From Solirhodobacter olei (GTDB lineage Bacteria > Pseudomonadota > Alphaproteobacteria > Rhodobacterales > Rhodobacteraceae): a stretch of 34,598 nucleotides of DNA. Location: the NCBI RefSeq assembly GCF_004010155.1, contig NZ_RRYH01000043.1, positions 1 to 34,598 of the forward strand. The letters are read 5' to 3'. Positions 1 through 34,598 of the stretch are shown piece by piece. Numbering within the stretch: the stretch's first letter is position 1; every line of letters starts with the position of its first letter. The translations under genes and the position numbers were made by a program. Under the pieces are notes generated by a model. The model was not told the DNA's origin. It saw nothing but the letters and a program-made list of their open reading frames with translations, and searched no databases.

Positions 1-111
1 TCGGGCTACGCCTGGCTGCATCAGCAGCATGTCGAGGGCGCTGACCTGGGCGCCGACCTCGATTTCCTGAAAGGTTGCCGAGGCAACCCGGTGGGCCGGG
101 ACAGCCACTGA
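1..111 (+). CDS. 3' end of a gene entering from the left, unidentified
   Basis: Frame 1 is open from the first base and stops at TGA 109-111, giving about 36 residues rich in Leu, Asp, Gly and His with GC-rich third positions (about 80%). I do not recognise the family. A minus-strand frame across the same bases is also open and similarly GC3-biased, so the coding strand is uncertain. No promoter or ribosome site is visible because the gene would start outside the window. Confidence 0.25.
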   Translation, partial: SGYAWLHQQHVEGADLGADLDFLKGCRGNPVGRDSH

Positions 112-756
112 CGTCGGGCAGATGTTAGCACTACAACCCCGGTCTCACCGTCCTGCTCAAGCCCCTTACCGATGGAGTTGCGTTGCCCGGCGAACCGCAC
201 TGTACAATGCGTCCCTCGAAATAAATAAGCGTTCGCGAAAATCTGCGGGGGCCATCACATCTCGGGTAACCTTTGTGCGGACGATGCTGCCGTTGCCAGC
301 GTCTCGGTCAATGACGGCAGCAAGTTCAAACGCGACATCAGTTTCGATGACAACTACCCGAGCGAATATCTCCAGAAGGCAGGGAGGACGAAGCAGTGGT
401 CCGTTGCAGAGTCCGAAAGCGCGGACGGACCGAGCGGCGGCGGCGCTCATTTGGGTTCAGAAGGGTTGAAGCGGTTTAGCGGGACGTCAAAGCCGCCGTC
501 CTGCTCGAGCCGTTTTTATCTTCGAGAAAACGTCATTGTCCCTAAGAGTGGACCTCTGGTGTTGCCGGATACTTCGATTAGCGATTCTGCGACGCGAAAG
601 CCGGGGCTCCGCCGCGCCAAGACATATCCCCCTTTTGCGCCGGAATTTCCGGGACACGGCACTCCCACAACCCGAGCCTAAAGTCGCCTTGCCATTTGGC
701 TCCGCTTCGTATCAACTTTACGTGATAGTAGACACCATTGTAGGCGAGACATAACC
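112..756. other. 645-bp stretch without a supportable gene
   Basis: Several overlapping reading frames of 60-115 codons exist on both strands, but none has a convincing ribosome site, GC3 bias or recognisable motif. The plus frame from about 231 to 681 has a locally protein-like stretch (about 300-450, acidic and Ser/Asp/Tyr-containing) yet has no good start, so it may be a gene relic. The last 60 bases should hold the promoter of the YegP gene. Confidence 0.4.
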
Positions 757-1092
757 ATGGCTGGAAAATTCGAACTCTACCAGGACAAGGCCGGCGAATT
801 CCGCTTTCGGCTAAAGGCCGGCAATGGCGAGACCATTCTGGCGAGCGAGGGCTACAAGCAGAGGGCCAGCGCCGAGAGCGGCATAAGCTCAGTGCGCAAG
901 AACGCGCCCCTGGATGAGCGCTACGAACGCAAGGAAACCTCGTCGGGCAAGCCGATGTTCAATCTTAAGGCCAGCAATGGCCAAGTGATAGGCACCAGTG
1001 AATCCTATAGCAGCGAGACCGCGCGCGAGAACGGCATCGACGCTGTCAAACGCAACGCCCCCGATGCGAAGTTCGAAGACAAGACCGCATAG
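757..1092 (+). CDS. yegP: YegP family protein (DUF1508), two tandem repeats
   Basis: This 111-residue soluble protein is two copies of the roughly 50-residue DUF1508 module. Repeat 1 (about residues 4-50) begins with a K-F-E-L-Y-Q-D segment and contains F-R-F-R-L-K-A-G-N-G-E and S-E-G-Y; repeat 2 (about 58-105) echoes it with M-F-N-L-K-A-S-N-G-Q and S-E-S-Y. The spacing of G-I-x-S-V-x-K-N-A-P and G-I-D-A-V-K-R-N-A-P at the end of each repeat confirms the duplication. Start ATG 757 has an AGGCGAG-type ribosome site just upstream. The cellular role of the family is not established. It stands alone, 150 bp before a HerA-like ATPase on the same strand, and no shared function is evident. Confidence 0.93.
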   Translation: MAGKFELYQDKAGEFRFRLKAGNGETILASEGYKQRASAESGISSVRKNAPLDERYERKETSSGKPMFNLKASNGQVIGTSESYSSETARENGIDAVKRNAPDAKFEDKTA

Positions 1093-1242
1093 GCGACTGA
1101 AGACGGCCGAGGCCCCCCATGTTTGACCTTCGGTCGGGCCCTGGTGGCCCGCCCGTTTCTGGCCGCACCGCGCCGCTTACGCCGACGTGGCGCGGACGGC
1201 GCCCTTGATCACGCGTCACCAGCAACGACGAAAGGGCAGAGG

Positions 1243-2793
1243 ATGATCGGGATGGACGGCAAGGTATTCCTCGGTGGAGGCGGCGAGCGCTATGCTCAGC
1301 CGCAGGGCTTGGCTCTGAGATATGCCAACCGGCACGGTCTGGTGGCCGGGGCCACAGGCACCGGCAAGACGGTGACGCTGCAAATTCTGGCCGAGGGGTT
1401 TTCGGCCGCAGGCGTTCCGGTGTTCGTTTCAGACGTCAAGGGCGATCTGTCCGGGCTTGCCGCCGCCGGAAGCGCGGAATTCAAGCTGGACAAGGCGTTC
1501 AGAGACCGCGCCGCGATGATCGGGTTTTCGGACTATCACTACGAGAGTTTTCCCGTCACCTTCTGGGACCTGTTGGGAGAGCAGGGCCACCCGGTACGGA
1601 CCACGGTGGCCGAGATGGGGCCGCTGCTTCTGGCGCGGCTAATGAGCCTGACGGACGCGCAGGAAGGGGTGCTGAACATCGCGTTCCGGCTGGCGGACGA
1701 GCACGGCTGGCCGCTTCTCGACCTCAAAGATCTTCAATCCCTCCTGGCTTGGACCGGAGAGAGCCGGGGTGACCTGGCGCTTCGCTACGGCAACGTCTCG
1801 TCCGCCTCGATCGGGGCGATCCAGCGCAAGCTACTGGTCCTCGAAAACCAGGGTGGCGCGAAATTTTTCGGCGAACCCGCGCTGGAGCTTTCGGACATCA
1901 TGCGGGTCGGCACGGACGGACGCGGGATGGTCAACATACTGTCAGCTGACAAGCTGATGACCAGCCCCAGGCTATATGCCACCTTCCTGCTGTGGCTGCT
2001 GAGTGAGCTGTTTGAGACCCTTCCCGAGGTCGGTGATCCGGACAAGCCCAGGCTGGTGTTCTTCTTCGACGAGGCGCATCTGCTGTTCGATGACGCCCCG
2101 AAAGCCCTCGTGGACAAGGTCGAGCAGGTCGCGCGACTGATCCGGTCGAAGGGCGTCGGCGTCTATTTTGTCACGCAGACTCCGGCGGACATTCCCGAAG
2201 ATGTGCTGGGGCAGCTGGGTAACCGTGTCCAGCACGCCCTCAGGGCCTTCACCGCCCGCGATCGCAAGGCCTTGAAACTTGCAGCCGAAACCTATCGGGA
2301 AAATCCGCGTTTTGATACCGCTCAGGCGATCCGCGAGGTCGGTGTCGGCGAGGCGGTGACATCCGTTCTGGTCGAGAAAGGCGTGCCGGGCATGGTCGAG
2401 CGGACGCTGATCCGCCCGCCGTCCTCGCAACTTGGAGCGATCGACGCCAGCTCGCGCGGCCGGATAATCGCCGCTTCCCCCATTGCAGGTAAATATGAGA
2501 CGGCTGTCGACAGGTATTCGGCCCATGAGATATTGCTGAAACGTGCCACGGCCGCGGTGAAGGAAGCTGAGAAGGCCGGAGCCGCCGTGGAAGACATGGG
2601 CCAGGCAGAGCGGGAATATCACGCCGGGCGCCGGTATTCCGGCACACGTAGACCACAGTCTTCTTCCAGGCGCTCTGACAATGCGGATACGCTCGCTTCG
2701 GCGATCGGGACAGCGCTGGTGAAGGAACTAACGGGCACGACCGGGCGCCGGATCGTCCGCGGGATCCTGGGCGGGTTGTTCCGGGCGCGTTAG
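1243..2793 (+). CDS. HerA/YjgR-type ATPase (DUF853, helicase HerA-like)
   Basis: The product is 516 residues, close to the roughly 500 of E. coli YjgR. The Walker A motif G-A-T-G-T-G-K-T is at residues 36-43, followed by V-F-V-S-D-V-K-G-D-L-S-G, typical of DUF853. The Walker B strand with D-E-A-H is near 276-279. V-Y-F-V-T-Q-T-P-A-D-I-P and L-G-N-R-V-Q-H-A-L-R-A-F-T follow, and the C-terminal end carries the G-R-x-I-V-R-G-I-L-G-G-L-F motif. The open frame extends to 1123, but ATG 1243 is preferred because a GGGCAGAGG ribosome site precedes it and homology begins there. FtsK/HerA-fold P-loop ATPases form hexamers that translocate DNA; the role of the YjgR branch is not defined. The terminal TAG shows that amber is an ordinary stop codon in this genome. 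Confidence 0.93.
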   Translation: MIGMDGKVFLGGGGERYAQPQGLALRYANRHGLVAGATGTGKTVTLQILAEGFSAAGVPVFVSDVKGDLSGLAAAGSAEFKLDKAFRDRAAMIGFSDYHYESFPVTFWDLLGEQGHPVRTTVAEMGPLLLARLMSLTDAQEGVLNIAFRLADEHGWPLLDLKDLQSLLAWTGESRGDLALRYGNVSSASIGAIQRKLLVLENQGGAKFFGEPALELSDIMRVGTDGRGMVNILSADKLMTSPRLYATFLLWLLSELFETLPEVGDPDKPRLVFFFDEAHLLFDDAPKALVDKVEQVARLIRSKGVGVYFVTQTPADIPEDVLGQLGNRVQHALRAFTARDRKALKLAAETYRENPRFDTAQAIREVGVGEAVTSVLVEKGVPGMVERTLIRPPSSQLGAIDASSRGRIIAASPIAGKYETAVDRYSAHEILLKRATAAVKEAEKAGAAVEDMGQAEREYHAGRRYSGTRRPQSSSRRSDNADTLASAIGTALVKELTGTTGRRIVRGILGGLFRAR

Positions 2794-3041
2794 GCGACCA
2801 TGGAGATCGCGAGCGCCTAGCCATTGGTCGGTCTAGCGTCCTCGAGTCGGTCGTTTACGGTCCTGATGCGGGGTCCCGTCACCGGACCGGCTGCTTTTCC
2901 AATGTCCCAGACCGTTGCAGGCACAGCGTTAACATTCATTGGCGCCGGCCGGGGATTTTGCATCGGGCGTCGGCGGAAATGGTGTCGCTCTCAACGCTCC
3001 GCCGCCTCTTTGCGTGTCATTTCGCGTTTCCGTCTTCGCCG

Positions 3042-4220
3042 TTACCGGGACAGTAGCGATGTGGCTCTGGACGCTGTCAGTGCTGCCAATGCGAGCCCGA
3101 CGAAGGTCACTGTGAACCCCACGATCAACACCGACAGCGCGCCCCAACCATGTCGGGAAACCAGGGCGCCAACCGCTGGCGGGCCGAGGAAGGCGCCGAT
3201 GCTGCCGAGTTGCGCGATCAGGCCGTTGGCCGGCCCGATCTGGGATGGGTGCCGCACGAGCCGAGGCACGGCCCCGAAGGTGAAAGCCATGAGGATACCG
3301 GTGGCAAACACCGCGATCGATGCCGCGGCCAGGGCGGTGCCGGCACTAAAGCCGGATTCGAAGGCAGGAAGCGCGCTGGCGATCAGGAGGAATGTGGCGG
3401 CGAGGATGGGCGCAGTCGGATTTGTCCGGTTGCCAAGCAAGCCATAGACGAGGCTGCCGGCGATGCTGGCGAGTGCGATCAGACCCGTGGCGCTGCCGGC
3501 CTGGGCTGAGCTGAAGCCATGGGCCTCGATCAGGAAGGTCGGCATCATGCTCAGGATGGACAGCGACAGCAGGGTGAGGCCGAGGAATGAACCGCCCAGC
3601 AACCAGGCCGCTGCGCCAAGTGCCTTGGGATCTTCGCGGTCTGCCGGGAGTGGCTCGGTCGACCCGGATGGCAGGAGCAGGAACCCGACCGCTGTCACCA
3701 TGGCCACAAGGGCTCCGTTCGCAGCGAACCAACCGCGCCATCCCCAGGCTTGGGCGAGCGTGCCGCCGGCAATTGCGGCGAGGCTCAGCCCGAGAGTGAA
3801 GAATGTTCCCCAGAGCGCGAGCGCGGCGGGCTGGCTGCGCAGGGTCGCTTGATCCGCAATCAGCGTCGGCGCCGCGACGACGATTGCGAGATAGCCCATG
3901 CCTTCAACGGCGCGTACCAGGATCAGGAGTGCGGCTGCGGGCACCAGCACCGAAGCCAGGACACCGAACGCCAGCGTTGCAGCCCCAAGAACCAAGATGA
4001 CACGCGCGCCTCTGCGCCGCACATACAGACCGGCGACCACACCGAAGACCGCAGAGGCCAAGGTGATCGTTGAAATCGCCCAGCCGAGCGTGGCCAGGTT
4101 CATCGAAAACGTGTCCCGAAGCTGCGTCGTCGCCGGCGCAACCCGTCCAACCTGCACGGCGCCGACGACGCCGATCGCATAGGCCAAGAGGATCGCGCGC
4201 CAATTTGTGCTGGTCGCCAT
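3042..4220 (-). CDS. MFS transporter
   Basis: A 392-residue inner-membrane protein with about twelve hydrophobic segments rich in Gly and Ala, as in the major facilitator superfamily. The loop after helix 2 holds V-R-R-R-G-A-R, matching the family's G-x-x-x-D-R-x-G-R-R signature in degenerate form. A hydrophilic stretch around 205-220 (P-L-P-A-D-R-E-D-P-K) fits the central loop between the two six-helix halves. The frame is open to 4289, but ATG 4220 is preferred because GGGGAGG lies seven bases upstream and the first helix starts soon after. The substrate cannot be told from sequence; members of this sub-type are often annotated as cyanate or drug/organic-anion permeases. It is transcribed away from the FMN reductase gene, with a 258-bp divergent region between them. 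Confidence 0.9.
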   Translation of the reverse strand: MATSTNWRAILLAYAIGVVGAVQVGRVAPATTQLRDTFSMNLATLGWAISTITLASAVFGVVAGLYVRRRGARVILVLGAATLAFGVLASVLVPAAALLILVRAVEGMGYLAIVVAAPTLIADQATLRSQPAALALWGTFFTLGLSLAAIAGGTLAQAWGWRGWFAANGALVAMVTAVGFLLLPSGSTEPLPADREDPKALGAAAWLLGGSFLGLTLLSLSILSMMPTFLIEAHGFSSAQAGSATGLIALASIAGSLVYGLLGNRTNPTAPILAATFLLIASALPAFESGFSAGTALAAASIAVFATGILMAFTFGAVPRLVRHPSQIGPANGLIAQLGSIGAFLGPPAVGALVSRHGWGALSVLIVGFTVTFVGLALAALTASRATSLLSR

Positions 4221-4478
4221 GCCTGCCTCCCCGATGATTTCTTGTTTTTGGGGACAGGGTAGTTCGGAAGAGCAAACGGAACAATCCACTCAATTAGAAC
4301 GTGTCTCGTTGGTTCGCGCCAAGCCAGACTCTAGCGACGGCAAGGCGCCCCCGATAATGGTCGTTCCGCGTCGGAGCTGTGCAGCCTAAGACCGTCTGTT
4401 CTCTCCTGCGCTTGCCGAGGGACTCAGGCGGTTGTGGGGGACGTTGTAGCGGATAAGCGCGGGCACTATAGGAAGACC

Positions 4479-5006
4479 ATGGAGTTTCTCGCAATCTCCG
4501 GCAGTGCTCGAGGGCTTTCTACGAACACGGCGATGTTGCGCGCCGTGTCGGAAATAGCGCGACCAGAGCACTCGATACGTGTGTTCGACAGGATCAGCGA
4601 TCTGCCGGTCTTTTCGCCCGATCTCGAGGGTCTCCGGTTACCCGACGCCGTTCGCGATCTCGCCTCTCAGATCCGGCACAGTGACGGGCTGATCGTCTCG
4701 AGCCCTGAATATGTAAGGGCAATCCCGGGCGGCCTGAAGAACGCAATCGACTGGCTCGTATCGCGAGATGAGTTCATCACCAAACCGATCGTCCTGATGC
4801 ATGCGTCCCACCGTGGCGACGACATGCTCGCTCAGATCCGCACTGTTCTGTCTACAGTCAGCACACGATTTTCGGAAGATTTGTTCCTGCGCTTCGAGCT
4901 CATGAAGAAGACTCCCGTCGAGATTGCGGAGCATCTGAACCGGCCTCCGAACCGCCAGGCGGTCGCCGATTTTGTTCAGCAGTTCGCAGCATTCTGCAGT
5001 CGCTAG
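4479..5006 (+). CDS. NADPH-dependent FMN reductase family protein
   Basis: A 175-residue flavodoxin-fold reductase. The N-terminal strand is followed by the phosphate-binding loop G-S-A-R-G-L-S-T-N (about residues 7-15), and the family signature S-P-E-Y-V-R-A-I-P-G-G-L-K-N-A-I-D-W-L lies near 73-92. Such enzymes use NAD(P)H to reduce FMN or bound-flavin acceptors such as quinones, azo dyes or chromate, in the cytoplasm. The open frame reaches 4434, but ATG 4479 is chosen because an AGGAAG ribosome site sits four bases upstream and the fold begins directly after it. It is divergent from the MFS gene. The physiological acceptor is unknown. Confidence 0.9.
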   Translation: MEFLAISGSARGLSTNTAMLRAVSEIARPEHSIRVFDRISDLPVFSPDLEGLRLPDAVRDLASQIRHSDGLIVSSPEYVRAIPGGLKNAIDWLVSRDEFITKPIVLMHASHRGDDMLAQIRTVLSTVSTRFSEDLFLRFELMKKTPVEIAEHLNRPPNRQAVADFVQQFAAFCSR

Positions 5007-5156
5007 GAGCTCGGCGCTGCGCTTCGCGTTGTTGCCCTTGAAAGGCAGGAACGCGCTCCCAATCCCGGCCGTTCATGGGTGGGGCGGCTCCCTGTAATCT
5101 GACGTTCGCTGCAATCCAATAGAAGGCCCAGGGCACGGGACCAAGCGGTCGGTCGT

Positions 5157-6337
5157 CTAGACGTTCAGACTGTCGAAAACCTCCCGACAGAACCGATCAA
5201 ACGTTTCAGTATCGTCCGAATCCGCGACCCAGACACGATCCAGTTCCAGTGCTCCGACCGGGACAATTCGTTCAGCGATGTCGGCCGGAGTAGTCTCGTC
5301 GATGCGACCACCTGCCCAATCATGAAAGGCTGAAGAATATCGAACGACCGCTCCGCTGGACGACAGGTCGATTGTTCCTCCTTCCGCAAAGAATGTCAGC
5401 CCGTCCCCCATCTCTTCCCCGATAAGCATGAGCTATTCTCCTAGACGGTGCTTCAGGATGGCGGTGAAGACGATCGCGGCGGAGAAGGTGAATTTGTCGA
5501 CAAGCAGACCAACCTGGCGATCCTCCACGCCCTCCGAGATCGCGTCGATCAAAGGCATGGTCCGAAGAAAGTCGCCGCCCGTATTTCCGCGAATGTCAAT
5601 AAGCAGGGGACTGCCCGGGCACGATCTTAAGAGTTCTGCCGCCTCGGCAACCGCACCCGAAAGTACAATTTTACTGGGATCGAAAAAACTCGGGAGGACC
5701 ATGAGCATCCCGGACGGTCCGAAGTCTTTGGTCTTCCCATAGGACTCGGGAAACCAGGATGCGTCGGCTTTTCCATGCTCGTATCGCGGGTAGAATGCGG
5801 ATGCGCGAACCAGACTTGCGGTATCGAGAGACAGTTTGCTGATCCGTCCCGTCTCAGTCCGGATCAGGTACTCGATTTTGTCGCCGCCCGAAGAAACTCC
5901 CAGGTGCAGCAATGCACTTGGCCAGGCGAAAAGGATTGGACCGATAACGCGTTTTCGTTGCAGTGTCCCCGCCAGATATTTCTCTGCGGATAGTTCGATT
6001 TCGCCTGCGGAAACGCCATTGACGGATATCAACTCGCGCCCGATCGCCTCTGAGAAATCTGACGTCGCATCAAGCAGGCGTGTAGCGGTGCCGATGGTAA
6101 CGAACCTCAGGGGGAGAACCAAAATGGCATCGTTTGGGATCAACCGTGTATGTCCGTTCCCAGGAAGTGCGAGAAGGCGCATCAGGGAAAACAGGAATCT
6201 TCCTTCGAGTTCGCAAGGGCACTCTGACGGGCCTCGCTTATGTGGCGATCCAATTCCTTGCGTCCGATCGATCGGAAGCTGGGATCGGTCGTAAGGACCG
6301 TTGCCACTATTCGCTCTAGGTCTTCGATCATCGACAT
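5157..6337 (-). pseudogene. S41-family (tail-specific) peptidase, broken by a frameshift and an amber stop
   Basis: Three collinear pieces make one gene. From ATG 6337 (directly after an in-frame TGA) a 51-residue N-terminal piece runs to a stop at 6182-6184. The next part continues in another frame through L-M-R-L-L-A-L-P-G-N-G-H-T-R-L, the usual S41 N-terminal landmark, to L-L-I-D-I-R-G-N-T-G-G-D and the catalytic-serine region D-K-F-T-F-S-A-A. It then meets TAG at 5433-5435. The same frame reopens at once with L-M-L-I-G-E-E-M-G-D-G-L-T-F-F-A-E-G-G, the usual S41 sequence after the active site, and ends at 5157. The frameshift lies at or near a C/T run around 6185-6191 and fits loss of one base. 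Restored, the protein would be about 390 residues. It is an apparent pseudogene unless these are sequencing errors. No signal peptide is seen on the N-terminal piece. Confidence 0.8.
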
Positions 6338-6473
6338 GTGTCAACGTGTATTCGAGGGCGCCGCAATGTCCATGGGGCTCGTACCGGACATCGCCCGGAG
6401 ATTGACTACGGACGCGGCGAGGTGTGGTCAGCAACACATCTGGTAAGGGAATGCGTCCCGCTCCCGCCGCCCT

Positions 6474-7178
6474 TTAGGTCGCGAAGCCGATGCGCTGTCG
6501 CATCTCGGCAGCCTCGGGCGCGGTCAGGTGGGCAATCAGGGTCCGGGCAGCGTCGGGATGGGCGGCGCGGGAGGTGACAGCGGCGGTGTAGACGGTCGCG
6601 AGGCCGAGATCGCCCGGCAGGTCGCCCATATAATCGACGCCCGGGGTATTCAGGATCTCGGTGATCTGGGTACAGCCGATCGGGTTCGCCTCTTCTCCCG
6701 CGGCCATTGCCGCCATCGCCGTCTGGCCGTTGGGGAAGAGGTGGAAGCGGTCTTGCACCTCCTCGGTGATCCCGAGACGATCCATGACTGAAGCGAAATG
6801 GATGCCCGCGGTCGCCTTCACAGGATCGGGGAAGTAGATCGCATCGGCACTGGTCAGTGCGGCGCGGAGGGCCTCTGGCGTCGAGAGATCCTCGGCCGGG
6901 CTGCCGCTGCGGCGGGCGACACCAGTCACGACGCGGCCTAGATCGGCCACCGTCTCGGCCACCACGAGGCCCTCTGCCGCGAGCGCTTCAATGATTTTGC
7001 GGGTGAGGATCAGGAGGTCGACCTCCTCACCACCTAGGAAGCGTTCCCGCATGCCGCCGACCGCGCCGAAATCGCCCTTGAGGCCGAGGCCGGTCTCAGC
7101 TGAAAACGCCGGGGTAGCGGCGGTGACGAGGCCGTTCGCAGCGCCGCCGCTGAGGATCTTCAGGTCCATCTCATTCAC
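6474..7178 (-). CDS. ModA-like substrate-binding protein without signal peptide
   Basis: A 234-residue type II periplasmic-binding-protein fold: L-K-I-L-S-G-G-A-A-N-G-L at the start, G-A-V-G-G-M-R-E-R-F-L-G-G-E-E-V-D-L in the first lobe, and Y-F-P-D-P-V-K-A-T-A-G-I-H-F in the ligand cleft, as in molybdate/tungstate-binding proteins. Unlike transport ModA it has no signal peptide and starts straight into the first strand, so it is predicted cytoplasmic. It is the last gene of the minus-strand operon, 20 bp after the molybdopterin subunit. An inferred role is binding a ligand or molybdate in the cytoplasm, for cofactor supply or sensing. No ModB or ModC partner is present in the window. The start could be ATG 7178 or the in-frame ATG 7169. 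Confidence 0.8.
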   Translation of the reverse strand: MNEMDLKILSGGAANGLVTAATPAFSAETGLGLKGDFGAVGGMRERFLGGEEVDLLILTRKIIEALAAEGLVVAETVADLGRVVTGVARRSGSPAEDLSTPEALRAALTSADAIYFPDPVKATAGIHFASVMDRLGITEEVQDRFHLFPNGQTAMAAMAAGEEANPIGCTQITEILNTPGVDYMGDLPGDLGLATVYTAAVTSRAAHPDAARTLIAHLTAPEAAEMRQRIGFAT

Positions 7179-7198
7179 TTTCCAAAGCTCCGGTGTGG

Positions 7199-9301
7199 TC
7201 AGGCGAGCGCCCGGATGATGGCGTCGCGGTTGAGGGGCAGGTCGTTGAGGCGGACCCCAAGCGCGTCGCGCAGGGCATTGGCGACGGCGGCTGCGGTCGG
7301 GCCCTGTGCCGCCTCGGCGCAGCCGAGCGGCGGCTCAAAGGGATGCGCGATCAGGCGGACGGAGATCTCGGGCACCTCGTCGAAGCGCAGGATCGGGTAG
7401 TCGAGCCAGCTTGCGGTTGCCACGCGATCGGCCTCGAAGCGCACCTGTTCCTTCAGGGTCCAGCTGATCGCCTGCAGGATGCCGCCTTCGGTCTGGTTGA
7501 TCGCGCCGTCGGGGTTGATGATCTCGCCCCCATCAAGTGCGGCGAAGACCCGGGTGACGCGAGGCTCGTCTTCGATCTCCAACTCCAGAAGCACGGCGCA
7601 CCAGGCGGCGCTGTTCTTGTAGCGCGCGTAGCCGAGCCCCCAGCCCGTGCCCTCCGGGCGCGGTTTTGCGAAGGGATCGCCGGCGGCGGCCACAACTGCC
7701 TCGATCACGGCGCAGGCACGTGGGTCGTCGAGATGGCGGAGGCGGAAGACGGCGGGACTTTCGCCGAGATCATTGGCTATCTCGTCCATCAACGCCTCGA
7801 TGGCGAGGACATTGGTGAAGCCACCGAGGCTGCGCAGCGAGGAGGTTCGGAAGGGCAGTCCATGCACCAGCCGCTTTGCGATGCGTAGGTTCGGGATGGC
7901 ATAGCCGGGCACGGCGTTGCGCTCCGCCCCGCCCCCATTTGCGAGCGGCACGTCTGCCGACCGGGGGATCGGGAAGGGTTTGGCAAGATAGGCCGCGGCG
8001 CGCAGGTTCGGTGCACCGTTACGGCCTGGGCGATTGCCGTGCGGTGGGCTGGCGGCAGTGACTTCCATGCCCGTGATACGGTTTTCCGTGTCAAGCCAGG
8101 CACGGGCCGTCGTCGCCATGCCGGGGCCGAGGGGAGCGCACTGGAACTCGTCAGCGCGCGACCAGATCACCTTTACCGGCCGTCCGGGCACAGCGCGGGC
8201 GATAAGCGCCGCGTCGAGCGCAACGTCATCGGCGCCGTTATGGCCGTAGCAGCCAGCGCCTGGACGATGGTGGACGGAGATCGCCTCTTGCGCCAGGCCG
8301 AAGACATCCGCGAGCGCGGAGCGGAGCGGAAAGACGCCCTGGCTGTGGGTCCAGACCTCCAGCACATCGTCCTGCCAGAGAGCGAGGGCGGCGGAGGGGC
8401 CGATGGAGCCGTGGCTGAGATAGGGTCGCGTAACGGTGAGGCACTGACTGGAAAGGCCCGAGAGCAGGGCAATATCGCCTGCCTCATGGACTACCTCGAG
8501 CGGCTCATCGCTTTCGCGGATCGCGACAACGGGGTCGGAGGGGGCCGGGCCGGGCGCAGGCCATCTGGCTCGGGCAGCGGCCCATTGCGCGGCGCGGACA
8601 GCGGCAAACTCGGTTTCCGCCGCGAGGCCAAGGAAGGCGCCGTCCCGTAGAACGGCGACGACGCCGGGGCGGGCGCGGAGAGCCTCGAGGTCGATCGAGA
8701 CCTCTCCGGCGGCCATCCGCGGCGGGTGGATCGCCCGGCCGTGGAGCAAGCCCTCGGGCGCGAGATCATGAACGAAGGGTGTGCCCGTCAGCCGCTCCGC
8801 CAGGTCTATGCGGGGGAGTGGGCGGCCCGCGACACGACGCGCCTCCGGCGGCTTCGGTGCGGCCCAGTCGACAATCGGAGTGGCAAACGAGGCGGTCTCG
8901 GCCAGGGTCCAGAGGGTAAGCGGCTGCGCCCTGCCCTCCCGTTCTACGGTGCCGCGGGCAAGCGCCAGCTCGTCTGGCCGGCATTGCAGGAGCGTCGCGG
9001 CCTCGGCCAGCAATAAGTGACGGGCGGCAGAGGCGGCGAGGCGGATCGCCATACCGCCCTGGGCGATGGAGAGGCTGCCGGAGGTGAACCCCTCGTTCGG
9101 GGTCAGCGAGGTGTCGGCCCCGGTGATACGAATCTGTTCGGGGTCGAGGTCGAGCTCGTCGGCGGCAATCTGAAGAAGCGCGGTCAGGTTCCCCTGGCCG
9201 AGCTCTACCCGGCCCGTTCGGAGGTCGAGGCAACCGGGTTCGCTGAGCGAGATCCAGTCGGAGATCAGCGGCGCGGCGGCGAGCGGAATGGGCAGGCTCA
9301 T
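7199..9301 (-). CDS. molybdopterin-binding subunit of a xanthine-oxidase-family hydroxylase (IorB/NicB type)
   Basis: A 700-residue catalytic subunit of a two-subunit molybdenum hydroxylase. Visible landmarks are V-E-L-G-Q-G-N near residue 30, the G-C-Y-G-H-N-G-A-D-D-V-A-L-D-A-A block typical of isoquinoline 1-oxidoreductase beta and nicotinate dehydrogenase large subunits, and C-terminal G-C-A-E-A-A-Q-G-P-T-A-A-A-V-A-N-A-L with the conserved catalytic glutamate. Such enzymes hydroxylate N-heterocycles or aldehydes with water as oxygen source. ATG 9301 overlaps the TGA of the upstream [2Fe-2S] gene (ATGA), so the longer open frame to 9481 is rejected. No twin-arginine leader is visible. No FAD subunit or dedicated XdhC/MocA maturation gene lies nearby. 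The substrate is unknown; the TRAP transporter and FAH hydrolase opposite suggest an organic acid or N-heteroaromatic acid. Confidence 0.92.
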   Translation of the reverse strand: MSLPIPLAAAPLISDWISLSEPGCLDLRTGRVELGQGNLTALLQIAADELDLDPEQIRITGADTSLTPNEGFTSGSLSIAQGGMAIRLAASAARHLLLAEAATLLQCRPDELALARGTVEREGRAQPLTLWTLAETASFATPIVDWAAPKPPEARRVAGRPLPRIDLAERLTGTPFVHDLAPEGLLHGRAIHPPRMAAGEVSIDLEALRARPGVVAVLRDGAFLGLAAETEFAAVRAAQWAAARARWPAPGPAPSDPVVAIRESDEPLEVVHEAGDIALLSGLSSQCLTVTRPYLSHGSIGPSAALALWQDDVLEVWTHSQGVFPLRSALADVFGLAQEAISVHHRPGAGCYGHNGADDVALDAALIARAVPGRPVKVIWSRADEFQCAPLGPGMATTARAWLDTENRITGMEVTAASPPHGNRPGRNGAPNLRAAAYLAKPFPIPRSADVPLANGGGAERNAVPGYAIPNLRIAKRLVHGLPFRTSSLRSLGGFTNVLAIEALMDEIANDLGESPAVFRLRHLDDPRACAVIEAVVAAAGDPFAKPRPEGTGWGLGYARYKNSAAWCAVLLELEIEDEPRVTRVFAALDGGEIINPDGAINQTEGGILQAISWTLKEQVRFEADRVATASWLDYPILRFDEVPEISVRLIAHPFEPPLGCAEAAQGPTAAAVANALRDALGVRLNDLPLNRDAIIRALA

Positions 9302-9792
9302 GAGGCGCTCTCCGCACAGGCGGCGACGGCCCGCTCCACGGCGTTCAGAATCCGGACATGAGTGCCACAGCGGCAGAGATGGCCCGAGAGTGCGGAGCGG
9401 ATCTCTGGCCCGTCCGGGGCCGGGCGGCGGGCGCAGAGGCTGCGGGCAGTCGCAATGATCCCGGGCAGGCAATAGCCGCATTGGGCAGCCTGCAAGTCGA
9501 CCAATGCGGCGAGGAGCGGATGGTTGGGTTGGGCAGCGTGGAGGCCTTCGACCGTCTCGATCGCCCGGCCCGCGACGGCGGAGAGCGGCAGGTCGCAGGA
9601 GGTTATGGGCTTGCCGTCCATCAGGACGGTGCAGGCGCCGCAGCTGCCCTCGCCGCAGCCAAAGCGGGTGGCGCGGAGACCGAGGACATCGCGCAGGGCA
9701 TAGAGGAGCGGCATCTGCGGATCGGCCGTAACCGAGACATCACGGCCGTTGAGGCGCAGCCGGGTTTCCGGCTCGGTTGGAGCTACGCTCAT
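9298..9792 (-). CDS. [2Fe-2S] subunit of the molybdenum hydroxylase (IorA/NicA type)
   Basis: A 164-residue iron-sulfur subunit. The plant-ferredoxin-like cluster motif C-G-E-G-S-C-G-A-C with a fourth Cys in T-S-C-D-L-P is at about residues 46-68. The second, all-helical cluster domain carries Q-C-G-Y-C-L-P-G-I and L-C-R-C-G-T-H. Both clusters are therefore intact and would pass electrons from the molybdenum centre to an outside acceptor. ATG 9792 is preferred over ATG 9798 because GGGAGG touches the first ATG but is well spaced from the second. The gene overlaps the catalytic subunit by four bases and follows the GntR gene by about 20 bp, so the operon order is regulator, small subunit, large subunit, ModA-like protein. 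Confidence 0.93.
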   Translation of the reverse strand: MSVAPTEPETRLRLNGRDVSVTADPQMPLLYALRDVLGLRATRFGCGEGSCGACTVLMDGKPITSCDLPLSAVAGRAIETVEGLHAAQPNHPLLAALVDLQAAQCGYCLPGIIATARSLCARRPAPDGPEIRSALSGHLCRCGTHVRILNAVERAVAACAESAS

Positions 9793-9816
9793 CCTCATCC
9801 TCCCTCTCGAAGCAGG

Positions 9817-10533
9817 TCAGTCGCGCGGGGTGACTGACAAGTCCTTCGCCGTCGTCTCAAAATGCCGGCGCAGAAGCTCGCAGGCGCGTTCGGTGTCGCG
9901 GGCGAGCACAGCCTGCGAGATCGCGGCGTGTTCTTCGCCGAGGTGCCGGGCGCCACCGCGACCGCGAACCGAGGCGCGGCGGTAGCGTTCACAGAGGTCC
10001 TGTAACCCGGAGCGGACGCGCAGCAGCCAGGCGGAACCGCAGGCGGAGACCAGCGCGCTATGAAAGGCCGCGTTCGCTTCCTCCCAGGAATCCCGCACCT
10101 CGCCGCCGGCGCTCTCGAGTGCGGCATCCTCCTTCGCCATGATGTAGCTGGCCGCGACGACGCGGGCCTCCCAGGCCGGATCGCCACCCGCGATGGAGCG
10201 GCGGAGCGCTGCCATCTCCACGTCAGTGCGGGCGATGTTAAGATCAGTGAACTCCTCGAAATCGAGGGGAGCTACCGTGAAACCGCGGTTGCCCTCGCTC
10301 AAGACCAGCTGCTCAGCGCTGAGTTTCTGGAGCGCCTCGCGCAACGGCGTCGGCCCGATGTCGTAGAGCTGGCGGAGCTTCTCGATTCGCAGGCGTTCAC
10401 CTGGGGCGCGGACGCCGCGGATGATGTCGTGCCGCATCGCGCGGTAGGCGGCCTCGGTCAGGGTTTCGCCCGCCTCCGGCTGGATCGGGGCGGCAAGCGG
10501 CGTAGCGCTCTGGTGGCCTGTCGCCTCTGTCAC
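9817..10533 (-). CDS. GntR-family transcriptional regulator (FCD/FadR subgroup)
   Basis: A 238-residue regulator. The winged helix-turn-helix covers about residues 22-90, with L-T-E-A-A-Y-R-A-M-R-H-D-I-I-R-G, G-E-R-L-R-I-E-K-L-R and the recognition region T-P-L-R-E-A-L-Q-K-L. A mostly helical FCD ligand-binding domain follows, with D-V-E-M-A-A-L-R, a central F-H-S-A-L-V and C-terminal E-E-H-A-A-I-S-Q-A-V, which holds a typical metal/ligand His. The frame is open to 10656, but GTG 10533 has GAGGAG seven to twelve bases upstream and gives the usual length. It heads the hydroxylase operon and is divergent from the FAH gene, so it is the natural controller of both directions. Ligands of this subgroup are usually small organic acids. 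Confidence 0.88.
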   Translation of the reverse strand: MTEATGHQSATPLAAPIQPEAGETLTEAAYRAMRHDIIRGVRAPGERLRIEKLRQLYDIGPTPLREALQKLSAEQLVLSEGNRGFTVAPLDFEEFTDLNIARTDVEMAALRRSIAGGDPAWEARVVAASYIMAKEDAALESAGGEVRDSWEEANAAFHSALVSACGSAWLLRVRSGLQDLCERYRRASVRGRGGARHLGEEHAAISQAVLARDTERACELLRRHFETTAKDLSVTPRD

Positions 10534-10623
10534 GGTCGAGCTCCTCGTCTTCACGGTTCGGTTTCGCCTCGCTTTTGCTCTACGAAACTCCGTTTGACAA
10601 CGGCGTTTAGATATGATTTCGAG

Positions 10624-10656
10624 TTTTATCGATAAAATTGGAGTTTGTCGATACAA
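10624..10656. promoter_or_regulatory. paired dyad sites, candidate GntR operators
   Basis: TTTTATCGATAAAA at 10624-10637 is a perfect 14-bp palindrome. TTGTCGATACAA at 10645-10656 has perfect TTGT/ACAA arms around four bases. Both share TCGATA, and their centres are 20 bp apart, about two helical turns. They lie just upstream of and touching the FAH start codon, in the divergent region with gntR. A TTGACA hexamer is at 10594-10599 without a well-spaced -10. Binding by the GntR protein is inferred. Confidence 0.55.
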
Positions 10657-11525
10657 TGAAGCTTGTGACTTTCGAGACTGGCGGCAAGACCTGTGCCGGA
10701 TACCTGGACGGTGAGGAGGTCGTGGTCTGCGCCGAGGGAATAGGCGCGGATCAGGCCGTTCTCGGGCTCGCCAGCCAGGGCGCGGCGGGGCTCAGGGACT
10801 GGGCAATGGGAGGCGGGCGTCGGATTGCGTCAAGCGAGGTCAGGCTGCGCGCGCCCATCCCTGAGCCTCGGCGTGACATTTTCTGCGTCGGCAAGAACTA
10901 CTATGCCCATGCGGCTGAGTTCCATGGTTCCGGCTTCGACTCAACCGGCAAGGCCGCGGTGCCAGAAGTGCCAATCATCTTCACCAAGGCCACGACCTCG
11001 GTCGTCGGTCCCGGCGATGCGGTGGATAGCAGCCTCGATCCTACGGCGAGCGTCGACTACGAGGGCGAGCTCGGCGTGGTCATTGGCAAGGGCGGGCGCG
11101 GGATCGCCGCGGCCGATGCCTTCGACCATGTCTTTGGCTACGTGATCCTGAACGACGTGACCTCGCGCGAGCTGCAGCGGCGCCACAACCAGTGGATCAT
11201 CGGCAAGGGGATCGACACCTTCTGCCCGATGGGGCCCTGGCTGGTGACCGCCGATGAGGTGGCCGACGTGCGCGCAATGACCCTGGAAACCCGGGTGAAC
11301 GGCCAGACGCGGCAGAAGGCCTCCGTCGCCGACCTGATCTTCGACATCCCGACGCTGATCGAGACGCTTTCGGCCACGATGACGCTGCTTCCGGGCGACA
11401 TCATCGCGACCGGCACGCCCGAGGGCGTAGGCATCGGTTTCACGCCCCCCCGTTTCCTTGCCGCCGGCGACCGGATGGTGGTGACGATCACGGGGCTCGG
11501 AGAACTGGAGAACCCGGTGATTTGA
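10656..11525 (+). CDS. fumarylacetoacetate hydrolase (FAH) family protein
   Basis: A 289-residue cytoplasmic C-C-bond hydrolase of the FAH superfamily. Landmarks are I-F-C-V-G-K-N-Y-Y-A-H-A-A-E-F, the metal-binding V-D-Y-E-G-E-L-G-V-V-I-G-K block (about residues 128-141), G-Y-V-I-L-N-D-V-T-S-R-E-L-Q, K-G-I-D-T-F-C-P-M-G-P-W and D-I-I-A-T-G-T-P-E-G-V-G near the C-terminus. These are the usual acidic ligands and loops of acylpyruvate/ketopyruvate hydrolases. ATG 10656 is chosen over an in-frame TTG at 10638; a TTGGAG at 10638-10643 is the only ribosome-site candidate, at long spacing. The gene is immediately upstream of the TRAP operon on the same strand. It would split a ring-cleavage or hydration product in the pathway begun by the hydroxylase (inference). 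Confidence 0.92.
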   Translation: MKLVTFETGGKTCAGYLDGEEVVVCAEGIGADQAVLGLASQGAAGLRDWAMGGGRRIASSEVRLRAPIPEPRRDIFCVGKNYYAHAAEFHGSGFDSTGKAAVPEVPIIFTKATTSVVGPGDAVDSSLDPTASVDYEGELGVVIGKGGRGIAAADAFDHVFGYVILNDVTSRELQRRHNQWIIGKGIDTFCPMGPWLVTADEVADVRAMTLETRVNGQTRQKASVADLIFDIPTLIETLSATMTLLPGDIIATGTPEGVGIGFTPPRFLAAGDRMVVTITGLGELENPVI

Positions 11526-11622
11526 AGATCGCGCCGGCCCCTGCCCCGGTGGCGCGGTTCGGCGCAACGCCAAGAAAGAAGGCCGGAACGGCCATCCTGT
11601 CTCAGAGGAGGAGAACAGACCC

Positions 11623-12633
11623 ATGAAACAGATTTTGCGCACCGCATTTACCACCTTGGCTGCGACCGCGCTGGTCGGCGTCGGCGCGGGGAGCGCCGTG
11701 GCAGAAGTGACGGTGAACGCCCAGACCGCGCTTCCGACCCAGCACACCCTGTCGAAGAGCTTCATCAAGAACTTCGTCGACGTCGTGAACAAGGAGGGCA
11801 AAGGCACGGTGCAGGTCAACCTGCTCGGCGGGCCGGAGATCACCCCCGCGAACCGCGCGGGCCAGGCGATCCAGCGTGGCGTGATCGACATGCTCTTCAT
11901 CCCGGCGGCCTATCTGTCAGGCGTCGTGCCGCCGGCGCAGGCGATGATGCTGCAGGACGTGGGAATCGACAAACTCCATTCCGACGGGGCCTTCGCCTAT
12001 TACTCCGGCGTGTTCCAGAAGCGGCTACACGCCCATCTTCTTGCTTGGTCGGAGACCGGCCCGGCCTCAGGCTACTACCTCTACATGAAGACCAAGCCGC
12101 CGATGAAGGACGGGGTCATCGACCTCAAGGGCCTCGCCATGCGCTCAACCGGCGCCTACCGGCCGATCGAGCAAGCGCTGCACGCGAGCACGGTACAGAT
12201 CGCGTCGGGAGATGTGCCGACCGGGCTCGACCGTGGCGTGATCCAGGGCTTTGGCTGGCCGACGGTTGGTCTGGCCTCGATCGGCCTCGCCCCGAAGGTG
12301 AAGTACCGGATCGAGCCGAAGTTCTACAGCCTGGCGGACGTCGTGCTGGTCTCCGACAAAAAGTGGAACAGCCTGCCCAAGGACGCCCAGGCGATGCTGA
12401 CCAAGATCGCTGGGGAATACGAGCACAGCTCGATCAACGAGATCACCGCGCAAAACAAGGCTGATATCGCGGCGGCCGACAAGGCCGGAGTGGAGCCGAT
12501 CACAATGACCGGCGCCGGGGCGAAGGCCTATCTCAAGATCGCCTCCGACGCGATGTGGACGGAGGTTGGCAAGCGCGTCGACGCCGCGACCGTCAAGAAG
12601 TTGCGCGGGATGCTGCAGAACGTCGGCGAGTGA
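11623..12633 (+). CDS. dctP: TRAP transporter substrate-binding protein DctP
   Basis: A 336-residue periplasmic solute-binding protein. A Sec signal peptide covers about the first 27 residues: K-Q-I-L-R, a hydrophobic core, and cleavage after A-V-A. The mature part has the DctP pattern N-R-A-G-Q-A-I-Q-R-G-V-I-D-M near residue 82 and the L-K-G-L-A-M-R-S region, where the conserved Arg binds the substrate carboxylate, then G-L-D-R-G-V-I-Q-G-F-G-W-P. A strong GAGGAGGAG ribosome site precedes ATG 11623. DctQ and DctM follow directly, so this is a complete tripartite sodium-coupled importer. The carboxylate-binding Arg implies an organic-acid substrate; the identity is unknown but likely fed to the adjacent hydrolase and hydroxylase. 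Confidence 0.93.
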   Translation: MKQILRTAFTTLAATALVGVGAGSAVAEVTVNAQTALPTQHTLSKSFIKNFVDVVNKEGKGTVQVNLLGGPEITPANRAGQAIQRGVIDMLFIPAAYLSGVVPPAQAMMLQDVGIDKLHSDGAFAYYSGVFQKRLHAHLLAWSETGPASGYYLYMKTKPPMKDGVIDLKGLAMRSTGAYRPIEQALHASTVQIASGDVPTGLDRGVIQGFGWPTVGLASIGLAPKVKYRIEPKFYSLADVVLVSDKKWNSLPKDAQAMLTKIAGEYEHSSINEITAQNKADIAAADKAGVEPITMTGAGAKAYLKIASDAMWTEVGKRVDAATVKKLRGMLQNVGE

Positions 12634-12700
12634 TCCGGTACAGACCCAGGGCGTTCGGCCGGGTGGCCGGGCGCCCGTTTCCCCACCATTGGAGACCGCA

Positions 12701-13213
12701 ATGCTAAGGACGCTTGGCCGCCTTCAAGATGCGCTGGTTCTGGGCGCGCTGGTGCTTTCGAGCACGCTTATCGGGGTCGCGATCCTGCTGGTGGTCGTCG
12801 ACGTCAGTCTTCGGGCCCTGCGGATCGCGGATTTGAACTTCACCGTCGCCTTTGTCGAATACATCTTGCTCTACTTCGTTCTCCTCGCCGCGCCTTACCT
12901 CGTGCGCGAGCGCGGCCATGTCGTTGCCGACATGATCCATTCGCGAATGACCGGCACGCCGCGGTTGGTGATGGAGAAGCTGATCTACATTGTCTGCATT
13001 TTGGTCTCGCTGGTCTTCGCCTGGTCGGGCCTGATGCTGCTGATCGGGGCCATCCAGAACGGCTACATCGACGAGCGCTCGGTCAATATTCCCTATTGGC
13101 TGCTCTACATCTGGTACCCGCCCTGCTTCGTCCTGATCGCGATCGAATTCGCGCGCTTCCTCTTCGGACACGGGTCCTACTTCGAGAAGCACGACAACCT
13201 GGAGTCTCTCTGA
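12701..13213 (+). CDS. dctQ: TRAP transporter small permease DctQ
   Basis: A 170-residue inner-membrane protein with four hydrophobic segments (about residues 10-35, 48-68, 88-110 and 130-152), the standard DctQ topology. A-P-Y-L-V-R-E-R-G-H-V-V-A-D after helix 2 is the typical DctQ motif, and the last helices carry the I-P-Y-W-L-L-Y-I-W-Y-P-P segment. ATG 12701 is used because GGAG lies six bases upstream; an in-frame start at 12566 would overlap dctP and adds a non-hydrophobic Pro/Ser-rich extension. It stops three bases before dctM. Confidence 0.93.
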   Translation: MLRTLGRLQDALVLGALVLSSTLIGVAILLVVVDVSLRALRIADLNFTVAFVEYILLYFVLLAAPYLVRERGHVVADMIHSRMTGTPRLVMEKLIYIVCILVSLVFAWSGLMLLIGAIQNGYIDERSVNIPYWLLYIWYPPCFVLIAIEFARFLFGHGSYFEKHDNLESL

Positions 13214-13216
13214 GCC

Positions 13217-14527
13217 ATGGAATGGTACTGGGCCCTGACCCTGCTGATCGGCATGGTCATCTTCTTCATGGCAATGGCGGTTCCGGTCGCCTTCGCCTTC
13301 ATGGCCGCGAACCTGATAGGCGCGCTGGTCTTCATCGGCGGGACGAATGCGATCCTTCAGGTGGTGGACAATTCCTCCTCCATGATCACTCGGTTTCAGC
13401 TGGCGCCGGTGCCCTTCTTCATCGTCATGGGGTCGCTCTTCTTCCACTCGGGCCTCGCCGTGAGGGTTTTCGACACGCTGGACAAGTTCCTCGGCCGGAT
13501 CCCTGGGCGCCTGTGCTACCTGACGGTCGCGGGTGGCACGATCTTCTCCACCCTGACTGGATCGAGCATGGCCAATACCGCGATGCTCGGCTCTCTGATG
13601 GTGCCAGAGATGCAGCGGCGCGGCTACAGTCGGCGGATGTCGCTGGGGCCGATCCTGGGCACCGGTGGACTTGCCATGATCATCCCGCCCTCGACGCTGG
13701 GGGTGCTTCTGGCCTCGCTTGCCGGAATTGATGTCGGCCGATTCCTCATCGCCGGGATCGGGCCGGGGTTCCTACTCTCGGGTCTCTTCGTGGTGCTGAT
13801 CACAATCCAGATCTGGCTCCACCCCGAGGGGACGCCGAATTACGAGATCGAGAAGATCGACTGGCGCGCCGCTCTCAAGGAGGCTGCCGTCAACATTCTG
13901 CCGATGTCGCTCGTCGTCTTCATGGTGATCGGGTTGATCATCCTCGGCGTCGCGACCCCAACGGAATCGGCGGCGTTCGGCGTGGCGGGTGTGCTAATCC
14001 TCGCAGTGGCCTTCCGGCTCATCTCACTTGAGGTGATCAAGACCTCGATGCTCTCGACCGTAAAGGTGAGCGGGATGGTGTTCTTCATCATCCTCAACTC
14101 ATCGATCTTCAGCCAGCTTCTGGCCTATTCCGGGGCCAGCGCGGGGATGCTGCATTACGCGACCTCCTTCGAGGTCTCGCGGCTCTACATGCTGAGCGCG
14201 ATCTTCGTCTGCATCCTGATCCTGGGAATGTTCATGGATCCGGTCTCGATCATGCTGATCACGGTGCCGATCTTCTTCCCACTGATCCACGCGCTCGGGG
14301 TAAACCCGATCTGGTTCGGCATCTTTATGCTGCTCGGGTTGGAAATGAGCCAGACGACGCCGCCCTTCGGCCTGTTGCTCTTCGTCATGCTCGGAGTCGC
14401 ACCGAAGGGCACGACGCTGAGACAGGTCGCCTCTGCTGCGGCGCCGTTCCTGATTTGCGATCTGGTGGTAATCGGAATCATGGCGCTGTTTCCGGCGCTG
14501 GTGCTCTACCTGCCCGGGCTGATGTGA
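13217..14527 (+). CDS. dctM: TRAP transporter large permease DctM
   Basis: A 436-residue inner-membrane protein with about twelve to thirteen hydrophobic segments, the ion-translocating subunit of the TRAP transporter. Landmarks are P-V-P-F-F-I-V-M-G-S-L-F-F-H-S-G, G-S-S-M-A-N-T-A-M-L-G, I-P-P-S-T-L-G-V-L, V-A-T-P-T-E-S-A-A-F-G and the C-terminal Q-T-T-P-P-F-G-L-L-L-F-V. Length is normal for DctM. It begins three bases after the dctQ stop and is the last intact gene of the operon. Confidence 0.95.
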   Translation: MEWYWALTLLIGMVIFFMAMAVPVAFAFMAANLIGALVFIGGTNAILQVVDNSSSMITRFQLAPVPFFIVMGSLFFHSGLAVRVFDTLDKFLGRIPGRLCYLTVAGGTIFSTLTGSSMANTAMLGSLMVPEMQRRGYSRRMSLGPILGTGGLAMIIPPSTLGVLLASLAGIDVGRFLIAGIGPGFLLSGLFVVLITIQIWLHPEGTPNYEIEKIDWRAALKEAAVNILPMSLVVFMVIGLIILGVATPTESAAFGVAGVLILAVAFRLISLEVIKTSMLSTVKVSGMVFFIILNSSIFSQLLAYSGASAGMLHYATSFEVSRLYMLSAIFVCILILGMFMDPVSIMLITVPIFFPLIHALGVNPIWFGIFMLLGLEMSQTTPPFGLLLFVMLGVAPKGTTLRQVASAAAPFLICDLVVIGIMALFPALVLYLPGLM

Positions 14528-14538
14528 ACGGATAGGAC

Positions 14539-15190
14539 GTGCCGCCGGCCGGGCTGAAGGCGGCCGGCGACGAGCGCCGCAGCACGATGTCACGGCTCGC
14601 GCGCGTGCTGCGAGCCGAGGGACTTATCGTCACCGACCGCGACACCGGCTCACCGTTTCTTGCCTTCGCCCGCGCGGGGGCCTTCCGGCTGGTTGGAACA
14701 CTCGTCGGCACAGCGGCCTATGCACTCTACCAGGACGAGCTGGGGGTGCGCTTTGATGCCGAGGGACTGGCTAAGACCGGCGATCTCGACTTCGCCAGCT
14801 TCGAGCGGGTCAAGCCGCTGCCTGCGCTTGGCGTCAGCATATAGGCGCTCAACGACCTGAACGACCTGATTGCCGAGCCGATTCCGACCACCGCCCTCTA
14901 CCGCTCAGGCGTGCTCGTACAGATCCCACAGCCCGAACGGTTTGCGATCCACAAGCTGATCGTTGCCGACCGGGGCTTTGGTGGGGGGACGATCAGGCCA
15001 AGTCACGCAAGGACCGAGGCAAGGCGGCGTTTCTGATCGAGGTGCGGGACGCAGAGCGCCCCGATGACCTGCGCGACGCCTATGAGGATGCGCTTGGTCC
15101 GCGTTGGCGGGGCGGATCAACACCAGCTTGGCCAGGATGCGGGAGACCGGCGCGCGGTTGCACATCCAAAAACGGTCTGCCGCACCCTAA
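14539..15190 (+). pseudogene. remnant of a GSU2403-type nucleotidyltransferase-fold gene
   Basis: The pieces read collinearly but not in one frame. Piece 1 (to 14844) holds A-G-A-F-R-L-V-G-T-L-V-G-T-A-A-Y-A-L-Y and T-G-D-L-D-F-A-S-F, the nucleotidyltransferase-like start of the family. It then jumps to L-P-A-L-G-V-S-I, as if about 100 residues were deleted, and meets a TAG at 14842. The same frame continues with Y-R-S-G-V-L-V-Q-I-P-Q-P-E-R-F-A-I-H-K-L-I-V-A-D-R, the family's C-terminal signature. A frameshift near 14985 leads to R-P-D-D-L-R-D-A-Y-E-D-A-L-G-P-R-W-R, and a second near 15110 to N-T-S-L-A-R-M-R-E-T. Intact relatives are near 300-350 residues. The remnant ends against the convergent argP gene. 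Family assignment is from recall of motifs. Confidence 0.65.
14543..14569 (+). terminator. GC-rich hairpin after the TRAP operon
   Basis: Eight-base arms (14543-14550 and 14562-14569, core GCCGGCC/GGCCGGC) with an 11-base loop lie 15 bp after the dctM stop. There is no T-run, so it is at best a weak or Rho-assisted terminator. It overlaps the start of the nucleotidyltransferase remnant. Confidence 0.3.
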
Positions 15191-16119
15191 GCGAACTCGT
15201 TCGCCGTCCCCTGCAGCGGAAACGGCAGGAGTTGCGCCTGCGCGACATCCGCCACGATCGAAGACAGGACCCGCATAATCTCGCTCGATTGCACCGAGGC
15301 CTGCCAGTAAAGCCCGAGCACGACCGAGCTTCCCGGAACCAGCTCGAGCAGCGTGCCATCCTCCAGGCAGTCGCGGATCGTCTTGCGTGGCATCAAGCCC
15401 CAGCCCGTACCATTATGAATGCAGCGAAGCAGACCGGCGAAGGAGGGCAGGCGGTGGCCCGTCAGCCGGAAGGAAGACCCGAAGGCATCGAGTAACCAGT
15501 GCTCAGGCAGCATGTCCTTACGATTGTAGAACAGGCACGGTGCGCGCGCGACCGCCTCTGGCGTCACGCCATCGGGGAAGTATCTGGCCATGAAATCCGG
15601 CGTTGCAACCGTCAGGTAGTCCATCGCGCCAAGAACGATCCTACGGCAGCCCTGCAACGGCGTGCCCTCCGAGGTGACCACCGCAAGTGCGTTGCCGTTC
15701 TTCAGAATCTCGGCGGTATCCTCCTGATCCTCTCCGACGATGTCGAGATGCAGGCTCAGCTGCGTTCCCGCGCGCAGGATCACCTCGGGGAACCAGGTTG
15801 CGAGGCTGTCGTTGTTCACCGCTATGCGCAGTGCCGCCGCGCGGGGTGTCTCGCGGCCGGAGACCGCATCGAGATTCTTGGCGAGGTCTATCTCTAGCAC
15901 CTTTACCTGCTCGATATGCCGGATCAGGCGGTGGCCATATTCGGTGGCAACGCAGGGCCGGCCACGCACAACCAAGACCGCCCCCGTCTTTTCCTCGAGC
16001 GCCTTGATCCGCTGGCTGACCGCAGACTGTGTGATGTTGAGCGATCTGGCCGCCGCTTCGAACGTACCTTCCCGCACTACCGCCGCGAGAGCAGACAGGG
16101 ATGGATAATCCAGATGCAT
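15187..16119 (-). CDS. argP: LysR-family regulator, ArgP type
   Basis: A 310-residue LysR regulator. The N-terminal helix-turn-helix (about residues 18-37, F-E-A-A-A-R-S-L-N-I-T-Q-S-A-V-S-Q-R-I) is followed by the linker helix. The effector domain has ArgP hallmarks: N-N-D-S-L-A-T-W near residue 102 and L-G-A-M-D-Y-L-T-V-A-T-P-D-F-M-A-R-Y-F-P-D-G-V-T, matching E. coli ArgP positions. ArgP senses lysine/arginine and activates amino-acid exporters such as LysE/ArgO, usually divergent from it. Here the divergent neighbour is a small antitoxin-like ORF, not an exporter, so the target is not in view. ATG 16119 starts directly in the conserved L-D-Y-P-S-L-S-A-L-A-A-V segment. Confidence 0.87.
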   Translation of the reverse strand: MHLDYPSLSALAAVVREGTFEAAARSLNITQSAVSQRIKALEEKTGAVLVVRGRPCVATEYGHRLIRHIEQVKVLEIDLAKNLDAVSGRETPRAAALRIAVNNDSLATWFPEVILRAGTQLSLHLDIVGEDQEDTAEILKNGNALAVVTSEGTPLQGCRRIVLGAMDYLTVATPDFMARYFPDGVTPEAVARAPCLFYNRKDMLPEHWLLDAFGSSFRLTGHRLPSFAGLLRCIHNGTGWGLMPRKTIRDCLEDGTLLELVPGSSVVLGLYWQASVQSSEIMRVLSSIVADVAQAQLLPFPLQGTANEFA

Positions 16120-16151
16120 GCGGCCCCACCTATCGCATTAGCAAATCTTAA

Positions 16152-16191
16152 TAGAGATCAATCCCTCTAGCTTCAAGCCACAGTTGTGGCT
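16152..16191. promoter_or_regulatory. two inverted repeats upstream of argP
   Basis: TAGAG (16152-16156) faces CTCTA (16165-16169) across eight bases, and AGCCACA (16176-16182) faces TGTGGCT (16185-16191) across two bases. They lie 33-72 bp upstream of the argP start, where a LysR protein would autoregulate. The second could also form a short hairpin. Function is inferred from position only. Confidence 0.3.
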
Positions 16192-16309
16192 CCTCCCCCC
16201 GTTGCCTTGATTCGTGGTAACATTCCCCGAGAGGCTTTGGAATGTTCGAAAACCTTTACAACTTATACATGAAGATGTAAGTATTGCTGATGGGGAGTAA
16301 GGGATTCTT

Positions 16310-16567
16310 ATGATTACGAATGGGAGTGAAAACGTCAGCCCCGGGTCGCGCAACCTTTTGGAGCGGCCCGCAACCTGTGCACTATACCTCACGGACGCGC
16401 TCGATTCTAAACCCGCGGCTGTGATCGCCGAGGTATTGCGCGATATCTGCCAAGCCCGCGGCAGCGGCCGCAACAGCCCGGAGCCGGACGCTAACCTACG
16501 CGTCTCTGATCTTCTGGAAGCAGTGCGGTCCTCTGGCCTTCGGCTTGTTGCTCTGCCCATCCGGTAG
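16310..16567 (+). CDS. small antitoxin-like protein with HTH region apparently deleted
   Basis: An 85-residue protein starting at ATG 16310, after a TAAGGGA ribosome site. Residues about 20-50 (A-L-Y-L-T-D-A-L-D-S, P-A-A-V-I-A-E-V-L-R-D-I-C-Q-A-R-G) and the end (V-S-D-L-L-E-A-V-R-S-S-G-L-R-L) resemble the start and end of HigA-like addiction-module antidote proteins (Y-L-x-x-A-L ... I-A-x-A-L-G-D-I-A-R-A-R-G ... L-L-K-V-L-R-A-L-G-L-R-L). The central helix-turn-helix that normally links these parts is replaced by about ten Ser/Pro/Asn-rich residues. No toxin gene is adjacent. It may be a decayed antitoxin or a shortened variant. The family link is by recall and only moderately sure. Confidence 0.5.
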   Translation: MITNGSENVSPGSRNLLERPATCALYLTDALDSKPAAVIAEVLRDICQARGSGRNSPEPDANLRVSDLLEAVRSSGLRLVALPIR

Positions 16568-16792
16568 GCTGCATCCTCGCCCCCTGGGTTGCGGCGGGTC
16601 ATTGCACGCCCGTCCGGCCTTTAGGTTGCCTCTCGGCGGCCAATAATTTCCCTATTTGCGCGATCCCCTTGACGCGGCTTTGCGAATCCGGGGACAGTTC
16701 CCTTATCGGTTGCGAAGACCCACCGCGCTTCCGTCAGCGCGCAGGGATGGGCGAAACGCCCCGGATGCGGCCGCATATAGGGGGGAATCGTG

Positions 16793-18727
16793 ATGAGACT
16801 CGTCACCGTGCTCGGCCCGCCGCATTCCGGCAAATCCACTCTGGTCGCCGCAATGGCGCAGTTGGAAGCGGGCCAACCCGTCAGCATCGGGCTCGCCGAT
16901 GCGGCAACTGTGACCCAATTCACTTATCTGGGCGAGGACTGGGCCGCGATAGAGGTCGCCGGGGGACCGGACAATCTCGCCCATGCCGGTCCGGCGTTGG
17001 CGACATCGGACGCCGTAGTCGTCTGTGTACCGCCGGAAACCGAGGCCGCCGTCCTTTCGGCGCCTTACCTGCGGCTGGTGGAAGAGGCAGGCCTGCCCTG
17101 CTTTCTCTTCATCAACAAGATCGATGCGACGACAGAGCGGGTTCGCGCCACTGTCGCCGGGCTGCAGGCCTATTGCCGCCACAGCATCATCCTGAGGCAG
17201 GTGCCGATCCGGCAGGGTGGTCAGATCACCGGCGCGGTCGACTTGATTTCCGAACGCGCCTGGGAATATCGCGAGGGCAAACATTCCGCGTTGGTCGAAC
17301 TTCCCGCCGAGATGGCCGAGCGCGAGCGGGAGGCGCGGACCGAACTCCTCGAGTCACTATCCGATTATGACGACCACCTGCTGGAGGAGCTGGTCGAGGA
17401 CCACAAGCCGATGACAGAGGAGGTCTACGAGGTCGCCTCCAAGGTCCTTGCCCACAGCGATCTGGTGCCCGCCTTCCTCGGCGCCGCGAGCCATATGAAC
17501 GGCGTAACACGGCTGATGAAATCGCTGCGGCACGAGGTGCCTGGGGTCGATGTCGCCCGTGCCCGCCTGACCACGGATCCGGCGGTGAGCGCGATTGGAA
17601 GTCTTGCCGAAATGCGCAAGCACCTGGGCAAGGTAGTGCTGGTCCGCGTCCTCGGGCCCGGCGTCGCGGCCGGTGTCCCGTTGGCCGGCGGCGGGGTAGG
17701 CAGCTTCACCGGCCTTGACGCTCGAACGGCGGTACAGAGCCTCGCGCCCGGACAGATCGCGTTAGCGGTAAAGTCTGATCACCTGCATCCCCGCCGGCTC
17801 TACACCGCGACGGGCGAAGCCCCCCTGCCCGACTGGGCCCGCCCCCGCGAGGCAATGTTCCGCGAGCTAATCGCACCGAAGCACGAGCGGGACGATGCAC
17901 GCCTCTCCTCCGCGCTCTCTCGGCTGGCGGAGATCGATCCCGGCCTCCAGATCGAGCAGGATGCCCAGACCGGCCGGGTGATCCTGCTCGCCCAAGGTCC
18001 GCTTCATGCCCGCCGTATCGCTGAGCGACTGGAGGCCGATTTCGGCGTGGAGATCGAACAGTCGCCCGTGCCGCCCGCCTTCCGGGAGACGATCTCCAAG
18101 CCCGTCGAACACCACCATCGCCACCGCAAGCAATCCGGTGGTGCCGGTCAATTCGCAGATGTACTAATCCAGATCCGCCCGACACAGCGCGGTGCGGGCC
18201 TGACGTTCTCGGAAGAGGTCAAGGGCGGTGCGGTGCCGCGCAACTACATCCCTGCCGTCGAGGCCGGCGCGATGGAGGCGTTGCGCGAGGGGCCGAACGG
18301 CTTTCCCGTGGTCGATGTTCACGTGACCCTACGGGACGGCAAGAGCCATTCCGTCGACAGTTCTGACTTCGCTTTCCGCACTGCGGGCAAAGCCGCGGTG
18401 CGAGAGGCGATGTTGGAGGCCGGCCCCCTCGCGCTGCAGCCTATCGCGCGGGTGGAGATCCACGTGCCCAGCGATTTCACCGGCGCGCTGGTGCCCGCAG
18501 TGAATGGGCTTAAAGGGCAGATCCTTGGCTTCGACGCCCATCCGGAGGCGAAAGGTTGGGATGTCTTCCAAGCGCTTCTACCGGCCACGACGCAGGACGA
18601 CCTCTACCGCGCACTTGCCAGCGTGACGCGGGGCACGGCCTGGTTCGCCACCGCCTTCGACCATTACCAGGAGATCGGCCTGGCGGAGTTGAAACGAACG
18701 ACCGAGGCGCTGGCCCCGGCCGTGTGA
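16793..18727 (+). CDS. elongation factor G-like GTPase paralogue lacking switch I
   Basis: A 644-residue protein, shorter than canonical EF-G (about 690-700). The P-loop G-P-P-H-S-G-K-S-T is at residues 8-16 and F-I-N-K-I-D (G4) near 107-112. Only about 40 residues separate the P-loop from the G3 region, where D-T-P-G-H is replaced by E-V-A-G-G-P. So the R-G-I-T-I switch I element and the catalytic histidine are absent. Domains III-V follow, with K-P-V-E-H-H-H-R-H-R-K-Q-S-G-G-A-G-Q-F-A-D-V (domain IV start), G-N-x-x-P-A-V-E-A-G-A-M-E-A-L-R-E-G and C-terminal G-L-K-G-Q-I-L-G-F. The normal EF-G must be elsewhere. A role in translation stress or ribosome handling is possible but not shown. ATG 16793 is preferred to GTG 16790 on spacing from GGGGGA. 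Confidence 0.87.
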   Translation: MRLVTVLGPPHSGKSTLVAAMAQLEAGQPVSIGLADAATVTQFTYLGEDWAAIEVAGGPDNLAHAGPALATSDAVVVCVPPETEAAVLSAPYLRLVEEAGLPCFLFINKIDATTERVRATVAGLQAYCRHSIILRQVPIRQGGQITGAVDLISERAWEYREGKHSALVELPAEMAEREREARTELLESLSDYDDHLLEELVEDHKPMTEEVYEVASKVLAHSDLVPAFLGAASHMNGVTRLMKSLRHEVPGVDVARARLTTDPAVSAIGSLAEMRKHLGKVVLVRVLGPGVAAGVPLAGGGVGSFTGLDARTAVQSLAPGQIALAVKSDHLHPRRLYTATGEAPLPDWARPREAMFRELIAPKHERDDARLSSALSRLAEIDPGLQIEQDAQTGRVILLAQGPLHARRIAERLEADFGVEIEQSPVPPAFRETISKPVEHHHRHRKQSGGAGQFADVLIQIRPTQRGAGLTFSEEVKGGAVPRNYIPAVEAGAMEALREGPNGFPVVDVHVTLRDGKSHSVDSSDFAFRTAGKAAVREAMLEAGPLALQPIARVEIHVPSDFTGALVPAVNGLKGQILGFDAHPEAKGWDVFQALLPATTQDDLYRALASVTRGTAWFATAFDHYQEIGLAELKRTTEALAPAV

Positions 18728-18826
18728 AGGCGCTCAGTCACAAGGGCAAAGGGAGGGCGGCGTCCGCACCGTCGGGCGCTCGCCCGTCGGACAACCTGTC
18801 GCCCTCTGCCGGGCGTGCTCAATCGA

Positions 18827-19564
18827 TCATCCCAGGTAGTCGTGAACCACACGACCCAGGCCGAGCGTCAGATCCGTCAGGATATGCACGGCAGAGACGA
18901 CTTCGCGCACCGGCAGGTCCGCCACCGGGGCAAGCGCGTGGTGAAACAGCTCCAGGCGCCCCGGCGCCTCCCAGGCTCCCTTTACCGTCACGTCCTCCGA
19001 GCGGTAGCGAACCAGCTCGCAGATCCGCGGCGTGCAGTCGACATGCGGGATGATCTTCAACAGGAAGGCCGGCGCCTCCACCGCCGCCTTCATCTTCGTG
19101 CGGTCGGCCTCACGGTACTTGTAGCCCATGGTCGCCGTCGCCAAACGGACAGATCCCATGTCGAGTGTCCCGATCAGTGTGTCCTTCTCGACCCTGAGCC
19201 GGGGCTGGGCAAGCTTCTTCGGAAAGCCCCAGATCTCGCGGCCACCAGCGATCGGCGCCTCATCGTCGAGGTACATGGCGTGGGAATAGCCGCCCTCCTC
19301 GCCGTTAAATCGCACCGGGATCACCTGACCGCTTTCGGTATAGTCGCCGAAGCCGGTGGAGTCCGGCATCCGGATAAATTCGAATTTCACCAGCGGTTCC
19401 GTCACCTCCAGCGGCGCTGGCACGACCTCGCGGAGCGCGTCCATATCCGTGCGATAGGTGACGATAAAGAACTCCCGGTTGACGAACTTATAGGGCCCGC
19501 GCGGATAGGCTGGGCTGGTCAAGGGCATGGCGAAGGCGGTTTTGCGGACGTCGTCTTCCGTCAT
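18827..19564 (-). CDS. adc: acetoacetate decarboxylase
   Basis: A 245-residue enzyme of normal length that decarboxylates acetoacetate to acetone and CO2 in the cytoplasm. The signature E-I-W-G-F-P-K-K near residues 109-116 contains the two adjacent lysines, one forming the Schiff base and the other lowering its pKa. Upstream [17 protein letters not shown] and [14 protein letters not shown] fit the family. It is convergent with the EF-G-like gene (100 bp apart) and separate from the polysaccharide operon. No acetone carboxylase, CoA transferase or thiolase gene is near, so its pathway link is not visible. Confidence 0.95.
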
Positions 19565-19784
19565 TATTGGGCTCCTCTACTGGGCCAGTGCGCGGAGCGT
19601 GCGGCCGAAGCCACCCCCGCCTGCACCGGCGCACCGCCGCCGGCGGGGGCATCCCAACCGGGCGCGGCAATCCTGCACTGAGAGGTCATCATCGCCCCGG
19701 CGCTTCGCAACTCACGGTGGATCACGATCCGGGTGCGAGAGAATTTGCGAGCCGGGTGGTCTGCCCGGCCCGACCGCGTCGTGA

Positions 19785-21983
19785 TTAATCCGCGCCGCGC
19801 TTTGAGCGGTAGCTGTACCGGTAATTGTAGGCGTAGCCTTGGCCGTAGCCGTAGCGCGTCTTTTCCGCCCGGAAGTCGTTCAGGATCGCCCCGGTCAGCC
19901 GTGCACCAGCAGACTGGAAGGATTTCTGGACCGCCTGGATCGCGCCCGCCATCGTCTCCAGATGCCGCGCGACGGCAATAGTCGCCGCGACAGAGCGGCT
20001 GATGATCACCGGGTCGGTGACAGCGAGCGTCGGAGGGCCATCCAGGATAATCAGGTCGTAGCGTTCGTTCAGCGTCTCCAGAAGACGGGTGAAATCAGCC
20101 CGCATCAGAAGCTCCGACGGGTTCGGTGGAAACCGTCCGGCGATAAGGCAGTCGAGCCCCTCCGTGGGTCCCTGCACAAGCGCCGCGTCCAGCGTCACGT
20201 CGCCGGCGAGCACTTCCGCAAGCCCGGGCGTGCCGCGCGGCAGGCCAAGGTAGTGGCGCTGACAACCACGCCGCATGTCGGCATCGACGAGACAGACCTT
20301 CTGGCCCGACTGCGCTGCCGTCACAGCGAGATTGATGGCAATGAAGGACTTTCCCGCGGCCGGCGCGGCGCTCGTAAGCAACACGGCCTTCGATTTCGCG
20401 TCCAGCATCCCGAAGTGGAGCGAGGTGCGCAACGAACGGATCGCTTCCACCGCCGGATCGTCGGGATCCCTTACGGCGAGGATCGGCCAAGTGCCCCGCG
20501 CTCCGCGTTTGGCAAGCGTAAGGTTGCTGTGGCCGATGGTCGCGAAGACCGGCAGGCCGAGGCGCTCTATTTCCTCCGCGCCGCGCAGCCCCGTGGTAAG
20601 CGCGTGGCGGCCAAGCACGATGCCCGCGCCGAGGATCAGCCCGAGCAGGCCTGCAAGCACGATAACGAGGTGTCGCGGCGAAACCGGGATCGAAGAGGCC
20701 TGGGCCGCATCAACGATCCGGACGTTGCCGACGGCGCCATTCGACAGGACTTTCAGCTCCTCGACCTTCGAGAGCATACCAACATAGGACTGCTGCGCGA
20801 CAGTGAGGTTTGACGTCAGATCCAGCACCGCCTTCTGCGCCTGAGGAAGCCGGTCCATCTGCTTTTGCAGGTCGGCGATCTGAGCCTTCAGCTCTTTCTT
20901 CTTCTGAAGGAGCGCCTGATAGACTGGATGGTTCACGGTGTAATCCGTGCTCATCGAGGCCTGCTGCAGATTTAGCTGGTTAAGCTGCTCCTGCAGATTG
21001 CCCTGGGCAGTCAGTAGCGCTTGGGTCTCATAGCTGAGATCGACCGTCTTGTGCTTGTCCTGGTAATTTGCCAGCGCCTGCTGCGCCTTCTCCACAGCCG
21101 CCTTGGCCTGCGGCAGCTGGGATTGCACGAAGCTCAAGCTCTTCTGCGCCTCGGCCGAGCTCTGGTCGATGTTCTGGGCGACATAGGCCTGGGTGATCGC
21201 GGCGAGGATCGCCTGGGCGCGGTCCGGGCTATTGTCCGAATAGGTCGCGGCCAGCATGTTGGAGCCCTTCGGGTTTTCCGAGACCGAGAACTTCTGCTGC
21301 AGGCTCTGCATTACCTCGTCACGGGTCTTACGCTCGATCACGTATTTTCGGCCCGTAATGCCGTCGAGCTTTGAGACGAGCAGTGCGTAACCCCTAGCCG
21401 TATCGGCCAGCGGGACACCGACTTTGCCCTTGGCGGAGGATCCGTCCGGCAGGGTCAAAACATAGGCACCATTGCCCTCGTCGGTCAGCAGTATCTGCTG
21501 GTCGATCCAGCTTGGCGGCACTTGCAGGGCGGTGACACTGATCGCATCCCCCTCGCGACCGTAGGCAGTCGGGATCAGGCCCGGCATATCGGGAATCCGT
21601 CCGGCTTCGATGGCGCGGCCGATGACCGGGAACCGCAGCGGCGCCGCGACCCAGTCGAGGTTCAGCTTGTCGATTGCCTGGCCCAGGATATAGCGCGAGC
21701 CCATAATCGCCACTTCGCCCTCGATCGGTGAGGTCGAGGTGCCGAAGAGGTCCTGCACCGCCGTCGCGGCCGCGAAGCCGGCCGATTGCGGCTGCACCTG
21801 CACCAGAGAGGTCGCCTGATAGCCGCGTGGCGAAATCACGTAATAGGCAGCCCCCAGCACCAGCGCCAGGAGGGTCACCGAGATTACGATCCACTTGCCG
21901 CCCCAGAGGACGCCGGCAAGAGCCATAAGATCGATCTCGTCGTCTTCCTCCTCGGCCGGCGAGGTTACGGGTTCGGGCCTCAA
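19785..21983 (-). CDS. Wzc-type polysaccharide co-polymerase/tyrosine autokinase
   Basis: A 732-residue BY-kinase fused to a Wzz-type chain-length domain. An N-terminal transmembrane helix (about residues 30-50) and a second near 440-465 flank a large periplasmic domain with a Gln-rich coiled coil (about 270-400). The cytoplasmic kinase has Walker A A-P-A-A-G-K-S near 538-546, Walker A' V-C-L-V-D-A-D near 562-568 and Walker B I-I-L-D-G-P-P near 643-649. The tail holds seven tyrosines in about 17 residues, the autophosphorylation cluster. The start is TTG 21983, overlapping the phosphatase stop (TTGA) with GGGAGGA suitably upstream; ATG 21926 is a weaker alternative. It is last in the wza-wzb-wzc operon and would control polymer length and export through cycles of phosphorylation. 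Confidence 0.93.
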   Translation of the reverse strand: MRPEPVTSPAEEEDDEIDLMALAGVLWGGKWIVISVTLLALVLGAAYYVISPRGYQATSLVQVQPQSAGFAAATAVQDLFGTSTSPIEGEVAIMGSRYILGQAIDKLNLDWVAAPLRFPVIGRAIEAGRIPDMPGLIPTAYGREGDAISVTALQVPPSWIDQQILLTDEGNGAYVLTLPDGSSAKGKVGVPLADTARGYALLVSKLDGITGRKYVIERKTRDEVMQSLQQKFSVSENPKGSNMLAATYSDNSPDRAQAILAAITQAYVAQNIDQSSAEAQKSLSFVQSQLPQAKAAVEKAQQALANYQDKHKTVDLSYETQALLTAQGNLQEQLNQLNLQQASMSTDYTVNHPVYQALLQKKKELKAQIADLQKQMDRLPQAQKAVLDLTSNLTVAQQSYVGMLSKVEELKVLSNGAVGNVRIVDAAQASSIPVSPRHLVIVLAGLLGLILGAGIVLGRHALTTGLRGAEEIERLGLPVFATIGHSNLTLAKRGARGTWPILAVRDPDDPAVEAIRSLRTSLHFGMLDAKSKAVLLTSAAPAAGKSFIAINLAVTAAQSGQKVCLVDADMRRGCQRHYLGLPRGTPGLAEVLAGDVTLDAALVQGPTEGLDCLIAGRFPPNPSELLMRADFTRLLETLNERYDLIILDGPPTLAVTDPVIISRSVAATIAVARHLETMAGAIQAVQKSFQSAGARLTGAILNDFRAEKTRYGYGQGYAYNYRYSYRSKRGAD

Positions 21984-22420
21984 GGCGCAGTCCTCCCAAG
22001 CTTGCCGATCCAGCCATCGGCTGCCCGAATGATCCGCGCCACCGCCGCCTCATGGGCGGCGAGCGGTTTTCCATGCGGGTCCGGTATGCCCGCGCCACCG
22101 ATCCAGTGGTCGAACAGCATCACCTTGCCGGAGAGTTCGGGATGGGTCTCGGCCAGCACACGCCGGTGATCAGCCTCCATCACCAGGATCAGATCGGCAT
22201 GCCGGCCCAGCTCGCCACTAAACTGTCGCGCAACATGGCCCTCGACAGAGACGCCTGCCGCCGCGGCCGCTTGGGCGGTCCGCTCATCCGCGCCGTGCCC
22301 GACGACGGCCCCGAGCCCTGCTGAAGACACCTCCATCTCCGGCAACCCCTTACGCAACACCCTTTCGCCCACCGGCGAACGGCAAATATTTCCAATACAG
22401 ACTACCAGTATCCTGTTCAT
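21980..22420 (-). CDS. low-molecular-weight protein tyrosine phosphatase (Wzb/Etp type)
   Basis: A 146-residue phosphatase. The catalytic P-loop C-I-G-N-I-C-R-S (C-X5-R, residues 8-15) opens the protein, and the general-acid loop D-P-H-G lies near residue 112 (G-I-P-D-P-H-G-K). It should dephosphorylate the C-terminal tyrosine cluster of the kinase encoded next. ATG 22420 is two bases after the wza stop (TGAGCATG). The open frame to 22501 is rejected because it would overlap wza and the fold starts at the ATG. The gene ends by overlapping the kinase start. Confidence 0.94.
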   Translation of the reverse strand: MNRILVVCIGNICRSPVGERVLRKGLPEMEVSSAGLGAVVGHGADERTAQAAAAAGVSVEGHVARQFSGELGRHADLILVMEADHRRVLAETHPELSGKVMLFDHWIGGAGIPDPHGKPLAAHEAAVARIIRAADGWIGKLGRTAP

Positions 22421-22422
22421 GC

Positions 22423-23508
22423 TCACAGGTTGTTCCGCGTGTAGGCGACTTGATAGAGTCCGTTGATCGACGGCATGATCTTCGAGATGACCTCGTTCCA
22501 ACGCGACAGCGGCGAGGTCGTCACATAGATCACGTCCTGCGGCTGCAGGTAGAAGCGGCTGCCGGCGACGAAGGCCAGCGGGCTTCGCGCGTCGAACTGG
22601 TAGACCTTGATCGGACCCTTCGCTGGCTTGCGGAAGACGAAGACACCGCGGGCATTCGCCTGAGCCTCTACAAGGCCCCCGGTCGTCGTCAGCGCACCTG
22701 TCAGCGTCATCGGCGCCTGCGACAGGTCGACCGGCGCGGGTTTGCTGACCTGGCCGAGGACATATGCGAGTTCTGGCAGCAGTTTCGGGACGTTGACCAC
22801 GTCACCGTCGATCAGCACAGGGTTGTTGCGGACCTGTCCGGCATCGAGGAAGGCCTTCAGATCGACCCTGTAGAGTCGTCCGCCACGCCGCACGGTGACG
22901 TTGGCTGTATCGGCATCTGGAAGCAGTCCACCCGCTGCATCCACCGCCTGCAGCAGATGCAGCGGCAGCTCTGTCAGCGGTTCGCGCGCGGGGGTCCTTA
23001 CCTCACCGGTGACAGAGACGCTCTTGGCGTTATAGGAGGCGATATGGACGTCGACCTGCGGGTCGGGAATGTACTTGGCGAGTTTCGTCGTCAGATCAGA
23101 GCGGATATCTGCCACGGTCAACCCCGCAGCTCGCACCTTTCCGACATACGGGTAGAAGAAGGTACCGTCAGTTTCCACAGGCTGGCCCGATTCGGCAGCG
23201 CTGCGCTGCGGGCCGGCCGGCAGGGTCAGTTCCGGATGGTTATAGACCAGAACGCTGAGGATATCGCCCTTGCCGATATGATAGACCCAGCGCCCTGGCG
23301 CCGGCAATTTTGTGGCTGGACCGTTCGAACCAAGCTCTGGCGAAAGCTTCGCAGCATTAGCCGCCGTTACCGGGACAACGACGAAGGGTGTAGAGCCGTG
23401 GGCGGCATCGGTCTTTTGCGCGGATGCGTCGACCGGGAAATTGGTACCGACATCGGCACAACCGCCAAGTGCCGCGCATAGCACGAACCCGCATAAGGCC
23501 TTCGACAT
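22423..23508 (-). CDS. wza: outer-membrane polysaccharide export lipoprotein (Wza type)
   Basis: A 361-residue export protein. A short signal peptide ends in the lipobox L-G-G-C, with the lipidated Cys near residue 16. The PES domain follows (Y-H-I-G-K-G-D-I-L-S-V-L-V-Y-N-H-P-E-L near 75-95 and D-G-T-F-F-Y-P-Y-V-G-K-V-R-A-A-G-L-T near 115-132), then SLBB-type repeats (V-S-V-T-G-E-V ... L-L-Q-A-V-D-A-A-G-G; V-L-G-Q-V ... L-T-G-A-L-T-T-T-G-G). The C-terminus contains the amphipathic helix that lines the outer-membrane ring. ATG 23508 has GGGAGAGG just upstream and begins the signal peptide; the frame is open to 23844 without coding character. First gene of the export operon. Confidence 0.94.
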   Translation of the reverse strand: MSKALCGFVLCAALGGCADVGTNFPVDASAQKTDAAHGSTPFVVVPVTAANAAKLSPELGSNGPATKLPAPGRWVYHIGKGDILSVLVYNHPELTLPAGPQRSAAESGQPVETDGTFFYPYVGKVRAAGLTVADIRSDLTTKLAKYIPDPQVDVHIASYNAKSVSVTGEVRTPAREPLTELPLHLLQAVDAAGGLLPDADTANVTVRRGGRLYRVDLKAFLDAGQVRNNPVLIDGDVVNVPKLLPELAYVLGQVSKPAPVDLSQAPMTLTGALTTTGGLVEAQANARGVFVFRKPAKGPIKVYQFDARSPLAFVAGSRFYLQPQDVIYVTTSPLSRWNEVISKIMPSINGLYQVAYTRNNL

Positions 23509-23904
23509 CTGCCTCTCCCGCCCGGACATCGTCAATGCCCTAGACGGGACCGGCACGGGCCGGGCGCCCCTCCGGCCCGTCGGCCAGGCCAAACGCCCAC
23601 GCCGATGCGTCGCAGATGTAGCGCAGCTACCCTCACGCGAATCTACAACCCCCAAGTCCGGGCCCGCCGGACGGCGGCCTTGAATTCCCAATTCAAAAAA
23701 GGCGTAGAGGGGATCGCATACAATTACAACCCGACATCGCGCCAGCCGCAGCGTTGTGACTGTGGAGCACCGCCCAAGGTTGAGGCGTTGCAGATCAGCC
23801 ATAGGTTGCTGGCCGCGCAACATTTCGGACACGGCAGGGCACAACCGGCCTTGCCGCCTTCCGACCCGCTACCTACTGTGCCCGCCAAAAATGTCGGGGG
23901 ACAA
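23509..23904. other. 396-bp divergent control region of the polysaccharide genes
   Basis: This region between wza (minus) and yjbH (plus) must hold both promoters. Open frames overrun it on both strands, but without coding character. It contains the palindrome at 23680-23696 and is locally AT-rich from about 23680 to 23730. I see no further gene or RNA in it. Confidence 0.5.
23680..23696. promoter_or_regulatory. 17-bp palindrome TTGAATTCCCAATTCAA
   Basis: Perfect seven-base arms TTGAATT and AATTCAA flank CCC, followed by an A-run, midway between wza and yjbH. A protein-binding site controlling both directions is the likely meaning. On the minus strand it reads as T-run then hairpin, which is the wrong order for a terminator; on the plus strand the hairpin is followed by A, not T. 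Confidence 0.45.
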
Positions 23905-26046
23905 ATGCGATCAGGCCGATTGGCAGGACGAGGCGCGGGCTGGGCCGCGAGGCTCTTCATGAGCGTCGCGCTTTTTCCAGGGGCGGCGCTCGCGGATGGG
24001 CTCGCCAGCCATCCTTCACTGAACCTGCTGGGGACAACCGGGCTGATCGACATGCCTTCGGCCGAGATGCAGAAGGACGGAGTGCTCAATGTCTCCGTCG
24101 GCAATTTCGGCCCGATCACCCGAACAACGCTGAGCTTCCAGATAACACCGCGCCTATCGGGTAGCTTCCGCTATTCGGCCTGGGCGCACTGGAGCCCGAA
24201 CAGCAGCCCCACGACCTACTTCGACCGCAGCTTCGACCTGCGCTACCAGCTCCTGTCCGAGGGCCACTACCGGCCGGCAGTGACGGTTGGCTTTCAGGAT
24301 TTTGTCGGCACCGGCCTGATGTCCGCCGAATACCTCGTGGCGACGAAATCCGTCACCCCGCGGTTGAAGTTCACTGCGGGCCTTGGCTGGGGTCGGCTCG
24401 GCAGTTTCGGCTCGATCGCAACGACCTTTGGCCCCCGGCCGGCGATCGACGTTGGCAAGGGCGGTACGCCCTCGATCCACCAGTTCTTCCACGGCCCGGT
24501 CGCGCCCTTTGGAGGGGTTGAGTGGCAGATCTCCGACAAGCTGCGGCTGAAGGCGGAATATTCCTCTGACGCCTATGAGCAGGAGGCCGACGTCCACCAC
24601 CTCTTCCACCGGAGGATCCCGATCAACGCTGGACTGGAATACGACCTCGGGCAGACGACGCGGCTCGGGATCTATGAGCTCTACGGCTCCAGGATCGGCT
24701 TCAGCCTGCAGTTCACGCTCGATCCATCGAACAGCCCGGCCGGGCCGGTTCGCAGCCCCGGGCCAGTTCCGGTCCGTGTGCGGCCGAGCCCGAAGCAGGA
24801 TCCGGCCTCCTGGTCGCCCTCCTGGGTGACAGAGCCAACCACACTGACTGTTCTGCGCGACAACACAGCGACTCTCCTTGCCCGCGAGGGGCTCAAGCTC
24901 GAAACACTACAGCTGACGGGAACGACCGCGGTCCTGCGCTTCCGCAACTCGACCTTCTCCTCTGGCGCGGAGGCAATCGGCCGGGCGGCGCGGGCACTGA
25001 GCCAGACCCTGCCGAACTCGGTGGAGGTCTTCCGGATCGTCCCCGTCATCGACGGCCTGCCGCTGGCCACCGTCACCATCAAGCGAAGCGATCTGGAGAA
25101 GCTGGAATTCGCACCAGACAATGCAGGCAAGCTACGCGCCCGAGTAAGCCTGGCCCCTGTCGCGCCGCTGGCGGCGCCGGTGCTGCGGGCCAAGAATCTC
25201 TATCCGCATCTGAGCTGGTCTATTGGCCCATATCTGCGTACCGCCTTCTTCGACCCGAACGATCCACTGCGTGCGGATCTAGGCGTTCGCCTTTCGGCCG
25301 CCGTCAACCTCGCGCCGGGGCTCGTCGCCTACGGGTCGATCACCAAACGGGTATTCGGCAACCTCAGCACATCTGACCGGACATCGAACTCTATTCTGCC
25401 GCACGTCCGCTCGGACTACGATCTTTATGACAAACATGGCGATCCCGCGCTCGAGCGGCTTGCGATGGCCTATTACGACCGGCTCGGCCCGAACCTCTTC
25501 GGCCGCATCTCGGCAGGTTATTTCGAACGGATGTTCGGCGGAGTTTCGGGAGAAGTCCTCTGGGCGCGCCCGGCAAGCCGCTTCGCGCTGGGGGCCGAGC
25601 TCGATTATGCAAGGCAACGCGATTACAACATCGGCCTCGGCTTCCTTAACTACGGCGTCGTCACAGGCTTCCTCTCGGCCTACTACCAATTTGACCACGG
25701 CTATTCCGCACAACTTGATGTCGGTCGCTACCTTGCCGGCGACAAGGGCGCGACGCTGACACTGGCGCGGGAATTCCCGAACGGCTGGAAGGTCGGCGCC
25801 TTCGCTACACTGACCAATGTCTCCTTTAAGGACTTCGGCGAAGGTTCCTTTGACAAGGGTATCTTCCTGTCAATCCCGGTGTCCTGGATGCTCGGCCAGC
25901 CCTCGACCACCTCGATCAGCACCGTGCTGCGCCCGATCCAGCGCGATGGTGGCGCCCAGCTCGACGTACCAGGGCGGCTCTACGGCGTCGTGCGAGCTTA
26001 TCGCAGCGGCGATCTCAACAGCCAATGGGGGAGGGTGTTCCAATGA
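23905..26046 (+). CDS. yjbH: YjbH/GfcD-type outer-membrane exopolysaccharide protein
   Basis: A 713-residue protein, near E. coli YjbH in length (about 700). A signal peptide covers about residues 1-29, ending A-L-A-D. N-L-L-G-T-T-G-L-I-D-M-P-S-A-E-M and G-N-F-G-P-I-T-R-T-T-L-S-F-Q-I are the family's opening motif; alternating hydrophobic strands with many aromatic residues suggest one or two beta-barrels, with a periplasmic alpha/beta part around 310-430. The C-terminal half (D-Y-D-L-Y, R-L-A-M-A-Y-Y-D-R, G-A-E-L-D-Y-A-R-Q-R) also fits YjbH. ATG 23905 is chosen for the GGGGGA ribosome site and signal peptide; the frame is open to 23605. It overlaps yjbF by four bases (ATGA). It acts with YjbF and YjbE in polymer secretion. 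Confidence 0.92.
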   Translation: MRSGRLAGRGAGWAARLFMSVALFPGAALADGLASHPSLNLLGTTGLIDMPSAEMQKDGVLNVSVGNFGPITRTTLSFQITPRLSGSFRYSAWAHWSPNSSPTTYFDRSFDLRYQLLSEGHYRPAVTVGFQDFVGTGLMSAEYLVATKSVTPRLKFTAGLGWGRLGSFGSIATTFGPRPAIDVGKGGTPSIHQFFHGPVAPFGGVEWQISDKLRLKAEYSSDAYEQEADVHHLFHRRIPINAGLEYDLGQTTRLGIYELYGSRIGFSLQFTLDPSNSPAGPVRSPGPVPVRVRPSPKQDPASWSPSWVTEPTTLTVLRDNTATLLAREGLKLETLQLTGTTAVLRFRNSTFSSGAEAIGRAARALSQTLPNSVEVFRIVPVIDGLPLATVTIKRSDLEKLEFAPDNAGKLRARVSLAPVAPLAAPVLRAKNLYPHLSWSIGPYLRTAFFDPNDPLRADLGVRLSAAVNLAPGLVAYGSITKRVFGNLSTSDRTSNSILPHVRSDYDLYDKHGDPALERLAMAYYDRLGPNLFGRISAGYFERMFGGVSGEVLWARPASRFALGAELDYARQRDYNIGLGFLNYGVVTGFLSAYYQFDHGYSAQLDVGRYLAGDKGATLTLAREFPNGWKVGAFATLTNVSFKDFGEGSFDKGIFLSIPVSWMLGQPSTTSISTVLRPIQRDGGAQLDVPGRLYGVVRAYRSGDLNSQWGRVFQ

Positions 26047-26702
26047 GATCACTGCGCTTCACCCTGCCGCTTCTGATCGTGGCGCTCTTGGCCGGCTGTG
26101 GCGACACCGGCAGTTCGCCGACGTTCCAAAAGATCGCCGGGGCCGTTCGCGGCCAGTTCGGCGCGCACAAGTCCGGCCCTCCCCTGGCGATGCAGCTGAC
26201 CCGGGCTCAGGTTCGCGCGGTCAAGGCACCGCTTCTGCGAGCCTCGATTCCGAAATTCCACACGGCAACGCTTCTGAGCTTCTATGCCCGCAACGGCAAT
26301 GTAATCACCTGGGCCGATGGTGCACAGGACGAGGTCAGCACCCGCAACGGGATCGTGGTCGCCACCCACGGCCTGCCGGGAGACCTGACTTCGGCCGATT
26401 TGCCTAGCCTCACCGATATCGCCCGCGGCACGGGAACGGTAGGCGCCCGCTACTGGTCGCTCGATTCTCTGGACCAAGCCCGGCTCATCACGGCGACCTG
26501 CACCCTGAGCACTCTGGGAGAGGAAACGATCACTATCATCGGTCTCACCTATAAGACCCGGCATATCAGCGAAAGTTGTGAAAGCCCGGCTGGCGCGTTC
26601 CAAAACGAGTTCTGGATCGAGCCGGGGCCGGTGATGCGCAAGTCGCTTCAATGGGTCGGGCCATTCGTCGGACAGATTCTGCTGGAAAATCTGGCGGAAT
26701 GA
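26043..26702 (+). CDS. yjbF: YjbF/GfcB family lipoprotein
   Basis: A 219-residue lipoprotein. The signal peptide ends in L-L-A-G-C, with the lipidated Cys at residue 19. The mature protein has the YjbF pattern F-Y-A-R-N-G-N-V-I-T-W ... T-R-N-G-I-V-V-A-T-H-G-L-P-G-D-L, then a conserved central Y-W-S-L-D and a Cys pair (near 159 and 179) that could form a disulphide. ATG 26043 overlaps the yjbH stop. It is the second gene of the yjbH-yjbF pair and 113 bp before the YjbE-like gene, which may have its own promoter in that gap. Confidence 0.9.
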   Translation: MRSLRFTLPLLIVALLAGCGDTGSSPTFQKIAGAVRGQFGAHKSGPPLAMQLTRAQVRAVKAPLLRASIPKFHTATLLSFYARNGNVITWADGAQDEVSTRNGIVVATHGLPGDLTSADLPSLTDIARGTGTVGARYWSLDSLDQARLITATCTLSTLGEETITIIGLTYKTRHISESCESPAGAFQNEFWIEPGPVMRKSLQWVGPFVGQILLENLAE

Positions 26703-26815
26703 GCGGCAGGGCGACAATCTCGCGGGAAGATCGTATCTTTCCTTTGAATCGCTAGACCGGAGGGCAATCCGGGACTATGGTACGGCAAAGATTTACAACC
26801 GGAAGGATGCAGAAA

Positions 26816-27139
26816 ATGAAAACGTTGCCTTTCTCTGTTGCGGTAATTCTGCTCTCCGCCGGCACGGCGTTGGCACAGGTAGCACCGCCGCCGCCGCCCC
26901 TGCCCGCTGCGGGCGGTATCGCGGGCGGCGCAGGTGGTGCCGCGGCCGGTGCCGGTGCCGGTGCGGCAGCAGCCGGTGCGGCTGCTGCTGCGGGTGCCGG
27001 CCTTGGCATTGGCACCATAGGGCTTGTGGCGGCCGGCCTAGTGACCATCGGTGTCGCGGCTGGCTCGAGCAGCAGCAGCAGCGGGACTAGCTCGACGGGC
27101 TCCTCGGGCTCCTCGGGGTCGACCTCCGGCACGAACTGA
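26816..27139 (+). CDS. YjbE/GfcA-like small secreted Gly/Ala/Ser-rich protein
   Basis: A 107-residue protein with a Sec signal peptide (residues 1-20, A-L-A-Q). The mature part is low complexity: a Pro run, Gly/Ala repeats (about 30-60), a hydrophobic Gly/Val stretch (about 62-80) and a Ser/Gly/Thr tail. E. coli YjbE and GfcA (YmcD) are also short, secreted and Ser/Thr/Gly/Ala-rich and belong to the same operons, so size, composition and position support the call; sequence similarity is weak because of low complexity. ATG 26816 has GGAAGG nine bases upstream; ATG 26807 is too close to it. A strong terminator follows at 27174. Confidence 0.75.
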   Translation: MKTLPFSVAVILLSAGTALAQVAPPPPPLPAAGGIAGGAGGAAAGAGAGAAAAGAAAAAGAGLGIGTIGLVAAGLVTIGVAAGSSSSSSGTSSTGSSGSSGSTSGTN

Positions 27140-27173
27140 TCCCGGCCGAGATTTCTCGCCTTCGAAAGATTTG

Positions 27174-27204
27174 CGCCATGGCCCCTTTGGGCCGTGGCGT
27201 TTTC
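27174..27204 (+). terminator. strong intrinsic terminator of the yjbHFE run
   Basis: An 11-bp stem (27174-27184 with 27189-27199, one G-T pair), four-base loop, then TTTT at 27200-27203. It lies 35 bp after the YjbE-like stop and separates this run from doeA. Confidence 0.85.
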
Positions 27205-27275
27205 ATGTCCGCACGGGCTCTGGACCCTGCCCCTCCCAGGAGGCAGAGTGACCCCGACAGAATGCGGAGGGCACG

Positions 27276-28457
27276 ATGGGGGAAGTTGCATTGAATTTCA
27301 GCCGAGCGGAATATGCGACGCGGCTGGAGAAGACCCGGGCGGCGATGGCCGCGAAGGGTATCGATCTGCTGATCGTTACCGATCCCTCGAACATGAACTG
27401 GCTGACCGGCTACGACGGCTGGTCCTTTTACGTGCATCAGTGCGTCGTCGTCCCGCCTTCGGGAGAGCCAATCTGGTTCGGCCGCGGCCAGGACGCCAAC
27501 GGCGCCCGCCGCACCGCGTATCTCGCCGAGGCAAATATTATCGGCTACCCCGACCATTATGTGCAGTCGACCGAGCGGCACCCGATGGACTATCTCTCCG
27601 CTCAGCTCGCCGATCGTGGCCTCGGCAAGCTTCGCATCGGCGTGGAGATGGACAATTACTGGTTCACAGCCGCCGCTTTCGCGAGCCTTGTGAAGCACTT
27701 ACCCGATGCACGCTTCTCCGACTGCACGGCGCTGGTGAACTGGCAGCGCGCGGTGAAATCGGAGACAGAGATCGGCTACATGCGCCAGGCGGCCCGGATC
27801 GTCGAGGGAATGCACGCCCGCATCCTGGATACCGTCGAGGTCGGCATGCGCAAATGCGATCTGGTAGCCGAGATCTACGATGCCGGGATCCGCGGCGTCG
27901 CCGGCGCTGGCGGGGACTACCCCGCCATCGTGCCGCTTCTGCCCTCCGGCGCCGATGCCTCCGCCCCGCATCTGACCTGGGACGACAAGCCGATGAAGTC
28001 CGGCGAAGGCACCTTTTTTGAGATCGCCGGCTGCTTCCACCGGTATCATTGTCCCCTCTCTCGCACGGTCTTTCTCGGCAAGCCGACCCAGGCGTTCCTC
28101 GATGCGGAGAAGGCGACGCTTGAAGGGATGGAGGCCGGGCTGGAGGCTGCTCGGCCGGGCAACACCTGCGAGGATATCGCCACGGCCTTCTTCGCCGTCC
28201 TCGCAAAACACGGCATCGTCAAGGACAACCGTACCGGCTACCCGATCGGGGTCTCCTACCCGCCGGACTGGGGCGAACGCACGATGTCGCTGCGCCCGGG
28301 CGATAAGACCGAGCTGCGGCCAGGCATGACCTTTCATTTCATGACCGGGCTATGGCTCGAGGATATGGGGTTGGAGATCACCGAATCTATCCTGATTACC
28401 GAAACCGGTGTCGATTGCCTCGCTGACGTCCCGCGCAAGCTGTTTGTGAAAGACTGA
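27276..28457 (+). CDS. doeA: ectoine hydrolase, DoeA type (M24 family)
   Basis: A 393-residue protein of the creatinase/prolidase (M24) fold, matching DoeA in length. The N-terminal domain has P-S-N-M-N-W-L-T-G-Y-D-G-W-S-F-Y-V-H-Q, and the C-terminal pita-bread domain has H-L-T-W-D-D, G-T-F-F-E-I-A-G-C-F-H-R-Y-H-C-P-L-S-R-T-V and F-H-F-M-T-G-L-W. The usual metal-ligand Asp residues are not in place (E-I-A-G and C-P-L-S-R-T), as in non-metal members of the family such as creatinase. DoeA opens the ectoine ring to N-acetyl-diaminobutyrate. ATG 27276 has GGAGGG upstream. The partner deacetylase doeB, doeC/D and an AsnC regulator are not adjacent, so the gene is isolated here. Confidence 0.85.
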   Translation: MGEVALNFSRAEYATRLEKTRAAMAAKGIDLLIVTDPSNMNWLTGYDGWSFYVHQCVVVPPSGEPIWFGRGQDANGARRTAYLAEANIIGYPDHYVQSTERHPMDYLSAQLADRGLGKLRIGVEMDNYWFTAAAFASLVKHLPDARFSDCTALVNWQRAVKSETEIGYMRQAARIVEGMHARILDTVEVGMRKCDLVAEIYDAGIRGVAGAGGDYPAIVPLLPSGADASAPHLTWDDKPMKSGEGTFFEIAGCFHRYHCPLSRTVFLGKPTQAFLDAEKATLEGMEAGLEAARPGNTCEDIATAFFAVLAKHGIVKDNRTGYPIGVSYPPDWGERTMSLRPGDKTELRPGMTFHFMTGLWLEDMGLEITESILITETGVDCLADVPRKLFVKD

Positions 28458-28486
28458 AGACACCCATGGGATGAGGGCTTGCTCCG

Positions 28487-28523
28487 GCCCGCGCGTGAAG
28501 CGTTTCTGCGCTTGCGCGCGGGC
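28487..28523 (+). terminator. long hairpin after doeA
   Basis: Nine-base GC arms (28487-28495 and 28515-28523) enclose a bulge and a five-base inner stem (AAGCG/CGCTT) with a six-base loop. There is no T-run, so termination would be weak or Rho-aided. Confidence 0.45.
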
Positions 28524-28721
28524 GAGTTTGTGGACGCGACGTCAACCTGAAGCATCACGGGATCGCGACAACCCGTGAGCCGATCGTGCATTCCGGCTGC
28601 TGTGGCTCACAGGCCATGCTCACGCACGCGGAGCGTTCCGGCGAGGAGTCCGGTCGCTCCGCAAGTTGTGATTGGGCGCAGTCCTCTCTCTCGGAGTTGC
28701 GCCTTGCCACGTCTCAAATGA

Positions 28722-28741
28722 CGATGTTAGCGGTAACATCG
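28722..28741. promoter_or_regulatory. LacI-family operator-like palindrome CGATGTTA-GCGG-TAACATCG
   Basis: Perfect eight-base arms around GCGG contain TGTTAGCGGTAACA, the form of sites bound by LacI/GalR sugar repressors. It is 55 bp upstream of the sugar-binding protein start. No LacI-family gene lies in the window. Confidence 0.6.
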
Positions 28742-28796
28742 CGGACTACGGCCATAGAGCCATGTCCGTGCAAAACCTCAGAGGAGGAGAAACCCC

Positions 28797-29981
28797 ATGA
28801 AACGTCTTATTCAAACAGACTGCGCACCGAGCGTGGCCCGGCTGCTCGGCTGCACCGCGCTGGCCCTCGGCCTGACGGCGGGCGGCGCAATCGCGCAGGG
28901 CATCACCGCCGGGTCGTTCAACGCCAGCTTCGCCGCGATGGGCCAACTGAAGTCGGTCGTCGCCAAGGGCAAGGGCAAGATCGGCGTGCTGCTGCCGGAG
29001 ACCGCGACCTCCGCGCGCTACACCTCGTACGACGAGCCCTACCTTAAGAAGGCCTTCGAAAAAGCCGGGATCAAGTCTAGCGACGTGATCATCACCAATG
29101 CCCAGGGTTCGGAATCGAGCGAGTTAACCCAGGCGCAGACCGACATCTCGCAAGGTGCGACCGTGCTGGTGGTGGACCCGATCTCCTCCGGCGTGGGATC
29201 CTCGATCGAGACCTATGCCAAGCAGCACGGCGTTGCCGTTATCGACTATGACCGCCTGACGCTTGGCGGCAGCCGCGGCTATTACGTCAGCTTCGACAAC
29301 GTCGCGGTCGGCAAGCTGATCGGCCAGGGGATGGAACAGTGCATTGCGGCCTGGAACGTCAAGAAGCCGGACATCCTGGTGATGGCGGGTGCCCCGACGG
29401 ACAACAACGCCACGCTCTTCAAGCAGGGCTACATGAGCGTGCTGGAACCGAAGTTCAAATCGGGCGCTTATAAGAACGCGGGCGAGCCGGCAGGCACCTG
29501 GGACCCCTCGGTGGCCCGGACCACGTTCGAAGAGCAGTTCACAGCGCATAACAACATCAACGCGGTGGTCACGCCTAACGACGGCAACGCCAACGCAGTT
29601 ATCTCCTACCTGAAGACGCTGAAGGTTCCGCCGCATTCATTCCCGACCACGGGTCAGGACGGCACGCTGACGGGGATGCAGAACATTCTCTCCGGCTACC
29701 AGTGTGGCTCGGTCTACAAGCCGATCTACCTGGAAGCGCAAGCGGCGGCCGCGCTGGCGATCTACCTGCGCGCGGGCGAAACCCCGCCGGCGGCTCTGGT
29801 CAATGGCAAGACTATGGATTCGCAAGCCAAGATCGAAGTGCCCTCGGTTCTGCTTACGCCGTACTGGGTCACCCCGAAGAACATGAACGCGACCGTGGTG
29901 AAAGACGGCTTCGTCTCCGCCAAGAAGCTTTGCGCCGGTAACATGGCCAAGGCCTGCGCGGCTGCCGGCATCAAGTCGTAA
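28797..29981 (+). CDS. sugar ABC transporter substrate-binding protein (XylF-like)
   Basis: A 394-residue periplasmic binding protein. A Sec signal peptide spans about residues 1-34 (K-R-L, then a Leu/Gly/Ala core ending A-I-A-Q). The mature domain is of the ribose/xylose-binding class: K-I-G-V-L-L-P-E-T-A-T-S-A-R-Y near 61-75, T-Q-A-Q-T-D-I-S-Q-G-A-T-V-L-V-V-D-P near 105-122, G-V-A-V-I-D-Y-D-R-L with the sugar-stacking region, and V-T-P-N-D-G-N-A-N-A-V-I near 258-269. A pair of late Cys (near 378 and 385) may form a disulphide. A strong AGGAGGAG site precedes the start. It is followed 51 bp later by the fused ATPase-permease. Xylose or a related pentose is a reasonable guess, not proven. Confidence 0.9.
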   Translation: MKRLIQTDCAPSVARLLGCTALALGLTAGGAIAQGITAGSFNASFAAMGQLKSVVAKGKGKIGVLLPETATSARYTSYDEPYLKKAFEKAGIKSSDVIITNAQGSESSELTQAQTDISQGATVLVVDPISSGVGSSIETYAKQHGVAVIDYDRLTLGGSRGYYVSFDNVAVGKLIGQGMEQCIAAWNVKKPDILVMAGAPTDNNATLFKQGYMSVLEPKFKSGAYKNAGEPAGTWDPSVARTTFEEQFTAHNNINAVVTPNDGNANAVISYLKTLKVPPHSFPTTGQDGTLTGMQNILSGYQCGSVYKPIYLEAQAAAALAIYLRAGETPPAALVNGKTMDSQAKIEVPSVLLTPYWVTPKNMNATVVKDGFVSAKKLCAGNMAKACAAAGIKS

Positions 29982-30032
29982 GCCCAGCCGATGGCAGAAA
30001 GCTCTATTCAAGAGCCGGGCGGAGGAGCAGAT

Positions 30033-32069
30033 ATGCTCCTCCGCGTCCGGGGGATCGAAAAGAACTTCGGCGCCGTCCAGGCCCTGGGCGGCGTCGATCT
30101 GGATTTGCCACCTGGCCAGGTGACTGCACTCGTCGGCGACAACGGTGCCGGCAAGTCGGTGCTGATCAAGACCATCGCTGGCATCCACGAAGCCGACGGC
30201 GGCGAGATCATCTGGGATGGCGAGACGGTTCGGATCCGCAGCCCGCGCGATTCCGCGGCACTGGGGATCGAGGTGGTCTACCAGGACCTCGCGCTGTGCG
30301 ACAATCTCGACATCGTCCAGAACATGTTCCTGGGCCGCGAACGCATTTCCGGCGGAATGCTGGACGAGGACGGCATGGAACGCTCCGCCGCCGAAACGCT
30401 GGCGAGCCTCAACGTCACCACCCTGCGCTCGATCCGCGCGCCGGTGGCTTCGCTCTCGGGCGGGCAGCGGCAGTCGATCGCAGTCGCAAAGGCGGTCATG
30501 TGGAACTCCAAGCTCGTCATCCTCGACGAGCCGACAGCAGCGCTCGGCGTCGCCCAGACCCGGCAGGTTTTGGCGCTGGTGCGCCGCCTGGCCGATCAGG
30601 GCCTCGCCGTGATGATGGTGTCGCACAACCTCAACGACGTCTTCGCCGTCGCCGACCGTATCGCGGTGCTGCGGCTTGGCAAGATGGTGGCTCAGGGCCC
30701 TGCTGACGAGTTCGACGTCCCGCTTACAGTGGAGCTGATGACCACTGGCAGTTCCGAACGTCTGGGAAAGGTGAAAGCCGAACGTCCGCCGCCTGGCACA
30801 CCGGCCTCCCTGCCCGGCAGTGACGAAGCCGACACGCAACGCTCCGCCGTCGTGGGAGCTGGACAGTCCCAGAGTTTTGGGGCCTTCCTGAGTTCGACCT
30901 GGACCAAGGTTCTGGCCGGGCAGAGCGGGGTTCTGCCGGTGCTTCTGGGCGTCATCCTGATCGCCGGGATCTTCCAGACCCAGAATGCGAAGTTCCTCTC
31001 TGCCGGGAACGTTGTGAACCTTTTGGTGCAAGGCTCCGTCTTCATGCTGATCGGCATGGGCGAGGTCTTCGTGCTTCTCTTGGGTGAGATTGACCTGTCA
31101 CTCGGCTTCATCGCTGGCATCGGGGGGACGGTCGCCACAATGCTGGTTCAGCCGGGAACCGACTGGCCATGGTGGGCCGCGGTGATCGCGGCGCTGGTCG
31201 CAACAGGGCTTCTCGGCGCGATCCAGGGGCTCTTGATAACCAAGGTCCGTCTGCCCTCCTTTGTCGTCACTCTGGCCGGGCTTCTCGGTTTCCAAGGTGT
31301 GATGATCGAGCTTCTGGGCGCTGGCGGCACCATCCCGATCCCGAACGAGGTGATCAACAACTTCGCCAATGGCACGCTTACGCGCGCCGGCGGCTGGATC
31401 GCCACGGCACTGGTGCTGGCCATTTACGCGGTCATGACCGTGCGGAAGGACCGGATCCGCCGGCAAAGCGGCCTCGTCGCCCCGCCGCCTGGCCTCACCG
31501 CGCTGAAGATCGGGGCAGCCGCCCTCTCGGGGATTGTCCTGGTGCTGGTGTCTAACTTCGACCGCGGTATCCCGCGCTTCCCGATCAATGGGATGCCCTG
31601 GGTGATCCCGATCGTCTTCGCAGTGCTGGTAGCCTGGTCGGTCCTGCTGGGCCGGACACGCTTCGGGCGCTACATCTACGCTATCGGCGGCAGCGCCGAG
31701 GCAGCCAGGCGTGCGGGTGTGAACCTCGGAAGGATCCGCATGCTGGCGTTCACGCTGGCAGCGATGACGGCAGGGATCGGTGGCATCATCTACGCCTCTC
31801 GCCTGCGGTCGATCTCCACCAGCTTCGACGGCGGCACGATCGTGCTCTATGTCGTGGCGACGGCAGTGATCGGGGGGACCAGCCTCTTCGGTGGCAGAGG
31901 ACACCCTCTGCACCCGGTCTTGGGTGGTGTGGTCATCGCGGCGATCGTAAACGGCATGGCGCTGCTCGGACTGCCGGCCGCCGTGCAGTTGATGGCGACG
32001 GCACTTGTCCTGCTGGCCTCCATCACCGTCGACGTGGTGGTGCGGCGTCGGGGTGAAACCTCGCGATAG
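30033..32069 (+). CDS. sugar ABC transporter ATPase-permease fusion (XylG/XylH-like in one chain)
   Basis: A 678-residue single chain. Residues about 1-240 are one ABC ATPase: Walker A G-D-N-G-A-G-K-S near 36-43, Q-loop V-Y-Q-D, signature L-S-G-G-Q-R-Q near 138-144, Walker B L-V-I-L-D-E-P-T, H-loop V-S-H-N. A Pro/Ser-rich linker (about 245-290) leads to a permease of the ribose/xylose class with about ten helices: I-G-M-G-E-V-F-V-L-L-L-G-E-I-D-L-S-L-G-F-I-A-G, the P-S-F-V-V-T-L-A-G-L-L-G-F-Q-G motif and the C-terminal G-G-T-S-L-F-G-G-R-G-H-P. These functions are normally separate genes. The frame is open without interruption. ATG 30033 follows an ideal GGAGGAG; ATG 29991 has no ribosome site. 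A homodimer would give two ATPases and two permeases. Confidence 0.9.
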   Translation: MLLRVRGIEKNFGAVQALGGVDLDLPPGQVTALVGDNGAGKSVLIKTIAGIHEADGGEIIWDGETVRIRSPRDSAALGIEVVYQDLALCDNLDIVQNMFLGRERISGGMLDEDGMERSAAETLASLNVTTLRSIRAPVASLSGGQRQSIAVAKAVMWNSKLVILDEPTAALGVAQTRQVLALVRRLADQGLAVMMVSHNLNDVFAVADRIAVLRLGKMVAQGPADEFDVPLTVELMTTGSSERLGKVKAERPPPGTPASLPGSDEADTQRSAVVGAGQSQSFGAFLSSTWTKVLAGQSGVLPVLLGVILIAGIFQTQNAKFLSAGNVVNLLVQGSVFMLIGMGEVFVLLLGEIDLSLGFIAGIGGTVATMLVQPGTDWPWWAAVIAALVATGLLGAIQGLLITKVRLPSFVVTLAGLLGFQGVMIELLGAGGTIPIPNEVINNFANGTLTRAGGWIATALVLAIYAVMTVRKDRIRRQSGLVAPPPGLTALKIGAAALSGIVLVLVSNFDRGIPRFPINGMPWVIPIVFAVLVAWSVLLGRTRFGRYIYAIGGSAEAARRAGVNLGRIRMLAFTLAAMTAGIGGIIYASRLRSISTSFDGGTIVLYVVATAVIGGTSLFGGRGHPLHPVLGGVVIAAIVNGMALLGLPAAVQLMATALVLLASITVDVVVRRRGETSR

Positions 32070-32093
32070 CGATCCGGAAACCTGCCTGTAACT

Positions 32094-32128
32094 GGGGCGG
32101 CCTGCCAGGCGGTAGGCTGCCCCCTTTT
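32094..32128 (+). terminator. intrinsic terminator of the sugar ABC operon
   Basis: Ten-base arms (32094-32103 and 32114-32123, one G-T pair), a ten-base loop, then C and TTTT at 32125-32128. It lies 24 bp after the fusion gene's stop. Confidence 0.8.
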
Positions 32129-32154
32129 CGTTGGGCCCACCCCCCTGCCCTAGG

Positions 32155-32184
32155 CATTCGTAATGATGGGGTCGGGGGTTCGAG
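32155..32184 (+). tRNA. 3'-half fragment of tRNA-Thr(CGT), cut by IS6
   Basis: The order is exactly that of a tRNA from the anticodon loop onward: 7-nt loop TTCGTAA (32157-32163, anticodon CGT), five-base 3' stem TGATG, five-base variable loop GGGTC, five-base T stem GGGGG, and T loop TTCGAG, where the IS begins. The 5' anticodon strand pairs only for its last two bases (CA), then fails, as expected at the crossover of an integration site in a tRNA gene. The acceptor 3' strand and CCA are missing beyond the IS. It is non-functional and best read as an old attachment-site half. Confidence 0.55.
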
Positions 32185-32983
32185 GGGATTGCCAACTTGC
32201 TCGTGGTCCGACGTTGGCGTAGGTGCCGAGGATGAATATTCCCGACACGATGCCGCGCCTGAAGGGCTATCGTTTTCCTCGCGCGATCGTGGCTTACGCG
32301 GTCTGGGCCTATCACCGGTTCGCGCTCAGTACCGGGGATGTCGAGGATTTGCTTGCCGAGCGCGGCGTGATCGTTAGCCGGCAAACCGTGCGGCAATGGG
32401 TGAACCGCTTCGGGAGCCACTTCGCCGCCTGCATCAGGCGCGACAGGCCGGCCGCCAGCGACAAGTGGCACCTCGACGAGGTCGTCGTCCCGATCGGCGG
32501 GGAGAAGTTCTGGTTGTGGCGAGCGGTCGATGTGATGGGCGATGTGCTCGACATCCTGGTACAGAAGCAGCGGAATGCGAAGGCGGCGAAGCGATTTCTG
32601 GTACGACTGATCGGCCGCTTCGGCACTCCGCGTGTCGTCGTCACCGACAAGCTGCGCAGCTATACCAGCCCGATCGGCCATCTCGCACCCGATGCGGATC
32701 ACCGCGCGCGCAAGGGGCTCAACAACCGCATCGAGGGATCGCACAGGTCGACCCGAAAGCGCGAGAAGATCATGGGGCGGTTCAACAGGCCCAGAGGTTC
32801 CTCGCCGCCCATGACCAGGTCGACACGCTCTTACGACCCCGCCGCTATCGTCTCTCCGCTTCCTCTTGGCGACACGCCAGATCCGATGCCTTCGATCTCT
32901 GGGCTATCTATGCCCTCGAAATGAGCGCCTGACGAACACCACTCAGGCCCATGCCGATTTCGGCCTGACAAGTTGGCAATCCC
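32185..32983 (+). mobile_element. IS6-family insertion sequence, left copy, 799 bp
   Basis: Terminal inverted repeats of 15 perfect bases, GGGATTGCCAACTTG at 32185-32199 and its complement at 32969-32983, bound one transposase reading frame. Size and organisation are those of IS6/IS26-type elements. The eight bases outside each end (32177-32184 and 32984-32991) do not match, so there is no target duplication; this fits replicative transposition, cointegrate resolution or a later deletion. The first 40 bases recur at the right end of the window in the same orientation. Confidence 0.9.
32232..32932 (+). pseudogene. IS6-family transposase, frameshifted near its C-terminus
   Basis: The N-terminal part (R-L-K-G-Y-R-F-P-R-A-I-V-A-Y-A-V-W-A-Y-H-R-F) and helix-turn-helix (about residues 35-60) are normal for IS6. 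The catalytic D-D-E residues are all present: W-H-L-D-E, V-V-T-D-K and N-N-R-I-E-G-S-H-R. After K-I-M-G-R-F the reading frame shifts near 32780-32790. The expected ending (Q-A-Q-R-F-L-A-A-H-D-Q-V ... F-D-L-W-A-I-Y) lies in another frame and stops at 32932, while the original frame runs on with unrelated sequence to 32924. A small deletion at the junction is likely. The start could be ATG 32232 or GTG 32223. It is probably inactive, although all catalytic residues precede the lesion. Confidence 0.85.
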
Positions 32984-33028
32984 GTCTAAACACTGACAGG
33001 CACGCCCTTTGGGCCTGCGCGGCAGCTT

Positions 33029-33238
33029 TCGTTGCAAGAGAGGTGCAACGATTTGTCATCCAGTTTGGATAATCCAGCATTTACAGCTATTTATTTGTTG
33101 CACGGCGTTTCCTGAATCGTTGCATGCGCCTTGGCGGCAAAAATCGTTGCAGAATCCTTGCAACGAAAGCTTGAGGGATATGGAAAAATGTTATTTTGTA
33201 GATAGATAATCGTTGTGAGCAATAAGGTTATCGTTGCA
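33029..33238. repeat. array of the octamer TCGTTGCA upstream of fic
   Basis: Perfect TCGTTGCA occurs at 33029-33036, 33117-33124, 33144-33151 and 33231-33238, and its complement TGCAACGA at 33044-33051 and 33159-33166. The first and third direct copies pair with the inverted copies at seven-base spacing, making two similar dyads. Near copies lie at 33096-33103 and 33210-33217. Two sites extend to ATCGTTGCATGC, the last reaching into the fic start codon. This is an operator-like array. The likely reader is the winged helix of the Fic protein or an unseen regulator (inference). Confidence 0.8.
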
Positions 33239-34530
33239 TGCCGTCCCCGGACCAACCCATTTTGGACTATATCGCAGACCATCCCGGTGCAGGCCGGGCA
33301 GCGATCCGGCGTGCGGTAGCACCGGAAGATGATCCCAGCACGGTGTGGCGGACGCTCAGGCGGCTCGTTGACGAGGGGCGGCTTGAAGTCTCGGGAAAGG
33401 GCCGGGCGACCGGCTACACCATTGCCGGGTCAGCCGTGGTGCGGGCGCACTTGAGCACGCCCTACAACCGCCGTCCGCCCGTCGCCTACCGCAAGGACTT
33501 CCTCGATGCCTATGTGCCGGGCAAGACCTACTATCTTACCGAGGCTGACCGGGCGCGCTTACTGGAAGCGGGGCGGCCTGCGGGCGGGCCGATTGCTGCC
33601 GGAACCTACGCACGGCGTATCCTGGAGCAGTTGCTCGTAGACCTGTCATGGGCCTCCTCGCGGATGGAGGGCAACACCTATGACATCCTGCAAACCGAGC
33701 GCCTGATCCGCTTTGGCGAGGAAGCTGCGGGCAAGGACCGCAAAGAAGCGCTGATGATCCTGAACCACAAGGAGGCGATCCAGTACGTTGTCGATAATCT
33801 CGATGACATAACCTTGCGGCGCGCCGACCTGTTTGCCATCCATGCCCTACTGTCGGACGGCCTGCTCGGCGATCCGGGCATGGCCGGTCGCCTTCGCGTC
33901 GGCGCGGTCGGGATTTCGCACTCCAGCTACAAGCCTCTGGATGACGCCGTCACCATTGCCGAGGAGTTCGACATCCTGATCGCCAAGGCGGCAGAGATCG
34001 CCGATCCATTCGAGCAGTCATTCTTCCTGCTCGTCCATATCCCGTATCTGCAAGCCTTCATCGACATCAACAAACGGACATCGCGGGTCGCCTCCAACGT
34101 ACCGCTGCTCAAGGCCGATCTTGCCCCCATGTCGTTCCTGACCATGGATGATGCCAATTATATCGACGGGCTGATCGGCATCTACGAGTTGAACAATGTC
34201 GCGCTGCTGCGCGAGGTCTATATCGACAGCTATCTCGCCTCGGCGGAGAAATACCGCGTGCTGCGCGCCGAGGTCGAAACCCCGGAAAAGGCGGCGCTCG
34301 CCTACCGCGAATTTGTTCGCGAGGCCGTCCGGCGCTGCGTGCTGGAGTTCAAGGCCTTCCGGGCGGACGAGGTTCTGGCCATGGCCACCGAAGCCGCGAT
34401 CCCGGAGGAGGATCGGGACGCTGTGGTCGCCTATGTTGGCGAACAGGTGCGCGGTCTCCATGAAGGCAATGTCATCCGCTACCGGCTCCGCCCGGCGGAC
34501 CTCGATGGCCTCCTGCAGGAACAGACGTAA
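33238..34530 (+). CDS. Fic family protein with N-terminal winged helix-turn-helix
   Basis: A 430-residue protein. Residues about 5-65 form a winged helix (I-L-D-Y-I-A-D-H-P-G-A-G-R-A-A-I-R-R-A-V, then T-V-W-R-T-L-R-R-L-V-D-E-G-R-L and a Gly-rich wing). The inhibitory motif S-S-R-M-E-G-N is at 140-146 (S-x-x-x-E-G), N-terminal to the Fic core, as in class II Fic enzymes. The active-site motif is H267-I-P-Y-L-Q-A-F-I-D276-I-N278-K-R280-T-S-R, a variant of H-x-F-x-D/E-G-N-G/K-R with seven residues inserted after the His and Gly replaced; related D-x-N-K-R-T Fic proteins exist. AMP transfer from ATP to a target is the family reaction; the target is unknown. ATG 33238 lies within an octamer repeat, and the gene ends TAATG into the next start. 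Confidence 0.9.
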   Translation: MPSPDQPILDYIADHPGAGRAAIRRAVAPEDDPSTVWRTLRRLVDEGRLEVSGKGRATGYTIAGSAVVRAHLSTPYNRRPPVAYRKDFLDAYVPGKTYYLTEADRARLLEAGRPAGGPIAAGTYARRILEQLLVDLSWASSRMEGNTYDILQTERLIRFGEEAAGKDRKEALMILNHKEAIQYVVDNLDDITLRRADLFAIHALLSDGLLGDPGMAGRLRVGAVGISHSSYKPLDDAVTIAEEFDILIAKAAEIADPFEQSFFLLVHIPYLQAFIDINKRTSRVASNVPLLKADLAPMSFLTMDDANYIDGLIGIYELNNVALLREVYIDSYLASAEKYRVLRAEVETPEKAALAYREFVREAVRRCVLEFKAFRADEVLAMATEAAIPEEDRDAVVAYVGEQVRGLHEGNVIRYRLRPADLDGLLQEQT

Positions 34531-34598
34531 TGGCAGAAAGCTTCTCGGACCGGTACGGGGGATTGCCAACTTGCTCGTGGTCCGACGTTGGCGTAGGT
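34530..34598 (+). CDS. gene following fic, cut after nine codons by IS6
   Basis: ATG 34530 overlaps the fic stop (TAATG), so the two were translationally coupled. Only M-A-E-S-F-S-D-R-Y is native; the IS terminus starts at 34559 and the frame then reads into it. Proteins that open with F-S-[ED]-R-[HY]-G are often AbiJ N-terminal-domain (HEPN-type abortive-infection) proteins, which would fit a defence partner for Fic, but nine residues cannot prove it. The rest of the gene is lost or lies beyond the second IS. Confidence 0.4.
   Translation, partial: MAESFSDRYGGLPTCSWSDVGVG
34559..34598 (+). mobile_element. left end of a second, directly repeated IS6 copy
   Basis: The 40 bases from 34559, plus the preceding G, are identical to the start of the first copy (32184-32224), including the 15-base terminal repeat. 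The window ends inside it. Together the two copies bracket the fic segment (32984-34558) in direct orientation. Confidence 0.9.

Follow-up and report, generated by a model that had tools for sequence, protein, structure and literature searches.

The octamer array and the gene that it precedes

The window analyzed here, a stretch of 34,598 nucleotides from Solirhodobacter olei (contig NZ_RRYH01000043.1, positions 1 to 34,598), carries an array of short repeats that runs into the start codon of a gene for a Fic-like protein, here called pseudo-Fic (Table 1). A pattern search of the window found six exact copies of the octamer TCGTTGCA within positions 33029–33238, in both orientations. The preliminary description of this DNA had reported six such copies, two like-spaced dyads among them, and a last copy that includes the A of the fic ATG. 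We found all six copies to be exact, with the positions and orientations that had been reported, an N7 spacer in both dyads, and a last copy that ends on base 33238, which is that A. The list of sites was, on the other hand, incomplete, as comparison with relatives reveals two degenerate sites, at 33095 and 33210, and with them an F-R-F-F module that is present in two copies, ~114 bp apart.

Chance had been judged a poor explanation for the array, and our controls agree. None of 100 shuffled versions of the window reached seven octamer matches, the total of the real window (shuffle mean, 0.96), and when the 210-bp region was resampled 5000 times under a first-order Markov model, only 3 of the resulting sequences contained some 8-mer six or more times. 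When the contig was scanned in 210-bp segments at 10-base steps, the sole other word to reach six copies was GCAGCAGC, a triplet run. The array region has a GC content of 41%, compared with 64% for the contig. A lone seventh exact octamer lies far from the array, at 5955–5962, and a single match of this kind is within the chance expectation per window.

Table 1. Features of the array, the pseudo-fic gene and their flanks; counts refer to the 46 close loci defined in the text.
Feature	Position	Strand	Details
IS6-family element upstream of array, IR GGGATTGCCAACTTG	32184..32983	+	IS6 transposase 8.8e-58; inverted arms 32171-32199 / 32969-32997
Octamer site, distal dyad left arm	33029..33036	+	-209; exact TCGTTGCA; -207F with at most 1 mismatch in 39/46
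Octamer site, distal dyad right arm	33044..33051	-	-194; exact; -192R (at most 1 mismatch) in 39/46
Degenerate octamer TTGTTGCA	33095..33102	+	-143; 1 mismatch; -141F with at most 1 mismatch in 35/46
Octamer site	33117..33124	+	-121; exact; -121F (at most 1 mismatch) in just 10/46
Octamer site, proximal dyad left arm	33144..33151	+	-94; exact; -93F (at most 1 mismatch) in 46/46
Octamer site, proximal dyad right arm	33159..33166	-	-79; exact; -78R (at most 1 mismatch) in 44/46
Candidate -10 hexamer GATAAT	33205..33210	+	consensus scan, 9/12; TGGAAA 18 nt upstream; abuts -28 site
Degenerate octamer TCGTTGTG	33210..33217	+	-28; 2 mismatches; -28F with at most 1 mismatch in 37/46, at most 2 in 42/46
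Octamer site spanning 7 bases 5' of fic start and A of ATG	33231..33238	+	-7; exact; -7F with at most 1 mismatch in 46/46
Pseudo-fic gene, 430 aa: winged helix, Fic fold, helical C-terminal part	33238..34530	+	Pfam Fic 1e-6; model pLDDT 87.1
N-terminal winged helix, residues 6-62, H-H-H-E-E	33253..33423	+	secondary structure of model
Inhibitory-helix motif SSRMEGN, residues 140-146	33655..33675	+	S140, S141, E144, G145, N146 invariant in A1 and A3
Gln272 codon at place of Fic catalytic His	34051..34053	+	alignment to FICD
First ~9 codons of AbiJ-NTD4-like frame, IS-cut; ATG overlaps fic stop (TAATG)	34530..34557	+	comparison with L015/L017
Start of second, direct IS copy; contig ends inside	34558..34598	+	41-nt perfect repeat of 32184-32224

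The sole Pfam domain above its cut-off in the 430-aa protein is Fic (PF02661; 29.9 bits, cut-off 24), and an NCBIfam scan of the protein gave no match. A Pfam scan extended to E 1 returned Fic, SelB-wing_2, Penicillinase_R and AXE1, and no WYL domain. The structure model built from the A3 alignment (pLDDT 87.1, pTM 0.72), which superseded one made from close relatives alone (pLDDT 52.7), is helical both in its core and towards its C-terminus, and its best PDB matches are FICD (Foldseek 1.3e-7). The N-terminal winged helix that had been proposed for this protein is present in the model.

Could this protein still act as a Fic enzyme? The motif SSRMEGN has the form [S/T]xxxE[G/N], which, when it precedes the Fic motif, marks a class II Fic protein. 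In the Fic motif itself, HxFx[D/E]GN[G/K]R, the catalytic His expected of an AMPylase is replaced by Gln272. This Gln is invariant in three overlapping alignments (26/26 in A1, 20/20 in A2 and 28/28 in A3), in all of the motifs obtained from divergent loci (26 of 33), and in all of those from viral-contig loci (15 of 16). Four further residues (Asp276, Asn278, Arg280 and Arg283) do not vary in A1 and A3, in which the inhibitory motif is conserved too. Because the catalytic His has given way to Gln272, the window protein, judged from its sequence, probably lacks Fic enzyme activity. An active Fic toxin was also considered and is unlikely, as every motif read has Gln for His. Interrupted frames of fic homologues occur in L059 and L008/L013 (G020:C37), which indicates that gene decay takes place.

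IS6-type copies flank the array together with fic, and this unit could be movable as a pseudo-compound transposon. Upstream of the first copy, the frame at 29991–32066 matches mad3/mad8 in PADLOC, and Pfam identifies it as an ABC transporter ATPase with a branched-chain amino acid permease; we therefore took the match as general ATPase similarity and rejected a link to MADS in the window. Homologues of the protein were counted in two genome sets: 13 of 398 evenly drawn Pseudomonadota genomes had a match at 1e-30, as did 10 of 147 near-relative genomes at 0.001, with the window's own genome included in both counts.

Conservation of the array among relatives

A protein search of genome contigs yielded 45 relatives. 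The close set (n = 47) consists of at least 43 relatives whose frame is long, together with the window and two plasmids, L059 (24-aa frame) being left out; sites were counted on the 46 members that have enough upstream sequence, L032 having only 26 bp. Some 43 proteins of this set group into 16 clusters that are <90% identical to one another across the first 300 residues. The preliminary description had named beforehand the conservation of the octamer upstream of orthologous fic genes as a result on which its proposal could fail. On this point the proposal held: we observed sites at fixed distances across the 46 close loci, at the counts given in Table 1, against a background of 0.64% with at most one mismatch at 1880 random in-gene places. 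The relatives' octamer is mostly TCGTTTCA, at matching distances 5' of the fic start. The distal module copy comprises the sites at -207/-192/-141/-121, of which the fourth is rare, and the proximal copy those at -93/-78/-28/-7. Across the close loci, the density of exact sites is 19.3/kb in the 230 bp upstream of fic, compared with 0.13/kb inside genes and 0.91/kb in the 400 bp downstream. Three loci (L045, L048 and L051) have the proximal module alone left, and L047 keeps two of the seven scored sites. The array stays with fic although the neighboring genes vary between loci.

In whole-genome searches that covered 13 genomes, exact dyads turned up exclusively upstream of fic. The window's genome (4.78 Mb, 122 contigs) holds two exact TCGTTGCA-N5-9-TGCAACGA dyads, both in the array. 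The search in relatives covered 12 genomes, drawn from 12 of the 45 loci, and found exact dyads at 14 places in 10 of them, every one upstream of a fic homologue when placed by contig range; in the other two, G534 and G537, the exact dyad was absent. The tandem-pair pattern gave eight matches in eight of the 13 genomes, again all upstream of fic, and the exact pair was absent from five of the 13, the window's own included. These counts cover dyads and tandem pairs rather than single octamers.

A promoter consensus scan found one candidate (shuffle mean, 0.6), and the promoter position is placed here by its fit to the consensus. At the place of the -10 hexamer, ATAATC is found in 26 and TAATC in 42 of the 46 close loci. 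As GATAAT abuts the -28 site and TAATC is so widely kept, the -10 region and the transcription start would fall under the -28 site, and the first codon under the -7 site. In 10 of the 46 loci, the 14 nt 5' of the start contain a Shine-Dalgarno-like word. The earlier suggestion that DNA occupancy would also block access to the start codon is not supported, since DNA occupancy acts on transcription and would not block access of the ribosome to the start codon of the mRNA.

Octamers are also found behind the gene. In 14 loci (L022, L024, L061 and others), an exact copy lies 64/65 bp after the fic stop, between fic and sngA. This copy is part of a short CATTGC...GCAATG dyad, which L032, L055 and L057 retain despite a different following sequence; it may therefore belong to a transcript end rather than serve as a regulatory site for sngA. 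Seven loci (L020, L035, L040, L041, L042, L049 and L051) have an exact but reversed octamer 95 bp downstream of the fic stop; one alignment of these with three other loci gave no clear common stretch.

Do more distant members of the family carry arrays of their own? For 33 divergent loci (~30–45% identity), the best repeated 8-mer was scored over 250 bp upstream plus 20 bp into the gene. A score of at least 4.0 was reached by 20 of the 33, compared with 11 of 292 upstream regions of fic-neighboring genes from 51 loci; the Fisher value of 8e-16 overstates this difference because the loci are related. The words themselves differ: TGTCAACC in seven exact copies in L006, AATGGACA at nine sites in L075, TTGCGCCT or TACGCGCA types in L064, L079 and L080, TGGCGCGA in L065 and TATGCGCA in L129. 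In the viral-contig set, 11 of 16 members scored at least 4.0, with L125–L127, which share one array, counted as three of the 11. The 13 divergent and five viral-contig members below 4.0 perhaps owe their scores in part to uncertain start positions, start codons in unannotated loci being guesses. Shorter His-to-Gln Fic frames (348–356 aa) with AAGCTCAA-type arrays were observed on the viral contigs of L130, L133 and L134.

The sharing of words was compared across 37 loci, made up of nine close loci and 28 of 49 divergent ones, mostly those with clear arrays. Mean cross hits rose with winged-helix identity, from 0.28 (20–30%) to 3.86 (40–60%) and 5.02 (>60%) (Mantel p 0.0005, n = 37). Word sharing was correlated with identity in the Fic domain (rho 0.47), the winged helix (0.37) and the recognition helix (0.43); as it tracks the Fic domain at least as well as the winged helix, these figures do not distinguish co-evolution with the winged helix from common descent.

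Genes behind fic and the link to defense

In L015 and L017, the closest relatives (95% identity), fic and an AbiJ-NTD4 gene behind it (AbiJ_NTD4, 2e-24 and 1.7e-25) overlap stop to start; in L015 the latter gene is also the PADLOC candidate PDC-S32. The window has this junction too, with ~9 codons of a similar frame ahead of the second IS copy at 34558. The downstream scan took in 88 loci, with the window, L118 (no fic frame found), L086, L126, L127 and L135 standing outside it; L031, L055, L056 and L057 had too little sequence, which left 84 usable loci. A first downstream gene was defined as lying on the same strand within 600 bp of fic and encoding at least 120 aa, neighbor genes being called mechanically. 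Such a gene is present in 44 of the 84 loci and absent from 40. A defense model was matched at 1e-10 by 19 of the 44 genes, namely 13 SngA, three SIR2-APAZ, one REase-APAZ and two PDC-S32/AbiJ, and the other 25 had no defense match at this threshold.

The 13 SngA matches represent Shango in related plasmid-like loci. Shango-type families, named by PADLOC on L024, lie within 5.5 kb of fic in 15 of 51 loci, and in 12 of these 15 the sngA frame begins 117 bp behind fic. Other loci have a SIR2-APAZ partner of a short Argonaute (L064, L085 and L116), a nuclease-APAZ partner (L132), or, in L079, an IetS-like protease ~0.9 kb behind fic. Most of the evidence for a defense link comes from a single group of loci with Shango, to which a few other cases add. 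The target of control likely includes a downstream defense gene, and not fic alone.

Genes upstream of fic match defense families too, so that the surroundings as a whole are rich in defense genes. Among the nearest upstream genes (n = 77), 41 PADLOC families were matched, with one member each in the best 25 of the 41; these upstream defense genes are scattered, and no recurrent one is found among them. Genes of ScpB, DUF1403 and integrase types recur upstream of fic with replication genes nearby (L022, L030, L061 and others), which places many fic copies beside plasmid replication modules.

A few first downstream genes stand apart. Those of L109, L112 and L114 lie on the same strand and have neither a Pfam nor a PADLOC match, and that of L134 has no PADLOC match; all four are candidates for undescribed defense genes. 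The arrays are clear in L109 (= L070) and L134, and weak or below the 4.0-plus-shuffle threshold in L112 (= L073) and L114 (= L078, where 1 of 30 shuffles scored as high).

A candidate autorepressor, its rivals and known systems

Could the array be the operator of the very gene that it precedes? We consider it likely, from the comparisons above, that pseudo-Fic is a winged-helix repressor that binds its own multi-site operator and, ancestrally, controls a defense gene. The dyads would be contacted by dimers, the single sites would extend coverage to the -10 region and to the point where the transcript begins, and the protein would thereby repress its own promoter. The eight sites of mixed orientation are a poor fit to one simple dimer. 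As Asp276, Asn278, Arg280, Arg283 and the inhibitory helix are kept while the His is lost, the Fic fold is probably a ligand- or signal-sensing and oligomerizing module instead of an AMPylase. In the ancestral layout, one promoter would also drive the gene behind fic, co-transcribed with it, which here would be the IS-cut AbiJ-NTD4-like frame; in relatives, other anti-phage genes often occupy this place. Such a repressor–defense cassette would be silent in health and released once the Fic domain perceives a signal of infection.

More tentatively, these proteins may form a large unnamed family of defense-operon repressors in which a Fic enzyme fold has turned into a sensor, with the His fixed as Gln, the inhibitory helix as a switch, the winged helix acting on subfamily-specific octamer arrays of its own gene, and exchangeable anti-phage genes behind (AbiJ-type, Shango, SIR2 or nuclease partners of short Argonautes, IetS-like protease). 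The signal sensed might then be a nucleotide, or some AMPylation-like event that accompanies infection. We regard this generalization as quite possible and would not yet call it probable.

It is also conceivable, though rather unlikely, that fic is an autoregulated passenger of mobile elements and that its link to defense reflects hitch-hiking in defense islands. Many loci indeed have genes for replication, ScpB, a relaxase, an integrase or a transposase as neighbors, the upstream genes contribute scattered defense matches of their own, and 65 of the 84 loci have no same-strand defense match right behind fic (40 of these 65 have no same-strand gene there). On the other hand, the stop–start overlap of fic and AbiJ-NTD4 in L015/L017 suits an operon, as do the 75-bp gap or frame overlap to SIR2-APAZ (L064 and L116) and the ~117 bp to sngA, and four types of defense gene occupy the same side and strand. 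An unlinked host regulator that binds the octamers and controls fic would explain the promoter overlap equally well, since this suits any repressor. We think such a regulator improbable, however, because dyads and tandem pairs occur exclusively upstream of fic in 13 genomes, and because the same architecture, built from different words in divergent members of different hosts, is hard to reconcile with one host regulator.

Both dyads are terminator-like (two found in a terminator scan, compared with a shuffle mean of 0.4) and might thus form RNA hairpins, as an attenuator or terminator in the leader. This reading is very improbable, since one of the two dyads is terminator-like on the opposite strand only, single direct copies have no inverted partner nearby, and the octamer recurs at conserved spacings in either orientation. 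Short repeats spaced ~20 bp apart, direct as well as inverted, also resemble plasmid iterons, partition sites or transposon-end arrays, and replication or partition genes are found close to several loci, but it is scarcely credible that such an array abuts fic by chance, as it follows fic and not the differing neighbors, one site is fixed on the fic start in 46 of 46 loci, and in L070 an array (score 4.0) stands ahead of a fic homologue whose contig measures 6.2 Mb.

How does pseudo-Fic, read as an autorepressor, compare with what has been described? Fic proteins with Gln in place of the catalytic His appear in a survey whose authors we take to be Khater and Mohanty. As described in passages of that 2015 survey, the His-to-Gln Fic/Doc clade D2 comprises 45 bacterial sequences, its function left open, with the motif type Qx[FY]x[DE][GV]NKR, and the window protein resembles it in the Gln and, save for one position, in the type of motif (PMC4454073). 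The window's own motif, QAFIDINKR, has Ile at the [GV] position, and the QPFEDVNKR and QPFADGNKR types of its relatives fit the D2 motif. Members of D2 are usually single-domain, whereas the window protein adds a winged helix and a C-terminal part, and these passages give neither a DNA-binding domain nor an operator for the clade (PMC4454073). If our reading is true, it would supply a function for His-to-Gln Fic proteins, which the survey passages leave without one (PMC4454073).

The preliminary description had known of no Fic system with such an operator. In CccR of Yersinia pseudotuberculosis, however, a Fic protein represses its own promoter via palindromes, as passages of the report on it describe (PMC9755527); the claim can therefore hold for the operator layout and the domain order only. 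Like the window protein, CccR joins a Fic and a DNA-binding domain in one chain and has the class II inhibitory motif. It differs, according to the same passages, in its C-terminal HTH and its catalytic His, in AMPylating FtsZ and in being a secreted effector, whereas the window protein has Gln272 and an N-terminal winged helix, so that neither the C-terminal HTH nor the catalytic His of a CccR-type protein is present (PMC9755527). The CccR operator is a single 46-nt element of 10-bp repeats with a 26-bp spacer, compared with seven to eight octamers in two modules in the window, and the defense genes often found behind pseudo-fic are a further difference from the system of those passages (PMC9755527). 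Among the matches listed from the open-access literature, in the parts of those texts that were covered, neither a His-less winged-helix Fic repressor nor its array is described.

On the side of phage defense, Sofic is a likeness in that a Fic-domain protein takes part, but its description, in the passages concerned, is of a toxic AMPylating protein and not of a DNA-binding regulator (PMC12249575). The word "Fic" was not found in the main text of the Shango paper (PMC10250203). Repressors of defense operons are known from RptR (PMC12255303) and CapS (PMC13373217). RptR is a transcriptional regulator of small size whose site is the 6-bp TAGCTA, and the abstract mentions no Fic domain (PMC12255303); the CapK/CapS system has wide and narrow palindromes, and CapS itself a STAS domain and regulation by a kinase, with "Fic" absent from the main text (PMC13373217). 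If our reading is true, genes that follow an array and lack a defense-model match become candidates for new anti-phage systems. Furthermore, because the layout stays similar while the octamer word differs between subfamilies, the sequence alone would suffice to recognize the operator, which makes binding directly testable.

A parallel in genomic setting is BrxR, a repressor encoded with diverse phage defense systems, which has an inverted-repeat operator at its own promoter and was proposed, in passages of the paper describing it, as a ligand sensor (PMC9122601). Co-location with diverse defense systems is likewise found for pseudo-fic, in 19 of the 44 first same-strand downstream genes. The sensor of BrxR is a WYL domain, and its operator consists of 11-bp paired repeats with a 5-bp spacer (PMC9122601), whereas the corresponding part of the window protein would be the Fic fold. 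If our reading is true, pseudo-Fic would add a sensor fold to the known repressors of defense operons.
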